Shown: positions 1 to 64,000 of the stretch, one piece after another
Position numbering within the stretch: position 1 is the stretch's first letter
Layout: each line of letters starts with the position of its first letter
Assembly (NCBI GenBank): GCA_030824515.1
Contig: JAVBXN010000020.1
Span: 62,001-126,000 of the forward strand
From: Pelobacter sp.
Lineage (GTDB): Bacteria; Desulfobacterota; Desulfuromonadia; Geobacterales; Pseudopelobacteraceae
Direction of reading: 5' to 3'
Length of the DNA: 64,000 bases
The notes under the pieces: model-generated
The model's input: the letters and a program-made list of their open reading frames with translations, nothing else
What the model was told of the DNA's origin: nothing
Databases searched by the model: none
Made by a program: the position numbers and the translations under genes

Positions 1-548
1 GCAATCTCGATTGCACGGGCAACCGCTGCCACGGAACCGGCAATCACGATCTGTCCCGGTGAATTAAAGTTTGCTGGGGCTACGACTTCACCTTCGGCTG
101 CTTCACGACAGATATCTTCAAGCACGTCCTGTTCGACGCTCAGGATGGCCGCCATGCTTCCGGTACCGACCGGAACGGCTTCCTGCATGAAAGTTCCGCG
201 AGCGCGTACGGTTCTGACCGCATCGCAGAAATTCAAAGCACCCGAGCAGACCAGCGCCGAATACTCGCCTAGAGAATGGCCGGCCAGATAATCGGCTTTC
301 AGTCCGGTTTCCTGCTGAACAACCCGCAACGCCGCAATACTGGCTGTCAGGATGGCCGGCTGGGTATTGGCGGTCAGCCTGAGTTCTTCGTCGCTGCCGG
401 AAAAGCAGATCGTGGAGAGCTTGAAGCCAAGGGAGTCATCGGCTTCCTCGAATACCTGGCGGGCCGCCGGGAAGTTTTCGGCAAATTCCTTGCCCATTCC
501 CGGGTACTGAGATCCCTGCCCCGGAAAAACAAAAGCTACTTTAGACAT
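1..548 (-). CDS. fabD: Malonyl-CoA:ACP transacylase (3' end beyond window)
   Basis: FabD moves the malonyl group from CoA to acyl carrier protein, supplying the extender unit for fatty-acid elongation in the cytoplasm. Only the first 182 residues lie in the window; the gene runs off the left edge. The start begins MSKVAFVFPGQGSQYPG, carrying the family GQGSQ motif at residues 10-14. The GHSLGEYS nucleophile elbow is present with the catalytic serine at residue 92. An AGAAAGG ribosome site precedes the ATG at 548. It is the last gene visible in a minus-strand run yceD-rpmF-plsX-fabH-fabD, the usual fatty-acid/phospholipid cluster order. Identification is by motif and context and is secure. Confidence 0.95.
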   Translation of the reverse strand, partial: MSKVAFVFPGQGSQYPGMGKEFAENFPAARQVFEEADDSLGFKLSTICFSGSDEELRLTANTQPAILTASIAALRVVQQETGLKADYLAGHSLGEYSALVCSGALNFCDAVRTVRARGTFMQEAVPVGTGSMAAILSVEQDVLEDICREAAEGEVVAPANFNSPGQIVIAGSVAAVARAIEI

Positions 549-590
549 ATTAATAAGAACCTTTCTTCGCCGGTTAAAAAAATGATCAAA

Positions 591-1571
591 TTACCAGCGT
601 ATCAGGGCCGATCCGTACGTAAACCCGCCTCCGAAGGCATCAAGGAGAATCAGATCTCCCGGCTTGATCCTTCCGTTACGGTTGGCTTCATCCAATGCGA
701 TCGGAATGGAGGCCGAAGACGTGTTGCCGTAACGATGGAGGTTGATGAATACTTTATCGGCACCCAGATCGAGTCGTTTTGCGATGGCGTCAATGATGCG
801 ACGATTTGCCTGATGGGGTATGAACAGTGATATATCTGATGCGTTGATTCCATTGGCATCCAGGGCTGCCATGGCCGCTTCTTCCATGCCTCGTACCGCA
901 TGCTTGTAAACTTCATTGCCTTCCATGCGTATGAAGAATGATGCCGGATCGGTAGCCGGGTTTGCAGCTGGGTTGCGACTGCCGCTGCCGGGTTGGTACA
1001 GCAGTTCCCAGCAGGCGCCGTTACTGAAAATATGGGTCGATCTGATACCGTCCTGGTCCCCGGATGCCTCTATGATGGCCGCTCCGGCGCCATCTCCGAA
1101 AAGAATGCAGGTGTTGCGATCTTTCCAGTCCACAATGCGCGACAAAACCTCGGCGCCAATCACAAGCGCCTTCCGGGACCTGCCGGAACGGATAAAGCTG
1201 TCGGCTATTGAGAGACCGTAGATAAAGCCGGAACAGGCTGCGGAAACATCGAAGGCGACCGCTTTGTGCGCACCCAGTTCATTCTGGATGATGCAGGCGG
1301 TTGAGGGAAACGGAAAATCGGGAGTTACGGTCCCCAGGATGATCAGGTCAAGGTCTTCCGGCAAGACGTTTGCCATTGCTAATGCGCGCCGGGCGGCCTC
1401 AATGGCGAAGGTGGAGGTGTACTCTCCGTCAGCAGATATCCGCCGTTCCTTGATTCCGGTCCTGGAGGTGATCCACTCATCGCTGGTGTCGACCATCAGG
1501 GCCAGGTCGGCGTTTGTAAGTATTTTAGCCGGCAGCGCTGAACCGGTCCCAGTGATCTTTGCGGTCAGCAT
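591..1571 (-). CDS. fabH: 3-oxoacyl-ACP synthase III (KASIII)
   Basis: FabH condenses acetyl-CoA (or another short acyl-CoA) with malonyl-ACP to start fatty-acid synthesis. The 326-residue protein has the full catalytic triad: Cys113 in the AACSGF motif, His253 in IPHQAN and Asn283 in the YGNTSSAS motif. The frame is open further upstream to 1658, but the ATG at 1571 has a GGAG site and begins MLTAKITGTGSALP, the normal family N-terminus; the longer version would overlap plsX. It lies 10 nt after the plsX stop and 42 nt before fabD, so the three are almost certainly co-transcribed. Confidence 0.95.
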   Translation of the reverse strand: MLTAKITGTGSALPAKILTNADLALMVDTSDEWITSRTGIKERRISADGEYTSTFAIEAARRALAMANVLPEDLDLIILGTVTPDFPFPSTACIIQNELGAHKAVAFDVSAACSGFIYGLSIADSFIRSGRSRKALVIGAEVLSRIVDWKDRNTCILFGDGAGAAIIEASGDQDGIRSTHIFSNGACWELLYQPGSGSRNPAANPATDPASFFIRMEGNEVYKHAVRGMEEAAMAALDANGINASDISLFIPHQANRRIIDAIAKRLDLGADKVFINLHRYGNTSSASIPIALDEANRNGRIKPGDLILLDAFGGGFTYGSALIRW

Positions 1572-1581
1572 GATATCTCCA

Positions 1582-2619
1582 TTATTCGGCAGAAATGGAT
1601 TTAAGGACATCACGTTGAATGGAGACAGGATAGTTCTCGGAAAGTTTCTCCGAGACATGCTCGGTCACACCGCTTCTTGCGTATTCATGTGCAAAACGGA
1701 CAGCATTTTTGATCGCTTTGACATTGGAACCACCGTGACAGATCATTCCGACACCGTTAATGCCCAGTAGCGGGGCTCCACCGTATTCGGCATAGTCCAC
1801 GATCTTTTTGAAACGGTTGAATGCGCCACGGACAAACAAATAGCCGATTTTGGAAATCCAGCTTTTGACGATCTCGCCCTTCAGCATCTTTCCGGCAGCT
1901 TCGGATAATCCTTCGGATAGCTTGAGCACCACGTTGCCGACGAAACCGTCACAGACCACGACCTCGACAGCACCGGAGAAAATATCCCGTCCCTCTATGT
2001 AACCGGCATAGTTGATGGAAGTCTGGCGCAGTATGGCGTTGGTCTCACGGGTCAATTCATTGCCCTTGGATTCCTCTTCCCCGTTAGACAACAGCCCCAC
2101 CGACGGATTCTTGATCCCCATGGCATAGCGGGCATAGACCTCGCCCATGATTGCAAACTGGACCAGGTGCTGCGACTTGCAGTCAACATTCCCGCCCACG
2201 TCAAGCACGAGAGTCTGTCCCTTCAGGGTCGGAAAGATTTGGGCAATTGCCGGCCTTTCAATCCCCTTGATGCGCTTTAGCACGAACATGCCCGCAGCCA
2301 TGGTTGCGCCTGAGTTGCCGGCGCTGACAGCAGCGCAAGCCTTGCCGTTTTTGACCAGCTCGAACGCCAGACGGACGGATGAATTGCGCTTCTTGCGCAC
2401 CGCATCCGAGGCTGAATCATGCATGCCGACAACTTCGCTGGCATGAAAGATATCGATATCGAGACCGGTTGCAGAATGCTTGGCGAGTTCGGATTCCAGG
2501 CGCTCACGATCACCTACGAGCGTCACTGGAATACCGAATTCCCGGCAGGCTGCTACGGCTCCCTCAACCTCAACGATGGGGGCATTGTCGCCCCCCATGG
2601 CATCAACCGCTACTCTCAT
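1582..2619 (-). CDS. plsX: Phosphate acyltransferase PlsX
   Basis: PlsX converts acyl-ACP plus phosphate to acyl-phosphate, the acyl donor used by PlsY in phospholipid synthesis. The protein of 345 residues begins [14 protein letters not shown], the hallmark N-terminus of the family, which fixes the ATG at 2619 although an upstream TTG at 2649 keeps the frame open. Further family features include the [10 protein letters not shown] and GNEL segments and [10 protein letters not shown] near the C-terminus. The Shine-Dalgarno is weak, suggesting translation coupled to rpmF, whose stop is about 30 nt upstream. It is followed after 10 nt by fabH. Confidence 0.95.
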
Positions 2620-2649
2620 TTGTCCCGTTATTGGCACAGGTATCGGCAA

Positions 2650-2835
2650 TTACTGAGCTTTGGAAACGTCGATGACTTCTTTACCCTTGTAGGTACCACA
2701 GGTTGGGCAGGCGCGATGCGGCAGCTTGGGAGCTTTGCACTGGGGGCAGGTTGACAGGGACTGGGTAGTCAGGAAGTCATGGGCCCTTCTCATATTCTTA
2801 CGTGATTTGGATGTTTTCTTCTTAGGTACTGCCAT
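2650..2835 (-). CDS. rpmF: 50S ribosomal protein L32
   Basis: A 61-residue basic protein of the large ribosomal subunit. It begins [19 protein letters not shown], the standard L32 N-terminus, and carries two CxxC pairs (CPQC and CPTC) typical of the zinc-binding form of L32. A good ribosome site (GGAGAAAA) precedes the ATG. It sits between yceD and plsX, the arrangement conserved in many bacteria where L32 synthesis and fatty-acid genes share a transcript. Confidence 0.97.
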
Positions 2836-2883
2836 GATATTTTCTCCTTTTTCTGGTGGTTCACTTCACTAATGCACGCTTGT

Positions 2884-3423
2884 TTATCGGGATACCTTAA
2901 AATCTTTGAGAGCGCTGAATGCCAAACTTGTTTTTTCATTGCTGCATGTACATTGTGAAACGTTCAGATCCGTTCCGCACGTGTGGCACAGCCCCTTGCA
3001 GTCATCGCTGCAGAGAGGTTTAAGCGGAATTTCCATTGCAATCTGCTCTTGTATCTCATGGGTCAGGTCGATTTCGTCGCCCTGGTAGACGGAAGATAGC
3101 AAATCCTGCTCTCCCAGTTCGATTTCATCCTCGACTGATGGTGTTGCCGTATCCTTACGAAAGATGACTGTAAAGTTGACATCAACAAAGGAGTCGTAAT
3201 CCACGAGGCAGCGTGAACATGAGAGCGATAGCGGAACAGAAACCCGGCCGGCCACCCTGACATGATCGTATTCCCGTTCCGCGGTTATGTCGCCACTGAT
3301 CAGTCCGGTAAAGGCGCAGACCTTGTCTTGCTGCATAGCGGAAAGCACCGGAAAAGTTTCCAGCGGTTCTTCGATATGCAGAACAACCGGCTTGTTCTGG
3401 ATGTGGTCGATAATAACTTTCAA
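2884..3423 (-). CDS. yceD: YceD/DUF177 family protein
   Basis: A protein of 179 residues of the DUF177 family, encoded directly upstream of rpmF as in many bacteria; family members have been linked to 23S rRNA accumulation, but the role here is inferred. The mid-region Cys pair in SCSRCLVDY and the C-terminal Cys-rich tail (CSDDCKGLCHTCG, then CTC) are typical. No ATG exists: TTG codons occur at 3453 and 3423. I chose 3423 because it has a GGCAGG site about 5 nt upstream and because the promoter at 3469-3496 predicts transcription starting near 3462, leaving no leader for the 3453 codon. Confidence 0.85.
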   Translation of the reverse strand: MKVIIDHIQNKPVVLHIEEPLETFPVLSAMQQDKVCAFTGLISGDITAEREYDHVRVAGRVSVPLSLSCSRCLVDYDSFVDVNFTVIFRKDTATPSVEDEIELGEQDLLSSVYQGDEIDLTHEIQEQIAMEIPLKPLCSDDCKGLCHTCGTDLNVSQCTCSNEKTSLAFSALKDFKVSR

Positions 3424-3468
3424 GACACCTGCCGCCTTTACTGAACAGAACAAAATTTAAAGCAAGTC

Positions 3469-3496
3469 AGTATAGTGAATGTTGCTGTTTTGTCAA
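3469..3496 (-). promoter_or_regulatory. Sigma-70 promoter of the yceD-rpmF-plsX-fabHD operon
   Basis: On the minus strand, TTGACA (3491-3496) and TATACT (3469-3474) are separated by 16 nt. The -35 box overlaps the stop codon of malQ, so the promoter lies in the only gap between the two genes. Predicted transcription start is near 3462. Confidence 0.7.
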
Positions 3497-4998
3497 GCAG
3501 TTTGCTTAACCACTTTGTTTTGCCGGCCATAACGTTCAATCATATCGCCTGTTTTCAGGGCCATATCAGGCGCGAGCATATCCCATCTGAACCGCCAGCT
3601 CCAGTTTCCAAAGGCTTTGCCGGGTATATTCATGCGCGCCTCGTTGTCCAGCATCAGCAGATCCTGAAACGGCAAAACCACAGTATCGGCAACCGACATC
3701 AAGGCCGTGCGCAACAGAGCCGGGACACAATTATCATCATTGCAGCCAAGATATTCAGTTACCCGGTTGCGCTGGGAACTTGAAAGCGAATTGTACCAAC
3801 CCAGGCTGGTGTCGTTGTCATGGGTACCGGTATATACCACGCAGTTTTTTTGATGATTATGCGGCAGATACGTGTTTGATGAATCCGAACCAAAAGCGAA
3901 CTGCAGAATTTTCATCCCGGGAAAGTTATAACGGTCTCGAAGTTCCTCGACACCGGCGGTTATCACGCCAAGATCCTCGGCGATGATCTGAAGCGATCCC
4001 AGGTCGGAAAAGACCACGTCGAAAAGATCAGAACCCGGGCCTTCAACCCATTTGCCATGCTGGGCGGTGCGATGTGATGCCGGCACATGCCAGGCGGCTT
4101 CAAAACCGCGGAAATGATCGATCCTGACAACATCGTAAAGTTCGAACATCGACCTGAAACGATTGATCCACCACTGATAGCCCTGGTTTCTCATCAAGTT
4201 CCAGTCGTAAAGCGGGTTTCCCCATAATTGGCCGGTCTTGCTGAAGTAGTCGGGAGGTACTCCGGCCACCACGGTCGGTTTGCCCTTTTCGTCGAGCAGG
4301 AACTGTTCGCGATGGCTCCATACATCGGCTGAATCAAAGGCGACAAAGATCGGCAGATCCCCGATAATCGCGATACTCCTGGATTCGGCGTATTTCCGAA
4401 GCGATTTCCACTGTTTGAAAAATTGCCACTGGATATATTTCTGTATGCCTATTTCCAGCTTCAGATCAACGGAGTACTTTTCGTATGACTCCGTCGTCAG
4501 TAACGCCGAATCCCGGTTCCACTTGTTCCATGGCTTACCCTTGGCGACCTGCTTTAGAGACATGAAAAGAGCAAACTCGTGCAACCAGGGTGTGGTATCG
4601 CAGAATTGCCAGAATTCCTGTTTGCGCTGGGTCACCTCTTGCGACAGAAACAGCGAACCGGCCTGCTGCAGCAGCTGTTGCTTGAACCCGGAAACGGCGT
4701 CGAAATCGACACTGTTTTCGGAAAAATCCGTATTGCAACATCCTTCTGGCAGGTCTCCCTCGGCAATGATCTGCTCCAGGTCGATCAGGAGCGGGTTACC
4801 GGCGAACGCCGAAAAAGACGAATAGGGCGAGTTGCCGCAAGCCGGAGGCGTCAGGGGCAGCACCTGCCAATAGGACATTCCCATTGTCGCGAGGAGATCG
4901 ATAAAACGCCGGGCGTCATCACCGAACGTACCGATGCCGCCGAACCCCGGCAATGAAGTCGGATGAAGCAGAACTCCGCAAGCACGCTTGTTTAGCAT
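3493..4998 (-). CDS. malQ: 4-alpha-glucanotransferase (first copy)
   Basis: Amylomaltase of glycoside hydrolase family 77: transfers alpha-1,4-glucan segments between malto-oligosaccharides and to glucose. The 501-residue protein begins MLNKRACGVLLHPTSLPG with a strong GAGGAG site before the ATG at 4998. All catalytic signatures are present: VVRIDHFRGFEAAW (nucleophile Asp), IIAEDLGVIT (acid/base Glu) and YTGTHDNDT (third carboxylate). It stands alone here, away from other sugar genes, while a close paralog sits in the trehalose operon at 44139-45647. It is transcribed towards the yceD operon; the stop overlaps that operon's -35 box. Confidence 0.94.
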   Translation of the reverse strand: MLNKRACGVLLHPTSLPGFGGIGTFGDDARRFIDLLATMGMSYWQVLPLTPPACGNSPYSSFSAFAGNPLLIDLEQIIAEGDLPEGCCNTDFSENSVDFDAVSGFKQQLLQQAGSLFLSQEVTQRKQEFWQFCDTTPWLHEFALFMSLKQVAKGKPWNKWNRDSALLTTESYEKYSVDLKLEIGIQKYIQWQFFKQWKSLRKYAESRSIAIIGDLPIFVAFDSADVWSHREQFLLDEKGKPTVVAGVPPDYFSKTGQLWGNPLYDWNLMRNQGYQWWINRFRSMFELYDVVRIDHFRGFEAAWHVPASHRTAQHGKWVEGPGSDLFDVVFSDLGSLQIIAEDLGVITAGVEELRDRYNFPGMKILQFAFGSDSSNTYLPHNHQKNCVVYTGTHDNDTSLGWYNSLSSSQRNRVTEYLGCNDDNCVPALLRTALMSVADTVVLPFQDLLMLDNEARMNIPGKAFGNWSWRFRWDMLAPDMALKTGDMIERYGRQNKVVKQTA

Positions 4999-5120
4999 CC
5001 AGGGCTCCTCAAATGGATTTGAACTTCGGATTATGCACACACGGAGCGGCTTTGCAAATAAATTCCACTGAAATGCAGTTTATAAACGGCAGATTGATCT
5101 ATACTGCCACGATGCCATGC

Positions 5121-5148
5121 TTGACTTTCCGGAGCTCAATGCTTAACT
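5121..5148 (+). promoter_or_regulatory. Possible clpB promoter
   Basis: TTGACT (5121-5126) and a poor TTAACT -10 box (5143-5148) lie 16 nt apart upstream of clpB. The preceding CTTGACTT resembles the -35 of heat-shock sigma-32 promoters, but no convincing CCCCAT-type -10 box follows. Weak candidate only. Confidence 0.25.
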
Positions 5149-5189
5149 GATTGGTAGAAGTTATTTCGTATATCAAAGAGGTTGGCATC

Positions 5190-7802
5190 ATGGACTTCAA
5201 CAGATTGACACAAAAATCACAGGAAGCATTCACCGAGGCACAGAACAAGGCGGTCTCCTTCGGGCACGTCGAGGTGGATGGCGAGCATCTGCTCTGGGCG
5301 CTGCTGGATCAGTCCGATGGACTGGTGCCTCGTCTGCTGCAACGGATGGACATCCGCCCGGATATGATTAAAAAGGAAGTCGAGGCGGAACTGGACCGTA
5401 AACCAAGGGTGTCCGGTCCGGGCGCCGAGGCTGGTAAGATCTACGTTTCGCAGCGTCTCTCGCGGACTCTGGTGGCGGCTGAAAATGAAGCCAAACGATT
5501 GAAGGACGAATACGTTTCGGTCGAGCATCTGCTGATGGCGCTGATTGCCGAGGGGGACAAGGTGCCTTCAGGGCACATCCTGAAAAAGGCCGGCATCGAC
5601 CGTGAACGGTTCCTGAAAACTTTGACCGACGTGCGCGGCAGCCAGCGGGTACAGAGCGCCAATCCCGAAGCGACCTATGAGGCCCTGGAGAAATACGGCC
5701 GGGACCTGGTCAAGATGGCCAGGAACGACAAACTTGATCCGGTAATCGGGCGCGATGAAGAGGTGCGCCGGGTGATCCGGGTTCTGTCCCGCAAGACCAA
5801 GAACAATCCGGTGCTGATTGGCGAACCGGGGGTTGGCAAGACCGCTATTGTGGAAGGATTGGCGCAGCGCATCGTACGCGGCGACGTGCCGGAAGGGCTC
5901 AAGGATAAAACCGTTTTTGCGCTGGATATGGGGGCGCTGGTGGCCGGCGCCAAGTACCGCGGTGAATTCGAGGAGCGTCTCAAGGCTGTTCTGAACGAGG
6001 TCAAGGAGGCCGAGGGGCGTATCATTCTGTTCATAGACGAACTCCACACGATCGTCGGGGCCGGCAAGGCCGAGGGGGCGATGGATGCCGGCAACATGCT
6101 GAAACCGATGCTGGCGCGTGGTGAGCTGCACTGCATCGGCGCCACCACGCTGGACGAATACCGCCAGCACATCGAGAAGGATGCCGCGCTGGAAAGGCGT
6201 TTCCAGCCGGTATTGGTGGAGCAGCCGACCGTGGAGGACACTGTGTCGATCCTGCGTGGCTTGAGGGAGCGCTTCGAAGTGCATCACGGCGTCAAGATCC
6301 AGGACAATGCTCTGGTAGCGGCCGCTACCCTCTCCAACCGCTACATCACCGAAAGGTTTCTGCCGGACAAGGCCATCGACCTGGTGGACGAAGCCTGTGC
6401 GATGCTGCGTACCGAAATCGACTCGCTCCCATCGGAGCTGGACACGATCAGCAGGCGGGTCATGCAGTTGGAGATCGAGGAACAGGCCCTTAAAAAGGAG
6501 AAAGACACGGTCAGTCGGGAGCGACTGGAAGTGTTGCGCCGCGAGTTGTCCGGCGACCGGGAACGGGCGAACACGATGCGCGCCAGGTACGATTCGGAGA
6601 AGGTAGCGATTCAGCGTATCCAGGGTTTGCGTGAACAGATCGAAAAAACCCGCCGCGAAATCGAACAGGCAGAACGATCCTATAACCTGGAGCAGGCCTC
6701 CAAGCTGAAATATTCCGAACTGCCGGGTCTGGAAACCGCCCTGAAAAATGAGGAGAGCGCCCTGAACGAGAAGCAGGGGGGGCAGAAGCTTTTGCGGGAA
6801 GAGGTCACCGAGGACGAAATAGCCGAGATTGTTGCGCACTGGACCGGTATCCCGGTGACACGGTTGGTGGAGGGAGAACGGGAGAAACTACTGCGTCTTG
6901 AAGACATCCTGCACGAGCGCGTGATCGGCCAGGACGAGGCGGTGCAGCTCGTATCCGATGCGGTGCTGCGGGCACGTTCCGGCATCAAGGACCCGCGCCG
7001 GCCGATCGGCTCGTTCATCTTCCTGGGCCCGACCGGGGTCGGCAAGACCGAACTGGCCCGCACCCTGGCCGTTTCACTGTTCGACTCGGAAGAGAACATG
7101 GTGCGCATCGACATGTCAGAGTATATGGAAAAGTTTGCCGTATCCAGGCTGATTGGAGCGCCTCCCGGTTATGTCGGATATGAAGAAGGAGGTCAGTTGA
7201 CCGAGGCGGTGCGGCGCAAGCCATATTGCGTGCTGCTGTTCGACGAGATCGAAAAAGCCCATCAGGACGTATTCAACATCTTGCTGCAGATCCTGGACGA
7301 TGGCCGGGTCACCGACAGCCACGGACGCACGGTCAGCTTCAAGAACACCGTCATCATCATGACCTCCAACATCGGTTCCTCATACCTGCTGGAAGGAATC
7401 ACAGCCGGTGGAGATATTCGGGAGGATGCCCGCCAGGCGGTCATGCAGGAACTCAAGCTTGGTTTCCGCCCCGAATTCCTGAACCGGGTCGATGACATCG
7501 TGCTCTTCAAACCTTTGCATCTGGATGAAGTCAAGCGAATCGCCGGCCTGTTGGCGGAACAGTTAAAGCAGCGCTTGAAAGAACAGCGCATAACACTTGA
7601 AATATCCGATGATGCCATGCGTTTTATCGCCCAGGCTGGTTATGATCCGGTCTATGGCGCCCGGCCGCTCAAGCGTTATCTGCAGCGGGAGTTGGAGACC
7701 CGCGTGGCCCGGGCCATCATTGGCGGCATTGCTCATGAAGGAAGTGTGTTGCGGGTGGACGTGGAAAATGATAAATTGGTTCTGTCTGAGAGCACCACGT
7801 AA
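5190..7802 (+). CDS. clpB: ATP-dependent disaggregase ClpB
   Basis: Hsp100 chaperone that, with DnaK, threads and solubilises aggregated proteins after heat or other stress. At 870 residues it has the family length and layout: Clp N-domain repeats (1-150), first AAA+ module with Walker A GEPGVGKT near 211-218 and [19 protein letters not shown] pore region, coiled-coil middle domain (about 420-540) and second AAA+ module with GPTGVGKTE near 613. The middle domain and lack of a ClpP-binding IGF loop separate it from ClpA/ClpC. The ATG at 5190 has an AGAGG site and begins [14 protein letters not shown], the usual N-terminus; an upstream in-frame start at 5151 is unlikely. Confidence 0.97.
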
Positions 7803-7817
7803 AGACTGGAGAATGTG

Positions 7818-8114
7818 ATGACTGATATTTCCGGAATAGCATCGGGTGCATTGAGCGCCTACTCGCTGAAACAGGCCGTAACCGCCTCAAATATCGCAAA
7901 ACTCAATACTTCCGATTCTGCGGCCGCGTCGGTAGTGATGCAGTCCGGCAAGGATGGCGGAGTTACAGCTTCAGTGGTTGAAGGTTTTGATAAGGTGGAT
8001 ATTTCCAGGGAAGCAGTCGATTTGGCTACGACCGGAACAGCATTCAAGGCGAACATCAAGGTGTTGAGCACGTCGGAGGAGATGAACAGGACTCTGTTTT
8101 CGATCAAGGCCTGA
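7818..8114 (+). CDS. Small flagellar basal-body-rod-like protein
   Basis: A 98-residue protein 15 nt after clpB. Its N-terminus (SGALSAYSLKQAVTASNIA) resembles the rod-protein signature of FlgB/FlgC/FlgG, and its end (ANIKVLSTSEEMNRTLFSIK) matches the C-terminal rod motif ANLKVIKTADEM-type. The two ends are almost directly joined, without the intervening domain of true rod proteins. A GGAG site precedes the ATG at 7818. Whether it polymerises in the flagellum is unknown; no flagellar genes are nearby. It is followed by a strong terminator. Confidence 0.75.
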   Translation: MTDISGIASGALSAYSLKQAVTASNIAKLNTSDSAAASVVMQSGKDGGVTASVVEGFDKVDISREAVDLATTGTAFKANIKVLSTSEEMNRTLFSIKA

Positions 8115-8139
8115 AGCATTTTCCATTCCATGAAAAATA

Positions 8140-8165
8140 AAAAGCCGGGGATTCCCGGCTTTTTT
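8140..8165. terminator. Bidirectional intrinsic terminator
   Basis: Perfect stem AAAAGCCGGG / CCCGGCTTTT with a GATT loop and a T-run on both strands. It sits between the convergent flagellar-rod-like gene (plus) and the response regulator (minus) and can end both transcripts. Confidence 0.9.
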
Positions 8166-8198
8166 AGTTCAGGTCGGCATATTGTTTTGCCAGGCCCC

Positions 8199-9155
8199 TT
8201 ACCCGATCTGTACGCCCTTGATTGTTTCTCCGCCGTCTTCCTTAGCCTGGCACAGACAATGATCGACCTTGTCCAGAAAAATCTCGGTCGTAAAGCCCTG
8301 CTTCTGCTGACTGGCGGTAAAACCGGCCACTCCGAAACACGCGGTGATCCGCAATTCCTTGTCGTACATCTTGACCACCATCGCGGCGATTCTGAGCCGC
8401 AGTCGCTTGGCGACAATCAGAGCTCCGGCAGTATCGGTCTCCGGTAGAACCACCATGAAGGCATCTGCTCCATAACGGGCAATCCAGTCCACATCCTTGC
8501 GGACCGAATCGATCAGGCACTCCGCGGTGCGCTTCAGCAGCACGTCTCCGGAAAAATGGCCGAATTCGGCTACGGTTTCGCTGAAGCGGTTAACACCCAC
8601 CAGTATCAGGGACAATGAACGTTCGTAACGGTAGGCGCGTTTGATCTCCTGGGAGATGTGTTCATCCATGTAGCAGCGATTGAAAATTCCGGTGGGTGGA
8701 TCTATCAACGAGAGGCTTTTGATCTCTTCGATGTATCTGTTTCGGGCGTTTTCCAGGTCGAGAATACGGCGGGCGGTTTTCAAACGGGCGGTCAACTCGG
8801 CCTGGTGGGCGGGCTTGACCAGGTATTCGTCGGCGCCGGCTTCAAGTCCGGCGATGATGTCGTTCTTGGAATCCAGCGAGGTCAGGATGATGATATAGGT
8901 ATAACGGCCCGACTCTTCGCTGCGAATGGCCCGGCACAGCTCAAGCCCGCTCATCTCGGGCATGATCCAGTCGGTCATCAGGATCGGATAGTGCCCTTTT
9001 CTGAAGATTTCCAAAGCTTCCTTGCCGTTTTCCGCGGCAATGACCTGATAGCCGGCCGCCTTCAGGTTCGCTTCCAGAACGCTGCGCTGCAGGCGGTTGT
9101 CGTCGACGATCAGGATCGGAAGATTTACTTGTACAAGCTGGCCGGTTTCATTCAT
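8199..9155 (-). CDS. Response regulator with degenerate GGDEF domain
   Basis: A 318-residue cytoplasmic protein with an N-terminal receiver (phospho-acceptor Asp62 in MTDWIMPEMSG, acidic pair VDDN, conserved Lys in LVKPA) and a GGDEF-type domain from about residue 150. The signature GGDEF reads GADAF, the metal-binding DxDxFK-like segment reads VGVNRF, and the LTGLxNR element reads PTGIFNR. It therefore keeps the fold but probably lacks diguanylate cyclase activity and may bind GTP or a partner instead. Transcribed 31 nt after the dehydrogenase gene with an AAGGAT ribosome site. Confidence 0.88.
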   Translation of the reverse strand: MNETGQLVQVNLPILIVDDNRLQRSVLEANLKAAGYQVIAAENGKEALEIFRKGHYPILMTDWIMPEMSGLELCRAIRSEESGRYTYIIILTSLDSKNDIIAGLEAGADEYLVKPAHQAELTARLKTARRILDLENARNRYIEEIKSLSLIDPPTGIFNRCYMDEHISQEIKRAYRYERSLSLILVGVNRFSETVAEFGHFSGDVLLKRTAECLIDSVRKDVDWIARYGADAFMVVLPETDTAGALIVAKRLRLRIAAMVVKMYDKELRITACFGVAGFTASQQKQGFTTEIFLDKVDHCLCQAKEDGGETIKGVQIG

Positions 9156-9186
9156 GACAAATCCTTATGTAGCGAGGTCAGCTTGC

Positions 9187-10170
9187 TCAAGCAAGAAATC
9201 GGCCATTAACCACGTTGATAGGAGCTCCAGCCTTGAATGCGGCCAGATTGGCTGTTACGATGCTCATCAGGCGTTTACGGGCGGCCAGCGATGCCCAGGC
9301 GATATGCGGTGTAAAGACGCAGTTGGGTGCGGTAAGCAGCGGATTTCCGGCCAGCATCGGTTCATGGGCAACCACGTCAAGTCCGGCCCCGGCAATCCGG
9401 CCCGAACGAAGCGCCTGTGCCAGATCCTCTTCGTTAACCAACCCTCCCCTGGCCAGATTGAGCAGGTAGGCGGCCGGTTTCATCAATCCCAGTAGTGCGG
9501 CATTTACGAATGCGCCGTTTTCCGGCGTCTGGGGGCAGTGGAGACTGATCACGTCAGCCGTTGCGAACAAATCTTCCAGCGGCATAAAACGTACGGTTCC
9601 GGTCCCCGGATCCTGCGGAATACGGGGAGTATAGACGATGACCTTCATGCCGAAGGCGGCTGCAACCCGGGCAACAGCCCGTCCGATAGTGCCATACCCG
9701 ACAATTCCGATAGTCAGGCCATCCAGTTCGATCAGCGGCGTTTTCCAGAAGGAGTGGTCCGGACAACTGACCCATTCACCGGCTTTTACCGCTGCATCGT
9801 GCAGGCCGACATGCATGGCCAGTTCCAGCAGCAGGGCAAAGGTCGTCTGCACCACCGATTCGGTTGAATAGGCCGGCACGTTTGAAACCGGAATTCCCAG
9901 CCTGCCGGCGGCGGCTACATCAACATTATTGTAACCTGTAGCCAGCATAGAGATGTATTTGAGTTTAGGCAGGGCCTCCAGCGCGGCTTCATCCAGCTTG
10001 ACCTTGCTGACAAGGATCACATCGGCGTCCCCGGCCCGCTCCAGTTTGAGTTCCGGAGGAGTGCGATCGTAGATCGTGCAATACCCCAGTTCCTCCAGCG
10101 GAGTCCAGGGGTTGTCGCCAGGATTGATCGTGTAGCCGTCCAGAATAACAATCTTGGTTGTATCGCTCAT
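9187..10170 (-). CDS. D-2-hydroxyacid dehydrogenase (glycerate dehydrogenase type)
   Basis: NAD-dependent oxidoreductase of the D-isomer-specific family, most like glycerate/hydroxypyruvate reductases. The 327-residue protein has the Rossmann motif GIVGYGTIGRA and the catalytic Arg (LNLARGGLVNE), Glu (VVAHEPM) and His (TPHIAWAS). The ATG at 10170 has an AAGGAG site and begins MSDTTKIVILDGYTINPGDN; the frame continues upstream to 10332, but that stretch is another gene in a different frame. Substrate cannot be fixed from sequence. Confidence 0.9.
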   Translation of the reverse strand: MSDTTKIVILDGYTINPGDNPWTPLEELGYCTIYDRTPPELKLERAGDADVILVSKVKLDEAALEALPKLKYISMLATGYNNVDVAAAGRLGIPVSNVPAYSTESVVQTTFALLLELAMHVGLHDAAVKAGEWVSCPDHSFWKTPLIELDGLTIGIVGYGTIGRAVARVAAAFGMKVIVYTPRIPQDPGTGTVRFMPLEDLFATADVISLHCPQTPENGAFVNAALLGLMKPAAYLLNLARGGLVNEEDLAQALRSGRIAGAGLDVVAHEPMLAGNPLLTAPNCVFTPHIAWASLAARKRLMSIVTANLAAFKAGAPINVVNGRFLA

Positions 10171-10198
10171 TGCAACCTGCTCCTTGACTCGATTAAAA

Positions 10199-10354
10199 TC
10201 AGGGTTCAGCAACTGTCTCGGGCTCATCCGCGGATTCGGTTGTCTCAGCATCATCTCCGCCCCGCTCGAGTTTGCGCTGTTTCTTCTCATCTTTTTTCTT
10301 GGTGCGTTCCATTTCTTTCTTGCGCTTTTCAAACGAGTAATTCGGCTTTGCCAT
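10199..10354 (-). CDS. Small highly charged protein, 51 residues
   Basis: A short gene between the ABC-F ATPase and the dehydrogenase, all on the minus strand. It starts MAKPNYSFEKRKKEMERTK after an AGAGG ribosome site 9 nt upstream and ends in an acidic tail. The first 30 residues are Lys/Arg/Glu-rich and the rest Asp/Glu-rich, suggesting an unstructured or coiled protein. Lys-rich peptides starting with a similar NYSFEKRKKE pattern are a recurring type of conserved small hypothetical; function unknown. Spacing (28 nt to the next gene) suggests an operon. Confidence 0.7.
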   Translation of the reverse strand: MAKPNYSFEKRKKEMERTKKKDEKKQRKLERGGDDAETTESADEPETVAEP

Positions 10355-10392
10355 AATGGGTTTCCTCTCTGTGAATGGAATGTATTGCTGAC

Positions 10393-12021
10393 CTATCCTG
10401 CCGTATGATGACTTTTAGAGAGGTAATAATCGTAACTTCCTTCATACACCCGCATCTCGCCATGATCAACCTCAAATACGCGATCTACCAGCAATCTCAA
10501 AAAATGGCGGTCATGGCTGACCAAAACGATCGTGCCGCCGAAGTTCCGGAGCGTTTCCAGCAGAATCTCGCGTGAGCGGATATCCAGATGGTTGGTCGGC
10601 TCATCCAGGATCAGGAAGTTGACCGGGCGGCAGAGGATGGTAGCCAGAACCACCCTGCTTTTCTCGCCTCCGGAAAGGTTCTCGATCCGCTTGTCAACGG
10701 TGTCTCCCGAAAAAAGGAAAGCTCCCAGCAGATTGCGGATAACACCGATATTGGCCAGCGGCATCGCTTCCTGCAGCGTCTCGAATACGGTCAACTGTGG
10801 ATTGAGCAGTTCCATCGCATGCTGGCTGAAATAGCCGATCTCCACATTGGCGCCGATGGTCACGCTGCCGCTGGTGGCCTCGGTCTGACCGGCCAGTATC
10901 TTCAGGAAAGTCGATTTGCCGGCGCCGTTGACACCGACCACGGCAATCTTGTTCAAACGCCGCACCATGCCGGTAACGCCGCTGAAAACCTGCTTCTGCT
11001 GCCCGTCAGGAGTCATCCAGAACTTGCCGAGGCCGTCAAATGCAGCCACGTCGTCGCCGCTGCGGGGCGGTTCGGCAAAACTGAAACGCACGGTCCGCTC
11101 TTCGGCCGGAATCTCGATCCGCTCGATCTTTTCCAGTTTCTTGACCCGCGACTGCACCTGGGCGGCGTGGGAAGCACGGGCGGCAAAACGGGCGATGAAT
11201 TCCTCTTCCTTGGACAGCATCTCCTGCTGCCGTTTGTGTGAGGCGATCAACTGCTCAAAGCGGATATCCCTCTCCCGCTCGTAGAAATCGTAATTGCCGC
11301 CATAGGTGGTGACGGTCTTGTTGGCCACCTCGATGATGCGCGTGACTACCCGGTTCATGAAATCGCGGTCATGGCTGGTCATCAGCAGCGCGCCGTTGAA
11401 TTCGCTGGAGAGCCACTCCTCCAGCCAGATGATCGACTCCACATCCAGGTGGTTGGTCGGTTCGTCCAGCAGCAGCACGTCCGGTTTGAGGGTCAGGATG
11501 CCGGCCAGCGCGATGCGCATCTTCCAGCCGCCACTGAACGATTCCACCGGGTGGTTGTAGCGGTCGGGTCCGATGCCAAGCCCGGTAAGTACCGACTGGG
11601 CGCGGGTATCGAGATCATAGCCTTCCATGTGTTCGAATTCTTCCACCGCTGTGCCGTAACGCTCCAGCAGCGCGGTCATTTCATCATCCGGCAACGGTTC
11701 GCACATGGCTGCTTCCATCTGCTTCATCTGTTCCGCCAGCCTGACCGTCGCCTCACAGGCGGCCATGACTTCTTCAAGCGCGGAGCGCCCGGACATATCG
11801 CCCACATCCTGCGAGAAGTAACCGATGGTGGTCTTTTTGGGAACTATAAGCTCGCCGGAATCGACATCTTCCTGGCCGGCGATGATCCTGAATACGGTCG
11901 TCTTACCGGCGCCGTTGGGGCCCACCAGGCCGGTACGGGTGCCGGGCAGAATCTGAAAGCTGGCATCGCGGAACAGGATCTGCGAGCCGTGCTGACGGGT
12001 GATATTGGACAGATGAACCAT
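10393..12021 (-). CDS. ABC-F family ATPase
   Basis: Soluble ABC-F protein of 542 residues with two nucleotide-binding domains and no membrane segment; members act on the ribosome E-site as translation factors or antibiotic-protection proteins. Walker A motifs are GPNGAGKTT (about residues 34-42) and GVNGAGKST (about 360), with signatures SGGWKMR and LSGGEKSR. The inter-domain linker (about 240-310) is rich in charged residues as in the family. Closest in layout to the YbiT/Uup-type housekeeping subfamilies; resistance function cannot be inferred. It begins 15 nt after the YaiI-family gene. Confidence 0.9.
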   Translation of the reverse strand: MVHLSNITRQHGSQILFRDASFQILPGTRTGLVGPNGAGKTTVFRIIAGQEDVDSGELIVPKKTTIGYFSQDVGDMSGRSALEEVMAACEATVRLAEQMKQMEAAMCEPLPDDEMTALLERYGTAVEEFEHMEGYDLDTRAQSVLTGLGIGPDRYNHPVESFSGGWKMRIALAGILTLKPDVLLLDEPTNHLDVESIIWLEEWLSSEFNGALLMTSHDRDFMNRVVTRIIEVANKTVTTYGGNYDFYERERDIRFEQLIASHKRQQEMLSKEEEFIARFAARASHAAQVQSRVKKLEKIERIEIPAEERTVRFSFAEPPRSGDDVAAFDGLGKFWMTPDGQQKQVFSGVTGMVRRLNKIAVVGVNGAGKSTFLKILAGQTEATSGSVTIGANVEIGYFSQHAMELLNPQLTVFETLQEAMPLANIGVIRNLLGAFLFSGDTVDKRIENLSGGEKSRVVLATILCRPVNFLILDEPTNHLDIRSREILLETLRNFGGTIVLVSHDRHFLRLLVDRVFEVDHGEMRVYEGSYDYYLSKSHHTAG

Positions 12022-12036
12022 TAAAAATACTCCCTG

Positions 12037-12495
12037 CTATGATTGATTTCTGAGAAGACGGGTCAAGGTGCGGTCGAAAGCCGATGCGAAGCGCTGGCGG
12101 TCCACCTGGCCGAACTGGGCCGGCCCGCCTCCGGTGAAGCCCTCGGCACGCAGCTCGAACATCAGATCGCGCACTGACAGGCGTTCTCCAACGTTATCCT
12201 CGGTATACAGCTCGCCGCGCGGGTCAAGGGCGACTCCACCCTTTCCGACGATTCTGGCCGCCAGAGGTATGTCGGCTGTAATTACCAGGTCATCGGAAGT
12301 CGCGTTTTCGGCGATGTAGTCATCGGCAACATCCGGTCCTTCCGCAACGACCACTGAGCTGACCAGTTGCGAGTCGTGTTTTCTCAAGGGTTTGTTGGCC
12401 ACCAGACGAACCTCGACCCGCAGCCGCTCCGCGGCGCGAAACACGATTTCCTTGACAATCCGCGGGCTGGCATCGGCATCGATCCAGATGATCAT
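12037..12495 (-). CDS. yaiI: UPF0178 (YaiI/YqxD) family protein
   Basis: A 152-residue protein of the DUF188/UPF0178 family, probably a PIN-like nuclease fold. The start [17 protein letters not shown] with acidic residues and the motifs [13 protein letters not shown] and [10 protein letters not shown] are typical. The ATG overlaps the stop of the upstream unknown gene (ATGA), which implies coupled translation. Biochemical role is not established. Confidence 0.9.
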
Positions 12496-12956
12496 ATCGT
12501 CGTCACCCTACCCTTGTTGTTATCCGGAGAAACCAGCCACACATAAGGGATCATGCCATAATTCCATGCCAGGCAGAGTCGTCGATAGCCGGAAAAGAGC
12601 AACCCTTCCCCGCCACAAACCAGAATTATGGGTGCCTTGAGATTCAGGCTGCCATTGCACTGCAGCGCATCTTCCATTTTGGAATAACTCTTTCTGTAGC
12701 CCCGTTTTGCCTTGGCCAGCCAGGTCCGGTATTCTTCGTAACTGCTGTATGAGAGAGCGATCGGGATTTCTCCCATCGACGCGGAGCGTGGGTAAGGCAC
12801 TAACGATCCGGCTGCAAAGCCGGTTTCGATCTCTTCCCAGGCAACAGAGTGCCGCTGATACCATCCCTGTTTGGCTGGATGGTTGAAATACTCCCAGCGT
12901 TCTTCCTGCAGATCCGGTTGCAGCCAGCGAATTATCAGAGCTGAATTTGAAAGCAC
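12492..12956 (-). CDS. Hypothetical protein, about 154 residues
   Basis: I do not recognise the family. The C-terminal half ([19 protein letters not shown], then a hydrophobic segment ending IPYVWLV) has the look of a ParB-like or transferase-type strand-loop-helix unit that carries a glycine-rich loop, but this is only a resemblance. The frame is open up to 13046, yet an intrinsic terminator lies at 12973-13001 inside that extension. A GTG at 12956 follows a GGAGG site by about 4 nt just downstream of the terminator and is my preferred start. Its stop overlaps the yaiI ATG by 4 nt. Confidence 0.55.
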
Positions 12957-12972
12957 TGCCCCTCCGGCACAC

Positions 12973-13001
12973 AAAAAACCACAGGGTTGATGACCCTGTG
13001 G
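12973..13001 (-). terminator. Intrinsic terminator after the HD-GYP regulator
   Basis: On the minus strand, CCACAGGG and CCCTGTGG form a perfect 8-bp stem with a 7-nt loop, followed by TTTTTT. It lies about 155 nt after the stop of the HD-GYP response regulator gene and just before the likely GTG start of the next gene. Confidence 0.75.
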
Positions 13002-13154
13002 CTCAGGTACTATAAATTCATACCATTTTAGCATTGCCGAGAGCAACGATTTTCATTGATACAGTCTTGCAACTCCTTAAAACAAGTCAATTCAGATCAA
13101 TCCAATCCCGGTGGAGTACATGTTTACAATGGTGCGGAACCGAATGATTGAGAT

Positions 13155-14219
13155 TCAAGGTTCTGAAAAACGTTCCCTGATTTTGAGAATACCGGGCAGG
13201 ATCTTCATGAAATGGTCCACCAGCTTCGGGTCAAAATGAGTTCCACTGTTTTGTCGCATATCCTCGACAGCCTCTTCAATCGGCCAGGCTTTTTTGTACG
13301 GTCGGATTGAAGTCAGGGCATCGAATACATCAACAACTGCTGCGACACGCCCCTCCATCGGGATCGCTTCGCCGGCCAGTTTGCGCGGGTAGCCGCTGCC
13401 ATCCCATTTTTCGTGATGAGTCAGTGCAATTACCCGGGCTGTTTCCAGCAGTTCATTGTTCGAGCCTGACAGTATGTCCGCTCCGATGGTGGTGTGTGTC
13501 TCCATGATCGCCCGTTCTTCATCCGTCAGACGGGCAGGTTTCAACATGATCGTGTCGGAAATTCCGATCTTGCCGAGATCATGCATGGGGCTGGCGTATA
13601 ACATCAGATCGCAGCGTTCCTTGCTCCAGCCGATCTGTTTGGCCAGCAGAGCCGCGCTGTGGCTCATGCGGAGGATATGCCGTCCGGTTTCGTTGTCGCG
13701 ATATTCGGAAGCGCGCCCCAGGCGCTGGACAATTTCCAGGCGGGACTGGATCACCTCGGCGGTGCGCTTGCGAACCATCTCTTCCAGAACACCTTTCTTA
13801 TCAAAGGTTAGCCGAAGTGCCAAATGGGCCTCCAGCAGGTTTCTTACCCTGGCCAACAGCTCATATCGGTCAAAAGGCTTGCTGAGAAAATCCCTGGCGC
13901 CCTCGTTGAGAGCCCGCATGAGAAAGTCCCGGCTGCCCTGCGCGGTCAGTACCAGAATCGGGGGCAGCAACGGATCTTCAAGCTCCTTCAGCTGTGTCAT
14001 GACCTCATAGCCGTTCAAAAACGGCATGTTAAGATCCAGCAGGATCAGATCGGTCGGCTCGGCGCAATAGGCATCGCGAACCTGTCGCGGATCGGATATT
14101 GATACAAGGTTTGTGTAACCTTCGGCCCTCAGCATTTTTTCCAGCAGCTTCAGATTGACCAGTTCGTCGTCAACTATCATGATCCTGCTGCTTTGAGCAG
14201 TTTCTACAGAAACGTACAT
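13155..14219 (-). CDS. Response regulator with HD-GYP domain
   Basis: A 354-residue two-component output protein. The receiver (1-125) has VDDE and phospho-acceptor Asp62 (LLDLNMP). A coiled linker (130-170) leads to an HD-GYP domain with HDLGKIG at 213-219, THHEKWDGSGYP ending at 278 and the usual following GEAIP segment. HD-GYP proteins are typically cyclic-di-GMP phosphodiesterases that linearise the second messenger; all metal and signature residues are visible. It lies 58 nt after the PAS histidine kinase on the same strand, its likely partner, and is followed by a terminator. Confidence 0.93.
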   Translation of the reverse strand: MYVSVETAQSSRIMIVDDELVNLKLLEKMLRAEGYTNLVSISDPRQVRDAYCAEPTDLILLDLNMPFLNGYEVMTQLKELEDPLLPPILVLTAQGSRDFLMRALNEGARDFLSKPFDRYELLARVRNLLEAHLALRLTFDKKGVLEEMVRKRTAEVIQSRLEIVQRLGRASEYRDNETGRHILRMSHSAALLAKQIGWSKERCDLMLYASPMHDLGKIGISDTIMLKPARLTDEERAIMETHTTIGADILSGSNNELLETARVIALTHHEKWDGSGYPRKLAGEAIPMEGRVAAVVDVFDALTSIRPYKKAWPIEEAVEDMRQNSGTHFDPKLVDHFMKILPGILKIRERFSEP

Positions 14220-14277
14220 TCATAACCTCCCACACCTGATAATCAGGGAAACATATATTAATGCCACTTACAACTTG

Positions 14278-15828
14278 CTAGCCGATTTCTTTCAACTGCA
14301 GCGGCAGTTCGAGCCAGAAATCGCACCCCTCGCCCGGAGTACTGACAACTCCGACTCTACCGCCCATCGCTTCGATCAGCTTCTTGGTAATAGCAAGACC
14401 TATCCCGGTCCCTTCGACTTCGCCCAACTCCTGCCCCAGACGCTGAAAAGGCTGAAACAGTTCCGGCAAACGTTCCGCAGCGATACCGGAGCCGCTGTCC
14501 AGAACATGTATGCGGATGTGCTGTTCTCCACACAGTTCGTATTCCAGCCGCACCTGTCCGTTTGAAGAGTTATACTTGACAGCGTTACTGAGCAGATTGA
14601 CAAGAGCCTGTTTCATGCGGATTCGGTCTGCCTGAAGCACACATCCGGAATCGCTGGGAACCATGAAGCAGATTCCTCGGCTCGCGGCCAGCGGCTGGGT
14701 CAGTGCCAGGCATTCATTTACAAGTTCATCCAGGCTGACCGATGTGATCTTCAGTGACGGACAACCCGATTCGATTTTCGCCAGATCCAGCACTTCATTA
14801 ACCAGATCCAGCAGATGACGTCCGGCGTTGGTAATTTCCATCACGGAATCATACTGGTCCGGGTTAAGTGCCGGGTCAACCTCCAGGAGTTGTCCAAACC
14901 CGAGAATTGCGTTCAGCGGTGTCCTCAGCTCATGGGTCATATTGGAAAGAAACCGGGATTTTGCCTTGTTGGCTGACTGGGCTTCGTCCCGAGCCGCGAT
15001 CAGCCCGGCTTCCATCGCCTTGCGGCTGGTCAGGTCGTGGAATACCGCCACTGCGCCCCAACCCGCATCCCTGGAGCCGATCGGGCTGACCGACAGGCTG
15101 ACCGGCAGCGGAGTGCCGTCATTTCGAAAGAGGTAAATGTCGTCGGTTTTACGGGAAATACCGTCTTTAAGTGTGTTTATCACTGGACATTCCATCTCTG
15201 TCGCCTGGGTATTCCGATCAAATGTGCATCGAAATAGCTGGTGTGAATCCTTTCCCAACACCTGCTCCTGATCATATCCAAGCATGGCCAGAGCGGCCGG
15301 ATTGATGAAGGTGCATGTCCCGGAATGATCCACGCCGAGCACTCCTTCGCCCAGAGCTTCCAGCAGCGCTTGGGTCCGCCCCAATTCCTGCTCCAGCTGT
15401 TCATGAGCCTGTTTCAGCTCCGTGATGTCGGTTCGTATCGAGATATAACGCCAGGGTTGCCCCTGTTCATCCAATATCGGCACGATGGTGGCTTCAACCC
15501 AATAGTAACCGCCACCCTTCTTTCGGTTGCAGACGGTCCCCTGCCAGACGTTACCGGCGGTGATCGTTGCCCACATCTCGCGATAGAGGGAGTCGGGATG
15601 GATGCCGGATTTTACAATGCGGTGGTTTTTGCCGATCAGCTCATCACGTCTGTAACCGCTGATTGAGCAGAACGTGTCATTAGCCTCGACAATAGTGCCA
15701 TGTTTGTCGGTTGCGCTGACTATGGCATGTTTGTCGATCGCAAGGCGTAACTGTTCATATCGGCTGTTATCCATGGGCTGAACACGAATCTGACGATTCT
15801 GGACTTTGCCATTTAAATCAGTATGCAT
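14278..15828 (-). CDS. PAS-PAS sensor histidine kinase
   Basis: A 516-residue kinase with no predicted membrane segment. Two PAS domains (about 25-140 and 150-270) are followed by a HisKA dimerisation helix with phospho-acceptor His299 (MTHELRTPLNAILGF) and a HATPase domain with N-box LVNLLSNAVKYN, DSGSGI and GTGIGLAI. It should sense a cytoplasmic signal and phosphorylate a receiver, most likely the HD-GYP regulator directly downstream, linking the signal to cyclic-di-GMP turnover. An AAGG site precedes the ATG; an inner Met at residue 19 is an alternative start. Confidence 0.92.
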   Translation of the reverse strand: MHTDLNGKVQNRQIRVQPMDNSRYEQLRLAIDKHAIVSATDKHGTIVEANDTFCSISGYRRDELIGKNHRIVKSGIHPDSLYREMWATITAGNVWQGTVCNRKKGGGYYWVEATIVPILDEQGQPWRYISIRTDITELKQAHEQLEQELGRTQALLEALGEGVLGVDHSGTCTFINPAALAMLGYDQEQVLGKDSHQLFRCTFDRNTQATEMECPVINTLKDGISRKTDDIYLFRNDGTPLPVSLSVSPIGSRDAGWGAVAVFHDLTSRKAMEAGLIAARDEAQSANKAKSRFLSNMTHELRTPLNAILGFGQLLEVDPALNPDQYDSVMEITNAGRHLLDLVNEVLDLAKIESGCPSLKITSVSLDELVNECLALTQPLAASRGICFMVPSDSGCVLQADRIRMKQALVNLLSNAVKYNSSNGQVRLEYELCGEQHIRIHVLDSGSGIAAERLPELFQPFQRLGQELGEVEGTGIGLAITKKLIEAMGGRVGVVSTPGEGCDFWLELPLQLKEIG

Positions 15829-16073
15829 TAAAGAGACCTTCCAGATGATAGCTACGGGAAATGGATTCGGGCAGTGTGTATTATTTTGCAGACATATGGC
15901 GATGATTATACCACGTTGTGAGCTTTCTCAAATGAAGTGGTTGGATTATTGTTATTAATGTCATGGGTTAACACGGATGGATGTCTGCAGACAAACAAGA
16001 CTCTTTAGGTCCTGTATTATGCATAACCTTGTAAAAACTTCAAACAAAAAAACTCATCCAGAAGAAAGAACGG

Positions 16074-16628
16074 TTACTTGACGAACTTCATGGATGCCGA
16101 ATTCATGCAGTAACGTAACCCGGTCGGTTGAGGGCCGTCGTCGAATACATGTCCCAGATGAGCGTCACATCGGTTGCAGAGAACTTCGGTCCTCTTCATG
16201 AACAAGCTGTTATCGGCTTTCAGGGCAACGTTTTCAGGGGCGATCGGTTGCCAGAAGCTGGGCCAGCCGGTACCGGATTCAAACTTGTGCTCCGAACTGA
16301 ACAGGTCGTTGTCGCAGCAGATGCACTTGTAAATACCCTTTTCGTGGTTGTTATAGGTAGCGCCGCTGAAGGCCCGCTCGGTGCCTTTCTCGCGGGTGAC
16401 GTGATACTGCTCGGGTGTCAGCTGTGCGCGCCATTCGGCGTCACTTTTAATGACTTTGTCGCTCATAAAAAAATCCTTTTTGTCCGCGGAATAAAGCCGG
16501 ATTCGAGATGTTACCGCCCGGTTGGAATCTGTGGATATGGCAGCAGCCGTTTGATTTTTCCCGTTTCTGTTGCAGGCTGTAATCAATGTGAATAAGCCAC
16601 CTATAAGAAACAATCTACGTGTAATCAT
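16074..16628 (-). CDS. msrB: Peptide-methionine (R)-S-oxide reductase, Tat lipoprotein form
   Basis: MsrB reduces methionine-R-sulfoxide in damaged proteins. The catalytic domain is complete: zinc CxxC pairs (CICC and CNRC), [16 protein letters not shown] and the catalytic Cys in RYCMNSAS. The 184-residue product from the ATG at 16628 (AGGAGG site) starts [19 protein letters not shown], which combines a Tat-like TRRxFL motif, a hydrophobic stretch and a lipobox ending at Cys19, so it should be an exported lipoprotein. A second in-frame ATG at 16466 has its own AAGGA site and begins MSDKVIKSD, the usual cytosolic MsrB N-terminus. Confidence 0.92.
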
Positions 16629-16788
16629 GATCGACCTCCTGTTGACCGTCCGTGCCTGGCACCATCGTCTTACTGCGCAATCCGACGAAACTGTTTTTGA
16701 ATTCACGGTAAGTACATTTTACACCTCTTAAAACAGATCGGCCATTAATGATTGGGGATTGGAATGCATGGATTACATTTTCGACAGA

Positions 16789-17682
16789 TTACTCGCCTCG
16801 CGCCGACCACGCCCCGGCCACAATACCCAGCATCACCAGCAGGCAGCCGCACAGTTGCCATAACGACAGCGATTGATCGAGCACCAGCGCCGAAAGCGCC
16901 ACGGCACTGGCCGGCATCGCTGCGGTGGCGATTCCGGCGGTCACACCGCTGACAGAGCCGACCGCACCGGTCCAGAGGATGTAGGCCGCAACGGTGGCAA
17001 CGGCGCCATAATAGAGGATTGCCGCCATATCGGCGGTTGTCGGCGCCACCGGATGCCGCAGCAGGTCAACAATCGCCAACGGCAGCACCGCCAGCAGGGC
17101 GCAGAAAACCAGCACCACGGTATTGGTGGTGGCGGGCACCGTGGCGGCAATGCGCTTGCGCCAGATGGAAAATAGCCCCTCACTGACTACCGCTCCGAAT
17201 ATCAGCGCCATCCCCCACGAAATGCCGCCGCTCTCCACCCCTCCCCTGTCCGCCAGCGCGATCCCGGCAGCGCCGGTGATGGTGAAGAACAGGCAAACTG
17301 CGGAAAGCGCCGATGGCCGTTCACCAAGCATGAGCCAGGAGAGCATCGTGAGCACCGCCGGCGATGTGCCGGTAATGATCCCGGCCTGGGCCGCGCCGAC
17401 CGTGCGCAGCCCGTTCAGCATCAACACCCGGAACAGCACGATACCGAAGAAGCCCTGCAGGAAAAGATAGATCCACTCCCTCGATTCCAGGGCGCAAATC
17501 TCCGCTCGCCTCTGCCAGGCATAGGGCAGCAGCACGATCAACGCCACCATCAGCGTGGCGGCTGTGGTCAGAAATACCGGCAACGTGTTTGCCAATCCCT
17601 TGCCGACAACCACCGAACTTCCGGCCAGCGCCATGGCTGCCACCAGTTGCGCAGTCGCTGTCCAATTGCTTCGCTCTGACAT
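16789..17682 (-). CDS. EamA/DMT-family transporter
   Basis: A 297-residue membrane protein with about ten hydrophobic helices in two repeated EamA halves, the drug/metabolite transporter superfamily. The ATG at 17682 has GGGAG 8 nt upstream. It is divergent from the MocR-type regulator at 17778, a recurring pairing in which the regulator controls the exporter. Substrate (often an amino acid or related metabolite) is not evident. Confidence 0.88.
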   Translation of the reverse strand: MSERSNWTATAQLVAAMALAGSSVVVGKGLANTLPVFLTTAATLMVALIVLLPYAWQRRAEICALESREWIYLFLQGFFGIVLFRVLMLNGLRTVGAAQAGIITGTSPAVLTMLSWLMLGERPSALSAVCLFFTITGAAGIALADRGGVESGGISWGMALIFGAVVSEGLFSIWRKRIAATVPATTNTVVLVFCALLAVLPLAIVDLLRHPVAPTTADMAAILYYGAVATVAAYILWTGAVGSVSGVTAGIATAAMPASAVALSALVLDQSLSLWQLCGCLLVMLGIVAGAWSARGE

Positions 17683-17777
17683 GATCATATCTCCCTGCTT
17701 GACCATACGACAACAAAGTGGTTTGATACAGAGCCAGTTATAAACTTTCTTATGGAACCACTTTATCGGAGCCGGCC

Positions 17778-19184
17778 ATGATCCATCTCGTACTCGACCG
17801 CACTTCAGCTACACCCCTGACACGACAAGTCTATGGAGGTATCCGCGAGCAGATACTTGCCGGCCTCCTGAGGGCCGAAAGCAGGCTCCCTTCCAGCCGG
17901 GAACTGGCCTGCCAGCTGGGAGTTTCGCGTAACGTGGTCATGGAAGCCTTCGAGATGCTCTATTCCGAAGGCTTCACCACGGCGCGCCACGGTTCCGGGA
18001 CCTTTGTCGCCAGCGGCGCGACCTATCCGGCGGCGCCATCCGCTCCGGTTTTGAGCGCGCAAACCGTCTCCATGGGCTATGACACCTCGCGGGGAGTGAT
18101 CAATTTCAAACCGGGAACCCCCGACCTGCGCGAGTTTCCGCTGCGTTCATGGCAGCAGGCGATCAAGGCTGCCTACCTGCATCCGGCCGAGGATGCCCTG
18201 GGTTATGGCCAGCCCGAGGGGCGCGGTGAACTGCGGCGGGCCATTTGCGATTATGTGGCGGGCCAGCGCGGGGTACTCTGCCATTCGGACCAGATCATTA
18301 TTACCGCCGGAACCACCCAGGCAATCGGCATCGCCTGCCATCTGCTGCTGGGAGAACGGCGCGATGTGGTCCTGGAAGACCCGATAACCAGGGACATTCA
18401 GCTGATAATCCGGTCACAGGGAGGGGTTATCCACCCGGTCGCCGTCGATGATCTGGGCCTGGTGGTGGACGATCTGCCGCAAAACATTGCTCCCGCTTTC
18501 GTCTACGTGACACCATCGCACCAGTTCCCGCTGGGGGGGACGCTGCCGATTCAGCGCCGCATATCCTTGCTGGAATACGCAAGGCAAACCGGGACGTTTC
18601 TGATCGAGGATGACTACGACAGCGAATTCCGCTTCGACGGGCCGCCCCTGGCTTCGTTGCACGGTCTGGCTCCGGAGCGGGTGCTGTATATCGGCACCTT
18701 CAGCAAAACCCTCAGTCCGGCGCTGCGCACCGGCTACCTGATACTGCCGGAATCGCTGGTGGGGGCAGGACGCGGCCGCAAATGGCATTGCGATCTGCAT
18801 AACGAAACTCCGACCCAGTTGGCTCTGGCCCACTTCATCGCCAATGGCGGCTATTCACGTCATCTGGCGCGGATGAAGCGGCTGTATGCCCGCAAGCGGC
18901 GTGTGCTGGAACGGGAACTTCGCAAGAGTTTCGGTGAGCGGGTAAGGATTATGGGAAGCGCCACCGGGCTGCACCTGGCGGCCAGGTTTGAAGGGATCGG
19001 TTTCACAGAGGAATTGCTTGTCGAAATCGAAAAGGCCGGAGTGCGGGTCTACCCGGCCGAGACCCACGCGATCAGGCCGGGGCTTCTGGACGATACGCTG
19101 CTGCTGGGCTATGGCAATCTGGGTGAGGAGCAGATCATCCGCGGGGTGCGGCTGTTGCGGGGTGTGATCGGGAAAACCGCATAA
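17778..19184 (+). CDS. MocR-type GntR/aminotransferase transcriptional regulator
   Basis: A 468-residue regulator with an N-terminal GntR winged helix (residues 10-75; LPSSRELACQLGVSRNVVMEA) fused to a class I aminotransferase-like domain that binds pyridoxal phosphate. The PLP lysine is Lys310 in GTFSKTLSPALRTGY, and the EDDYDSEFRF segment supplies the usual Asp. Such proteins sense a vitamin B6 form or an amino-acid adduct and control a neighbouring gene. The 95-nt gap to the divergent EamA gene is the likely operator region. Confidence 0.92.
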   Translation: MIHLVLDRTSATPLTRQVYGGIREQILAGLLRAESRLPSSRELACQLGVSRNVVMEAFEMLYSEGFTTARHGSGTFVASGATYPAAPSAPVLSAQTVSMGYDTSRGVINFKPGTPDLREFPLRSWQQAIKAAYLHPAEDALGYGQPEGRGELRRAICDYVAGQRGVLCHSDQIIITAGTTQAIGIACHLLLGERRDVVLEDPITRDIQLIIRSQGGVIHPVAVDDLGLVVDDLPQNIAPAFVYVTPSHQFPLGGTLPIQRRISLLEYARQTGTFLIEDDYDSEFRFDGPPLASLHGLAPERVLYIGTFSKTLSPALRTGYLILPESLVGAGRGRKWHCDLHNETPTQLALAHFIANGGYSRHLARMKRLYARKRRVLERELRKSFGERVRIMGSATGLHLAARFEGIGFTEELLVEIEKAGVRVYPAETHAIRPGLLDDTLLLGYGNLGEEQIIRGVRLLRGVIGKTA

Positions 19185-19188
19185 AACA

Positions 19189-19225
19189 AAAAAACCTCCG
19201 CAGCTTTTCGCCACGGAGGTTTTTT
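19189..19225. terminator. Bidirectional intrinsic terminator
   Basis: AAAACCTCCG pairs with CGGAGGTTTT across a 13-nt loop, with A and T runs on the two sides. It lies between the convergent mocR-type gene and thiC and can serve both. Confidence 0.9.
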
Positions 19226-19249
19226 GATACATGGTATCGGAAAATTCTA

Positions 19250-20536
19250 TTACCTGGCCATCGCGTCATCCATGACCTTGTAGGCGCAGAACTCGCCGCA
19301 CATGGTGCAGGCTCCGTGATCGGAGACCGGGGAGCTGTCGCGCACGGAGCGGGCCTTTTCCGGGTCCAGCGCCAATGCGTACTGCCCCTCCCAGTCCAGC
19401 TTCTTGCGGCATTTGGCCATGGCGATATCCTTGTCCATGGCGCCCTTGACACCCTTGGCGATATCGGCGGCGTGGGCGGCGATACGCGACGCGATCACGC
19501 CGTCGCGCACGTCCTGCACATCCGGCAGGCGCAAGTGTTCGGAGGGAGTTACGTAACAAAGGAAATCGGCGCCGGCCGCGGCGGCGATGGCGCCGCCGAT
19601 GGCGCAGGTGATATGGTCGTAGCCGGGGGCGATATCGGTCACCAGCGGTCCCAGCACATAGAACGGCGCACCGTGGCAGAGCCGTTTCTGCAGCTGGATG
19701 TTGGTCTGAATCTGGTTGAGCGGCACATGCCCAGGCCCCTCGATCATCACCTGCACGCCGAAATCCTGGGCGCGCTGGGTCAGTTCGCCCAACAGGATCA
19801 GCTCGTGGATCTGGGCCCGGTCGGTGGCGTCAGCCAGGCAGCCGGGGCGGAAACCGTCACCCAGGGAGAGCGTCATGTCGTACTCCTTGGTGATTTCCAG
19901 CAGCTTGTCGAAATGTTCGAAGAGCGGATTTTCCTTGTTGTTGTATTTCATCCACTCGATTGTGAAGGCTCCGCCGCGCGACACCACATCCATCAGTCGC
20001 CCTTCATTTTTCATTCGCTCCACCGTGCCCAGGGTGACGCCGCAGTGCACCGTGATGAAGTCCACGCCGTCCTCGGCATGCTTGACGATCCCGGCAAAGA
20101 TGTCGTCCACGGTCATGTCCACAATGGCTTTTTTCTTGACCCGTACCGCGTCCAGGGCGGCCTGGTAAAGCGGCACGCTGCCGATACAGGCGCTGGTTTC
20201 GGCGATTATCGCCCTTCTGATCTCGTCCACCGGTCCACCGGTGGAAAGGTCCATGATCGCGTCGGCGCCGTATTTCACAGCCACGCGGGCTTTTTCAAGC
20301 TCTTTCTGCATGTCGGTGTCATCGGAGGATGAACCGATGTTGGCGTTGATCTTGGTCCGCAGGCCGGTTCCGACCGGCAGAGGCGTGCCGTTGGCATGTT
20401 TGATGTTGTGGCAGATCACTATGTTGCCCGCGGCAATGCCGGCACGGATGAATTCGGGAGCGACCCCTTCCGCCAACGCGGCAAGCTGCATCTTTTCGGT
20501 TACCAGGCCCCTGCGGGCATATTCCAGCTGTGTCAT
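19250..20536 (-). CDS. thiC: Phosphomethylpyrimidine synthase ThiC
   Basis: Radical-SAM enzyme converting aminoimidazole ribotide to hydroxymethylpyrimidine phosphate for thiamine synthesis. The 428-residue length fits the short bacterial form lacking the extra N-terminal domain. The C-terminal CTMCGEFC motif (CxxCx4C) binds the 4Fe-4S cluster. An AAAGGA site precedes the ATG. It follows thiED by 83 nt on the same strand, so it is under the TPP riboswitch at 22161-22275. Confidence 0.96.
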   Translation of the reverse strand: MTQLEYARRGLVTEKMQLAALAEGVAPEFIRAGIAAGNIVICHNIKHANGTPLPVGTGLRTKINANIGSSSDDTDMQKELEKARVAVKYGADAIMDLSTGGPVDEIRRAIIAETSACIGSVPLYQAALDAVRVKKKAIVDMTVDDIFAGIVKHAEDGVDFITVHCGVTLGTVERMKNEGRLMDVVSRGGAFTIEWMKYNNKENPLFEHFDKLLEITKEYDMTLSLGDGFRPGCLADATDRAQIHELILLGELTQRAQDFGVQVMIEGPGHVPLNQIQTNIQLQKRLCHGAPFYVLGPLVTDIAPGYDHITCAIGGAIAAAAGADFLCYVTPSEHLRLPDVQDVRDGVIASRIAAHAADIAKGVKGAMDKDIAMAKCRKKLDWEGQYALALDPEKARSVRDSSPVSDHGACTMCGEFCAYKVMDDAMAR

Positions 20537-20619
20537 CGTAAAAATCCTTTAAAGTTTATTATTTCAGATTTCCTTATATCAACTTGATAAAGAAGACGTA
20601 AAATCGAATCGACCATTTA

Positions 20620-22089
20620 TTACGATAATTCCCGCGCAGCCTGATAGTGGTTGACCGGGCTGTGTCCCCTGCCGAGAGGCCGGGCCAGACGGATAGCGGC
20701 GCTGATGAATTTCTTAGCTTTTTCCACCGCCTGCGGCAGCGGTTCCCCCTGGGCCAGGAAGGAGGCAATGGCGGAAGCATAACTGCAACCGGTGCCGTGG
20801 GTATTGCTGGTAAAGAAGCGCTCGGAACTGAAAGCATGGCACTGGCTGCCGTCAAAGAGGATGTCGGTGGACTGCCTCCCGGTCAGGTGCCCTCCCTTGA
20901 CCAGCACGTTGGCCGCTCCCATGGCGTGAAGGTCGCGGGCCGCCTGCTCCATCTCCTGCTCGGTCCTGATCGCGCGCCCCAAAAGGCGCTCGGTTTCGGG
21001 GACATTGGGGGTCAACAGGTAGGCCATGGGAAGCAGCTGGTCCATGAATACCTGGACCGCCTCGCGCTCAAGCAGCGCCGCCCCCCCCTTGGCAACCATC
21101 ACCGGATCAATCACCAGCGGGATCATGACTTTACGCTCCCGCATACACTCTGCCACGGCCGAGATGATCGCCGGGGTATGCAGCATGCCGGTCTTGATCA
21201 CATCGATCGGAATATCACTCAGGACCGTTTCCAGCTGATCGAGCACAAAGGAAGGCGGCAGACCGTGGATCGAAGATACCCCCCTGGTGTTCTGGGCGGT
21301 CAGCGCCGTCAGAACCGTGGCGGCATAGCTTCCCAGCAGCGTGATGGTCTTGGTGTCGGCCTGGATGCCTGCGCCTCCGCCTGAATCGCTGCCGGCCAGG
21401 CTCAGCACCGCACCGCGCGGAAAAGGGCGGATCCGGTTGAAAAGCAGCGCCATTTCAGCCACGGCAATATCAGGCCGGGGGCTGGACAGCACGGCGGAAA
21501 TGACAGCCAGAGCATCGGCGCCAGCTTCAATTACACGACAGGCATTCGAGGCGGTTATTCCGCCGATTGCCACAACCGGTATTTTTATCCGTTCACGGAT
21601 CGCCGCCAGACCTGCTGTTCCGGGCAGGTGACTGATGAGCTTGCTTTCAGTCGGGTACATCGCGCCGAAACCGATATAGTCGGCGCCTTCCAGTTCAGCC
21701 TGCAGCGCTTCCCCGAGATCATGGGTGGATTTGCCGATGATCTTGCCCGGGCCGAGCAGTTCCCTGGCTTCGGCTATCGTGCCGTCATCCTGTCCAAGAT
21801 GGACACCGTCAGCATCCAGCTCTTTAGCCAGACCGACAGAATCATTGACGATAAAGGTTACTCCGTAGCCGGCGCAGAGTCGTTTCAGTTCCTTGCCTTC
21901 GTCCAGGCACGCGCCACGCTCCTTGCCCTTGGCACGGTACTGCAGCACGGAAACACCGCCGCGCAGGGCTTGCAAAACCCTGTCCGTCAAGCGCTCGCCA
22001 TGGTCGGTGATCAGATAGACACCTTTGACGACAGCGGTCTGCGGCTGTTTGTTCACCACCAGACGAAAAGGACGACTTGTCTCACTCAC
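20620..22089 (-). CDS. thiED: ThiE-ThiD fusion (thiamine phosphate synthase / HMP-P kinase)
   Basis: A 489-residue bifunctional thiamine enzyme. Residues about 18-220 are thiamine-phosphate synthase (VYLITDHG, VSVLQYRAK, IGKSTHD, VAIGGI), joining pyrimidine and thiazole units. Residues about 228-489 are hydroxymethylpyrimidine phosphate kinase (LSLAGSDSGGGAGIQAD, VIDPVM, NTHGTGCSYASAI). The fusion lets one protein make HMP-PP and couple it to thiazole phosphate. It is the first gene after the TPP riboswitch and is followed by thiC. Confidence 0.95.
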   Translation of the reverse strand: MSETSRPFRLVVNKQPQTAVVKGVYLITDHGERLTDRVLQALRGGVSVLQYRAKGKERGACLDEGKELKRLCAGYGVTFIVNDSVGLAKELDADGVHLGQDDGTIAEARELLGPGKIIGKSTHDLGEALQAELEGADYIGFGAMYPTESKLISHLPGTAGLAAIRERIKIPVVAIGGITASNACRVIEAGADALAVISAVLSSPRPDIAVAEMALLFNRIRPFPRGAVLSLAGSDSGGGAGIQADTKTITLLGSYAATVLTALTAQNTRGVSSIHGLPPSFVLDQLETVLSDIPIDVIKTGMLHTPAIISAVAECMRERKVMIPLVIDPVMVAKGGAALLEREAVQVFMDQLLPMAYLLTPNVPETERLLGRAIRTEQEMEQAARDLHAMGAANVLVKGGHLTGRQSTDILFDGSQCHAFSSERFFTSNTHGTGCSYASAIASFLAQGEPLPQAVEKAKKFISAAIRLARPLGRGHSPVNHYQAARELS

Positions 22090-22160
22090 GGGAATGTCCC
22101 CACATAAAAAAACCGCACTGAAATAATATCAGGCGGCCGGATCTTTAATATATCCTGTAA

Positions 22161-22275
22161 GCCGCTTTCCTACGCCGGAATTACCCGGTTCAGGTACAAA
22201 GGGTTCCCGCTGCGCGAACATGGCATGTTCACAACAGTCGGATCTCAGTTCCAACGAACTCCCCCAGGGCCTTAT
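22161..22275 (-). promoter_or_regulatory. TPP (THI-box) riboswitch
   Basis: On the minus strand the leader of thiED contains the conserved thi-box elements in order: a GGGGGAG 5' strand, ACTGAGAT, ACCCTTTGTACCTGA and GGTAATTCCGGCGTAGGAA. These are the pyrimidine- and pyrophosphate-sensing helices of the thiamine pyrophosphate aptamer. It should repress thiED-thiC when TPP is abundant; the aptamer ends about 70 nt before the start codon. Family recognition is firm; the exact ends are approximate. Confidence 0.93.
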
Positions 22276-22387
22276 TAAGTTTTTATGTTGCAGAAAACCT
22301 ATACACTGTCGATGTACCGGATGTCAAGGCAATGACAAACAATATTCCTGTCGTTTCCGGGCGGAATCATGAATGTAAAGCCCTGTT

Positions 22388-23830
22388 TCAGCTGTCGGAC
22401 TCGTTTGCTCCTTTGTTCCTCCTCAAGCGATTGTTGAGCGCCTGACGCGTAATGCCGAGCAATCCGGCGGCGGTGCCCTGGTTGTTTTTTGCAAGTTCGA
22501 GCGCTTTGTCTATCAGTACCGTTTCGGCATACTTGAGCGTCGGAAATGACGGGAAGTAAATGCTGTTGACATCCAATTCCAGCTCTTCGTTCGACATTGT
22601 ATTTGATTCCATGGTCGGTAACTGCTCGCGATTAATGATCTTCTTCAGGAGCGGAGTGGAAAGCCAGGTGGTGCCGGTTCTGCTGACAAAATCAAACACG
22701 ATTGACTGAAGCTCACGCACATTTCCCGGAAAATCGTATGTGACCAGAAAATCGATCAGTTCCTTGCGATAAGACAACCTGCCCTTACCCATCGCTTTTT
22801 CCGCCTCTCTGAGATAATGATCAAAAAGAAGCGGAATATCCCCAGTGCGTTTACGCAGAGGAGGAATGGTTACCTGATGGGTGCAGAGACGATAGTACAG
22901 ATCTTTTCTAAACTTTCCATCATTCATGCATTGCCGCAGGTTCCGGTTGGTGGCCACCACCAGGCGCGCATTGCTGCGCATCGGTGTATCGGAACCAAGC
23001 GGGTAATACTCGTTCTCCTGAAGCAGGCGCAGCAGCTTGATTTGCGACGACATGTTCATATCACCGATTTCGTCCAGAAAGATTGTGCCATTGGCCGCCT
23101 TCATGATCAATCCGTCCCGGTCACCCAGCGCGCCGGTAAATGCGCCGCGCCGGTGGCCGAACAGCGTATCGGAAAACATCTGGTCATCCAGACCGGCAAT
23201 GTTGATACTGATGAAACCGCCCTTTTGCCCGCTCAGCGTATGAACAGCCCTTGCAACCAGCTCCTTGCCGACACCGGTTTCACCGCTGATGAGCACCGGT
23301 TGCCTGGATTTTGCCACCACCTCCACATAGCGCAAGATCGAGATCATCTCCCGGTCCTGTGTTATGAACGACGGAATATTCGGAAGCGGCAGCTGGCTGT
23401 CCGATGCTGCGGTTTTGTCCAATGACATGATATCTTCATTCAGAATCCGCAATTCCAGCGCTCTCTTGACGCTGGCAATAAAACGATTGATCGAGATCGG
23501 TTTCGTAAGATAGTCAACGGCTCCGGTTTTCATGCAATCAATTGCGGTATCAATATGGCACTCGGCCGTCACTACAATTACCGGCACATACGGCTTCAGC
23601 TTTGAAAATTCTTCCAGAAGATCCCGGCCGTGGAGCTTGGGCATCCTCAGGTCGATCACTACCAGGGCAACATCCTCTTTTTTGAAATTTTCCAGCGCCG
23701 CCAGGCTGTCGTCAAACGTGAGGACCTTTTGGAACCCCTCATGATAGAGAAATGACTCCAGCAATGCCAGGGCGTCTGTCTCGTCGTCCACAAGCATTAC
23801 GGGATAGGTACTGAAGTCCTGTCGCTTCAT
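22388..23830 (-). CDS. NtrC-family sigma-54 response regulator
   Basis: A 480-residue activator: receiver domain (1-125; VDDE, phospho-acceptor Asp60 in VVIDLRMP), AAA+ domain (about 155-390) with Walker A GETGVGKE at 183-190, the sigma-54 contact loop GAFTGA at 229-234 and Walker B GTIFLDEIGD, and a Fis-type helix-turn-helix near the C-terminus (AAGLLGITRQALNNRL). Start ATG at 23830 has GGAG 8 nt upstream. It is divergent from the first ferritin-like gene and close to a five-PAS kinase lacking a receiver, its probable partner. Two nearby -24/-12 promoters are its predicted targets. Confidence 0.93.
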   Translation of the reverse strand: MKRQDFSTYPVMLVDDETDALALLESFLYHEGFQKVLTFDDSLAALENFKKEDVALVVIDLRMPKLHGRDLLEEFSKLKPYVPVIVVTAECHIDTAIDCMKTGAVDYLTKPISINRFIASVKRALELRILNEDIMSLDKTAASDSQLPLPNIPSFITQDREMISILRYVEVVAKSRQPVLISGETGVGKELVARAVHTLSGQKGGFISINIAGLDDQMFSDTLFGHRRGAFTGALGDRDGLIMKAANGTIFLDEIGDMNMSSQIKLLRLLQENEYYPLGSDTPMRSNARLVVATNRNLRQCMNDGKFRKDLYYRLCTHQVTIPPLRKRTGDIPLLFDHYLREAEKAMGKGRLSYRKELIDFLVTYDFPGNVRELQSIVFDFVSRTGTTWLSTPLLKKIINREQLPTMESNTMSNEELELDVNSIYFPSFPTLKYAETVLIDKALELAKNNQGTAAGLLGITRQALNNRLRRNKGANESDS

Positions 23831-23956
23831 GTCGGTTGCTCCGTTATTGAATGAATTGATCGGCTGCCACACAGATGTAGAGGCAACATAATTAGTCTAG
23901 TGGATTTTTATCAATAATCAAGCTAGATACAGGTTTCGAATTTAATCTGCAATTTT

Positions 23957-24057
23957 TGTTGCACTATACAATCCGTGTTGCAGTGTGCAATTGTTTTTAA
24001 TTATTAGCCTTCCTTTATCAAGCATCTTTCTTGTTGCAATATTTGTTGCTATTTGCA
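23957..24057. promoter_or_regulatory. Cluster of TGTTGCA motifs, predicted activator-binding sites
   Basis: The 411-nt gap between the NtrC-like gene and the ferritin-like gene is AT-rich and repeats TGTTGCA at 23957, 23976 and 24032, with TGTTGC again at 24044. The second copy is part of the inverted repeat TTGCA-GTG-TGCAA (23978-23990). The sites lie about 70-165 nt upstream of the -24/-12 element at 24122, the usual distance for an enhancer-binding protein. The same motif recurs before the second ferritin-like gene. Binding is inferred. Confidence 0.5.
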
Positions 24058-24121
24058 CGGACGATCGTCTGGTGGTGATTCAACAATGCGCTATATTACT
24101 GCCATATTCCGATCACTAAAA

Positions 24122-24137
24122 TGGCACATAAACTGCT
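24122..24137 (+). promoter_or_regulatory. Sigma-54 type promoter of ferritin-like gene 1
   Basis: TGGCAC, five bases, then CTGCT gives GG-N10-GC with exact spacing; only one base departs from the TGGCAC-N5-TTGC consensus. It lies about 100 nt before the ATG at 24242. Confidence 0.65.
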
Positions 24138-24241
24138 AGAAGTTAACTTTGTATAGCTTCCTGCCCTCGAACCATGATCATTCTGACATGTATGCCACGA
24201 TTGATCTGTGCAGTGACTGTTACCCTACGGAGGAAATTGTG

Positions 24242-24742
24242 ATGGAATTCTTTCAAGAGAAAGCAGTTTTAACGGCAATTGCCATCGAAATCCGTAGTTT
24301 GAGTTTCTATCGCAGCATGTCTTCGAAGGTAAATGACATCCATACAAGGAGTTTCTTTGAACTTCTTGCAGTGGAAGAGGCTCATCATCTTGACCTGTTT
24401 TGCAAGCAGTACTCAGGAACAGATGGCAAACTTGTCGATATCCTGGTCAAGAACAACATGTATTCTTATCCATATTACTGCTCGATGCTCAACTCAGTCG
24501 GATGCCATACTTCCGAGTCGGACGCACTGCAAATTGCGTTTAAGGACGAACAGGCCTGTATCGACTGCTACACCGAATTCATGGAAGAGATACAGGAGCC
24601 AACAATTCGCGATATTTTTGAAAGCATCCTTAAAGAAGCACGTAAACACTGCGAATTGATTTCTGATGAATACCTGCGCCTGATGGGCAGTGTCGAACAG
24701 CTGGACTACGATTTTTCCTGCGTGAACAACCTGAGAACGTGA
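24242..24742 (+). CDS. Ferritin-like (rubrerythrin-type) di-iron protein 1
   Basis: A 166-residue helical protein. The likely di-iron ligands are Glu16, the ExxH pair Glu46/His49 (VEEAHHLDLF), Glu103 (KDEQACIDCY), and a second motif around Glu132/His136 (KEARKHCELI). The last reads ExxxH, with Ala where the first Glu of ExxH is expected, so the metal site may be altered. No C-terminal rubredoxin domain is present. The ATG at 24242 follows GGAGG; the frame extends to 24149 but that part has no ribosome site. Members of this fold handle peroxide, iron or electron transfer; role here unknown. Likely driven by the sigma-54 promoter at 24122. Confidence 0.8.
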   Translation: MEFFQEKAVLTAIAIEIRSLSFYRSMSSKVNDIHTRSFFELLAVEEAHHLDLFCKQYSGTDGKLVDILVKNNMYSYPYYCSMLNSVGCHTSESDALQIAFKDEQACIDCYTEFMEEIQEPTIRDIFESILKEARKHCELISDEYLRLMGSVEQLDYDFSCVNNLRT

Positions 24743-24982
24743 TAGCAAGCGGATTCACGGATAGTCCTGTTACCAATTCAGCAGCACCTTCATGGCTGTT
24801 CCTACAACTTCCTTTAAGTTTTTTTCTAATGTAAATCCGATAGAACTTTACTACAATACTTTACATGGCACTCACCATATCATCGTTTGCAGATACAAAC
24901 AGATGGAAAACCATGCAATCCGTAAAGAGAATCGGAGCAGCTTAAAGCCAGTATTTTTCAGGTTATTGATTGGAGAAAGCAT

Positions 24983-27970
24983 ATGAAGAGCGGAAAAAAC
25001 CGCAAATCCGGTGGCCTGCGCAGTCGCACCGAGCTATGCCCGGAATCTGACGTGGTTGCAATCGACAGCCTTGACGACAAGGATCCTCAGTTTCTTATTC
25101 ATGAATTGCAAGTTCATAAGATCGAGCTGGAGATGCAGAAGGAGGAGCTGCTTCTAGCCAACCGGGAAATTGAAAAGGCGCGCCTGGTCTATCAGGACCT
25201 TTACGACAACGCTCCGGTCGGCTATTTGAGCCTTGATCAAAAAGGATATATCCTGAAACTCAACCTGACCGCTGCATCAATTCTCGGCGGTGAGCGGAAT
25301 TCCCATATCAGGCGACCTCTGGCCAGTTATTTTTCTTCGGAATCCTGCCATGCTTTCGAACTCTTCCGGCAACGGATGATTAACGGCAAGGACCTTGAGA
25401 ATTGTGAAGTAATGCTTGAAAACACCCCGACCGGTCGACTCTGGCTGCTTGTCGAAGGGCAGTCATACACTGGTACGGAAGGGTGTTTCAGTGAGTACCG
25501 CATGGTACTGGTTGACATCACCGAACGCAAACTGATCGAAGAAAGTTTGCGTAACAGCGAAAAACTATACCGCGCAATAGGTGAATCCATTGACTATGGA
25601 GTTTGGGTATGCACACCGGATGGCCGAAACATCTATGCCAGTGATTCATTTCTTGAGCTTGTGGGTATATCCCAGGAACAGTGCTCTGACTTCGGTTGGG
25701 GCGACACGTTGCATCCGGACGATGCCGAGCGGACTATTTTGGCATGGAAGGAATGCATATGCAGCGAAGGATTATGGGATATCGAACACCGTTTTCGCGG
25801 ATTGGACGGACAATGGCACCCCATACTTGCACGTGGAGTCCCGGTGAGAAATGACAATGGCGATGTGACCTGCTGGGCCGGTATCAATCTGGATATGAGC
25901 CGCATAAAAAAGGTTGAGGAGGAGCTACGCCAGCGGAGTTGCGAACTGGAGGCAGCCCGGGCGAAATCGGAAAACGACCGGCTACTGCTCCTGGCAGTCA
26001 TGGAGGCGCTCCCGGTAGGAGTTGCCATTACCGACGCCAATGGCGGGAATATTCTTTCCAACAACGCATATGATCTGATATGGGCTGGACCGAGGCCGTT
26101 ACCCCGCTCCATCGATGAATACAGCGCCTACAAGGCATGGTGGCCGGACAGCGGCGCCTCCGTAGCTCCCGAAGAATGGGCCTCGGCAATAGCGGTACGT
26201 AAGGGGGAAACCACGGTTGGACAGCTGATGCGGATTCAGCGTTTCGACGGTTCCGAAGCGTTTGTCATCAACAGCGCTTCACCGGTTCGCGATGTCGATG
26301 GAAACATCATCGGATGCGCGGTTGCCATTCAGGACATAACCGATCTAAAGATGGCTGAGGAAGCACTGCGCGAGAACGAATTGAAAGCCAGCGCACTCAT
26401 CAACGCGGCCGGCGAGTCTGTCTGGATGTTTTGCCACGACGGCAAGATCCTGGCCGCCAACGTAACCGCTGCCAGGAGGATCGGCAGTGTTCCGGAGGAG
26501 ATCATCGGCAGGTACTGGAAGGACCTGATCCCGGCAGAACTTGTTGCTTCACGAGAAAAAATGATAAATGAAGTCTTTCAAACTGGCCTGCCGGTTCACT
26601 TCGAGGATACGCGTGCCGGAATGTGCTTTGATCACAGTATCTATCCGGTACGTGACCGGTCAGGCAATATTACGTCGGTGGCACTGTTTAGCAGCGATGT
26701 GACCACACAAAAAAATGCGGAGGAAGCGCTCAGGGTGAGTCGCGAGGATCTGAACCGCGCACAGGAGGTAGGTAAGATCGGCAGTTGGCGTCTCGATGTT
26801 CGAGGAAACGTCCTGACCTGGTCCGATGAAAACCATCGCATCTTCGGTACACCTAAAGGAACCCCGCTGACCTACGAGAACTTTCTTGACTGTGTACACC
26901 CGGATGACCGGACTTACGTCGATACCAACTGGAAGGCGGCATTATTAAGCGGTGTGCCCTACGACATCGAACATCGGCTGATGGTTGACGGCCGCTGCAA
27001 ATGGGTGCTGGAAAAAGCGTATCTGGAATTTGAAGAAGACGGCACATTGATCGGCGGATTCGGTATCACTCAGGACATCAGCAAGCGCAAGGAGGTTGAG
27101 GAGGAATTGCAGAAGGCCCATAACGAGCTTGAAGTCCGTGTCAGGCAGAGAACGGATGAACTGGCCACAACCGTGGAAGCGCTGCTGGGTGAAATGGCCA
27201 ACCGGGAAAGGGCTGAAAAAGTCCTGATTGAGGAGACACTGGAGCGGGTACGGGCAGAGGAAGTGCTGCGCGAAAAGGAACAGATGCTGTTACTTCAGAA
27301 CCGGCATGCGGCCATGGGCGAGATGATTGGAAATATCGCCCATCAATGGCGTCAGCCATTGAACACGCTGGGGTTGATTACCCAGAGACTGGGCGTTTTC
27401 TATGGTTCCCCCAGCTTCAACAAGGAACTGCTGGACACATCCGTGAGCAAATCGATGGAGATCATTAACCATATGTCCCGAACTATCGATGATTTCAGGA
27501 ATTTTTTCTCCACTGAACGGGAAAAATCCGAATTCAGGGTAAATGATGCACTAATAAAAGCTCTATCGCTCGTTGAAGCCAATTTCAAGGATAGCGGAAT
27601 CAAGATCATACATAACGAAATAGATGAAATATCAATTTACGGGTTCCCAAATGAATATGCCCAGGTTCTGCTCAACATATTCATTAACGCAAAAGATGCA
27701 ATTAACGAACGTAAGATCGAGTCTCCATGCCTGACCGTCTCGATCTGCAATGAAAATTGCAGATCGGTGGTAACCATCGCAGACAATGCCGGCGGCATAC
27801 CGGAAGATATCATAGAAAAAGTTTTCGATCCTTATTTCACCACCAAGGGACCGCAACAGGGTACGGGCGTAGGCCTGTTCATGTCAAAGACCATCATTGA
27901 AAAAAACATGGGTGGCAGGCTCTCGGCAAGGAACACCGCTACTGGTGCAGAGTTCCGGATCGAAGTTTAA
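24983..27970 (+). CDS. Five-PAS sensor histidine kinase
   Basis: A 995-residue cytoplasmic kinase. After a short coil (KIELEMQKEELLLANREI) come five PAS domains at about 70-190, 195-310, 335-455, 462-580 and 590-705, then a long coiled coil, the phospho-acceptor His787 (NIAHQWRQPLNTLGL) and an HATPase domain ending near 995 (NIFINAKDAI, DNAGGIP, GTGVGLFMSK). No receiver domain, so it needs an external regulator, most likely the NtrC-like protein at 22388. GGAG lies 8 nt before the ATG. The second PAS is very similar to one in the sigma-54 activator at 33611. It sits between two ferritin-like genes. Confidence 0.92.
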   Translation: MKSGKNRKSGGLRSRTELCPESDVVAIDSLDDKDPQFLIHELQVHKIELEMQKEELLLANREIEKARLVYQDLYDNAPVGYLSLDQKGYILKLNLTAASILGGERNSHIRRPLASYFSSESCHAFELFRQRMINGKDLENCEVMLENTPTGRLWLLVEGQSYTGTEGCFSEYRMVLVDITERKLIEESLRNSEKLYRAIGESIDYGVWVCTPDGRNIYASDSFLELVGISQEQCSDFGWGDTLHPDDAERTILAWKECICSEGLWDIEHRFRGLDGQWHPILARGVPVRNDNGDVTCWAGINLDMSRIKKVEEELRQRSCELEAARAKSENDRLLLLAVMEALPVGVAITDANGGNILSNNAYDLIWAGPRPLPRSIDEYSAYKAWWPDSGASVAPEEWASAIAVRKGETTVGQLMRIQRFDGSEAFVINSASPVRDVDGNIIGCAVAIQDITDLKMAEEALRENELKASALINAAGESVWMFCHDGKILAANVTAARRIGSVPEEIIGRYWKDLIPAELVASREKMINEVFQTGLPVHFEDTRAGMCFDHSIYPVRDRSGNITSVALFSSDVTTQKNAEEALRVSREDLNRAQEVGKIGSWRLDVRGNVLTWSDENHRIFGTPKGTPLTYENFLDCVHPDDRTYVDTNWKAALLSGVPYDIEHRLMVDGRCKWVLEKAYLEFEEDGTLIGGFGITQDISKRKEVEEELQKAHNELEVRVRQRTDELATTVEALLGEMANRERAEKVLIEETLERVRAEEVLREKEQMLLLQNRHAAMGEMIGNIAHQWRQPLNTLGLITQRLGVFYGSPSFNKELLDTSVSKSMEIINHMSRTIDDFRNFFSTEREKSEFRVNDALIKALSLVEANFKDSGIKIIHNEIDEISIYGFPNEYAQVLLNIFINAKDAINERKIESPCLTVSICNENCRSVVTIADNAGGIPEDIIEKVFDPYFTTKGPQQGTGVGLFMSKTIIEKNMGGRLSARNTATGAEFRIEV

Positions 27971-28010
27971 CTAATCCTGCAATGTCCATTACTTCCGGCT
28001 GAAACAAGCC

Positions 28011-28112
28011 TGCAACAAATGTGTCACCGCGCAACAAACCTTACCCGGTTAATCATCAGACAATTTCATCGCTTCATCCGGATTTGACTCAATTCACGCA
28101 ACATTTGTTGCA
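28011..28112. promoter_or_regulatory. TGCAACA motifs and GCAACA-TT-TGTTGC palindrome
   Basis: The intergenic stretch after the kinase carries TGCAACA at 28011, GCAACA at 28031 and the perfect inverted repeat GCAACATTTGTTGC at 28098-28111. These are the reverse complement of the TGTTGCA sites seen at 23957-24049. The palindrome is about 75 nt upstream of a -24/-12 element, consistent with an activator site for the same NtrC-like protein. Confidence 0.5.
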
Positions 28113-28186
28113 TTCAGGCGTGGTCCGGTTTTGTCTCATATGTGTTCAATGCTTTGATATTATTGAATAATCAATATATTGGGGAT

Positions 28187-28202
28187 TGGCTCGATTTCTG
28201 CC
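28187..28202 (+). promoter_or_regulatory. Sigma-54 type promoter of ferritin-like gene 2
   Basis: TTGGCTC, four bases, then TTCTGCC places GG (28188-28189) and GC (28200-28201) ten bases apart, the invariant sigma-54 spacing. It is 46 nt from the ATG at 28248. Confidence 0.55.
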
Positions 28203-28247
28203 TGATATCGAATCAGTTTTTAATCCATCGCGGGCAAAGGTGCCGAT

Positions 28248-28754
28248 ATGAGCGAGATGATCAACTTGATGACCAGCAAGATTTTCCTGCAAACATGCAT
28301 CTCCATAGAAGAACTCTGCGCAGAACTGTACCATTACTACAGCAGGGCATACGAGGATATTCCGGAAGCATCCCGTCTTTGGAAGAAAACCGCACTCGAA
28401 GAGGAAGACCACCGCCAGCATTTCATGCTGGCGGTGCGTTTAATGAACGAGACCGAATTCAAGGTGTCGGGGAATCATCTTATAAAAGCCTATTCCATAC
28501 AGAACAAGCTCCGCTATCTGCTTAATCAGGTCAGCCACAGCACTCCGGAACTATTGACGGCCGTCACAAAGGCGATTGAGATGGAAGATGTGCTCGCCGA
28601 CCTGCACGCCCATATTTCACTGAATTTCAATGACAGTAACATGCAGAACCTGTTCCGGGCGTTGAGCGAAGCCGACCGTGACCACATCAGTGCCTTGAAA
28701 CAGTACCGGACTATCCTGTATCTGCCGCAAAGCGATATGAGCGAAAATCAATAG
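28248..28754 (+). CDS. Ferritin-like di-iron protein 2
   Basis: A 168-residue four-helix protein related in plan, not closely in sequence, to the one at 24242. Candidate ligands are Glu22 or Glu26 (EELCAELYHYY), Glu52/His55 (EEEDHRQHF), Glu113 (EMEDVLADLH) and Asp143/His146 (ADRDHISAL), with Asp replacing Glu in the second ExxH. AAAGG lies 7 nt before the ATG. It has its own -24/-12 promoter and the shared TGTTGCA palindrome, so it is probably co-regulated with gene 1. Substrate or partner unknown. Confidence 0.78.
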   Translation: MSEMINLMTSKIFLQTCISIEELCAELYHYYSRAYEDIPEASRLWKKTALEEEDHRQHFMLAVRLMNETEFKVSGNHLIKAYSIQNKLRYLLNQVSHSTPELLTAVTKAIEMEDVLADLHAHISLNFNDSNMQNLFRALSEADRDHISALKQYRTILYLPQSDMSENQ

Positions 28755-28916
28755 AGCCGTAACTGTGACAAGCAAAATCATCGGTTTTTAGTCCGGTAAT
28801 ATCTTCCATGTCCGGCAGGATGATGCGCGAGCCGATTTTTACCGAAAAATCTTCCGGGCATTGAGCAGAATCTTATTGCGACCGATATCTGGAAAATCGT
28901 GCCAACGTCATAATAG

Positions 28917-30254
28917 TCATCTCTCATAATCCTGTCCCGCAAGAAGGTCTGAATCAAGGCACAATTTTACAACGTGCGGATCAAAGTGTGTTCCGGCCAG
29001 TGAACGGATATGTTCACGCACCTTTTCAACAGGCCACGAGGAGCGATAGAGGCGGTCGGACCTCAGTGCATCCCAAACATCAACAACCGCAAAAATGCGC
29101 GCCACAAGAGGGATCTGCTCGCCTTTCAGGCCGAACGGGTAGCCGGTGCCGTCCCACTTCTCATGATGGGCACAGGGAATGTCCAATGCTGCGCGCAGGT
29201 AACGGATCGGAGAGAGCATTTCGTAGGCAAATACGGTGTGTTTTTTCATAACAACCCATTCAGCCTCGGTCAGAGCTTCGTGTTTGAACAGAATCTCGTC
29301 CGGAACCCCCATCTTGCCGATGTCGTGCAGCAGCGCACCCCAGCGGACCTGCACCAGCTCCGCGTCACTCAACCCGAACAATCTTGCCAGTTTGACGGTC
29401 AGATACGCCACGCGCTGCGTGTGCCCTTCGGTCTCGTTGTCGCGTAGTTCCAGTGCCCGTGACCAGCCTTCGATGGTGGCATCGTATGCCTCCGCAAGCT
29501 CCCGGTTGGAACGCTGCAAATCATCAAACAGGGTGACATTGTCGATGGCGATAGCAGCCTGGGCGGCAAGGGCCTTCAGGAAGTCCATCCATTCTTCATT
29601 ACGCACAATCTGTGTACGATGAAAAACTTCAAGCACACCCACCACCTGTCCTTTCGCAATCAACGGTACTCCATGGTAGCTGACGAAGTTTTCGCCCTTT
29701 TGAAATTTTCCATCCAGTAGAAGGTTATGCTCTTTTTCCAGATCAGGTATATGAATGACACTGCATTTCAGTGCGACTCGTCCGGCATAACCTTCTCCAA
29801 GATACTGGATTTTGTGTTCCGTCAAATTGTTGTGAAAGCCGCGCCCGGCCACATATTTGAGCGTTTGGGATGTCGGGTCCAACAACAGCACGTCGGCGGC
29901 GTCAACGTTCAATTGAACGATTACATGGGTGAGCAGCGTTGTCATACTCAACTCCAGGTCGAAGCTGAAGTTGATAGCGCGGTCAACGTCAACCAGTGCG
30001 GTCAAATGTTCAAGGTGTCTGCGAATCTGTTCATCCGCGCACCTGATGTCGCTGACGTCGGTTAACATCACCACAACCCGCCGCAACCGGTTGCCGCCAT
30101 CAAACTCGGGGTAGGCATTCACCAGCACCCACTTTATTTCCGCCCCGTGACCCGGATCAATACCCATGATGAAAATTTTCAATACGTTGCCGGTAGCGCT
30201 CACCCTGTAATAGGGATATTCGTCTACGGGCATCCTGGAGCCGTTCTCGCGGAT
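28917..30254 (-). pseudogene. C-terminal part of an IS-split PAS-PAS-GAF-HD-GYP gene
   Basis: This piece holds the end of a PAS domain, a GAF domain (about 90-235 counting from the Met at 30233) and a complete HD-GYP domain (HDIGKMGV, HHEKWDGTGYP). The coding frame continues upstream of the first Met at 30233 (FIRENGSR precedes it, typical PAS sequence) to the edge of the insertion sequence. Joined to 32086-32709 it encodes 653 residues without any frameshift. The isolated fragment could still be translated from 30233 if an IS promoter reads out, but as a sensor it has lost its first PAS domain and most of its second. The domain would hydrolyse cyclic-di-GMP. Confidence 0.88.
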
Positions 30255-30262
30255 AAAATTCC
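30255..30262. repeat. Target-site duplication, left copy
   Basis: AAAATTCC at the left edge of the insertion sequence, identical to 32086-32093. The duplicated bases encode Asn-Phe of the split PAS domain on the minus strand. Confidence 0.85.
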
Positions 30263-30386
30263 CGTTGTGTCTATTATCTTGATGTGTTTTCTTGCTTTTC
30301 AGTTTTTATTTCAATGTATTACCAATCAAAGTCTTGCCTCCCCCCACGATACCGTTTAAGAATGCTCATTATGGGGGTGCGAGCTC

Positions 30387-31861
30387 ATGTCATACCTATC
30401 TAAAACCGCCCGGTTTGTTGTCTGGATTTGCTCCAAGTTCACAAAGACCGAGATCGAACAGATCGTTGTCGGGCTGTCAGATGTACTCGAAAATCGTAAC
30501 CCTGAAGTCAAGCCGAAGGACGATTTCAAAGAGAAACATCCAAACTACAGGAACTTCATCGTCGATCCCAAACCGCCTCTGACCGAGCCACCAGAATTTA
30601 AAAAAAAGACCTCAATCAGAAAAACTACCAGCAACTCCTGATTGAATACCAAACTCTTCACGGAAAGCCCCTTAATCCGGTCAAGCTCCGATCTGGTTCA
30701 TCACCGGTTCCAGCGCATGTCGTCTGTCCCTGCTGTGGAGCGCCAAGCAACTATCTTTACTTCAACGACGGAAAGAAACGCTCTCAGATCCTCTGCAAGG
30801 TTTGCTCTCAGCTCTTCCAGCTTCAGCAACGTTTCAAAACCAACAGGAAGTCCAAGCTCTTTTGCCCCCATTGCGGGTTGGCTCTCTTTAGATGGAAGTC
30901 ACAAAAGGAAGTGACCATTCACAAGTGTCCAAACGATAACTGCCCTCATCGTGTCCAGGCGCTTGCCAAACTCAACAAGGCCGAGTTGGAGCTGATGAAA
31001 AAGAAGAGTTCACAGTTCAAAATCAACTACCAGTACCGGGAGTATCACTATAAAGCGGAAGAGCTGGAACACTCTTCTCCAGATAAACCGCCGGTGGAGT
31101 TGGCAAGAATCCATAACAGCGAAAACGTTCTCGGATTGATTCTGACCTTCTATGTGTCATTTGCAGTTCCGGCCAGAAAGACCGCTCAAATCCTGCGAGA
31201 TGTATTCTGCATCAAGGTTTCTCATCAGACCGTTCTCAATTATGCCGCCGGTGCCGCATGGTACTGTCATCGGTTCAATTTCAAGCACAAAGGACACATT
31301 GATGACATTTCTGCTGGTGATGAGACCTACATCAAAGTCTTGGGCAAGTACCAGTACGTCTTTTTCTTTATTTCGGCCAAAAACTTGAAAATCACTGCGT
31401 ATCATGTGGCCGATAATAGAGGCACACAGCCAGCCGTTATCGCTATGAACGAAGCCGTTAGAACCGCCTCCACCGATCAGGAGATAACTCTCGTTAGCGA
31501 CGGAAATCCTTCGTATCCGGCAGGCATTCATTTCATCAATGCCCAGTTCGATGACACCCAGCATATTCAGCACAAAAAGGTAATCGGTCTTCAAAATCTT
31601 GATGCCGAGTCCGAAGAATACAGATCCTTCAAGCAGCTCGTTGAACGACTCAACAGAACCTACAAGTATCACGTAAGGCCGGCGGCAGGGTTCAACAGCA
31701 CAAACGGCGCGGTGTCTTTAACGACCCTGTTTGTTACCCACTACAATTTCCTCAGACCTCACATGTCGCTCAAATATCAGCCGCCGGTTCCTTTGCAGGA
31801 GTTGAAAGCACTGCCAACCATTCAAGCAAGGTGGACAAAGATCCTTTCACTTGCAGCCTGA
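30387..31861 (+). CDS. DDE transposase made by a -1 frameshift
   Basis: The first frame (30387-30641, 84 residues) begins MSYLSKTARFVVWICSKFT and ends at TGA. The -1 frame carries on without a stop from the A-run to 31861. Joined at the slippery site the product is about 491 residues: an N-terminal helical part, a zinc-finger region (CPCC, CKVC, CPHC), a helix-turn-helix (KTAQILRDVFCIKVSHQTV) and a catalytic core with Asp in GDETYIKV, Asp in LVSDGNPSY and Glu in QLVERLNRTYK, ending in NFLRPHMSLKYQPP. The core resembles IS6/IS240-type DDE domains. An internal start at 30878 would give only the 327-residue catalytic part. Confidence 0.85.
30602..30608 (+). other. Slippery heptamer A AAA AAG for -1 frameshifting
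   Basis: In the first transposase frame the codons read AAA AAA AAG; slipping back one base gives AAA GAC CTC and enters the long catalytic frame. A-AAA-AAG is the classic -1 slip site of dnaX and several IS families. Confidence 0.65.
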
Positions 31862-32085
31862 CTTCCCGTTTTCAAAGAACACTTGTTGATAGTTGTTTTA
31901 GACTTGCCGACAATCTCCCGTGTCTGGCCGCAGAGTGGCTTGTCCGAAATTCCTGCGAGTAAGTACAAAATCCAAAAAGCCACTGTGTGGACAGGCACGG
32001 GAAGGCTTCACTTGGATAACATTCATTACGTTCGGGAGTTTTCCTTTTCAACATCCCTGGCTTTCATGGAACTTTTGACACTATC

Positions 32086-32093
32086 AAAATTCC
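32086..32093. repeat. Target-site duplication, right copy
   Basis: AAAATTCC directly after the right end of the insertion sequence; partner of 30255-30262. Flanking bases differ on both sides, so the duplication is exactly 8 bp. Confidence 0.85.
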
Positions 32094-32709
32094 AGTCAAG
32101 ATCCTGAGCGCTCTTGCCCAGAATCTGGACCTGCGGAATCCCGAGCAGTAACGAGGCTTCGGGACTACACAGAACTACCCGTGCATCGGCGCCAAAAATA
32201 ATTACACCAACAGGAAGGTTGTTGATCATCAGGCCGTGATCTTCCTCTTTTGCCAACAAGGCAGCCTCGGCACTCTTGCGGTCGCTGATGTCGCGGATAT
32301 TGCACTGGATTACCTTTTCATCAGCTACCATATACACGTTACTGACGAATTCCACTTGAACCAGTCGGCCGCTTTTCGTCCTGAGCGGCAGGTTCTCATA
32401 GCGGATAAACTCATTCTTCTGCAGCGCCAAAAAATAATTTCTGCTGGCTTCGATATCCTTGAACGCACCGACTTCCCAGAGTTTCTTTGCCACAAACTCT
32501 TCCCGCGAGTAGCCCAGCATGTCGATCAGGTAAGGGTTGACGTCGCTGATCAATCCGGTTTCGGCATTCAGGATCAGAATGCCGTCCTGGGCCGTTTCAA
32601 AGAGGCGTCGGTAACGAAGCTCGGAATTAATGAGTGATTTACCCCTCTTTTTCCGGACCGGGACAGTTTTGCTGTCAGCAGCTGTTATGTTAGCTGTGGC
32701 ATGCTTCAA
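32086..32709 (-). pseudogene. N-terminal part of the IS-split PAS-PAS-GAF-HD-GYP gene
   Basis: Begins with a TTG at 32709 preceded by AGGAG 7 nt upstream. It encodes a basic N-terminus, one complete PAS domain (about 30-150; RRLFETAQDGILILNAETG) and the first half of a second PAS (PVGVIIFGADARVVLCSPEA). After the Asn-Phe codons the frame runs into the insertion sequence and stops at 32026. Removing the element and one target copy joins this piece in frame with 28917-30254. It lies 89 nt downstream of the ferredoxin gene and may have been the third gene of that transcript. Confidence 0.86.
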
Positions 32710-32798
32710 AGTAAGTCTCCTGTTCTATTCCTTCTGATCCGGTCTGTTGTGATATAGCGATATATTCATTACCAGCCTGAAGTTTCAAAACTCCGGGA

Positions 32799-32990
32799 TT
32801 AGTCCTTCCAGTAGATACATGAGACCGGACATATGTCGATGGCTTCCATCTGGATGGTGTCCTCGGCCTCCCCTCCCGGATCGAAAACTTCCGCCTTGTC
32901 ATGATCTGCCATACGAAAAACTTCGGGAACATTGGTCGCGCAAAGTCCGCAACCGATACAGGCATTCTGGTCAACCCATGGCTTTCTCAT
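32799..32990 (-). CDS. Single-cluster 4Fe-4S ferredoxin
   Basis: A 63-residue electron carrier of the monocluster type. CIGCGLC and the distant CPVSC supply four cluster ligands (CxxCxxC...CP). The acidic middle (HDKAEVFDPGGEAED) is typical. It begins 1 nt after the stop of the small membrane protein gene with a GGAGGAAG ribosome site, so the two form an operon. Partner enzyme is not evident. Confidence 0.92.
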   Translation of the reverse strand: MRKPWVDQNACIGCGLCATNVPEVFRMADHDKAEVFDPGGEAEDTIQMEAIDICPVSCIYWKD

Positions 32991-32991
32991 C

Positions 32992-33162
32992 TCATCTTCC
33001 TCCCTTCAGATCTTGTCTTACGTGCTTTTGATACAATTTATCTTCAAACTTTGACCAGTAAGTGGCGCGTATAGCGGATTCCTTGCCCATTGGCCATTTA
33101 TTCAAAATACCGAAAGCGATGGCAAGCCAGATCCACATAAGAATAATTCCAATCAAGCTCAT
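32992..33162 (-). CDS. Small single-span membrane protein, 56 residues
   Basis: From the ATG at 33162 (AAGGAG site) the protein starts MSLIGIILMWIWLAIAFGIL, one transmembrane helix, followed by a charged cytoplasmic or periplasmic tail (KFEDKLYQKHVRQDLKGG). An upstream start at 33186 has no ribosome site. Encoded directly before the ferredoxin, which suggests it could anchor or pair with it; no family recognised. Confidence 0.75.
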   Translation of the reverse strand: MSLIGIILMWIWLAIAFGILNKWPMGKESAIRATYWSKFEDKLYQKHVRQDLKGGR

Positions 33163-33221
33163 GATCTTCTCCTTTTCGAGCAGCATGCTTTATTCAAGCT
33201 GTACCAACTCAGGCTCCCTGC

Positions 33222-33251
33222 TAAAAAGGGCCGGGCGACAAACCGCCCGGC
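33222..33251 (-). terminator. GC-rich hairpin with T-run (minus strand) in the 33163-33610 gap
   Basis: GCCGGGCG and CGCCCGGC form a perfect 8-bp stem with a 6-nt loop, followed on the minus strand by CCTTTTT. It lies about 60 nt upstream of the small membrane protein start, so it could act as an attenuator for that operon or end a short upstream transcript. The rest of this 448-nt gap holds a weak small ORF (33272-33412) and a near-consensus sigma-54 element on the minus strand at about 33294-33310. Confidence 0.5.
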
Positions 33252-33271
33252 ATTGCAAGGAGGAGGTACTT

Positions 33272-33412
33272 GTGAGTACCCGAAGTGTTACACTCAACAA
33301 CTGTGCCAACCTAATGCTTCGTATCCAAACGCTCAACGCATTGATAGTACTAATGAAAAGAATGACTGCAGCACAGCAGGGAAAAAACCGCCGGAAACAG
33401 CCGTTACATTAA
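33272..33412 (+). CDS. Possible small protein, 46 residues
   Basis: A GTG preceded by a very good GGAGGAGG site opens a 46-residue frame with a hydrophobic centre (LNALIVLM) and a basic tail (KNRRKQPLH). The only support is the ribosome site; there is no recognised family, and the opposite strand has promoter-like sequence. It could be chance. Confidence 0.25.
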   Translation: MSTRSVTLNNCANLMLRIQTLNALIVLMKRMTAAQQGKNRRKQPLH

Positions 33413-33610
33413 ACAGAAGCCGTCATATTTAGCGCTTTTTGAAATTCTGTATTATTTTACAGGTTTTTTGCTGTAATGCTGGTATATATAGCTTATGACA
33501 GAATCAGCTGAATGCGATTTCAACGAGATACTATTTCCTGTTAAGCCGACTGACGTTGGTATTGGCAGCCATGTTATCCTCAATCACCAGTCGAATGGAG
33601 TGAATCAATA

Positions 33611-36103
33611 ATGGCCAAACAGAGAGACAATATGAAGTCGGAAGCCGCCAATCTACGCTTGCGAGCCGAAGGTCAGGTGATTGAAAAAGAATCAGAACAA
33701 TTATATTCACGCACCGAAGTGGGCACACAAAAACTCTTCCATGAACTTGAGGTGCATCGGATCGAACTGGAGATGCAGAATGCGGAACTCTGTCAATCCA
33801 GAGATGAGGTTGAGTCGTATCTTGAAAAGTACACCGATCTTTATGATTTCTCGCCGACCGGCTACTTCACCCTGGATTGTGAGGGGATCATACGTTCCGT
33901 TAATCTTACCGGATGCGTTTTCCTGGGAGTCGAGCGAACCAGGTTGATCGGTCAGCCCTTTGCGCTTTTCGTCGCTGACGCATGGCGTCACCTTTTATCT
34001 GATTTTTGCAAGAGACTTTTTACCGTACGCGACAGGATCTCCTGCGAGCTGACACTCACAAGACAGGCAGAGGCCCCGATCAACGTGCAGCTGATTGCAA
34101 TTGCCTCCGGGGCGGGACAGGAATGCCGCGTAGCGGTCATCGACATCACCAGAAGCAAACAGGCGGAAGAATTACAACTTGTCAACGAGAAAATTTACCG
34201 CGCAATCGGTGAAGCAATTGATTACGGAATCTGGGTTTGCGCCCCTGATGGCCGCAACATCTACGCCAGCGACTCATTTCTGCGGCTGGTGGGAATAACC
34301 CAACAGCAGTGTTCCGATTTTGGTTGGGGTGACACACTGCATCCGGATGATGCCGAACGCACGATAACGGCATGGAAGGAGTGCGCTAAAAATGAAGGGC
34401 ATTGGGAAATAGAGCATCGTTTTCGCGGCACGGATGGTCAATGGCATCCTATTCTTGCACGCGGAGTTCCGATAAGAAATGAGAGTGGCGCTATAACATG
34501 CTGGGCAGGCATCAATCTGGATATCAGCCGGTTAAAGCAAGCTGAAAACGATCGGCTCAAGAGTGAAGAACTGAACCGCAAAACTTTGCAGGCACTGACT
34601 GCGAGTATTGCCGTTGTTGATAATTCCGGCCGCATTGTTTCCGTCAACCAGGCCTGGATCGACTTCGCGCTCGGCAATAATGCGCCCGGCACCGACGGAG
34701 TGGCAGCCGGTGTCAATTATCTGGACGTTTGCCGCAGGGCGGCCGCGGAAAATGATGCTGATGCCGAACGGGCACTATCCGGTATCGAGGCGGTATTGAA
34801 GGGGCGCGAAAAACAGTTTGCCATGGAATACCCCTGCCACAGCCCTCATCAAAAACAGTGGTTTCTGATGACAGTAGTATCATTGGGCAGCCATGGAAAG
34901 GATGGCGCCGTCATATCCCACTCAAACATCACCGAGCGCAGATTGTACGAGGAGAAGCTGCAGTCTGTTCACGAAGACCTGGAAGCAGGCATCAGGGCTC
35001 GAACGACTGAACTGAACAACCTGAATCTGCAACTCAAGAAGGAAATAGAGGATCGCAAGAAGGCGGAAAAATCGCTCCTGAGCGCTTATGCGGAAATAAA
35101 GCAGATGAAAAACCGGCTAAAGGCCGAGAACATCTACCTGCAGCAGGAGGTTGCCCAGAAGCACAATTTCGGAGAGCTTGTCGGCCAGAGCAGCGCCCTT
35201 TCAGACGTTGTATTGAGGGTTTCACAGGTAGCTCCCATGAACGCGACAGTTCTCCTGCTTGGCGAAACCGGAGTCGGCAAGGGAGTGGTAGCGCGCGCCA
35301 TCCACAGTTCAAGCACGCGCAAGGGCCAGGCAATGATCACGGTTAACTGTTCGACACTCCCGGCGAACCTGATAGAGAGCGAACTTTTCGGACGGGAAAG
35401 AGGTGCTTACACCGGATCCAGTGAACGCCAGATCGGTCGTTTCGAATTGGCCGACGGCGGCACTATTTTCCTAGATGAAATAGGTGAAATGCCGATTGAA
35501 CTGCAAAGCAAGCTTCTACGGATTATTCAGGACGGCGAATTTGAGCGGCTGGGCAGTCCCCGCACCATAAAAACCAATGTAAGGATCATCGCTGCCAGCA
35601 ACAGGAATCTGGAAGAGCATATCCGTAAAGGCTGCTTCCGGGAAGACCTGTACTATCGGCTGAATGTATTCCCGATAACTATTCCGCCCCTTCGGCAGCG
35701 ACAGGAAGACATCCCGCTGCTCGTAAGACATTTCGTTGCCCTGTTCAACAAGAAAAACAACAGGAATATTGAAACTGTGCCACACACTGTCATGAAAACT
35801 CTTCAACAATACTACTGGCCCGGTAACGTGCGGGAACTGGAAAGCGTCATCGAACGGGCGGTAATCACCACTCAGGGATCAACATTACAAGTGCTTGACC
35901 GCTTTGATGCATTCCAGATTCCGGATAAAATGGCCGGTCAAAACGTCAAGGCTCTGATAGAGGTTGAGCACGACCACATAATGCAAGTGCTCGAGAAGAC
36001 CAATTGGCGCATTGAGTGGAAAAAGGGGGCGGCCGTGCAACTTGGATTAAACCCCAGCACACTTCGCGCCAGAATGAGGAAATACGGCATCCAGCGTCAG
36101 TAA
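33611..36103 (+). CDS. PAS-domain sigma-54 transcriptional activator
   Basis: An 830-residue single-component activator: three PAS domains (about 70-190, 195-310, 320-440), a coiled coil (445-515), an AAA+ domain (525-745) with Walker A GETGVGKG at 551, sigma-54 contact loop GAYTGS at 598-603 and Walker B GTIFLDEIGE, then a Fis-type HTH (VQLGLNPSTLRARMRKYG). Tyr for Phe in GAFTGA is tolerated in the family. No receiver domain: the PAS domains sense directly. The second PAS is nearly the same as PAS2 of the kinase at 24983. The DUF302 gene just downstream has a perfect -24/-12 promoter and is the obvious target. Confidence 0.92.
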   Translation: MAKQRDNMKSEAANLRLRAEGQVIEKESEQLYSRTEVGTQKLFHELEVHRIELEMQNAELCQSRDEVESYLEKYTDLYDFSPTGYFTLDCEGIIRSVNLTGCVFLGVERTRLIGQPFALFVADAWRHLLSDFCKRLFTVRDRISCELTLTRQAEAPINVQLIAIASGAGQECRVAVIDITRSKQAEELQLVNEKIYRAIGEAIDYGIWVCAPDGRNIYASDSFLRLVGITQQQCSDFGWGDTLHPDDAERTITAWKECAKNEGHWEIEHRFRGTDGQWHPILARGVPIRNESGAITCWAGINLDISRLKQAENDRLKSEELNRKTLQALTASIAVVDNSGRIVSVNQAWIDFALGNNAPGTDGVAAGVNYLDVCRRAAAENDADAERALSGIEAVLKGREKQFAMEYPCHSPHQKQWFLMTVVSLGSHGKDGAVISHSNITERRLYEEKLQSVHEDLEAGIRARTTELNNLNLQLKKEIEDRKKAEKSLLSAYAEIKQMKNRLKAENIYLQQEVAQKHNFGELVGQSSALSDVVLRVSQVAPMNATVLLLGETGVGKGVVARAIHSSSTRKGQAMITVNCSTLPANLIESELFGRERGAYTGSSERQIGRFELADGGTIFLDEIGEMPIELQSKLLRIIQDGEFERLGSPRTIKTNVRIIAASNRNLEEHIRKGCFREDLYYRLNVFPITIPPLRQRQEDIPLLVRHFVALFNKKNNRNIETVPHTVMKTLQQYYWPGNVRELESVIERAVITTQGSTLQVLDRFDAFQIPDKMAGQNVKALIEVEHDHIMQVLEKTNWRIEWKKGAAVQLGLNPSTLRARMRKYGIQRQ

Positions 36104-36132
36104 ACCATTCGCATTCAACAGACTGGAATTTT

Positions 36133-36159
36133 CCGCCATATCTGGCGGCTTACGCCAGA
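36133..36159. promoter_or_regulatory. Overlapping palindromes, predicted activator site
   Basis: CCGCCA-TATC-TGGCGG (36133-36148) overlaps TCTGGCG-N5-CGCCAGA (36141-36159). They lie about 105-130 nt upstream of the -24/-12 promoter, the usual enhancer position, and 30 nt after the activator gene. There is no T-run, so a terminator is unlikely. Confidence 0.5.
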
Positions 36160-36263
36160 ATTGACGGATTGCCTACCTCGGCATCCTGCCTGCTTGCGCA
36201 CCAAACAAATCAAACAGCCAGTATATCAGTAACATTCCCCTATTTATCCCCGCAGGATTTCTC

Positions 36264-36278
36264 TGGCACGTTAGTTGC
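36264..36278 (+). promoter_or_regulatory. Sigma-54 promoter (perfect consensus) of the DUF302 gene
   Basis: TGGCACGTTAGTTGC matches TGGCAC-N5-TTGC exactly. The DUF302 ATG lies about 110 nt downstream, leaving a leader of about 100 nt. Confidence 0.85.
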
Positions 36279-36388
36279 CATCTATCTGCTAAGCAGAGCA
36301 CCAGCAAGGACAAAACATCCTGAAAATCTGTAAAGCAGGTCAAGGAACTTTATCGCTTGATCAATGAAAAAAATAAAGGAGGCCCACC

Positions 36389-36775
36389 ATGTCGTACTGC
36401 TTTAGTAAAACTGTTAAAATGAACTTCGATAAAGCAATGACGAGAGCAATCGAAGAATTGAAAAACGAAGGTTTCGGCATTCTTACCGAGATTGATGTCA
36501 AGGAAACGTTAAAAAGGAAATTGAATATTGATTTTACCAATTACACCATACTCGGAGCCTGCAATCCGCCTTTTGCCCATAGAGCATTGCTTGCAGAACC
36601 ACATATAGGCGTAATGCTGCCATGTAATGTCATCATCAGGGAGCTTGAGGATGGAAATACCGAGGTAGCTGCCGTGGACCCGCTTTCTTCAATGCAATCG
36701 ATTCAAAATGCGGAGTTGCAGGCCATAGCTCAAGAGATTCAAGTGAAACTCAAAAAGGTTATTGAACAGCTGTAA
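36389..36775 (+). CDS. DUF302 domain protein
   Basis: A 128-residue cytoplasmic protein of the DUF302 family (KTVKMNFDKAMTRAIEELKNEGFG start; DYTILGACNPPFAHRAL-like middle; LLPCNVIIRE segment). The fold is known from structural genomics, but its function is not. AAAGGAGG precedes the ATG at 36389. Expression is predicted to depend on sigma-54 and the PAS activator upstream. It may share a transcript with the trehalose operon 14 nt downstream. Confidence 0.88.
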   Translation: MSYCFSKTVKMNFDKAMTRAIEELKNEGFGILTEIDVKETLKRKLNIDFTNYTILGACNPPFAHRALLAEPHIGVMLPCNVIIRELEDGNTEVAAVDPLSSMQSIQNAELQAIAQEIQVKLKKVIEQL

Positions 36776-36789
36776 TCAGGAGGTTCCCC

Positions 36790-36885
36790 ATGGAAGCCAT
36801 CAACCGTATTCTAATTATCAGCAGGTTCGACTCTCGTGACAACAACCCGGATATTATCCATAGAAAAGAAGGAGATCTGAGATGA
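36790..36885 (+). CDS. 31-residue leader ORF upstream of treZ
   Basis: An ATG with AGGAGG 5 nt upstream opens a 31-codon frame whose TGA overlaps the treZ ATG (ATGA). The start MEAINRILIISRFDSRD resembles the first strand of universal stress proteins, so it may be a decayed remnant of one. Ribosomes ending here could reinitiate at treZ. Too short for independent function to be assumed. Confidence 0.5.
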   Translation: MEAINRILIISRFDSRDNNPDIIHRKEGDLR

Positions 36886-38708
36886 GCTGTTTTACCCTCG
36901 ACATCGGAGCGACCCCAGTAACCGGTGGAGTCCTCTTCAGGGTCTGGGCCCCGACGGCCAGGTCAGTCGAGGTGGAACTGGTGGTTGCCGATGCGTCGAA
37001 AATACTCCTTCAACGGGACGGCGAATACTTTCAGGGACTGGTGCAGGCGTCAGCGGGTGACCGCTATTGGTACTGGCTGGACGGTACGCTGCGTCGCCCC
37101 GATCCCGCATCCCGCAGCCAGCCTGATGGCGTGCATGGTCCTTCACAAGTGATAGATCCGGCTTTTGACTGGAGCGACGGCGATTGGCGGGGACTTGATC
37201 TTGAAAAATACCTGATTTACGAACTGCATGTGGGAACCTTTACCCCTGAAGGTACATTTGAAGGGGTAATTTCCAGGCTCGATTATCTGTGCGAGCTGGG
37301 TATATCCGCGCTGGAGTTGATGCCGGTGGCACAATTCCCCGGAGAGCGAAACTGGGGCTATGACGGCGTCTGCCCCTTTGCTCCACAGAACAGTTATGGC
37401 GGCGCGGACGGGCTGAAACGGCTGGTTGACGCCTGCCATTCGAGAGGGCTGGCCGTGATCCTGGATGTGGTCTACAACCACCTGGGGCCGGAAGGGAACT
37501 ATCTGCACGCCTTTGGTGCCTACTTTACAGACCGCTACCGCACACCCTGGGGAGACGCGGTCAATTATGACGGCCCCGACAGCGATCAGGTCCGCCACTA
37601 TTTCATCTCCAATGCACTCTACTGGATAACCGAATACCATTTCGATGCCCTGCGCCTGGACGCCATCCACGGCATCTATGATTTCAGCGCCCTGCACATT
37701 CTCCAGGAGCTGGCCGGTGCGGTCCATGCGGAGGGTACGGCGCTCGGCAGGCGTGTCCATGTTATTGCCGAGAGCGATCTGAACGACGTACGGGCGATCA
37801 ATTCCCCGGAAGTCGGCGGCTACGGCCTGGATGCCCAGTGGAACGACGATTTTCACCATGCCCTGCGAACCCTCCTGACTGGCGACACGGCAGGATACTA
37901 CTGCGACTTCGGCAGGTTTTCGGATCTGGTCAAAGGCTTCAGTGAAGGATTCATCCTGTCCGGCGGCTATTCGACTTTCAGAAGAAGGCGGCATGGCAGC
38001 TCCTCGGCCAATCACCCTCCCTGCCATTTAGTGGCGTTTTCCCAAAACCACGACCAGGTGGGCAACCGGATGCGCGGTGAGCGGCCGGGCGAGCATCTCT
38101 CCACGCAGCAGCTCATGCTTGCAGCTGCAACCGTGCTGCTCTCTCCCTATGTGCCGCTACTCTTCATGGGTGAGGAGTATGCGGAATCGGCTCCGTTTTC
38201 CTATTTCGTGAATCATGGTGATGCGGAGCTGGTGGAAGCGGTCAGGCGGGCACGTATGGAGGAATTCGCCGCAAGCGCCAGCCAGGGAGCTCCACCCGAT
38301 CCACAGTCCGAGGCAACCTTCCTTTCCGCAAAAGTGGATCAGGAACAGCGCCAGCGGGGCAAACACCGCGCCATGTTCGACTTCTACCGCGATCTGATCC
38401 GACTGCGCAAGGAATGTGCCCCACTTGCCGGACTCGGCAGAGATAATATGCAGGTTATTGCCTGCGAGGAGGAACGGGTGTTGGTCGTCAACCGGAGTGT
38501 CGAAAATGTCCAGCTGCTCTGCCTGTTCAACTACAGTGATCAAACAAGCGTTGTCGGCCCGGCGCTTGTCGGCGGCACGATGACTGTTCTCCTCGATTCC
38601 ACGAGAAGCTTGTCGCCGGGCAGCAGTGTAACCGTATATGCCACTCGTCCTGACACTTTCATTACGCTTGCCCCTTTCGGCGTCATGGTCTACCGAAAGG
38701 AAAAATGA
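36882..38708 (+). CDS. treZ: Malto-oligosyltrehalose trehalohydrolase
   Basis: TreZ cleaves trehalose from the end of maltooligosyl-trehalose made by TreY. The 608-residue GH13 protein has an N-terminal immunoglobulin-like domain (1-95) and the catalytic barrel with nucleophile Asp260 (ALRLDAIHGI), acid/base Glu297 (VIAESDLND) and Asp391 (SQNHDQVGNR). The family segments YELHVGTFTPEGTF and NWGYDGVCPFAPQNSYGG are present. AAGGAG lies 8 nt before the ATG. First enzyme gene of a plus-strand operon; its stop overlaps the next start. Confidence 0.95.
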   Translation: MSCFTLDIGATPVTGGVLFRVWAPTARSVEVELVVADASKILLQRDGEYFQGLVQASAGDRYWYWLDGTLRRPDPASRSQPDGVHGPSQVIDPAFDWSDGDWRGLDLEKYLIYELHVGTFTPEGTFEGVISRLDYLCELGISALELMPVAQFPGERNWGYDGVCPFAPQNSYGGADGLKRLVDACHSRGLAVILDVVYNHLGPEGNYLHAFGAYFTDRYRTPWGDAVNYDGPDSDQVRHYFISNALYWITEYHFDALRLDAIHGIYDFSALHILQELAGAVHAEGTALGRRVHVIAESDLNDVRAINSPEVGGYGLDAQWNDDFHHALRTLLTGDTAGYYCDFGRFSDLVKGFSEGFILSGGYSTFRRRRHGSSSANHPPCHLVAFSQNHDQVGNRMRGERPGEHLSTQQLMLAAATVLLSPYVPLLFMGEEYAESAPFSYFVNHGDAELVEAVRRARMEEFAASASQGAPPDPQSEATFLSAKVDQEQRQRGKHRAMFDFYRDLIRLRKECAPLAGLGRDNMQVIACEEERVLVVNRSVENVQLLCLFNYSDQTSVVGPALVGGTMTVLLDSTRSLSPGSSVTVYATRPDTFITLAPFGVMVYRKEK

Positions 38709-41161
38709 TGGAACGCTTCCTCTGCATTCACGGCCATTTTTACCAGCCACCTCGCGAAAACCCGTGGCTGGAGTCCGTTGAGATTCAGGATTCGGCCTAC
38801 CCCTATCATGACTGGAACGAACGGATCACAGCCGAGTGTTATGCCCCCAATACCGCCTCACGCAATCTGGACGACGAGGGACGCATCAAGGGAATTATCA
38901 GCAACTACGCCCGCATCAGTTTCAATTTCGGAGCGACCCTGCTCTCCTGGATGGAAAAACATACTAACGACACCTACCGGGCGATCCAGGCGGCCGACCG
39001 GCAAAGCATCATATGGCGCTCCGGACATGGGGCAGCCCTGGCTCAGGTGTATAACCATATCATCATGCCCCTGGCCAGCCTTCGCGATAAACAGACTCAA
39101 GTACGGTGGGGAATCAGGGATTTCGAGTATCGCTTCCGGCGTTTTCCCGAGGGGATGTGGCTGGCGGAAACCGCCGTGGATATGGAAACATTGGAGGTGT
39201 TGGCAAAGGCCGGTATCAGATTCACCATCCTAGCTCCGCACCAGGCCGGACGAGTGCGCAGAATCGGCGCCGGCCGGTGGAAGGACGTCTCCGGTTCACG
39301 CATTGATCCTACTCAGGCTTATCTCTGTCGGCTCCCCTCCGGCCGAAGCATTTCCATCTTTTTCTACGATGGCCCCATTTCCCAGGCAGTGGCGTTCGAA
39401 AAGCTGCTCGGCAGCGGAGAACTGTTCGCTTCCCGGCTGATGTCCGGTTTTTCCGAAAATTGCACCCATCACCAGTTGGTGCATATCGCCACTGATGGAG
39501 AAACTTACGGCCATCACCATGCTTTTGGCGAGATGGCGCTTGGTCATGCGTTGAATTACATTGAAACTAACGGCCTGGCGCGCCTGACCAACTATGGCGA
39601 ATATCTGGAAATATACCCGGCTAGCCATGAAGTGCAGATTGTTGAAAACAGCTCGTGGAGTTGCGTGCACGGCATCGAACGCTGGAAGAATGACTGCGGC
39701 TGCAATTCAGGAGTGAATGGCGGCTGGAACCAGCAATGGCGCAAACCGCTCCGGGACGCCATGGACTGGCTCGGCAACCGGCTGGCGGCCGGCTATGAAG
39801 AGGCCGCAACAGGTTATCTGAAAGAACCGTGGGAAGTGCGCAATGAATATATCGATGTCATGCTCGACCGTTCAGAGGAAAATGTCGCCGCCTTTCTGCA
39901 GAAACATTCCCTGTTCCCCCTGGATGAAGATGCATCCGTAGCCGTGCTCAGCCTGCTGGAGATGCAGCGGCACGCCATGCTCATGTACACCAGCTGTGGC
40001 TGGTTTTTTGACGAACTGTCAGGGTTGGAAACGGTTCAGATCATCCAGTACGCCGGGCGGGCGATCCAGCTGGCGGAAAAATGCTGCCTTGATGACATCG
40101 AAGTTCCCTTTCTGGAGCGGTTGGCGCTGGCCGGAAGCAATATCCCCGAGCTTGAAGACGGAGCCGGGATTTACGCAAAATTCGTCAAGCCGGTCATGAT
40201 CGACCTGATCAGGGTTGGCGCTCACTATGCGGTCAGTTGTCTCTTTGAGGAGTACGGAGAGGAGACCGATATATTCAGCTATCGAGCCTTCAGGGAGGAT
40301 TCTTTGATACTGCATGCAGGCCAGATGAGGCTTGCGATCGGCAGAATTTTCATCCGTTCGTCCATCACCCGCAAGGCGGACCGGATAAGTTTCTGCACCT
40401 TGTACTTCGGCGGGCACGCCTTGAACTGCGGTGTCCGTTCCTTTCTCGGTGAGGATAAGTACCTGGCCACGAAACAGGAGGTCGTGAATGCTTTCAATGA
40501 GTCTGATTTCGCCGCCATCATCAGGTTGATGGACACCAATTTCGGCACGCACACTTATTCCCTCAAGGACCTCTTTCGGGACAAGCAGCGTCACATCCTG
40601 AACCTCATCATAGCCGGCATGGTTCAGGAATTCGAAGAAAAGTTCATAACCCTTTACGAAAACAGCAGAAACCTGATGGGATTCCTGAGGGAAACCGGCA
40701 TGCCAATGCCGCATCACTTCATGACCACCGCCGAGACGGCCCTCAACCTGCATCTGCATAAGTTGTTTACGGCGGAGTCAATAGGTATTGACGAGCTCAG
40801 GGCGGTTGTCAACGAAATCAAAGGCTGGAATGTCGCTGTGGATGATGTGGATCTGGAATTTATAATCCGCCACAGATTGGAAGCGGCGATGTCTGTGCTG
40901 CTGGCGCAACCGGAAAATGCCCGGCAATTGAGCGAAGTCCTGCATCTGGCCGAAGCGGTAAAGCTACTCCCGTTCGGGGTAAACCTCTGGCAGGCTCAGA
41001 ACATGTACTGGGCCATGATTCAATCCTGGGCTACCGAACTTTGCACTACTGCCGGAGGCTCAAACGACCGGATACCCCGCAGCGAAGAGGTCATAAATCT
41101 GGGACGGCTGCTCTTTTTCAATGACTCTATCGTACTTGAAGCAACAGGGAGAGACGTATGA
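38705..41161 (+). CDS. GH57-like glycoside hydrolase (DUF3536 type)
   Basis: An 818-residue protein with the GH57 N-terminal signature (FLCIHGHFYQPPRENPW, also SIIWRSGHGAALAQ) and DGETYGHHH, followed by a C-terminal DUF3536-type region. GH57 enzymes act on alpha-glucans as amylases, branching enzymes or transferases; which applies here is unclear. The ATG at 38705 overlaps the treZ stop (ATGATGG), and its own stop overlaps treY. Position inside the trehalose operon points to glycogen/maltodextrin trimming. Confidence 0.88.
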   Translation: MMERFLCIHGHFYQPPRENPWLESVEIQDSAYPYHDWNERITAECYAPNTASRNLDDEGRIKGIISNYARISFNFGATLLSWMEKHTNDTYRAIQAADRQSIIWRSGHGAALAQVYNHIIMPLASLRDKQTQVRWGIRDFEYRFRRFPEGMWLAETAVDMETLEVLAKAGIRFTILAPHQAGRVRRIGAGRWKDVSGSRIDPTQAYLCRLPSGRSISIFFYDGPISQAVAFEKLLGSGELFASRLMSGFSENCTHHQLVHIATDGETYGHHHAFGEMALGHALNYIETNGLARLTNYGEYLEIYPASHEVQIVENSSWSCVHGIERWKNDCGCNSGVNGGWNQQWRKPLRDAMDWLGNRLAAGYEEAATGYLKEPWEVRNEYIDVMLDRSEENVAAFLQKHSLFPLDEDASVAVLSLLEMQRHAMLMYTSCGWFFDELSGLETVQIIQYAGRAIQLAEKCCLDDIEVPFLERLALAGSNIPELEDGAGIYAKFVKPVMIDLIRVGAHYAVSCLFEEYGEETDIFSYRAFREDSLILHAGQMRLAIGRIFIRSSITRKADRISFCTLYFGGHALNCGVRSFLGEDKYLATKQEVVNAFNESDFAAIIRLMDTNFGTHTYSLKDLFRDKQRHILNLIIAGMVQEFEEKFITLYENSRNLMGFLRETGMPMPHHFMTTAETALNLHLHKLFTAESIGIDELRAVVNEIKGWNVAVDDVDLEFIIRHRLEAAMSVLLAQPENARQLSEVLHLAEAVKLLPFGVNLWQAQNMYWAMIQSWATELCTTAGGSNDRIPRSEEVINLGRLLFFNDSIVLEATGRDV

Positions 41162-44145
41162 ACAGCAAGGGGCTGAGAATACCGGCAGCAACCTACCGTC
41201 TTCAGTTTAATTCGCAATTCGGCTTCAGCGCTGCCGTTGAGATCGTTCCCTATCTTCATCGCCTCGGCATCAGCGACATCTACGCTTCGCCCTACTTCAA
41301 AGCCAGTAAAGGGAGTCTTCACGGTTACGACATACTGGATCAGAACAGCCTGAATCCGGAAATAGGCACGGAGAATGAGTACGAGTCCCTGGTCTGCACA
41401 CTGGAGCAGTGGAACATGGGCCAGATTCTGGATATTGTCCCGAACCATATGTGCATCGAAGGGCAGGGAAACGCCTTCTGGATGGATGTGCTGGAAAACG
41501 GCCCCAGCTCACCGTACGCAAGTTTTTTTGATATTAACTGGCATCCGGTAAAGAAAGAACTGGAAAACAAAATCCTGATTCCAATTCTGGGTGACCAGTA
41601 CGGCACTATCCTCGAAAACGGTGAATTGCATCTCTGTTTTGAAGAAGGATCCTTTTTCATCTATTATCACGACCATAAACTGCCGATCATTCCCAAGTCC
41701 TACAGCAATATCATGATGCTCGGCATCGAAGTTCTGGAGCAGGAGCTTTCTGCTGCCGCACCCCAATTCCAGGAGGTCATGAGTATCGTGACCGCGCTCG
41801 GACACCTGCCTCCCAGCACGGAGCAGGATCCTGAGCGGGTCGCAGAACGTTACCGGGAAAAGGAGGTCGTAAAGCGGCGCCTCTGGAACCTCTATCAAAA
41901 CAGCAGCGAGATCAGGGAGTTCATTGACGGCAATGTGGCCACCTTCAACGGGACACCTGGCAACCCGCGCAGTTTCGACCTGTTGGACGAGCTGCTCCAG
42001 AAACAGGTGTACCGCATTTCCCACTGGCGTGTTGCAACTGAAGAGATCAACTATCGGAGGTTTTTTGACATCAACTCTCTCGGAGCGATCAGGGTGGAGG
42101 ATCCGCTGGTTTTCGAAGAAACGCACCGGCTCGTCTTCTCGCTTGTGGCGGCAGGAAAGATCAGCGGCTTGCGTATCGACCACGCGGATGGCTTACGGGA
42201 CCCGGAAGATTATTTCAAGAGGCTTCAATATTCCTGTTTGGTTCGGATGCACGGTGACCCACTCAAAGTGGAGCAGCCCGAGGGCAACCGAGGTCGGTGC
42301 GCTGAAGCCCTAACAAGGGATAAGTTTGACAGGATAATTGCCACAGACCCTTCCTGCAAGCCGTTCTACATCATCGCGGAAAAAATCCTTCTCAAAACGG
42401 AAAAGCTTCCGGATAGTTGGCCGGTCTTCAATACAACCGGGTACGATTTTGCCATTCAGGTAAACGGCCTGTTTGTAGACACCTCAAATGCCGCGGCGTT
42501 TGAAACACTCTATACACGCTTCATTCGGCATCGCATTGATTTCCAGGAGGTGGTCTACGAGAAGAAAAAACTTGTCATGCAAGTGGCCATGTCGAGCGAA
42601 CTCCATATGCTTGGACACTATCTGAACAGGCTATCCGAACAAAACCGGCATACGCGGGATTTCACCCTTTACAGCCTCATCAAGTCAACTGTGGAAGTGA
42701 TCGCCAATTTTCCGGTCTACAGGACCTATATCAACAGCTTTGAAGTCACGGAACGCGACCGTCAGTACATTGAATCTGCAATCAGCCGGGCAAAGCGCCA
42801 GAATCCTGCCATCAGCGCATCAGTGTTCGATTTCATCCGGGATGTTCTTTTGCTCCATTTTCCTGACAGCATGAACGAGGAACACAAGCCGGCCTGGCTC
42901 GATTTTGTTAAACGGTTTCAGCAGATCACCGGCCCGGTCATGGCCAAGGGGGTCGAGGACACGGCTTTTTACGTGTACAATCGGCTTACCTCGCTGAACG
43001 AGGTCGGAGGAAGCCCGGACCACTTCGGCATTACTTTGGAGGCATTTCATGGCCAGAATATAGAACGGTGCAAAAGCCGCCCACTGGCCATGCTGGCTAC
43101 CTCCACCCATGATACCAAGCGGAGTGAGGATGTCCGGGCCAGAATCAACGTGCTCTCGGAGATTCCGGAACAATGGCGGGAGAGTCTTTACCGCTGGAGC
43201 CGTAACAATCGCAAACTAAAAATGGTTGTTGACGGCAAGTATGCGCCGGGTCGCAATGAGGAGTATTTGCTCTACCAGACGCTGGTGGGGACCTGGCCAT
43301 TCTGCAGGCCCGGTGATGCCGAGTTTGCTCTTTTTCGTTCACGGATCAAGGAGTACATGTTGAAGGCCATGCGGGAGGCCAAGCTTCACACCAGCTGGAT
43401 CAGCCCCAATTCACTGTATGAGGACGCAGTGATGCATTTCATCGACTCGATACTGGAGGACTCTTGGCAGAACTATTTTCTGCGTGATTTCGAATCATTC
43501 CAGAAATTGACCGCAGCCTGTGGAATTTACAATTCCCTGTCCCAGATTCTCCTCAAGATCACTTCGCCGGGTATACCTGATTTTTACCAGGGAAATGAAA
43601 TGTGGGATTTCAGCCTGGTTGACCCTGACAATCGGCGTCCGGTCGATTACCGCAAAAGAAATGACCTGCTGGATAAACTGCTGCGGAAGGAGGAGACTGA
43701 AGGGCTTCTGAACACGTCCCGTGAGGTGGTTGCAACCCGTAACGACGGCCGCATAAAACTTCACCTGACCTGCAAGGCGCTCAACTTTCGTCGAGAACAC
43801 CGCGAATTGTTCGAATCAGGAAGATACCTGCCGCTGGCGGTTGAAGGTGCCTGCCAGGAACATGTCTGCGCATTTGAACGTTCTGTTAATGAGAGCTCAA
43901 TCCTGGTGGTTGTTCCGCGTTTTTGCAGCCGCCTGATTCGTGACGACAGCGACCTGCAACTGGGGCGGGAAGTGTGGCGGAACACACGGATCATCCTGTC
44001 GCCAGACAGTGCAGCAAGCCGGTTTATGAATGTTTTCACCGGCGAAATTCTGAATACGGATCAACAGAAAGGCAACTTTGGGATTATGCTTCAGGAGGCG
44101 CTGTCGGACTATCCGGTGGCCTTGCTAGAGAGGATGTCATGCTGA
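41158..44145 (+). CDS. treY: Malto-oligosyltrehalose synthase
   Basis: TreY rearranges the reducing-end alpha-1,4 bond of malto-oligosaccharides to alpha,alpha-1,1, the first step of the TreYZ route to trehalose. The 995-residue length is in the family's upper range. Catalytic segments are GLRIDHADGLRDPEDY (nucleophile), IIAEKILLKTEKLPDSW (acid/base) and STHDTKRSEDVRARI. N-terminus IPAATYRLQFNSQFGF is typical. The ATG overlaps the previous stop, and the last codons overlap the second malQ start. Confidence 0.95.
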   Translation: MNSKGLRIPAATYRLQFNSQFGFSAAVEIVPYLHRLGISDIYASPYFKASKGSLHGYDILDQNSLNPEIGTENEYESLVCTLEQWNMGQILDIVPNHMCIEGQGNAFWMDVLENGPSSPYASFFDINWHPVKKELENKILIPILGDQYGTILENGELHLCFEEGSFFIYYHDHKLPIIPKSYSNIMMLGIEVLEQELSAAAPQFQEVMSIVTALGHLPPSTEQDPERVAERYREKEVVKRRLWNLYQNSSEIREFIDGNVATFNGTPGNPRSFDLLDELLQKQVYRISHWRVATEEINYRRFFDINSLGAIRVEDPLVFEETHRLVFSLVAAGKISGLRIDHADGLRDPEDYFKRLQYSCLVRMHGDPLKVEQPEGNRGRCAEALTRDKFDRIIATDPSCKPFYIIAEKILLKTEKLPDSWPVFNTTGYDFAIQVNGLFVDTSNAAAFETLYTRFIRHRIDFQEVVYEKKKLVMQVAMSSELHMLGHYLNRLSEQNRHTRDFTLYSLIKSTVEVIANFPVYRTYINSFEVTERDRQYIESAISRAKRQNPAISASVFDFIRDVLLLHFPDSMNEEHKPAWLDFVKRFQQITGPVMAKGVEDTAFYVYNRLTSLNEVGGSPDHFGITLEAFHGQNIERCKSRPLAMLATSTHDTKRSEDVRARINVLSEIPEQWRESLYRWSRNNRKLKMVVDGKYAPGRNEEYLLYQTLVGTWPFCRPGDAEFALFRSRIKEYMLKAMREAKLHTSWISPNSLYEDAVMHFIDSILEDSWQNYFLRDFESFQKLTAACGIYNSLSQILLKITSPGIPDFYQGNEMWDFSLVDPDNRRPVDYRKRNDLLDKLLRKEETEGLLNTSREVVATRNDGRIKLHLTCKALNFRREHRELFESGRYLPLAVEGACQEHVCAFERSVNESSILVVVPRFCSRLIRDDSDLQLGREVWRNTRIILSPDSAASRFMNVFTGEILNTDQQKGNFGIMLQEALSDYPVALLERMSC

Positions 44146-45647
44146 ACACACGTGGTTGCGGAATACTGCTGCACCCGACTTCGCTGCCCGGTCCCGGTGG
44201 GATCGGCTCGCTGGGCGCGGATGCCCGGCGCTTCATTGATCTGCTGTATGACATGGGCATGTCGTATTGGCAGGTGCTCCCGCTATCACCCCCTGCCTGC
44301 GGCAACTCCCCATATTCCGCCTTTACCGCATTCGGGGGCAATCCCCTCCTGGTAGATCTGGAGCGGATTGCGAGCGAGGGTGATCTGCCCCATGCTACCT
44401 GCAGCGGCAGTTTTCCCGATGAGCGGGTCGATTACAATGCCGTTGCCGGAACTAAGATGGAGCTGCTGTATCAGGCCGGTTCGGCCTTTCTGGCCCATCC
44501 GGAAACACCCCGCACATTTGAATTCCGGCACTTCTGCAACGTCACCCCCTGGCTGCACGATTATGCGCTTTTCATGGCTTTGAAGCGACGCCACAACGGG
44601 CACAGCTGGAATTTGTGGCCCAGGGACGCCTCTCATCCGACACCAGAGATGCGCCTGAAGCTGTCGCACGAACTGGATCACGAAATCGCGGTTCAGAAAT
44701 ACCTGCAGTGGCAGTTTTCACGTCAATGGCAGGATCTGCGCAGGTATGCCAATGAGCGCTGTATCGCCGTGATCGGAGATATTCCAATCTTTGTCGCCCA
44801 TGATTCCGCCGACGTTTGGAGTCATAACGAACTCTTTCTCCTCGATTCGAAGGGCAACCCGACGGTAGTGGCCGGCGTCCCGCCCGACTATTTCAGCTCG
44901 ACCGGTCAGCTATGGGGCAATCCGCACTACGACTGGGATATTATGGAGCAGAGAGGATATTTGTGGTGGATCGAACGCTTCACGTCGATGTTCGAGCTCT
45001 TTGACATAGTCCGTGTCGATCATTTCCGAGGCTTCGAGGCTGCCTGGCACGTGCCGGCAAAAGAGAAAACAGCAGAGAAAGGGCTCTGGATAAAAGGTCC
45101 GGGCGAGCGGCTTTTTGATACTCTCCGAACCGTCATGGGCGAGCTTCCGATCATTGCCGAAGACCTGGGTGTAATCACCCCCGAAGTTATTGCGCTTAGA
45201 GACCGCTACAACTTTCCCGGCATGAAAATACTGCAGTTTGCCTTTGACTCCGGACCGGCTAACCCGGACCTGCCGCACAATCATGACAAGCATGGTGTCG
45301 TCTATACCGGCACACACGATAATAACACCACCAGCGGGTGGTACAATTCAGCTTCAGATACATTGCGTCACGAGATGAATACATATCTGGGCACGTCGGG
45401 AGAGGACTCCGCAGGCGACTTGATACGCACCGCGCTGATGTCGGTTGCTGATACGGCAATCATACCGTTTCAGGATATTCTGGGGCTGGGAAACGAGGCG
45501 CGCATGAACATACCCGGCACCGCATTCGGCAATTGGGAGTGGCGATTTTCCTGGGACATGCTGCCGGAAGATCTGGCCGTATCGGTACGGAGCCGTTTGG
45601 AACGCTACGGAAGAGCACAGCATGGAGAAATAACGTATGCGTCATGA
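44139..45647 (+). CDS. malQ: 4-alpha-glucanotransferase (second copy)
   Basis: A 502-residue GH77 amylomaltase, clearly paralogous to the one at 3493-4998 along its whole length. Signatures: IVRVDHFRGFEAAW, IIAEDLGVIT, YTGTHDNNT. The ATG at 44139 lies in the last codons of treY and begins MLNTRGCGILLHPTSLPG; upstream in-frame codons belong to treY's region and are not expected to be used. In this operon it would shorten or lengthen malto-oligosaccharides to feed TreY and release glucose or maltose for TreS. Confidence 0.94.
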   Translation: MLNTRGCGILLHPTSLPGPGGIGSLGADARRFIDLLYDMGMSYWQVLPLSPPACGNSPYSAFTAFGGNPLLVDLERIASEGDLPHATCSGSFPDERVDYNAVAGTKMELLYQAGSAFLAHPETPRTFEFRHFCNVTPWLHDYALFMALKRRHNGHSWNLWPRDASHPTPEMRLKLSHELDHEIAVQKYLQWQFSRQWQDLRRYANERCIAVIGDIPIFVAHDSADVWSHNELFLLDSKGNPTVVAGVPPDYFSSTGQLWGNPHYDWDIMEQRGYLWWIERFTSMFELFDIVRVDHFRGFEAAWHVPAKEKTAEKGLWIKGPGERLFDTLRTVMGELPIIAEDLGVITPEVIALRDRYNFPGMKILQFAFDSGPANPDLPHNHDKHGVVYTGTHDNNTTSGWYNSASDTLRHEMNTYLGTSGEDSAGDLIRTALMSVADTAIIPFQDILGLGNEARMNIPGTAFGNWEWRFSWDMLPEDLAVSVRSRLERYGRAQHGEITYAS

Positions 45648-48600
45648 AAATCCAGTCCTTGAGGACAATCCCTGCTGGTATCGGGATGCGATTATCTACC
45701 AGGTGCACATCAAGGCCTTCGCCGACTCAAACGCGGACGGAGTCGGCGATTTTCGCGGTTTGAGCAACAAACTTGACTACCTGCAACAACTGGGAGTTAC
45801 GGCAGTCTGGCTGCTTCCCTTCTATCCCTCTCCCCAGCGGGATGACGGCTATGATATAGCCGACTACTATAACGTCAACCCTGTCTACAACACCATCCGG
45901 GAGTTCAAGCAGTTTTTGCGCGACGCCCATGGCCGCGGTATCCGGGTGATTACCGAATTGGTGCTAAACCACACCTCGGACCAGCACCCCTGGTTTCAAC
46001 GTGCCCGCCGGGCGAAACCGGGTTCCGTGCACCGGGATTACTATGTCTGGAGCGACACGATCGAGAAGTACCGCGAAGCGCGCATCATCTTTCAGGACTT
46101 CGAAACATCCAACTGGACCTGGGATCCGCTGGCCAAGGCCTATTACTGGCATCGTTTCTACTATCATCAGCCTGACCTCAATTTCGACAACCCGAAGGTG
46201 CAGTCTGAAATGCTGCGGGTAATTGACTTCTGGATGCGCCTGGGAGTTGACGGCGTCAGGCTGGACGCAGTTCCCTACCTGTTCGAGAGGGAGAATACCA
46301 ATTGCGAGAATCTTCACGAAACTCATGTTTTTCTCAAGAAGCTGCGAGCCCATCTGGACAGCTCCTTCAAAAATCGCATACTGCTTTCAGAGGCAAACCA
46401 GTGGCCGGAAGACGCCGCCGCATATTTCGGCGAAGGTGATGAAAGCAACATGGCCTTCCATTTTCCGCTCATGCCGCGCATCTTTATGGCAATCGAGATG
46501 GAAGACCGCTTTCCGATCGTGGACATCCTCGATCAGACGCCGGCCATCCCGGAAGGGTGCCAGTGGGCCATATTCCTTCGCAACCATGATGAGCTGACCC
46601 TGGAGATGGTGACCGACGAGGAGCGGGATTACATGTACAGGGTGTACGCCTCCGATCCGCGGGCACGTATCAATCTCGGCATCCGTCGCCGACTGGCCCC
46701 TTTGATGGAGAACAATCCCCGTAAAATCGAGTTGATGAACATACTGCTCTTCTCCCTTCCGGGAACCCCGATCATCTACTACGGCGATGAAATCGGCATG
46801 GGCGACAACTACTATCTGGGAGACCGGAACGGAGTACGCACACCGATGCAGTGGAATCCGGATCGAAATGCCGGTTTCTCTCAGGCCAGCCCACAGAAAC
46901 TTTATCTGCCGGTCATAATTGAGCCGGAATATCACTATGAATCTATCAACGTAGAAAACCAGGAACGCAATCCGTCATCCCTGCTCTGGTGGATGCGCCG
47001 CACGATCGCCATGCGCAAGCGCTTCAGGGCATTCGGCTGCGGCATACTGGAAATGCTGCCATCGGACAACCCTAAAGTCCTGACATTTATCCGCAGCTTC
47101 GAGGATGAAAAAATCCTGGTCGTAATCAATCTTTCACGCTTCTCTCAAACGGTTACCGTTGATCTTTCCCGTTACGCAGGCATGATCCCCGAGGAAGTCT
47201 TCAGCCGCAACCGCTTCCCCATAATCCAGGAGAGCAGATACCACTTCACCATGGGTCCATATGACTATTTCTGGTTTGTTCTGCGCAGCACGGAAGCGCG
47301 TACCGAACCCCGCGAGGAAGTCCCGTATTTTAAACTCAGGGAAGGACATCCCTGGTGGGACGTGCTGAAAGGCAAAACCGGCGAACGCTTATGCAGCACG
47401 GTCATGCCCCACTATCTGCAGCGCGTCTTCTGGTTTTGCGGCAAAGGGCGTGTGATCACCCAGATCAGCGTGATCGACAGTTGCCAGTTGAAACAGGATG
47501 ATCAGAGGGTTCTGCTCACCTTCATCCGGGTCGCTTACACCGACTGGGATCCGGAGACCTACCTGATTCCCATGACCTGGCTTTCCAACGAACAGCTGCA
47601 GGCTCTGACTGATCGACATCCTCTGGCGACCATAACGGCTCTTTCGCTCGGAGATCTGGAAGGGGTTCTGTGCGATGCAATTTACATCGAGGAATTCCGG
47701 GAGCTGCTCTACGAACTGATGCTCGGCCGCACAAAAATTCACGACGCCAGCGGTTCCCTGATTGTCGGCCTGCGCGGCAACGGTGTAACAAAGAGCACTC
47801 CACCCAGACTGGAATTGTTTCCCAGCAGAGTTGCGACTGTTGAGCAGAACAACACCAGCATTCTGTACGGCGACCGTCTGCTGTTCAAAATGTATCGCAA
47901 GATGGAGGAAGGAATAAATCCGGAACCGGAAATCCTTCGCTTTCTGGCCGAGAAAAACAGATTCAGGAATGTGCCGGTCTATGCGGGAGGGATCGAATAT
48001 CGTTCAGCCGGAGGCGATGTATATGATCTGGGTGTTCTGCAAACTTACATCTCCAGTCATGGGGATGCCTGGAGGAACACCCTGACAAGCCTCACTCAAT
48101 TTGTAGAGCATATCCTTTCACATAAACATGATCTGCCAATGCTTACGCCCCCCCTTCCAGCTCTGTTGGAAGTCGTCGACAACGGCATACCGGATCAGTT
48201 CCGGGAACTCGTACGGGGACTGCATCTGGAAATGGCGCTACTGCTGGGCAAGCGTACCGCGGAGATGCATCGGGCTCTGGCCTCCGGTTCAACCGACCGC
48301 GCCTGGTGCATGGAAGACTTTTCTACCCTCTACCAGCGATCCATTTTCCAATCCATGCGAGGTCTTGTTCGGAGGAATTTTCAGAAACTGGCTTTACACC
48401 TTCAGCGACTCCCTGACAATGTACAGCGAAAAAGAGCGGCGCGGGTTCTTGGCGCAGAGAAGGAGATTATTGCCTGTCTGCAGAAAATCACCGGTCAGCG
48501 GCTATCAGCCATGAAGTGCAGGATTCATGGAGATCTTCATCTGGGCCAGGCCCTCTTCACCGGCAAAGACTTTTTGTTCATTGATTTCGAAGGAGAGCCG

Positions 48601-48981
48601 GTATATTCCCTGAGCGAGCGACGACTGAAACGTTCTCCGCTGCGGGATGTCGCCGGCATGATTCACTCCTTCCACTATGCTGCCATGACCACGCTGGTTC
48701 ATCACGGCGCCGCTCACCCTGACGATGTACTTCTGCTCGAACCCTGGCTGGAGGCATGGTATGTCTACGTCAGCGGCTCGTACCTGAAAGCCTACCTGCA
48801 CGCAATGAAAAACTCTCCGCTGGTTCCGGAGAACAGATCTGAACTGGTAATCATGCTGCGCTGTTTCCTGATTGACAAAGTGGTCCACGAGCTCGGAACC
48901 GAGCTGAGCAGCCGCCCTGACTGGGTCGATATACCTTTGCGTGGACTGGAGATGTTGCTGCGGGAATGCCGTAGTTCATGA
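45637..48981 (+). CDS. treS: Trehalose synthase / maltokinase fusion (TreS-Pep2)
   Basis: A 1114-residue bifunctional protein. Residues 1-550 are GH13 trehalose synthase, interconverting maltose and trehalose (YQVHIKAFADSNADGVGDF; catalytic GVRLDAVPYL, LLSEANQWPE, LRNHDELTLEM). The C-terminal part, about 690-1114, is a maltokinase-like aminoglycoside-phosphotransferase fold with HGDLHLGQ from His964 and FIDFEGEP, giving maltose-1-phosphate with ATP. The start overlaps malQ by 11 nt. Maltose-1-phosphate is normally the substrate of GlgE, which is not in this window. Last gene of the operon. Confidence 0.94.
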   Translation: MRHENPVLEDNPCWYRDAIIYQVHIKAFADSNADGVGDFRGLSNKLDYLQQLGVTAVWLLPFYPSPQRDDGYDIADYYNVNPVYNTIREFKQFLRDAHGRGIRVITELVLNHTSDQHPWFQRARRAKPGSVHRDYYVWSDTIEKYREARIIFQDFETSNWTWDPLAKAYYWHRFYYHQPDLNFDNPKVQSEMLRVIDFWMRLGVDGVRLDAVPYLFERENTNCENLHETHVFLKKLRAHLDSSFKNRILLSEANQWPEDAAAYFGEGDESNMAFHFPLMPRIFMAIEMEDRFPIVDILDQTPAIPEGCQWAIFLRNHDELTLEMVTDEERDYMYRVYASDPRARINLGIRRRLAPLMENNPRKIELMNILLFSLPGTPIIYYGDEIGMGDNYYLGDRNGVRTPMQWNPDRNAGFSQASPQKLYLPVIIEPEYHYESINVENQERNPSSLLWWMRRTIAMRKRFRAFGCGILEMLPSDNPKVLTFIRSFEDEKILVVINLSRFSQTVTVDLSRYAGMIPEEVFSRNRFPIIQESRYHFTMGPYDYFWFVLRSTEARTEPREEVPYFKLREGHPWWDVLKGKTGERLCSTVMPHYLQRVFWFCGKGRVITQISVIDSCQLKQDDQRVLLTFIRVAYTDWDPETYLIPMTWLSNEQLQALTDRHPLATITALSLGDLEGVLCDAIYIEEFRELLYELMLGRTKIHDASGSLIVGLRGNGVTKSTPPRLELFPSRVATVEQNNTSILYGDRLLFKMYRKMEEGINPEPEILRFLAEKNRFRNVPVYAGGIEYRSAGGDVYDLGVLQTYISSHGDAWRNTLTSLTQFVEHILSHKHDLPMLTPPLPALLEVVDNGIPDQFRELVRGLHLEMALLLGKRTAEMHRALASGSTDRAWCMEDFSTLYQRSIFQSMRGLVRRNFQKLALHLQRLPDNVQRKRAARVLGAEKEIIACLQKITGQRLSAMKCRIHGDLHLGQALFTGKDFLFIDFEGEPVYSLSERRLKRSPLRDVAGMIHSFHYAAMTTLVHHGAAHPDDVLLLEPWLEAWYVYVSGSYLKAYLHAMKNSPLVPENRSELVIMLRCFLIDKVVHELGTELSSRPDWVDIPLRGLEMLLRECRSS

Positions 48982-49150
48982 TTTGAAATTCTGAATTGCC
49001 GATCTAAGGAGATTTAGGATGCAAGCAGACCCACTTTAGCCCACATAGCCCCATAATAGAATAAACGCCAACACATGATCTCAACAGGCATCAGCAGTGC
49101 CGTTCGAATACTGATTTGAGTAAACAAAGGTGGACAGTGCAACAACTCTA

Positions 49151-49951
49151 TCAACGCTGAAAGATCCTCTTTAACCCGGCCACAAGACCGTTTCCGCTCC
49201 GATAATCGACTTGCAGCACCGTAATATTGTCCCGTCCGCCATAGCTGTTGGCCACTTCAACCAGCGCCCGGCAGGCGGCCTCGGGAGCGGGATGAGCCAC
49301 CAGCAGGGCTGCGATTTCGGGATCACTGACCATGCCGCTCAATCCATCGGAACAGAGCAGCAGGCGATCGCCATCCAAAAGTTCCAGATCCTGGATTTCT
49401 ATTTCAAGCTCCTGCCACTGTCCCAGGGCGCGGGTGATTATGTTTTTACGATCGGAAGCGGCCGCCTGTTCCGCGGTGATGATACCCTGCCGCAACTGAA
49501 CTGCGACAAGCGAATGATCCGCGGTCACCTGCCTGAGCTGCCGCTCCCGCAACAGATAGAGGCGGCTGTCGCCGGCATGCGCGACAGCCGCTCGAGCGCC
49601 GTCAATCAGCAGCGCCACGATGGTTGTACCCATGCCGCGCCAGGCCGGGCTGGAGTCGGCGGCCTCTAATATGGCCCGGTTGGCAAGTCGGATACCGGAA
49701 GCCAGCAGATTTGCCTGCCGCGAGAAGTCATTGTCAACGGCGCCGATAAACGCGCCGCTGCCGGATGCCACCCGGGAGGTGTAATCCCTGAGGACGTCCA
49801 GCGCCATGCGGCTGGCGACCTCCCCTCCCCTGTGGCCGCCCATGCCGTCGGCAACCGCGAACAGCCCCAGGCGCTCTTCCATCAGCAGAGCGTCCTCGTT
49901 CCCGCTTCTGACGACTCCCTTATCGGTAATCCCGAAGGCGGACAGCGGCAT
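49151..49951 (-). CDS. PP2C-family protein serine/threonine phosphatase
   Basis: A 266-residue metal-dependent phosphatase with all PP2C motifs: RSGNEDA, FAVADGMGGH (metal Asp35), GMGTT, AHAGDSRLYL, LCSDGLSGMVSD and GGRDNITVL. It starts 3 nt after the CHASE2 kinase stop, so the two are an obvious kinase/phosphatase pair. C-terminal residues after 240 are unstructured. Confidence 0.95.
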   Translation of the reverse strand: MPLSAFGITDKGVVRSGNEDALLMEERLGLFAVADGMGGHRGGEVASRMALDVLRDYTSRVASGSGAFIGAVDNDFSRQANLLASGIRLANRAILEAADSSPAWRGMGTTIVALLIDGARAAVAHAGDSRLYLLRERQLRQVTADHSLVAVQLRQGIITAEQAAASDRKNIITRALGQWQELEIEIQDLELLDGDRLLLCSDGLSGMVSDPEIAALLVAHPAPEAACRALVEVANSYGGRDNITVLQVDYRSGNGLVAGLKRIFQR

Positions 49952-49954
49952 GGC

Positions 49955-52438
49955 TCACCTCACCAGTTTCTGCCGGCATAAGCGGCAATGTTCGGCCACC
50001 TGCTGACCGGTCTGGTATCGTTTGGCAACATCCTTCATCAACAGCTTGTGCGCGATGAACGCGCAGCATTCCGGAATCTGCGGGTCGATTTTTGTCAGCA
50101 GCAGCGGCGGTTTGCTGGCGATGTTGAACATGATGTTGGTGATGCTGTCGCCGCTGAAAGGCTTGTGGCAGGACAGCAGTTCGTACATCGATGCACCCAG
50201 TGAGAACAGGTCGGAACGGCCGTCCACTTTCTGTCCCTGCACCTGTTCCGGGGACATGTAACTGGGAGTGCCCAGGATCGTTCCGGTCTGGGTGCTGGAG
50301 GAGGCGCTGATGCGGGCGATGCCGAAGTCGGCGATCTTGATCTCGCCGTTTTTGAGGAGCATGATATTTGCCGGTTTGATATCGCGATGCACGATGCCCC
50401 TGGCATGGGCGAAATCCAGTCCCTCGGCCACCGCCCCGACTATGCGCAGCACCTCGTCAAACGGCAGCCGCTGTCCCTGCTTGACGAAGTCGCACAGGTC
50501 GCTGCCGTCCAGCAACTCCATTGCCACATAGGCCAGATCATAATCTTCACCCACATCATAAATCGTGACGATGTTGGGATGGTTGAGAGCGCCGGCCGCC
50601 TCCGCCTCCCGGAAAAAGCGCTGTTTGACCTCCTGGACCTGCTGGGGATCAATCTCGTCGAAGCGGATGGTCTTGATTGCCACCTGGCGGTTGATCTTGG
50701 GATCACGCCCCAGGTAGACCGTACCCATCGCGCCCCGTCCCAGCTCTTTTTGGATTTCGAAGCGCCCGATGGTCGGCATCGCCGCGCCGCCTCCCTGCAG
50801 AATGACCGTGTTCTCCTTGCGCCCGCCGGAAGCGCCGAAGATCATCGTTTCACCGGCCTGCTTCATCGTAGCGATACGCTCGCGGACATCCTTGAATTCA
50901 CCGGCGGTCTGGATGTGTTCGTAAACCGCGGCTGCCTTGTTGAACATGCGCTTGCGTTCGAAATCCAGCGCCAGGTTATAGAGCAGATCCCTGACAGTTT
51001 CGTTATCTACCGGGCATTTGCGGAACTTCTCGAAGGCCAGATCGAGCAAGCCCTGCCCCTGAAACGACAGCCCCAGCATTTTGTTGGTTTCGATGCTGTC
51101 GCTTTCCACCAGCTCCTTGCCCTTTTCGGTCACCATGAAACGGGACGAAACATTGACTGTATAGCCGATCACCAGCAGCAACGACGGCGCCAGCATGCCC
51201 AGCCACTCTCCCTGGCCGACAAACAACCAGACCGCAACCCCGTTCCAGAGCAGCAGGAGACATAACGAGACCAGCGCACCGAGTCCGGCCTTCATGCGCG
51301 GCAGCGCGAAAGCCAGGAAAGCGCCCAACAGCAGCATGACCGCGGCTTCAACGTAGCGGGCCCAGGCGGGACGAGCGATCACGTTATTGTTGACCAGGTT
51401 TTCGATCGCATTGGCGGTAATCTCGACCGAAGGGAAGTTTGACTGTACCGGCGTAACCGCAAAACCGGCAATTCCGGTGGCTATCGGACCGACCAGCACG
51501 ATCTTGCCCTTGAAGTTGGTAGCCGGGATGACGCCGCTGACAACATCGGTGAAAGAATAGTAGGGAAAGCTGTTAAAGCGGCCGTTGTAGCTGATCAGCA
51601 TGCGCCCTTTTGAATCGGTCGGAACCGAGAGCCGCCCGGCTTTCAGGCGCCCGGGTGTTTCTGTGCTTATTTCAGCCGGTTTGATATTCAGATAGCAGAG
51701 GGCCGCCTGGAGCGCCAGCGAAGGATAGCTCCTGTTATGGTAATGGACCAGCAACGGCTCGCGTCGCACCGTGCCGTCCTCATCGGCGGCAAGATTGATA
51801 TGACCGAGCAACAGCGCCTGCTCGGCAAATACGGCAATTGGAGGAGAGGCCTCTTTTGCCTGCAGGCTGCCGGTCGGCCCGGATGCCGCGCGGGAAGAGC
51901 GCAGCATGAACTGCGGTGTGCCGGCATCGGCGGCAGCAGACTGGTCACCGATCGTGAAGTAGAGCGGCAGAATGATGTTTTTTGACTCGGCAATCGCCGT
52001 CGCCAGCTGGCCATCGTTGTCCAGCCGCGCTTCGGTCTCCAGGATGGCGTTGTAAAGCGTTCCTGACCTGACACCGCTCTTTTCGGCGGTGTCGCGCAGG
52101 GCCCGGAGCTCTTCCAGTCCGGAGCCGCGCTCCGCCTCGGTGTAGAGGATATTCAACGCAACCAGTTTGGGGGCGTATTCGTTCAGCCGGGACAACAGTT
52201 CGGCCATATAGGCGCGCGGCCAGGGCCAGCGCCCCAATTTCTCGATGCTGGCGTCATCAACCGCCACGATCACCACCGGCGAGTCCGGCTTATGCTGGCG
52301 CATCCTGGCACGCAGGTCATAGCTCTTGTATTCCAGGGTCTGGAGCGGCCCCCATTCCAGAAGTGACAATGCCAGAAACAGCAGGGTCAGGGCGATCACA
52401 ACGTAACGCCCGGAAATAATGTTACTGTTAAGCTTCAT
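49955..52438 (-). CDS. CHASE2-domain serine/threonine protein kinase
   Basis: An 827-residue membrane kinase. One N-terminal helix, an extracytoplasmic CHASE2 sensor domain (about 30-350), three further helices (about 355-440), a helical cytoplasmic linker, and an Hanks-type kinase domain (about 565-825): glycine loop GRGAMGTVYLG, VAIKTIR, catalytic HRDIKPANI (Asp686), DFGIAR and APE-like SPEQ. The CHASE2 domain should sense an external ligand. Co-transcribed with the PP2C phosphatase. Confidence 0.93.
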   Translation of the reverse strand: MKLNSNIISGRYVVIALTLLFLALSLLEWGPLQTLEYKSYDLRARMRQHKPDSPVVIVAVDDASIEKLGRWPWPRAYMAELLSRLNEYAPKLVALNILYTEAERGSGLEELRALRDTAEKSGVRSGTLYNAILETEARLDNDGQLATAIAESKNIILPLYFTIGDQSAAADAGTPQFMLRSSRAASGPTGSLQAKEASPPIAVFAEQALLLGHINLAADEDGTVRREPLLVHYHNRSYPSLALQAALCYLNIKPAEISTETPGRLKAGRLSVPTDSKGRMLISYNGRFNSFPYYSFTDVVSGVIPATNFKGKIVLVGPIATGIAGFAVTPVQSNFPSVEITANAIENLVNNNVIARPAWARYVEAAVMLLLGAFLAFALPRMKAGLGALVSLCLLLLWNGVAVWLFVGQGEWLGMLAPSLLLVIGYTVNVSSRFMVTEKGKELVESDSIETNKMLGLSFQGQGLLDLAFEKFRKCPVDNETVRDLLYNLALDFERKRMFNKAAAVYEHIQTAGEFKDVRERIATMKQAGETMIFGASGGRKENTVILQGGGAAMPTIGRFEIQKELGRGAMGTVYLGRDPKINRQVAIKTIRFDEIDPQQVQEVKQRFFREAEAAGALNHPNIVTIYDVGEDYDLAYVAMELLDGSDLCDFVKQGQRLPFDEVLRIVGAVAEGLDFAHARGIVHRDIKPANIMLLKNGEIKIADFGIARISASSSTQTGTILGTPSYMSPEQVQGQKVDGRSDLFSLGASMYELLSCHKPFSGDSITNIMFNIASKPPLLLTKIDPQIPECCAFIAHKLLMKDVAKRYQTGQQVAEHCRLCRQKLVR

Positions 52439-52509
52439 ACATCACACCCCAACCAGCCGTTTTAACAGCAGTAGCATCATAAGTAACAGTAGACGGTAAC
52501 CACGAAAAA

Positions 52510-53121
52510 TCACCCCAGGTTGAGTTCGTCCAGGGACAGGCGGTATCCCGGCAGGAATTTATCAAGAAAATAGCGCACCTCGGGCAGCGGACTGGACGAA
52601 AGATGCTCGAAATGCTCCGCTTCGGCCCTCCTGAATTCCAGGTTGCCGCTCTTGCCCTCCTCAATGCATTTGGCCAGCGCCGCGATCTTGTCGGCCGCCT
52701 TGACCAGCACCGCGTATTCCTTCTGTTCGTCGAAGAAAAAGAGCGGTTCGTACTCGCCGGCCAGTTCCGGCGGCAACATATCCAGCAGCTTGCGGCGGGC
52801 GCGGTCCTCCAGTTGGTGAAAGGAACGCTTGAAGTTGGGATTGAAATGCTTGACCGGGGTCGGCATGTCGCCGGTGAAGATCTCGCTGGCATCGTGGAAG
52901 ATGCCGTACAGCGCGGCCCGGGACGGGTCCAGGTCGCCCTCGAAATAGGTATTGCGGATCATCGCCAGAGCATGGGCGATCACCGCCACATCCAGCGAAT
53001 GTTCCTGGATGTTCTCCGGCACGGTGTTGCGCATCAACCCCCAGCGGCTGATGTAGCGCATGCGGGAGAGAAAGGCGAAGAAATCGTACTGCTCGGGCTT
53101 GGAAATATTTTTAGCTGTCAC
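52510..53121 (-). CDS. yfbR: 5'-deoxynucleotidase YfbR-like HD hydrolase
   Basis: A 203-residue HD-domain phosphohydrolase acting on deoxynucleoside 5'-monophosphates. Metal ligands are in NIQEHSLDVAVIAH, FHDASEIFTGDMPTPVK and KAADKIAALAKCIEE. The start is a GTG at 53121 after GAGGAG. Transcribed towards the CHASE2 kinase, 71 nt away. Confidence 0.9.
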   Translation of the reverse strand: MTAKNISKPEQYDFFAFLSRMRYISRWGLMRNTVPENIQEHSLDVAVIAHALAMIRNTYFEGDLDPSRAALYGIFHDASEIFTGDMPTPVKHFNPNFKRSFHQLEDRARRKLLDMLPPELAGEYEPLFFFDEQKEYAVLVKAADKIAALAKCIEEGKSGNLEFRRAEAEHFEHLSSSPLPEVRYFLDKFLPGYRLSLDELNLG

Positions 53122-53145
53122 TTTGTTGTCTCCTCGGCACGAATT

Positions 53146-53490
53146 TCAAGCGGCCTCTTTAAGCATGAAATCCACATGCAATTCATCAAACGGAAAAACG
53201 ATCTGTCCGTTGTCTGTCTTTTGCAGAATGCCAGCATTCAAGAGCGCATGCACGTCACCATGCACCGCTTTTACATCCCTTCCCAGGCGGCGTGCCAGTT
53301 CACGGATTGTCATTGGGTCAGCGCCGGTCATTGCGCCCAGCATTTCCCAGCGCTTTCCGGAGAGCACCTTGAATAATAACGCGGGAGACTCGAAACTGAT
53401 GAAGTTCCCTTGATACTCGCCCTCACATGCCCTTAAAAATCTTCTGTTTGTATTTTCACGGGAAGAAACATCCAATGTTACGACACGCAT
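53146..53490 (-). CDS. HTH antitoxin of a TumE/TumA-like pair
   Basis: A 114-residue winged-helix protein (MTIRELARRLGRDVKAVHGD recognition unit around 65-85). The ATG follows the toxin stop directly (TAA then ATG) with a GGAGG site inside the toxin's last codons, so translation is coupled. Toxin-first order with an HTH antitoxin is that of TumE-TumA loci; it should neutralise the toxin and repress the promoter. Assignment rests on the pairing and domain type. Confidence 0.75.
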   Translation of the reverse strand: MRVVTLDVSSRENTNRRFLRACEGEYQGNFISFESPALLFKVLSGKRWEMLGAMTGADPMTIRELARRLGRDVKAVHGDVHALLNAGILQKTDNGQIVFPFDELHVDFMLKEAA

Positions 53491-53772
53491 TTAATACCTC
53501 CATGTATCCACATCGTTCCAGAAATCATCCAGTAAGGCTTTCGGAGTAGTGAAAGCATAAGGGATTTCCATCTTGCCAATATGCTTGTGATCACCCTTGC
53601 CAGCCTCATTATCGTAACGCAGCACACAAACTCCACTTACCACTAGCGCAAGCCGATACTTGAAGCTGTGGCAGCTGCCTGGAAGCGGCAAACCAAGACG
53701 CCACACAACCATTTCAACAAAAGCAATTTCGGAGATTGTCCGACGCTGATTGAGCAGTAAATCTGCATTCAT
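53491..53772 (-). CDS. TumE-family toxin (DUF6516)
   Basis: A 93-residue protein with the family pattern: N-terminal MNADLLLNQRRTISEIAFVE, SFKYRLALVV, RYDNEAGKGDHKH and a C-terminal ALLDDFWNDV helix. The ATG at 53772 has no Shine-Dalgarno, and a promoter places transcription start at or next to the ATG, so the mRNA is probably leaderless. The frame is open to 53820, but that includes the promoter. Mechanism of the family is not settled from sequence. Confidence 0.78.
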   Translation of the reverse strand: MNADLLLNQRRTISEIAFVEMVVWRLGLPLPGSCHSFKYRLALVVSGVCVLRYDNEAGKGDHKHIGKMEIPYAFTTPKALLDDFWNDVDTWRY

Positions 53773-53779
53773 GTTGGAG

Positions 53780-53808
53780 AGAGTAACAACAGAAGAAAGT
53801 GTTGTCAA
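53780..53808 (-). promoter_or_regulatory. Promoter of the TumE/TumA-like operon
   Basis: TTGACA (53803-53808), 17-nt spacer, TACTCT (53780-53785). The ATG begins 7 nt after the -10 box. Confidence 0.6.
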
Positions 53809-53935
53809 GACCAACAACACCTGGACATCCGGCTATAGTGCAACGAACTGAGGGTTATAACAAAACGTATGTTCTGTCAGGAGGCAGACAGCTTGTCGAC
53901 AACAACTGCAGGTCCTCCGAATCCAGCCGAAAATC

Positions 53936-55294
53936 CTAGAACAGGCCGCTCCTGGAGAGGAAGACGATGGCCACCAGCACCGGACTGACGTACTTGATCA
54001 GAAAGTGCCAGACCGGGTAATAGTGAAAATTCACGGCCCCCTTCTCGATCTCGCCACGCGCCAGGCGGGTGGTCATTACCCAGCCGGTAAAGATGGCGAT
54101 AAGCAGGCCTCCCAGTGGCAGGATATAGTTGGTGGCCAACAGGTCGATGGAGTCGAGGAAATTTCGTCCGCCGATAAAATGAACATCGGCAAGCAGATGG
54201 TTGGAGAGAGCCGAGGGAACTCCCAGCAGGAAGATCAGGAACCCCATCACCACTGTTGCATTCCGCCGTTGCCACTTCTTCTCGTCACAGTAGTAGGCCA
54301 CCACCACCTCCAAAAGCGAAATGCTCGATGTGAGGGCGGCAAATACCAGCAGCAGGAAGAACATGATCGCGATCAAGGTACCCCCCGGCATCTGGCTGAA
54401 GATTATCGGCAGGGTCTTGAAGACCAGCCCCGGCCCGGCGGCGGGGGCCATGCCATAGGTGAAGACGATCGGAAAGATGGCAATGCCGGCCAGCAGCGCC
54501 ACACAGGTGTCCATGATCGACACGGTCAGGGCCACATTGGGGATGTTGGTCCCTTCATCGGCGTAGCTACCGTAGGTGAGCATGGCGCCCATCCCCAGGG
54601 ACAGGGAGAAAAAGGCATGCCCCATGGCTTCCAGCATTGCTGTGGCGTCCAGCTTCTGCCAGTCCGGGGTGAACAGGAAGGCCAGCGCCTTGGGTCCGCC
54701 TGGGGAGAAAAGTCCCCGCACCGCCAGGACGATCAGGATCAGGAACAGTACCGGCATCATCAGCTTGTTGGCACGTTCCAGACCGTTACTGACCCCGCCC
54801 AGGACGATCCAGACCGTGGCCGCCATGAAAACCGCCTGCCAGAACAGTTGCGACAGGTCGCTGGCCAGCAGCGACGTAAACAGTTCCGGCACCTCCTGGA
54901 TATGTTTGCCGCTGAAGGTGCCTTTGACGGCCAGCCAAAGGTAGTCCACGGCCCAGCCGGCCACGACGCAGTAGTAGGATAAGATCACGAACCCGGCCGT
55001 TACCCCCAGCCAGCCGACCAGGGTCCAGGGACCGCCGCGCAGCTTGCGGAAAGCCCCCACCGGATCCTTGCGGGTGTGGCGGCCGATCACCATCTCGGCG
55101 ATCATGATCGGAACCCCGACGGCCACAATGCAGAAGATGAAAAAGAGAACAAAGGCTCCACCGCCGTGCATGCCGGTGATGTAGGGAAATTTCCAGATAT
55201 TGCCTAGACCGACCGCCGAGCCGGCCGAAGCCATGATGAAACCGAGGCGGCTGGTCCAGAGTCCGCGTTTCGGCTTGTAGTGATGTTTATCCAT
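53936..55294 (-). CDS. Sodium:neurotransmitter symporter (NSS/LeuT) family transporter
   Basis: A 452-residue membrane protein with about 11-12 helices. The unwound first helix motif ASAGSAVGLGNIWKFPY, which binds sodium and substrate, and GGGAFVLFF are diagnostic. NSS proteins import amino acids with sodium; substrate not fixed. The ATG at 55294 has AAGGGA upstream and begins MDKHHYKPKRGLWTSR; the longer frame to 55333 lacks a ribosome site. Confidence 0.93.
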   Translation of the reverse strand: MDKHHYKPKRGLWTSRLGFIMASAGSAVGLGNIWKFPYITGMHGGGAFVLFFIFCIVAVGVPIMIAEMVIGRHTRKDPVGAFRKLRGGPWTLVGWLGVTAGFVILSYYCVVAGWAVDYLWLAVKGTFSGKHIQEVPELFTSLLASDLSQLFWQAVFMAATVWIVLGGVSNGLERANKLMMPVLFLILIVLAVRGLFSPGGPKALAFLFTPDWQKLDATAMLEAMGHAFFSLSLGMGAMLTYGSYADEGTNIPNVALTVSIMDTCVALLAGIAIFPIVFTYGMAPAAGPGLVFKTLPIIFSQMPGGTLIAIMFFLLLVFAALTSSISLLEVVVAYYCDEKKWQRRNATVVMGFLIFLLGVPSALSNHLLADVHFIGGRNFLDSIDLLATNYILPLGGLLIAIFTGWVMTTRLARGEIEKGAVNFHYYPVWHFLIKYVSPVLVAIVFLSRSGLF

Positions 55295-55434
55295 GGGGTT
55301 CCCTTGTGCCGGAATGCATATTGCCGGCGGCATTATATGGATACGGTGTTATTTAATCAATCCCCATGGAAGAACATGGATTTCTGCTATTTGACACAAA
55401 TTGCAAAAAGCAGATGACCCTGCCGATATCCCCA

Positions 55435-56709
55435 TCAGAACCCGAAGATTCCTTTCAGGCGGTCGCCAATGCCGCCTTTTGGTGCCTTTGAATCTTCTCC
55501 GCGCTCATCGGCGCCTTCCTTGGCGGTTTCTTCATCCCGGGGCTGGGACTTTTTCTTTGTTTTACGGGCGGGCTTGTCGTCGGAACCGTCCTCCATCGGC
55601 ATAAGCGTTGTCATGCCGGTGGATTTGAGACGGGCTTTCACCGACCATTCGATGTTCCAGGGTTGTTTTGGATTCTTGGGTTTGGGCGGATGAACCAGGT
55701 TCAACTCCTCCCCATAGGCAATGAACTGCAACATCGCCCCACCAGCATCCTTGAAAATCGGCGGCACCGTACAAGTGGTCCTGGTGGGCGGCATAACAAC
55801 CTTCTCCTTGATAAACCTGCTGACGTCAGACGGCGTCAGGTAGTTCTGCAGCGCAAAGCCGGTCTCAGGGACTTCACTGGCGGACCAGAAAATTGTTTCG
55901 CCGGTTTCCTGCTTATGCCCCATGGCCGTGGCGAAATAACCGATGCTGGTCGGCACCTCTTTCCAGGTGACCTTCGTAGCGCCGGAGGGTGTTGATGTCA
56001 CCGAGGTGAATTCGATCGGAGCCATAAAATCCCGCCTGGCATCCAGCGAGAACGGAATATCGACCGTGTAGTTGCCTTTGACGCGATGGGCGCCGACGAG
56101 CGAGCTGTCGGCGGGGATGTCTCCCCTCTCCTCCTGGCTCGGCCATTCGCCATAGGTCCACCCCTTTCGTGGAGACGGCGGCGTCTGCTGGGTAGGAGCA
56201 CGTCCGGCGAAGGCTTTGCCAAATTCGGCCATGTCCATCTTGGAGGTGTCAATGACCCTGGGCTGCCCCTTGCCGATGGTCTCCCCGCATCCCCAATAGA
56301 TCAGCATGCGCGCCTTCGGCTTCTCGTACTTTTCGGGAGAACGGCGCTCGCCCGGTTCAGAGGTTGACTTCTCCACTTTAGGGGTCACCAGTGGAAGTGC
56401 ATCCCCCATTTTCTGGCCCGGCGGGATTTCATCGGCGGCGGTCGGTTTCTCCGCTGTTACCTGCGGCGATTCCAGCTGCAGGTGCAGCTCGCGCTTGGGA
56501 CCGAAAGCGCCTTTGCCACCGAACAGGGAGGCCATGCCGGACATTTCCGGTGACATGCCGGGCATGGACTGGTTGGTGGTGGCGATGCTCAGCCAGTAAT
56601 GGGGATACGGTTTCGTTTTCTGCTTTTCAGCGGCGCCGGCGGTTCCGTAAAATATCAGAGTTGTTGCGAGAACCGGCGCCACCATCCATCGTACTGAAGA
56701 ATTAGACAT
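55435..56709 (-). CDS. Secreted protein of unknown function
   Basis: A 424-residue protein with a signal peptide (hydrophobic VAPVLATTLIFYGTAGA, cleavage predicted after AGA before AEK). The mature part begins with KPYPHYWLSIATTNQSMPGM, has a Met/Gly-rich stretch and a Pro/Glu-rich linker, a central domain around YWGCGETIGKGQPRVID, and a C-terminal region ending in a Lys/Asp/Glu-rich tail and GIGDRLKGIFGF. No family recognised. AAGGAG precedes the ATG at 56709. Confidence 0.8.
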   Translation of the reverse strand: MSNSSVRWMVAPVLATTLIFYGTAGAAEKQKTKPYPHYWLSIATTNQSMPGMSPEMSGMASLFGGKGAFGPKRELHLQLESPQVTAEKPTAADEIPPGQKMGDALPLVTPKVEKSTSEPGERRSPEKYEKPKARMLIYWGCGETIGKGQPRVIDTSKMDMAEFGKAFAGRAPTQQTPPSPRKGWTYGEWPSQEERGDIPADSSLVGAHRVKGNYTVDIPFSLDARRDFMAPIEFTSVTSTPSGATKVTWKEVPTSIGYFATAMGHKQETGETIFWSASEVPETGFALQNYLTPSDVSRFIKEKVVMPPTRTTCTVPPIFKDAGGAMLQFIAYGEELNLVHPPKPKNPKQPWNIEWSVKARLKSTGMTTLMPMEDGSDDKPARKTKKKSQPRDEETAKEGADERGEDSKAPKGGIGDRLKGIFGF

Positions 56710-56838
56710 GGGAGACTCCTTTCTGGGATATCGCTGCAAAATTATTGAAAGCATTTTTTTCCTGATTAGTTCTCATCCGGCCTATGATTTACCCGTTGTG
56801 CTGGGCGAACCGGACGGAAATCTGATCGAGGTGGATAT

Positions 56839-58428
56839 TCAAGAGGGAACTACCTTCATGATGGTTATGGTCATGTCGTCTGACAAATCCATGCCATCGA
56901 TAAACTTTGCCAGATTCTGAAAAATAGCGGTAATGATCTCTTCGGGGTGCTGATGGCAGAATTCCGCAATAACCTCTCTGAATCGTTTGTCTCCGAAATA
57001 TTCACCTTTACTGTTCTCCGACTCTGTAATACCGTCGGTAAACAGGCACAGGATATCTTCGTCACCCATCTGCAAGGCTTTCTCCTCAAAGTAAACACCC
57101 ATCCTGACTCCCATGAGCAGTCCATCCGCATCAAGCTCCTCAAAGGAACCCCCGTTTCGGGAACGGTACAGCAAGGGGCGGCAATGTCCTGCATTTGCGT
57201 AGGACAGGGTCGAGTTTTTGATATCCAGTCGTGCATAGAACATGCTGAGCAGCAATTCAGAACGGGTAAGATCCTCGAACAGCAGATCGTTGACCTCGGC
57301 CAGGAGCTTGCCGGGGGAATACTCTGCGTTGACCTTGGCGTGCAGAACGCTTCTCGCCTCTGTCATCAAGAGAGCTGAACCGAAACTGTGGCCGGCAACG
57401 TCGGCGATGACCGTATCCAATATTTGGTCACCGGGATAAAAAAAGTCATAATAATCACCACCCACATTGCTGGCCGGCACACAGATGCTGGCTACAAGCA
57501 GTCCCGGCATTAACGGAGGGTTAGCCGGCAACAGTGATTGCTGAACCTCCTGGGCAATTTCCAGCTCACGTTTTATGCGGGCATTGTCCAGCATAGCCCG
57601 ATCGGCCTTTTTCCGTTCGGTGATATCGCGCATTATGGCCTGCAGATATAAAGCACCATGCAGTTCCAGACGGTTAAGGCTTATCTCGGCATCGAAGAAC
57701 TCTCCGTTGAGCCGCGTGTAGCGCCATTCATAGAACTGGGGAACTCCTGACATTGCCATAATCATGCGTTCTTTGAGGAGATCATCTGAACATGCGCCGA
57801 ATGGCTGCCTGGGAGGAGAAAAGGCGAGCATGGGGCGGTCGAGAATCTCGTCCTGAGAACATCCGAAGAGTTCCTGGGTCTTGCGGTTGCAAGAGATGAT
57901 CAGTTCATCGCGAATAAGAATAATGGCGTCATTGGCCGATTCAAACAGCGTGCGAAAGCGGACCTCGCTGTCACGCAAATCAGCTGTTCTCTGCAGGACG
58001 AGTTCTTCCAGGTGTTCGCGGTAGGCTCTGTTCTCGGCGATCAGCTGCATTCGTTCGATGACTCTCCGAGTAATGATATGCAGCCCTTCGATGCTCTCAA
58101 TCGGCTTGGTTACATAGTCCCAGGCGCCCAGACGGATGGCTTCGATAGCACTCTGTATGTTGCCTGTTCCGGAAATGACAATTACCGGAGTCTCGGGACA
58201 TTTCTCCTTTAACCTGGTAATAAACTCAAAACCGTTCATTACCGGCATCTGAAGGTCCGTGAAGACAATGTCGGGGGATTCGCGGGTAAAGACATCAAGT
58301 CCATCACGACCGTTAACCGCTTCAACGACGCTGAAGCCAAATCCCTCCAACATGGACCGCAAAACCATGCGGACCATCTCCTCGTCATCGACAAGCATTA
58401 TCTTATGTGACGCATCCCTGGTTTTCAT
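56839..58428 (-). CDS. Response regulator-PAS-SpoIIE phosphatase
   Basis: A 529-residue RsbU-type protein: receiver (1-125; VDDEEM, FTDLQMP phospho-acceptor near Asp56), PAS domain (about 155-275), and PP2C-type SpoIIE phosphatase (about 300-528; GGDYYDFF, VADVAGHSFGSAL, LLLMGVRMG-like end, LFTDGITE). It should dephosphorylate an anti-sigma-factor antagonist in a partner-switching system on phosphorylation of the receiver. The ATG at 58428 has a weak ribosome site. No STAS or anti-sigma gene is adjacent. Confidence 0.93.
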   Translation of the reverse strand: MKTRDASHKIMLVDDEEMVRMVLRSMLEGFGFSVVEAVNGRDGLDVFTRESPDIVFTDLQMPVMNGFEFITRLKEKCPETPVIVISGTGNIQSAIEAIRLGAWDYVTKPIESIEGLHIITRRVIERMQLIAENRAYREHLEELVLQRTADLRDSEVRFRTLFESANDAIILIRDELIISCNRKTQELFGCSQDEILDRPMLAFSPPRQPFGACSDDLLKERMIMAMSGVPQFYEWRYTRLNGEFFDAEISLNRLELHGALYLQAIMRDITERKKADRAMLDNARIKRELEIAQEVQQSLLPANPPLMPGLLVASICVPASNVGGDYYDFFYPGDQILDTVIADVAGHSFGSALLMTEARSVLHAKVNAEYSPGKLLAEVNDLLFEDLTRSELLLSMFYARLDIKNSTLSYANAGHCRPLLYRSRNGGSFEELDADGLLMGVRMGVYFEEKALQMGDEDILCLFTDGITESENSKGEYFGDKRFREVIAEFCHQHPEEIITAIFQNLAKFIDGMDLSDDMTITIMKVVPS

Positions 58429-58740
58429 GGTGTTAAGAAAACCACCCCCGTTAGATTCAGCAATATTTGCTACAACTATAGCATACAATAGCGATCTCAA
58501 AACTACACGAGAACGATTTCAGGAAGCGCAATCAAGAACGAAAAATCAGACGAATCAAGGTCAGAATTGCAAACTTGCACGCAAAAATATAATGAAGTCA
58601 ACCAACTTAACTACGTTCCCTTCTTCGGCAGTTACACAAACCCTGCACGTACGAGTTATTGAAATTGAATTTCATTTAAATTCGTTTTCGAAGTGCTATA
58701 ATTTAAGGCAAGAGGTAACGACATGAAAAGGAGTAATGAC
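58429..58740 (+). promoter_or_regulatory. 312-nt gap with an extended -10 promoter
   Basis: Mostly AT-rich sequence with no credible gene. TGCTATAAT at 58694-58702 is an extended -10 element (TGnTATAAT) 39 nt before the ATG at 58741; no good -35 box. GAAATT-G-AATTTC (58661-58673) is a small inverted repeat just upstream that could be an operator. Confidence 0.5.
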
Positions 58741-59094
58741 ATGAAAAATATTGCTCTGTTTCTTTCATTGCTGGTGGCGTCGGAGGTAGTGAGCGTCGTA
58801 CCCGCATTTTCAAGTTCCGGACCATACGGAACATTCGGACCGGCCGATTATACCGACAAAACACATGAAGGTAAGGCATATCTCACCGCATCACGTAACG
58901 GTACCGGGCCGTACGGGGCATTTGCTATTGTAGAAGCGGTGCCCGGAGAAGTATCGAAACTCGCGGCAACTCCCGGCGGATCCGGACCTTTTGGCGCAAT
59001 TGCCAGTTACGGCATGATACCGGGTAGCAACTCTGCAACGGTTGATAAAAAGGATTGTATTATGTTTGCCAAGAACTGCACTCCTGAGAGGTAG
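58741..59094 (+). CDS. Small secreted protein with G-P-Y/F-G repeats
   Basis: A 117-residue protein with a signal peptide (MKNIALFLSLLVASEVVSVV, cleavage near AFS-SSG). The mature part has three copies of a short repeat: SSGPYGTFG, GTGPYGAFA and GSGPFGAIA, about 35 residues apart, then two Cys near the C-terminus (KDCIMFAKNC). The chosen ATG has AAGGAG 7 nt upstream; an ATG at 58723 is in frame with weaker support. No known family. Confidence 0.7.
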   Translation: MKNIALFLSLLVASEVVSVVPAFSSSGPYGTFGPADYTDKTHEGKAYLTASRNGTGPYGAFAIVEAVPGEVSKLAATPGGSGPFGAIASYGMIPGSNSATVDKKDCIMFAKNCTPER

Positions 59095-59125
59095 GCTGGG
59101 CTATCGAGTGAATAATTGTAGATTG

Positions 59126-59172
59126 GGGCCACGTTTTGAAATACCAAAAGTTGGCGTTTCAAGACGTGGCCC
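59126..59172. terminator. Long hairpin between convergent genes
   Basis: GGGCCACGTTTTGAAA pairs with TTTCAAGACGTGGCCC (16 bp with one G-U), loop 15 nt, 31 nt after the small secreted gene. No clean T-run follows directly, so it is a terminator candidate or a REP-type hairpin. Confidence 0.5.
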
Positions 59173-59361
59173 ACGTTTACTTTTAGTCAATATATTCATC
59201 TACTTCCTGTTGTGATTGCGCCTGCACGCTCGTAATTTATGACAATGACGCCTTCAAGGGAGATATGTTCAAGCACATATATGCCGCTCCAAATGTCTGA
59301 GCGTTAGTAGTTCAGCAAACAGCTTGTCTGCAACCTGCTTACGATGCTGTAGCCATCGCCC

Positions 59362-60609
59362 TTACTCCCCCTTGTAATCCGACACGTGTCGAGTGCGGAT
59401 CGCCTGTGCTCGCGCCGCCAACAGTTCCGCGTGCTTGGTCAGCGCGGGCTGGATTATCGCGGGTTCAATCACATCAATGAGTTCTCTAACGCCCGGGTAC
59501 ACCAGCGGTTCAAGAACCCAGTTGTACTTCGCTTTAAGATCCATAAACATTGCAAAGGGACTTTCTCCCTCTGCAATAATCGGCACGAACGGGACCATGT
59601 AATCTGGTACGGTGGCCTGCAACTCCAGTGGGCTTGACTTCGGATTTGTGATGTCAGCAATGATGAAACGGCACAGACCGGCGAGCGTTTTTACTGTCTC
59701 GGTAAAGTCGCGCGCGGTAGGCTTAGCGAAATCAAAAATAATTGCCACGTAACCGCGCCGACGTAACTCCATTTGGAGGGCGTCAAGCACTTCCTTGCGC
59801 TCAGCAATGAACCTGCCGAGGATCAGGACACCTTTCTTACATACGGTATCAATCACACCTCGGATTTTGGGATTGGTGAGCAGTAAGTAAACAAACTGTG
59901 CGACTTCAATGTTGTCCACTTTTACTTCGGGCTGCCCTTCTGGCGTCACAATCAGGTCGCGGCGCAAAGCGTCATTATCGTCGATCTCCACGTCCCATGC
60001 TGATACGCCATATACGCGGCAACCGCACAGATCGGTTCCATGCAGATTGGCGCCCACAAGATTCGCACATTCGAGATTTGCTTCCCGCAGGTGAGCGTTA
60101 CACAGATTGGCGCCGGCAAGATTGGCTTCACTGAGATCGGATCCGGTTAAATCGGCCTCGCGCAGATCTGCCCCACGCAGATCAACTCCCATCAGCCTTG
60201 CACCGCGCAACTGCACGTTCCTGAGGCTTGCACGTTGGAAGTTCGAACCCTTCATTGCAACCCAGGAAAGCTGTTCAGGAACGAACTTGGCCCCGTCGAA
60301 CCTCACTCCACGAAGGTCCGCATAGCCGAGACATACATCCTTGAACACTGCTCCACGCAGGTCAATTGCTGGTACGGTAAGTGACTTGATGTAGTCACCC
60401 TTGCCCCAATAGCCCATCTTTCCGGGCCGGTCTTTTGTTTCTCTACGGACATATCGAGCCTGCCTCCTGAGCTTGTATTCCGACCAGACCAGAAGAGCGG
60501 TCTCTCGTTCCGAACTGCGGATTGGAGACTCTGAAAGACTAATGAATTGATCAAGATCCTCCCAATTACCAATAAAGCCAGGCTGCTGGGATCGTAAAGT
60601 TTGGTTCAT
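59362..60609 (-). CDS. Pentapeptide-repeat protein with C-terminal Rossmann/TIR-like domain
   Basis: A 415-residue cytoplasmic protein. Residues about 82-202 are pentapeptide repeats (A[DN]LxG units such as ADLTGSDLSEANLAGANL) forming a right-handed beta-helix. Residues about 255-375 look like a TIR- or nucleoside-deoxyribosyltransferase-like Rossmann domain: GVLILGRFIAERKEVLD, then ADITNPKSSPLELQ with a candidate catalytic Glu329, then VPIIAEGE. Domain assignment of the second half is by pattern only. GGAGG lies 8 nt before the ATG at 60609. Confidence 0.82.
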   Translation of the reverse strand: MNQTLRSQQPGFIGNWEDLDQFISLSESPIRSSERETALLVWSEYKLRRQARYVRRETKDRPGKMGYWGKGDYIKSLTVPAIDLRGAVFKDVCLGYADLRGVRFDGAKFVPEQLSWVAMKGSNFQRASLRNVQLRGARLMGVDLRGADLREADLTGSDLSEANLAGANLCNAHLREANLECANLVGANLHGTDLCGCRVYGVSAWDVEIDDNDALRRDLIVTPEGQPEVKVDNIEVAQFVYLLLTNPKIRGVIDTVCKKGVLILGRFIAERKEVLDALQMELRRRGYVAIIFDFAKPTARDFTETVKTLAGLCRFIIADITNPKSSPLELQATVPDYMVPFVPIIAEGESPFAMFMDLKAKYNWVLEPLVYPGVRELIDVIEPAIIQPALTKHAELLAARAQAIRTRHVSDYKGE

Positions 60610-60921
60610 GTCAGGGCCTCCATTCTGAAAGTTCATCGGCCAACGAGCGGGAAAAGTACCAGCGTCAGTCCCGTGTTTTTTCTGGTATTACCTCTGGCCA
60701 TGTATTGTTTAGTATCAGGTTGCATCATGCAGCAGGAAATCAACATTCAAGTCAGTTTAAAGAAACGTGGAGTTGTGCTAATGCAGCCGGAATACATGGT
60801 GATACTGTTTGATACAGTCTGAATCATATCAAAACAAATTGAAGCCGGTTAGCCATGCCGGCAGATTTCAGAAGACCATACGAACAGGCACGCCGACCAA
60901 GTTACACAGCCACAAGTGATC
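60610..60921. other. 312-nt gap, no gene supported
   Basis: A 73-codon plus-strand frame crosses this region but starts inside the pentapeptide gene and lacks a ribosome site. TGTTTGATA (60807 region) and TATCAAAACA form an imperfect inverted repeat near 60808-60836. Nothing else seen. Confidence 0.4.
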
Positions 60922-61758
60922 TTAAAATTGTGTTATCAGTTCGGAAATGCGGGTTACATCCGGAAAATAATGGTGCATCAGGTATCCGGCAAGGATCGCC
61001 AATGCCAGAGTCACAATAAATGGTATGCCGGTTGTTTTGAAAACGCTTCCCATCCAATCGGCGCTGTCTATTCGTTTTGTTCCGCGTATGAGGCCAGCAG
61101 CCAGGATAAATTCAAAGGCGGCTTCCGACAGGATAAAAGGGGCCTCGTAGACTAGATATACACCCGCGCCGACCATAACAGCCATGATCGCGGCCAAAAC
61201 CGAGAACACAACCACGGCTACGACTCCACCCTCATCGCCGAGCGCTCCCGATACGACATCTCCGGCCACATCACCCACTGCGTCACCGATACCGCCGCCA
61301 GTGTCAATGCCTCCGGAAAAGATATCCGGGTTGCTGTCAGCAAATGCATTGCCCGTTTCGCCAAAGCTGTCAGTCACTCCACCACCGTCGAAAGCGCCTC
61401 CACCCCCATGAAAAATCTCTCCGGCGCTGACAGCACCGTCTGATGAAAATGAAATCGGCGTGTCAGGCAAAAAATTACCCGCATCGAGAGAATTGTTGTG
61501 CGCCTTTTGTACAGCCGGTTGCGGTGTAATGTATTTTAACCAGAGTTTGACCGAGATGAAGAAGATGAGATAAGCGAAGATGACCGCAAGCGGATAGCGC
61601 AGCATCACGTTTTCCATACTCAGGCCCAGCAATAATCTCGTTGCCAAGAAGCCGGAACACACCGTTGCCATCAGGATCAGCGACATATGGAAACGTAACG
61701 AATGACGTTTCTTGAAGCGCTCCGTAAATTTGATTTTGTGTTGAAATAGATTTGTCAT
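60922..61758 (-). CDS. Membrane protein with glycine/aspartate-rich loop
   Basis: A 278-residue protein with two N-terminal transmembrane helices (about 25-72), a long Gly/Asp/Ser-rich region (about 90-175, e.g. FHGGGGAFDGGG), then three further helices (about 178-265). The layout resembles YgcG-like or TPM-associated membrane proteins with a Gly-rich stretch, but no family is recognised. Start ATG at 61758 has no strong ribosome site. Confidence 0.7.
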   Translation of the reverse strand: MTNLFQHKIKFTERFKKRHSLRFHMSLILMATVCSGFLATRLLLGLSMENVMLRYPLAVIFAYLIFFISVKLWLKYITPQPAVQKAHNNSLDAGNFLPDTPISFSSDGAVSAGEIFHGGGGAFDGGGVTDSFGETGNAFADSNPDIFSGGIDTGGGIGDAVGDVAGDVVSGALGDEGGVVAVVVFSVLAAIMAVMVGAGVYLVYEAPFILSEAAFEFILAAGLIRGTKRIDSADWMGSVFKTTGIPFIVTLALAILAGYLMHHYFPDVTRISELITQF

Positions 61759-61907
61759 ATTTTATGCCGAGGGGTGTGTGAGTTAATATGACTATCTGGC
61801 GTGTTGGCCAGATACACTGTGATATCAGCCGTTTTTTAGGTATGACGATACATATCTCAGTAGACCGCCACATTGTTCATGGTTAAGACATTGCCCCCGA
61901 GCAGAAG

Positions 61908-62159
61908 TGGTTTGAGGTCGGACCAAGTTAACAATCTAAAACATAACGAAAATATTGCATAATATGGCTATGTATTGTCCTTAAAGATACGTTTTTACCG
62001 GCAAAAATGAACTTCTAAGCATAGTGCTAGTAAGGGCAGTGAACCTTAAAATGCCTTTTTTAACCCCAATAACGAGCTTTTAAGGCCTGAAAACGGCTAT
62101 TATTTGAACTATTGATTAGTGAATTCAGCATGTTAACTTGGTCCGACCCCAGCCCTACT
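61908..62159. repeat. 252-bp MITE-like repeat, copy 1
   Basis: Non-coding repeat with perfect 17-bp terminal inverted repeats (GGTCGGACCAAGTTAAC at 61916-61932 and its complement at 62132-62148). Nearly identical to 63343-63594 in the same orientation and of exactly the same length. It ends 32 nt beyond the stop of the RES gene. Confidence 0.85.
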
Positions 62160-62191
62160 CAGGATGCTGTCCCCAAAATTATCCTGCCGTC

Positions 62192-63298
62192 TTATTGACC
62201 AAGTTTTTGCAAATTGATTTTTGAGAAGCTCATTGAGTTGAGGACTTGTTCCATATGTCCAAATTCGGTGTGCTGGTAGGACCTCATGTGGTTCAATATA
62301 TTGAAGTCAAACTTACTATTAAGTGATGTTTGCGTAGGACAATTTAAAGATTTGGCGAAGTTCCAAGATATCGGCTCAGTCAACTCAAACATTTCAATCA
62401 AGTGCTTGCAAAAGCCAGAATTTTTGTGCTGTTTTGCGGGAAAGACATAGTTTGTAAACAAAGATTGATCAAGGTTGTAATCAGGAAGAGACATGCTCGC
62501 ATATTTAATAGCATCAATGCCATGAGAATCGGTCACCCATTCAAGTAAAATCTGAGGGATTATGTACTCTTCCTTGAATAAGTTTTTGCATTCTTTTTCT
62601 ATCACTGAGCATGAGAGAATCAACGGAAAGAGGATCAATTTAAAAACGGCTTTAAAAACGTGAAAATCGCGAAAGTCATCATCACCTTCTGTATTCATCA
62701 AGATACGTTTGTCTTGTGCAGCAGGGAAGGTCAGATCAAGTATTTTTGCAGAATGTTTATTTAGCCTAAACTTACTAACAAACATATTCTCAAAGCTTGG
62801 TCTATTAAGTTCCTCCCAACAGACATAAATGGACGAACCGAAGTACAGGCAGGGATATCCATTGATGCTAAAGCGCTGGTTCCTTACAAATCCTCTGTAC
62901 TCAAAGGGGACATGGAAAATGTTTTCTCTTAGTAAATATCTGCTATCTGATTCTCTGATTCTAAACAGGCTGATTTCTTCTGGGTATTTTATTCTATTCC
63001 TAATGCTATTATAAATAAAATCACTGAGGCCCGAAACTGATTCATCAAAACAACTATACGCCTTATGTGGCTTTCCATGAAGGTAGTGTGTAATAGTGGC
63101 TAATAGACCCTTGCACAATTGTTTAATCTTTGGCAGCTCCAGCAAAATAATATTTGTAAATTTAGTATCATTTTCTAATTTAGCTAATAGGTCGATGTAT
63201 CTGTCGAATTTCATCTTAAGGATAGCTCCTGACTGCTTCTTATTTCTCTGGACAGGTAGCTTAAAGACATCATCGTTCAGGAGTTCAAATAATTTCAT
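62192..63298 (-). CDS. RES-domain protein
   Basis: A 368-residue AT-rich gene product. The RES pattern is seen at about 111-165: LFRIRESD, HVPFEYRG (129-136), RFSINGYPCLYFGSS (142-156), CWEEL. RES domains are NAD-degrading toxins when paired with Xre-type antitoxins; this longer form, with extra N- and C-terminal regions and no adjacent antitoxin, is of unknown role. The ATG at 63298 follows AGAGGT; the open frame up to 63361 lies in the repeat and is not used. Codon use and low GC differ from the rest of the window, suggesting transfer. Two MITE-like repeats flank it. Confidence 0.75.
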   Translation of the reverse strand: MKLFELLNDDVFKLPVQRNKKQSGAILKMKFDRYIDLLAKLENDTKFTNIILLELPKIKQLCKGLLATITHYLHGKPHKAYSCFDESVSGLSDFIYNSIRNRIKYPEEISLFRIRESDSRYLLRENIFHVPFEYRGFVRNQRFSINGYPCLYFGSSIYVCWEELNRPSFENMFVSKFRLNKHSAKILDLTFPAAQDKRILMNTEGDDDFRDFHVFKAVFKLILFPLILSCSVIEKECKNLFKEEYIIPQILLEWVTDSHGIDAIKYASMSLPDYNLDQSLFTNYVFPAKQHKNSGFCKHLIEMFELTEPISWNFAKSLNCPTQTSLNSKFDFNILNHMRSYQHTEFGHMEQVLNSMSFSKINLQKLGQ

Positions 63299-63342
63299 AA
63301 TACCTCTTGCGACCAACGGGGCTGAGGGTGTGCGGGCTTCAC

Positions 63343-63594
63343 TGGTTTGGGGTCGGACCAAGTTAACAACCTAAAACATAACGAAAATATTGCATAATAT
63401 GGCCATGCTTTGTCCTTAAAGATACGTTTTTACCGGCAAAAATGAACTTCTAAGCATAGTGCTAGTAAGGGCAGTTAACCTTAAAATGTCTTTTTTAACC
63501 CCAATAACGAGTTTTTAAGGCCTGAAAACGGCTATAATTTGAACTATTGGTTAGTGAATTCAGCATGTTAACTTGGTCCGACCCCAGCCCTACT
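63343..63594. repeat. 252-bp MITE-like repeat, copy 2
   Basis: Same sequence and orientation as copy 1 with a few substitutions and no length change; the same 17-bp terminal inverted repeats. It begins 44 nt upstream of the RES gene start. Confidence 0.85.
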
Positions 63595-63663
63595 GGCTGG
63601 TAGATTAACATCGAATATCTGAAAGTCAAGCATGACCCCAGAAGTTGCACTGGGATCTGTGCG

Positions 63664-63729
63664 GGGGGTGTCGGGTAACTGGCATCTCTACCGCGACACC
63701 CCAGAGGTGGCCTGACCCCAGAGGTGGCC
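63664..63729. repeat. REP-like hairpin and tandem CCCCAGAGGTGGCC repeat
   Basis: GGGGTGTCG pairs with CGACACCCC across about 20 nt, and CCCCAGAGGTGGCC occurs at 63699 and 63716. Palindromic, GC-rich and intergenic, as for REP/BIME elements. Confidence 0.55.
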
Positions 63730-63823
63730 CCACTTGCTGGCTCGCTTTAAAAACAAGGTTTCGGTTGCTCATTGGAAATCTTAGTTTTATTGTTGTATCT
63801 CAAAATTTTATAGAGGAGGTCAA

Positions 63824-64000
63824 ATGTTTAATTTTAAGAACCTTATTGTCTTTTTTCTGATTTTGATTGCATCTAATTCAGAAGCCAACCAATTTAATAT
63901 CATATCAGACGATAGAGATCCGCCAATAAAAAGAACAGTTAAAGTCAATATTGACAATAGGGTAACGGGGCAGCAGTTAAGCAAGAATGCGCAGGAAATA
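63824..64000 (+). CDS. Secreted protein (C-terminus beyond window)
   Basis: The first 59 codons of a gene with a strong GAGGAGGT site. It begins MFNFKNLIVFFLILIASNS, a signal peptide with predicted cleavage near SEA-NQF, then QFNIISDDRDPPIKRTVKVN. AT-rich like the RES gene. Family not recognisable from this fragment. Confidence 0.7.
   Translation, partial: MFNFKNLIVFFLILIASNSEANQFNIISDDRDPPIKRTVKVNIDNRVTGQQLSKNAQEI

Follow-up and report, generated by a model that had tools for sequence, protein, structure and literature searches.

A small iron/redox regulon in Pelobacter sp. (GCA_030824515.1) is probably controlled by an NtrC-type two-component sigma-54 switch that acts through a double enhancer of unusual regularity. 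The candidate sigma-54 module lies at 22388–28754 of the window (the whole 64-kb stretch of DNA that was analysed) and comprises, in order, a regulator, the ferritin-like gene Fer1, a kinase and a second ferritin-like gene, Fer2. In the mechanism we propose, the PAS kinase would sense a redox- or iron-related cue and phosphorylate the regulator, which would in turn bind the pair of GCAA-N6-TTGC palindromes that precedes each ferritin-like gene, a step suggested by the conservation, location and co-occurrence of these sites. Activators of the NtrC class use an AAA+ ring to open a waiting sigma-54 polymerase by DNA looping, and the ring of this regulator would do so at promoters of the form TGGCA-N7-TGC. 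Fer1 would then rise, probably together with the downstream kinase gene in a positive loop, with Fer2 rising as a second target; the family of the two products and the content of the regulon indicate that they most likely handle iron or peroxide.

The proposed activator is an NtrC-family response regulator (22388..23830, minus strand; the longest open-reading frame begins further out, at 23872) with a receiver, an AAA+ domain and a Fis-type HTH. Four of its domains scored above Pfam cut-offs (PF00072, PF00158, PF25601 and PF02954), its GAFTGA and GETGVGKE motifs could be read in the translation, and it belongs to a 21-member orthologue group with 100/100 support. Assignment as NtrC, AtoC, ZraR or another named orthologue was rejected, as no curated equivalog cut-off was reached in the best 25 of the 108 NCBIfam families matched, of which TIGR01818 was the closest (325 bits against a cut-off of 558.6). 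Its proposed partner, a histidine kinase (24983..27970, plus strand), carries five sensory_box stretches, HisKA and HATPase, and a domain profile search found no receiver in it. These domain matches agree with the preliminary description, which had recognised an NtrC-like regulator, a five-PAS kinase lacking a receiver and two ferritin-like genes interleaved. No terminator-like site was listed between Fer1 and the kinase gene. The HisKA/HATPase part shares 57–60% identity with kinases of five other genomes (G061, G014, G044, G006 and G031), which lie beside the regulator or in one run with Fer1. An rpoN gene is present in the same Pelobacter genome. A search against Rfam gave a nearby TPP riboswitch as its sole match.

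Both ferritin-like proteins matched the rubrerythrin domain PF02915, in which they resemble the rubrerythrin/ferritin-like superfamily, yet differ from rubrerythrin in that no C-terminal rubredoxin domain was matched in either by Pfam. Fer1 (166 aa, 24242..24742, plus strand; E 7.9e-11) was listed as an open-reading frame from 24149, the likelier start being the ATG at 24242, which is preceded by GGAGG. Its AlphaFold2 model (pLDDT 84) predicts a helical-bundle fold for which ferritin-superfamily chains topped the Foldseek results, but without a match at E ≤ 0.001. We take E16, E46, H49, E103, E132 and H136 to be its iron ligands; five of these are conserved in 5/5 aligned sequences, whilst His49, a further departure from rubrerythrin, is Gln in two of the five (G021 and G024), which makes the iron chemistry of Fer1 unsure. 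Fer2 (168 aa, 28248..28754, plus strand) scored 25.3 bits for PF02915 against a cut-off of 22.8, and its structure model (pLDDT 51) was of unusable quality. Sequence searches of the PDB returned no firm match.

Upstream of the two genes the control sites share one register: a distal palindrome, 86–87 bp, a proximal palindrome, 87–90 bp and a promoter. At Fer1, the distal palindrome UAS2 (TGCAATTTTTGTTGCA, 23948..23963) is identical in G021 and G024, the proximal UAS1 (GCAATATTTGTTGC, 24036..24049) follows after 87 bp, and from the UAS1 start it is 87 bp to the GG of the sigma-54-type promoter (TGGCACATAAACTGCT, 24122..24137, plus strand). Between the palindromes is an extra inverted repeat, TTGCA-GTG-TGCAA (23978..23990), the GTTGCA half of which recurs near the same place in several relatives. 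At Fer2, an imperfect distal palindrome (GCAACAAATGTGTC, 28012..28025), again identical in G021 and G024, is followed by a further half-site, GCAACA (28031..28044), by a perfect UAS1 after 86 bp (GCAACATTTGTTGC, 28098..28111) and, with its GG 90 bp from the UAS1 start, by the promoter (TGGCTCGATTTCTGCC, 28187..28202, plus strand). On sequence, both promoters fit GG-N10-GC with a TGGCA-type −24 and a TGC −12 element, at 24122 and 28187 just as first reported, the −24 of Fer2 (TGGCTC) being less close to the consensus. The inverted repeats originally described around TGTTGCA are real, but that motif shows no enrichment within the window (13 observed vs. 10.1 expected) and was discarded as a stand-alone motif; the putative site is the palindrome GCAA-N6-TTGC, with exact copies at 23949, 24036 and 28098 among eight in the window. 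The enhancer distance noted at the outset is refined to two palindromes per promoter in a near-fixed register.

A strict search of the 4.65-Mb Pelobacter genome (palindrome, 64–84 bp, TGGC-N8-TGC) returned four matches, with none in the reversed control; two were the Fer1 and Fer2 sites and the other two had a different palindrome core. With the looser promoter GG-N9-TGC at 62–84 bp there were nine matches against two in the reversed control. One further exact palindrome pair, 93 bp apart on contig 16, looks like chance. A palindrome within the kinase gene (27746) was rejected as a site, being broken in G021 and G024, and a second core, GCAACC-NN-GGTTGC, which also has sigma-54-type promoters (L273 and L274), was left out of account as belonging to a separate system.

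Across 147 genomes, the exact palindrome pair was present in 16 of the 20 with a member of the regulator clade among the matches listed and in 9 of the 127 without (Fisher p about 8e-12, shared ancestry uncorrected), and within the family in 15/17 vs. 4/59, likewise among the matches listed. The regulator search scored up to five candidates per genome at E ≤ 1e-100, so that truncated orthologues may escape it. The pairs were specific in spacing: the 20 regulator-bearing genomes held 36 pairs at 79–99 bp, 34 of them at 86–91 bp, and a single pair at 104–124 bp. Our site table (promoters matching at least 4/7 consensus positions) held 43 rows, of which 39 were kept after dropping the site at 18866 of the window, L125 position 26, L273 and L274; a repeat of the promoter test gave 47 rows, adding L241, L258, L262 and L269, and again showed no palindrome-promoter pair at the loci reported here as lacking one. 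One of the 39, L122, is doubtful: the supposed promoter coincides in part with a degenerate palindrome, and no promoter was found where one is expected. The 33 rows with a distal palindrome show 86–90 bp between palindromes and then 87–95 bp to the promoter. Regulon sizes are lower bounds, because exact patterns miss degenerate sites. Two regulator-bearing genomes that lack an exact pair have near versions in register: G034 has a compensated palindrome (GTAATATTTATTAC) and a promoter, while in G066 one of the palindromes departs from the pattern at a single base and the promoter, 92 bp on, is weaker. In a third, G081, there was no exact pair, only single palindromes with promoters elsewhere. 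The contig of G136 ends beside the regulator, placing the adjacent layout outside the comparison.

That the motif and promoter matches reflect chance, or functionless similarity inherited among near-identical genomes, is very improbable: GG-N10-GC is a weak pattern and the lack of TGTTGCA enrichment fits this view, yet the spacing and co-occurrence controls oppose it, and footprints keep the sites while parts of the flanks change. A more substantial alternative is that a different NtrC-family regulator, encoded elsewhere, binds the palindromes and the neighbouring one is merely correlated with them. Similar regulators are numerous (175 first-look candidates in G000, of which five were scored), nine genomes have the pair with no regulator among the matches listed, and the 60–62% regulator group (G055, G043, G050 and the second G064 copy) has no such layout beside the regulator, its genomes carrying pairs elsewhere. 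Against this, pair presence follows the regulator clade and, in eight genomes (G000, G021, G024, G061, G044, G014, G006 and G031), the pair sits in the intergenic region between the regulator gene and its divergent neighbour, so we regard action by another regulator as unlikely.

If the neighbouring regulator is the activator, its control of the two ferritin-like genes would differ in age. The inverted repeat accompanies GG-N10-GC upstream of Fer1 homologues in G021, G024, G061, G044 and G014, the G014 gene having both although it sits on a separate contig and next to a different upstream gene; a palindrome-promoter pair was not found at the weaker homologues of G064 (41%), G035 (39%) and G016 (43%), nor at a G021 paralogue (57%). 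Upstream of Fer2 the combination occurs in both close orthologues and in none of 11 other homologues, so that, among the homologues compared, Fer2 sites are confined to this Pelobacter genome and its two closest relatives. Fer1 control is by this comparison the older part, seen in six genomes and in one of them away from the regulator, the predicted old core being the regulator, the kinase and a divergent target operon; the pattern suggests that Fer2 is a regulon member gained within a small clade. The original idea that both genes are switched jointly is supported by the shared register here and by pairs that track the regulator clade, but joint control would be lineage-specific.

Elsewhere, the sites lie in front of genes or gene runs whose members include bacterioferritin, ferredoxin, PNPOx-family, redoxin, cytochrome, OmpA and ADP-ribosylglycohydrolase genes, and putative targets outside iron/redox include an alpha-amylase domain, a PEP-CTERM protein and proteins without a Pfam match. 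The wider putative set is partly iron/redox, in agreement with the earlier guess of a redox, iron or peroxide theme. It is quite conceivable, if not the expected case, that the regulator acts here on a regulon for some other purpose, such as the response to envelope or nitrosative stress or to general starvation, and that the ferritin-like proteins are incidental to it: among the putative targets of relatives are an OmpA-type porin, redoxin-MlaC, cytochrome P460, a multicopper oxidase, ADP-ribosylglycohydrolase and exported-type proteins, and kinase input domains vary between lineages. However, ferritin-superfamily genes recur (Fer1, a bacterioferritin-type gene in L076, a ferritin in L238), accompanied by ferredoxin, PNPOx-family and redoxin genes.

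The kind of system is known. It resembles the NtrBC/ZraSR/AtoSC type in pairing a PAS kinase with a receiver-AAA+-Fis HTH regulator and in its palindromic upstream sites and −24/−12 promoters, but differs in targeting ferritin-like and redox genes and in its spacing. Genome-wide sigma-54 regulons have been described in related bacteria, as a regulome in Desulfovibrio vulgaris (PMC4641369) and as the RpoN regulon of Geobacter sulfurreducens (PMC2725144); neither article uses the terms ferritin or rubrerythrin in its main text. Neither this regulon nor, as first supposed, its layout was found described in the literature searched.

Enhancers are usually taught as position-tolerant and acting by looping. 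We tentatively raise, as a reading with rather less than an even chance, a family-wide Desulfuromonadia sigma-54 regulon defined by a rigid module of two palindromes and a promoter in near-equal steps of ~88 bp, which would require an ordered complex and would be gained or lost before iron, redox and envelope genes, with Fer2 a recent recruit. If this were true, the fixed register would mean that two activator dimers and a bending protein have to assemble into an ordered nucleoprotein complex, in contrast to position-tolerant looping. The system would connect ferritin-like proteins with two-component signalling. It offers a sigma-54 regulon that is defined by sequence, with its regulator, sites and targets predicted, in bacteria related to metal reducers, and its unusually strict spacing makes a case for asking how rigid bacterial enhancers must be.

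In the module (window 22388–28754) the minus strand encodes an NtrC-type regulator, in which all three domains of the class are present, and the plus strand encodes Fer1, a five-PAS kinase and Fer2, Fer1 and Fer2 being ferritin-like (PF02915). HisKA and HATPase domains were detected in the kinase and the domain search gave no receiver match, so gene order and domains confirm the interleaving of an NtrC-like regulator, a receiver-less five-PAS kinase and two ferritin-like genes given in the preliminary description. The genome is 4.65 Mb, Geobacter-related and encodes rpoN; the best regulator matches among named records were MAGs, e.g. Geobacteraceae bacterium GWC2_55_20 (94%) and an isolate-E10 deltaproteobacterium (91%). 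Fer1 most likely starts at 24242 and is predicted to form a ferritin-like bundle (pLDDT 84), for which ferritin-superfamily chains top the Foldseek list (best E 4.8e-3, none at E ≤0.001; TM ≤0.63 by query); its His49 is replaced by Gln in two relatives, G021 and G024. A TPP riboswitch (22150–22275, minus strand; Rfam RF00059, 57.9 bits) lies upstream of the thiamine-type genes adjoining the module, and a GAF-HD-GYP gene (28917–30233, minus strand) adjoins Fer2; in genome G061 a Fer2 homologue lies within a few kilobases of an HD-GYP gene 75% identical to this GAF-HD-GYP gene. A Fer2 paralogue (44%; L087, G000:C33:16025-16492) is found on the same contig as Fer2, without control sites.

Each ferritin-like gene is preceded by two GCAA-N6-TTGC palindromes and a sigma-54-type promoter (GG-N10-GC). 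For Fer1 these are the distal palindrome TGCAATTTTTGTTGCA (23948), the proximal palindrome GCAATATTTGTTGC (24036) and the promoter TGGCACATAAACTGCT (24122), for Fer2 GCAACAAATGTGTC (28012), GCAACATTTGTTGC (28098) and TGGCTCGATTTCTGCC (28187) in the same order, with steps of 87 and 87 bp and of 86 and 90 bp respectively, measured from GCAA start to the next GCAA start and then to the promoter GG. The promoters at 24122 and 28187 are thus as first described; TGTTGCA, which had been proposed as the motif, occurs at chance level in the window with no enrichment, and the outstanding signal is instead the palindrome in register. A strict palindrome-promoter pattern had four matches in the genome versus none for the reversed control, two being Fer1 and Fer2 and two having another core, GCAACC..GGTTGC; a looser promoter pattern had nine versus two. 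This second sigma-54/palindrome type, GCAACC-NN-GGTTGC located 93 bp ahead of TGGCAC-type promoters, occurs at ~881 on contig C53 (L273) and ~3490 on C59 (L274, where the 553 aa product of the gene behind the site had no Pfam match), with like matches in G021, G024, G042 and G019.

G021 and G024 retain both promoters and the palindromes with the intervening stretches altered (209 of 281 columns identical in the Fer2 upstream alignment), their proteins sharing 89–92% (regulator), 88–89% (Fer1), 86% (kinase, residues 302–995) and 89–90% (Fer2) identity with those of the window. More distant relatives retain the regulator with a divergent target gene, namely Fer1 in G061 and G044, an ADP-ribosylglycohydrolase in G006 and G031 and an exported-type protein in G014, and in all five the two palindromes and promoter sit between the two genes. 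In G034 the proximal site is a symmetric variant, GTAATATTTATTAC, 89 bp past the distal site and 88 bp ahead of the promoter, a compensated change of the kind expected if selection acts on the palindrome. The preliminary description had proposed motif and promoter upstream of ferritin-like homologues as a check; they accompany both genes in G021 and G024 and Fer1 in G061 and G044, and are missing from the Fer1 homologues of G064, G035 and G016 and one G021 paralogue (no palindrome-promoter pair) and from Fer2 homologues at 11 other places (no site up to 420 bp away), among them the homologues of G061, G035, G014 and G037 (50–58% identity). The putative control of Fer2 was therefore either gained recently here or lost elsewhere. 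Nor was the double-palindrome layout found beside the regulator in the 60–62% regulator group.

Regulator clade members, several of them partial at contig ends, were sought in 293 genomes and chosen by an identity gap (≥58% versus ≤52%) among the matches listed; in a tree of 35 rows, 21 regulator sequences from 20 genomes form one group (support 100/100). An exact palindrome pair was found in 25 of 147 genomes searched, 16/20 regulator-bearing versus 9/127 others (Fisher p ~8e-12, ignoring shared ancestry), and within the family in 15/17 versus 4/59 (likewise ignoring ancestry). Two of the nine without regulator (G082, G119) are tandem-repeat matches, and the reversed control matched in 2/147 genomes. 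Among the regulator-bearing genomes, an exact pair is missing from four: G034, with its compensated palindrome, G066, whose palindromes have one mismatch and whose promoter is weaker, G081, and G136, where the contig stops at the regulator. In regulator-bearing genomes 36 pairs are spaced at 79–99 bp, 34 of them at 86–91 bp, versus one at 104–124 bp; nine exact pairs (L234–L240, L078, L123) are in G014, a far larger set than in the window genome. Palindrome-plus-promoter matches numbered 52 in the 17 regulator-bearing family genomes and 32 in the 59 without; since the reversed control gave 24 across all 76, most single matches in genomes lacking the regulator are background.

The site table is a biased sample, many loci having been selected for holding the pattern; of 43 rows four were left out, identical rows of close genomes counting once. 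The remaining 39 comprise 26 with two exact palindromes, seven with a distal palindrome at 1–2 mismatches and six without a distal site in register. Where the distal site is present (33 rows) the steps are 86–90 and then 87–95 bp. The consensus sequences are TGCAAT.tTTGTTGCA (distal, 33 rows), ctGCAAtaTtTGTTGCt (proximal, 39 rows) and TGGCAcG.a..cTGCt (promoter, 39 rows). A looser promoter test gave 47 rows; of the four additions, two carry an exact palindrome at both places.

Putative targets, i.e. genes behind sites or in the same run, encode ADP-ribosylglycohydrolases (L125, L126), PNPOx-family proteins (L252, L076 and, from the palindrome-promoter search, L255), an OmpA-type porin (L244), redoxin and MlaC (L242), a multiheme cytochrome and then a ferritin (L238), a cytochrome c7-type protein (L259), cytochrome P460 (L263), a multicopper oxidase (L237), an alpha-amylase domain protein (L240), a PEP-CTERM protein behind a single palindrome (L271), and proteins without Pfam match (L235, L236, L256, one of two L257 genes). 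Biotin-synthase-like radical SAM genes (L253, L254) adjoin pairs with no recognised promoter. In G061 Fer1 is followed by ADP-ribosylglycohydrolase, kinase, PNPOx, ferredoxin, bacterioferritin-type ferritin and OmpA genes, with a second palindrome-promoter set ahead of PNPOx; beside the regulator in G029, an aconitase gene comes before PNPOx-like and desulfoferrodoxin genes, the promoter there being unconvincing. Ferritin-superfamily and redox genes recur among the putative targets, yet the list is mixed.

NtrC-type regulators, once phosphorylated, bind to enhancers and, via DNA looping, remodel the sigma-54 polymerase. The order and domains of the genes, the sites with their register, the conservation and co-occurrence, and the presence of rpoN are direct observations. 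We propose that the five-PAS kinase would phosphorylate the neighbouring regulator, which would then bind the palindromes, and that the outcome would be iron or peroxide handling. A single transcript may carry Fer1 and possibly the kinase gene, as no terminator-like site is listed between them. The mechanism type is classical; in the literature searched, mostly without subscription papers, we recognised no account of ferritin-like genes under a sigma-54 two-component system, nor one of the double-enhancer layout, and for this reason we propose the module as a new regulon whose double-enhancer register is unusually strict. The HisKA/HATPase part is 57–60% identical across kinases of the lineages (window 24983–27970; L076, L078, L080, L125, L126), while the input regions vary (five PAS in the window versus DUF4118, PAS and GAF in G061), suggesting that the sensed cue may differ by lineage.
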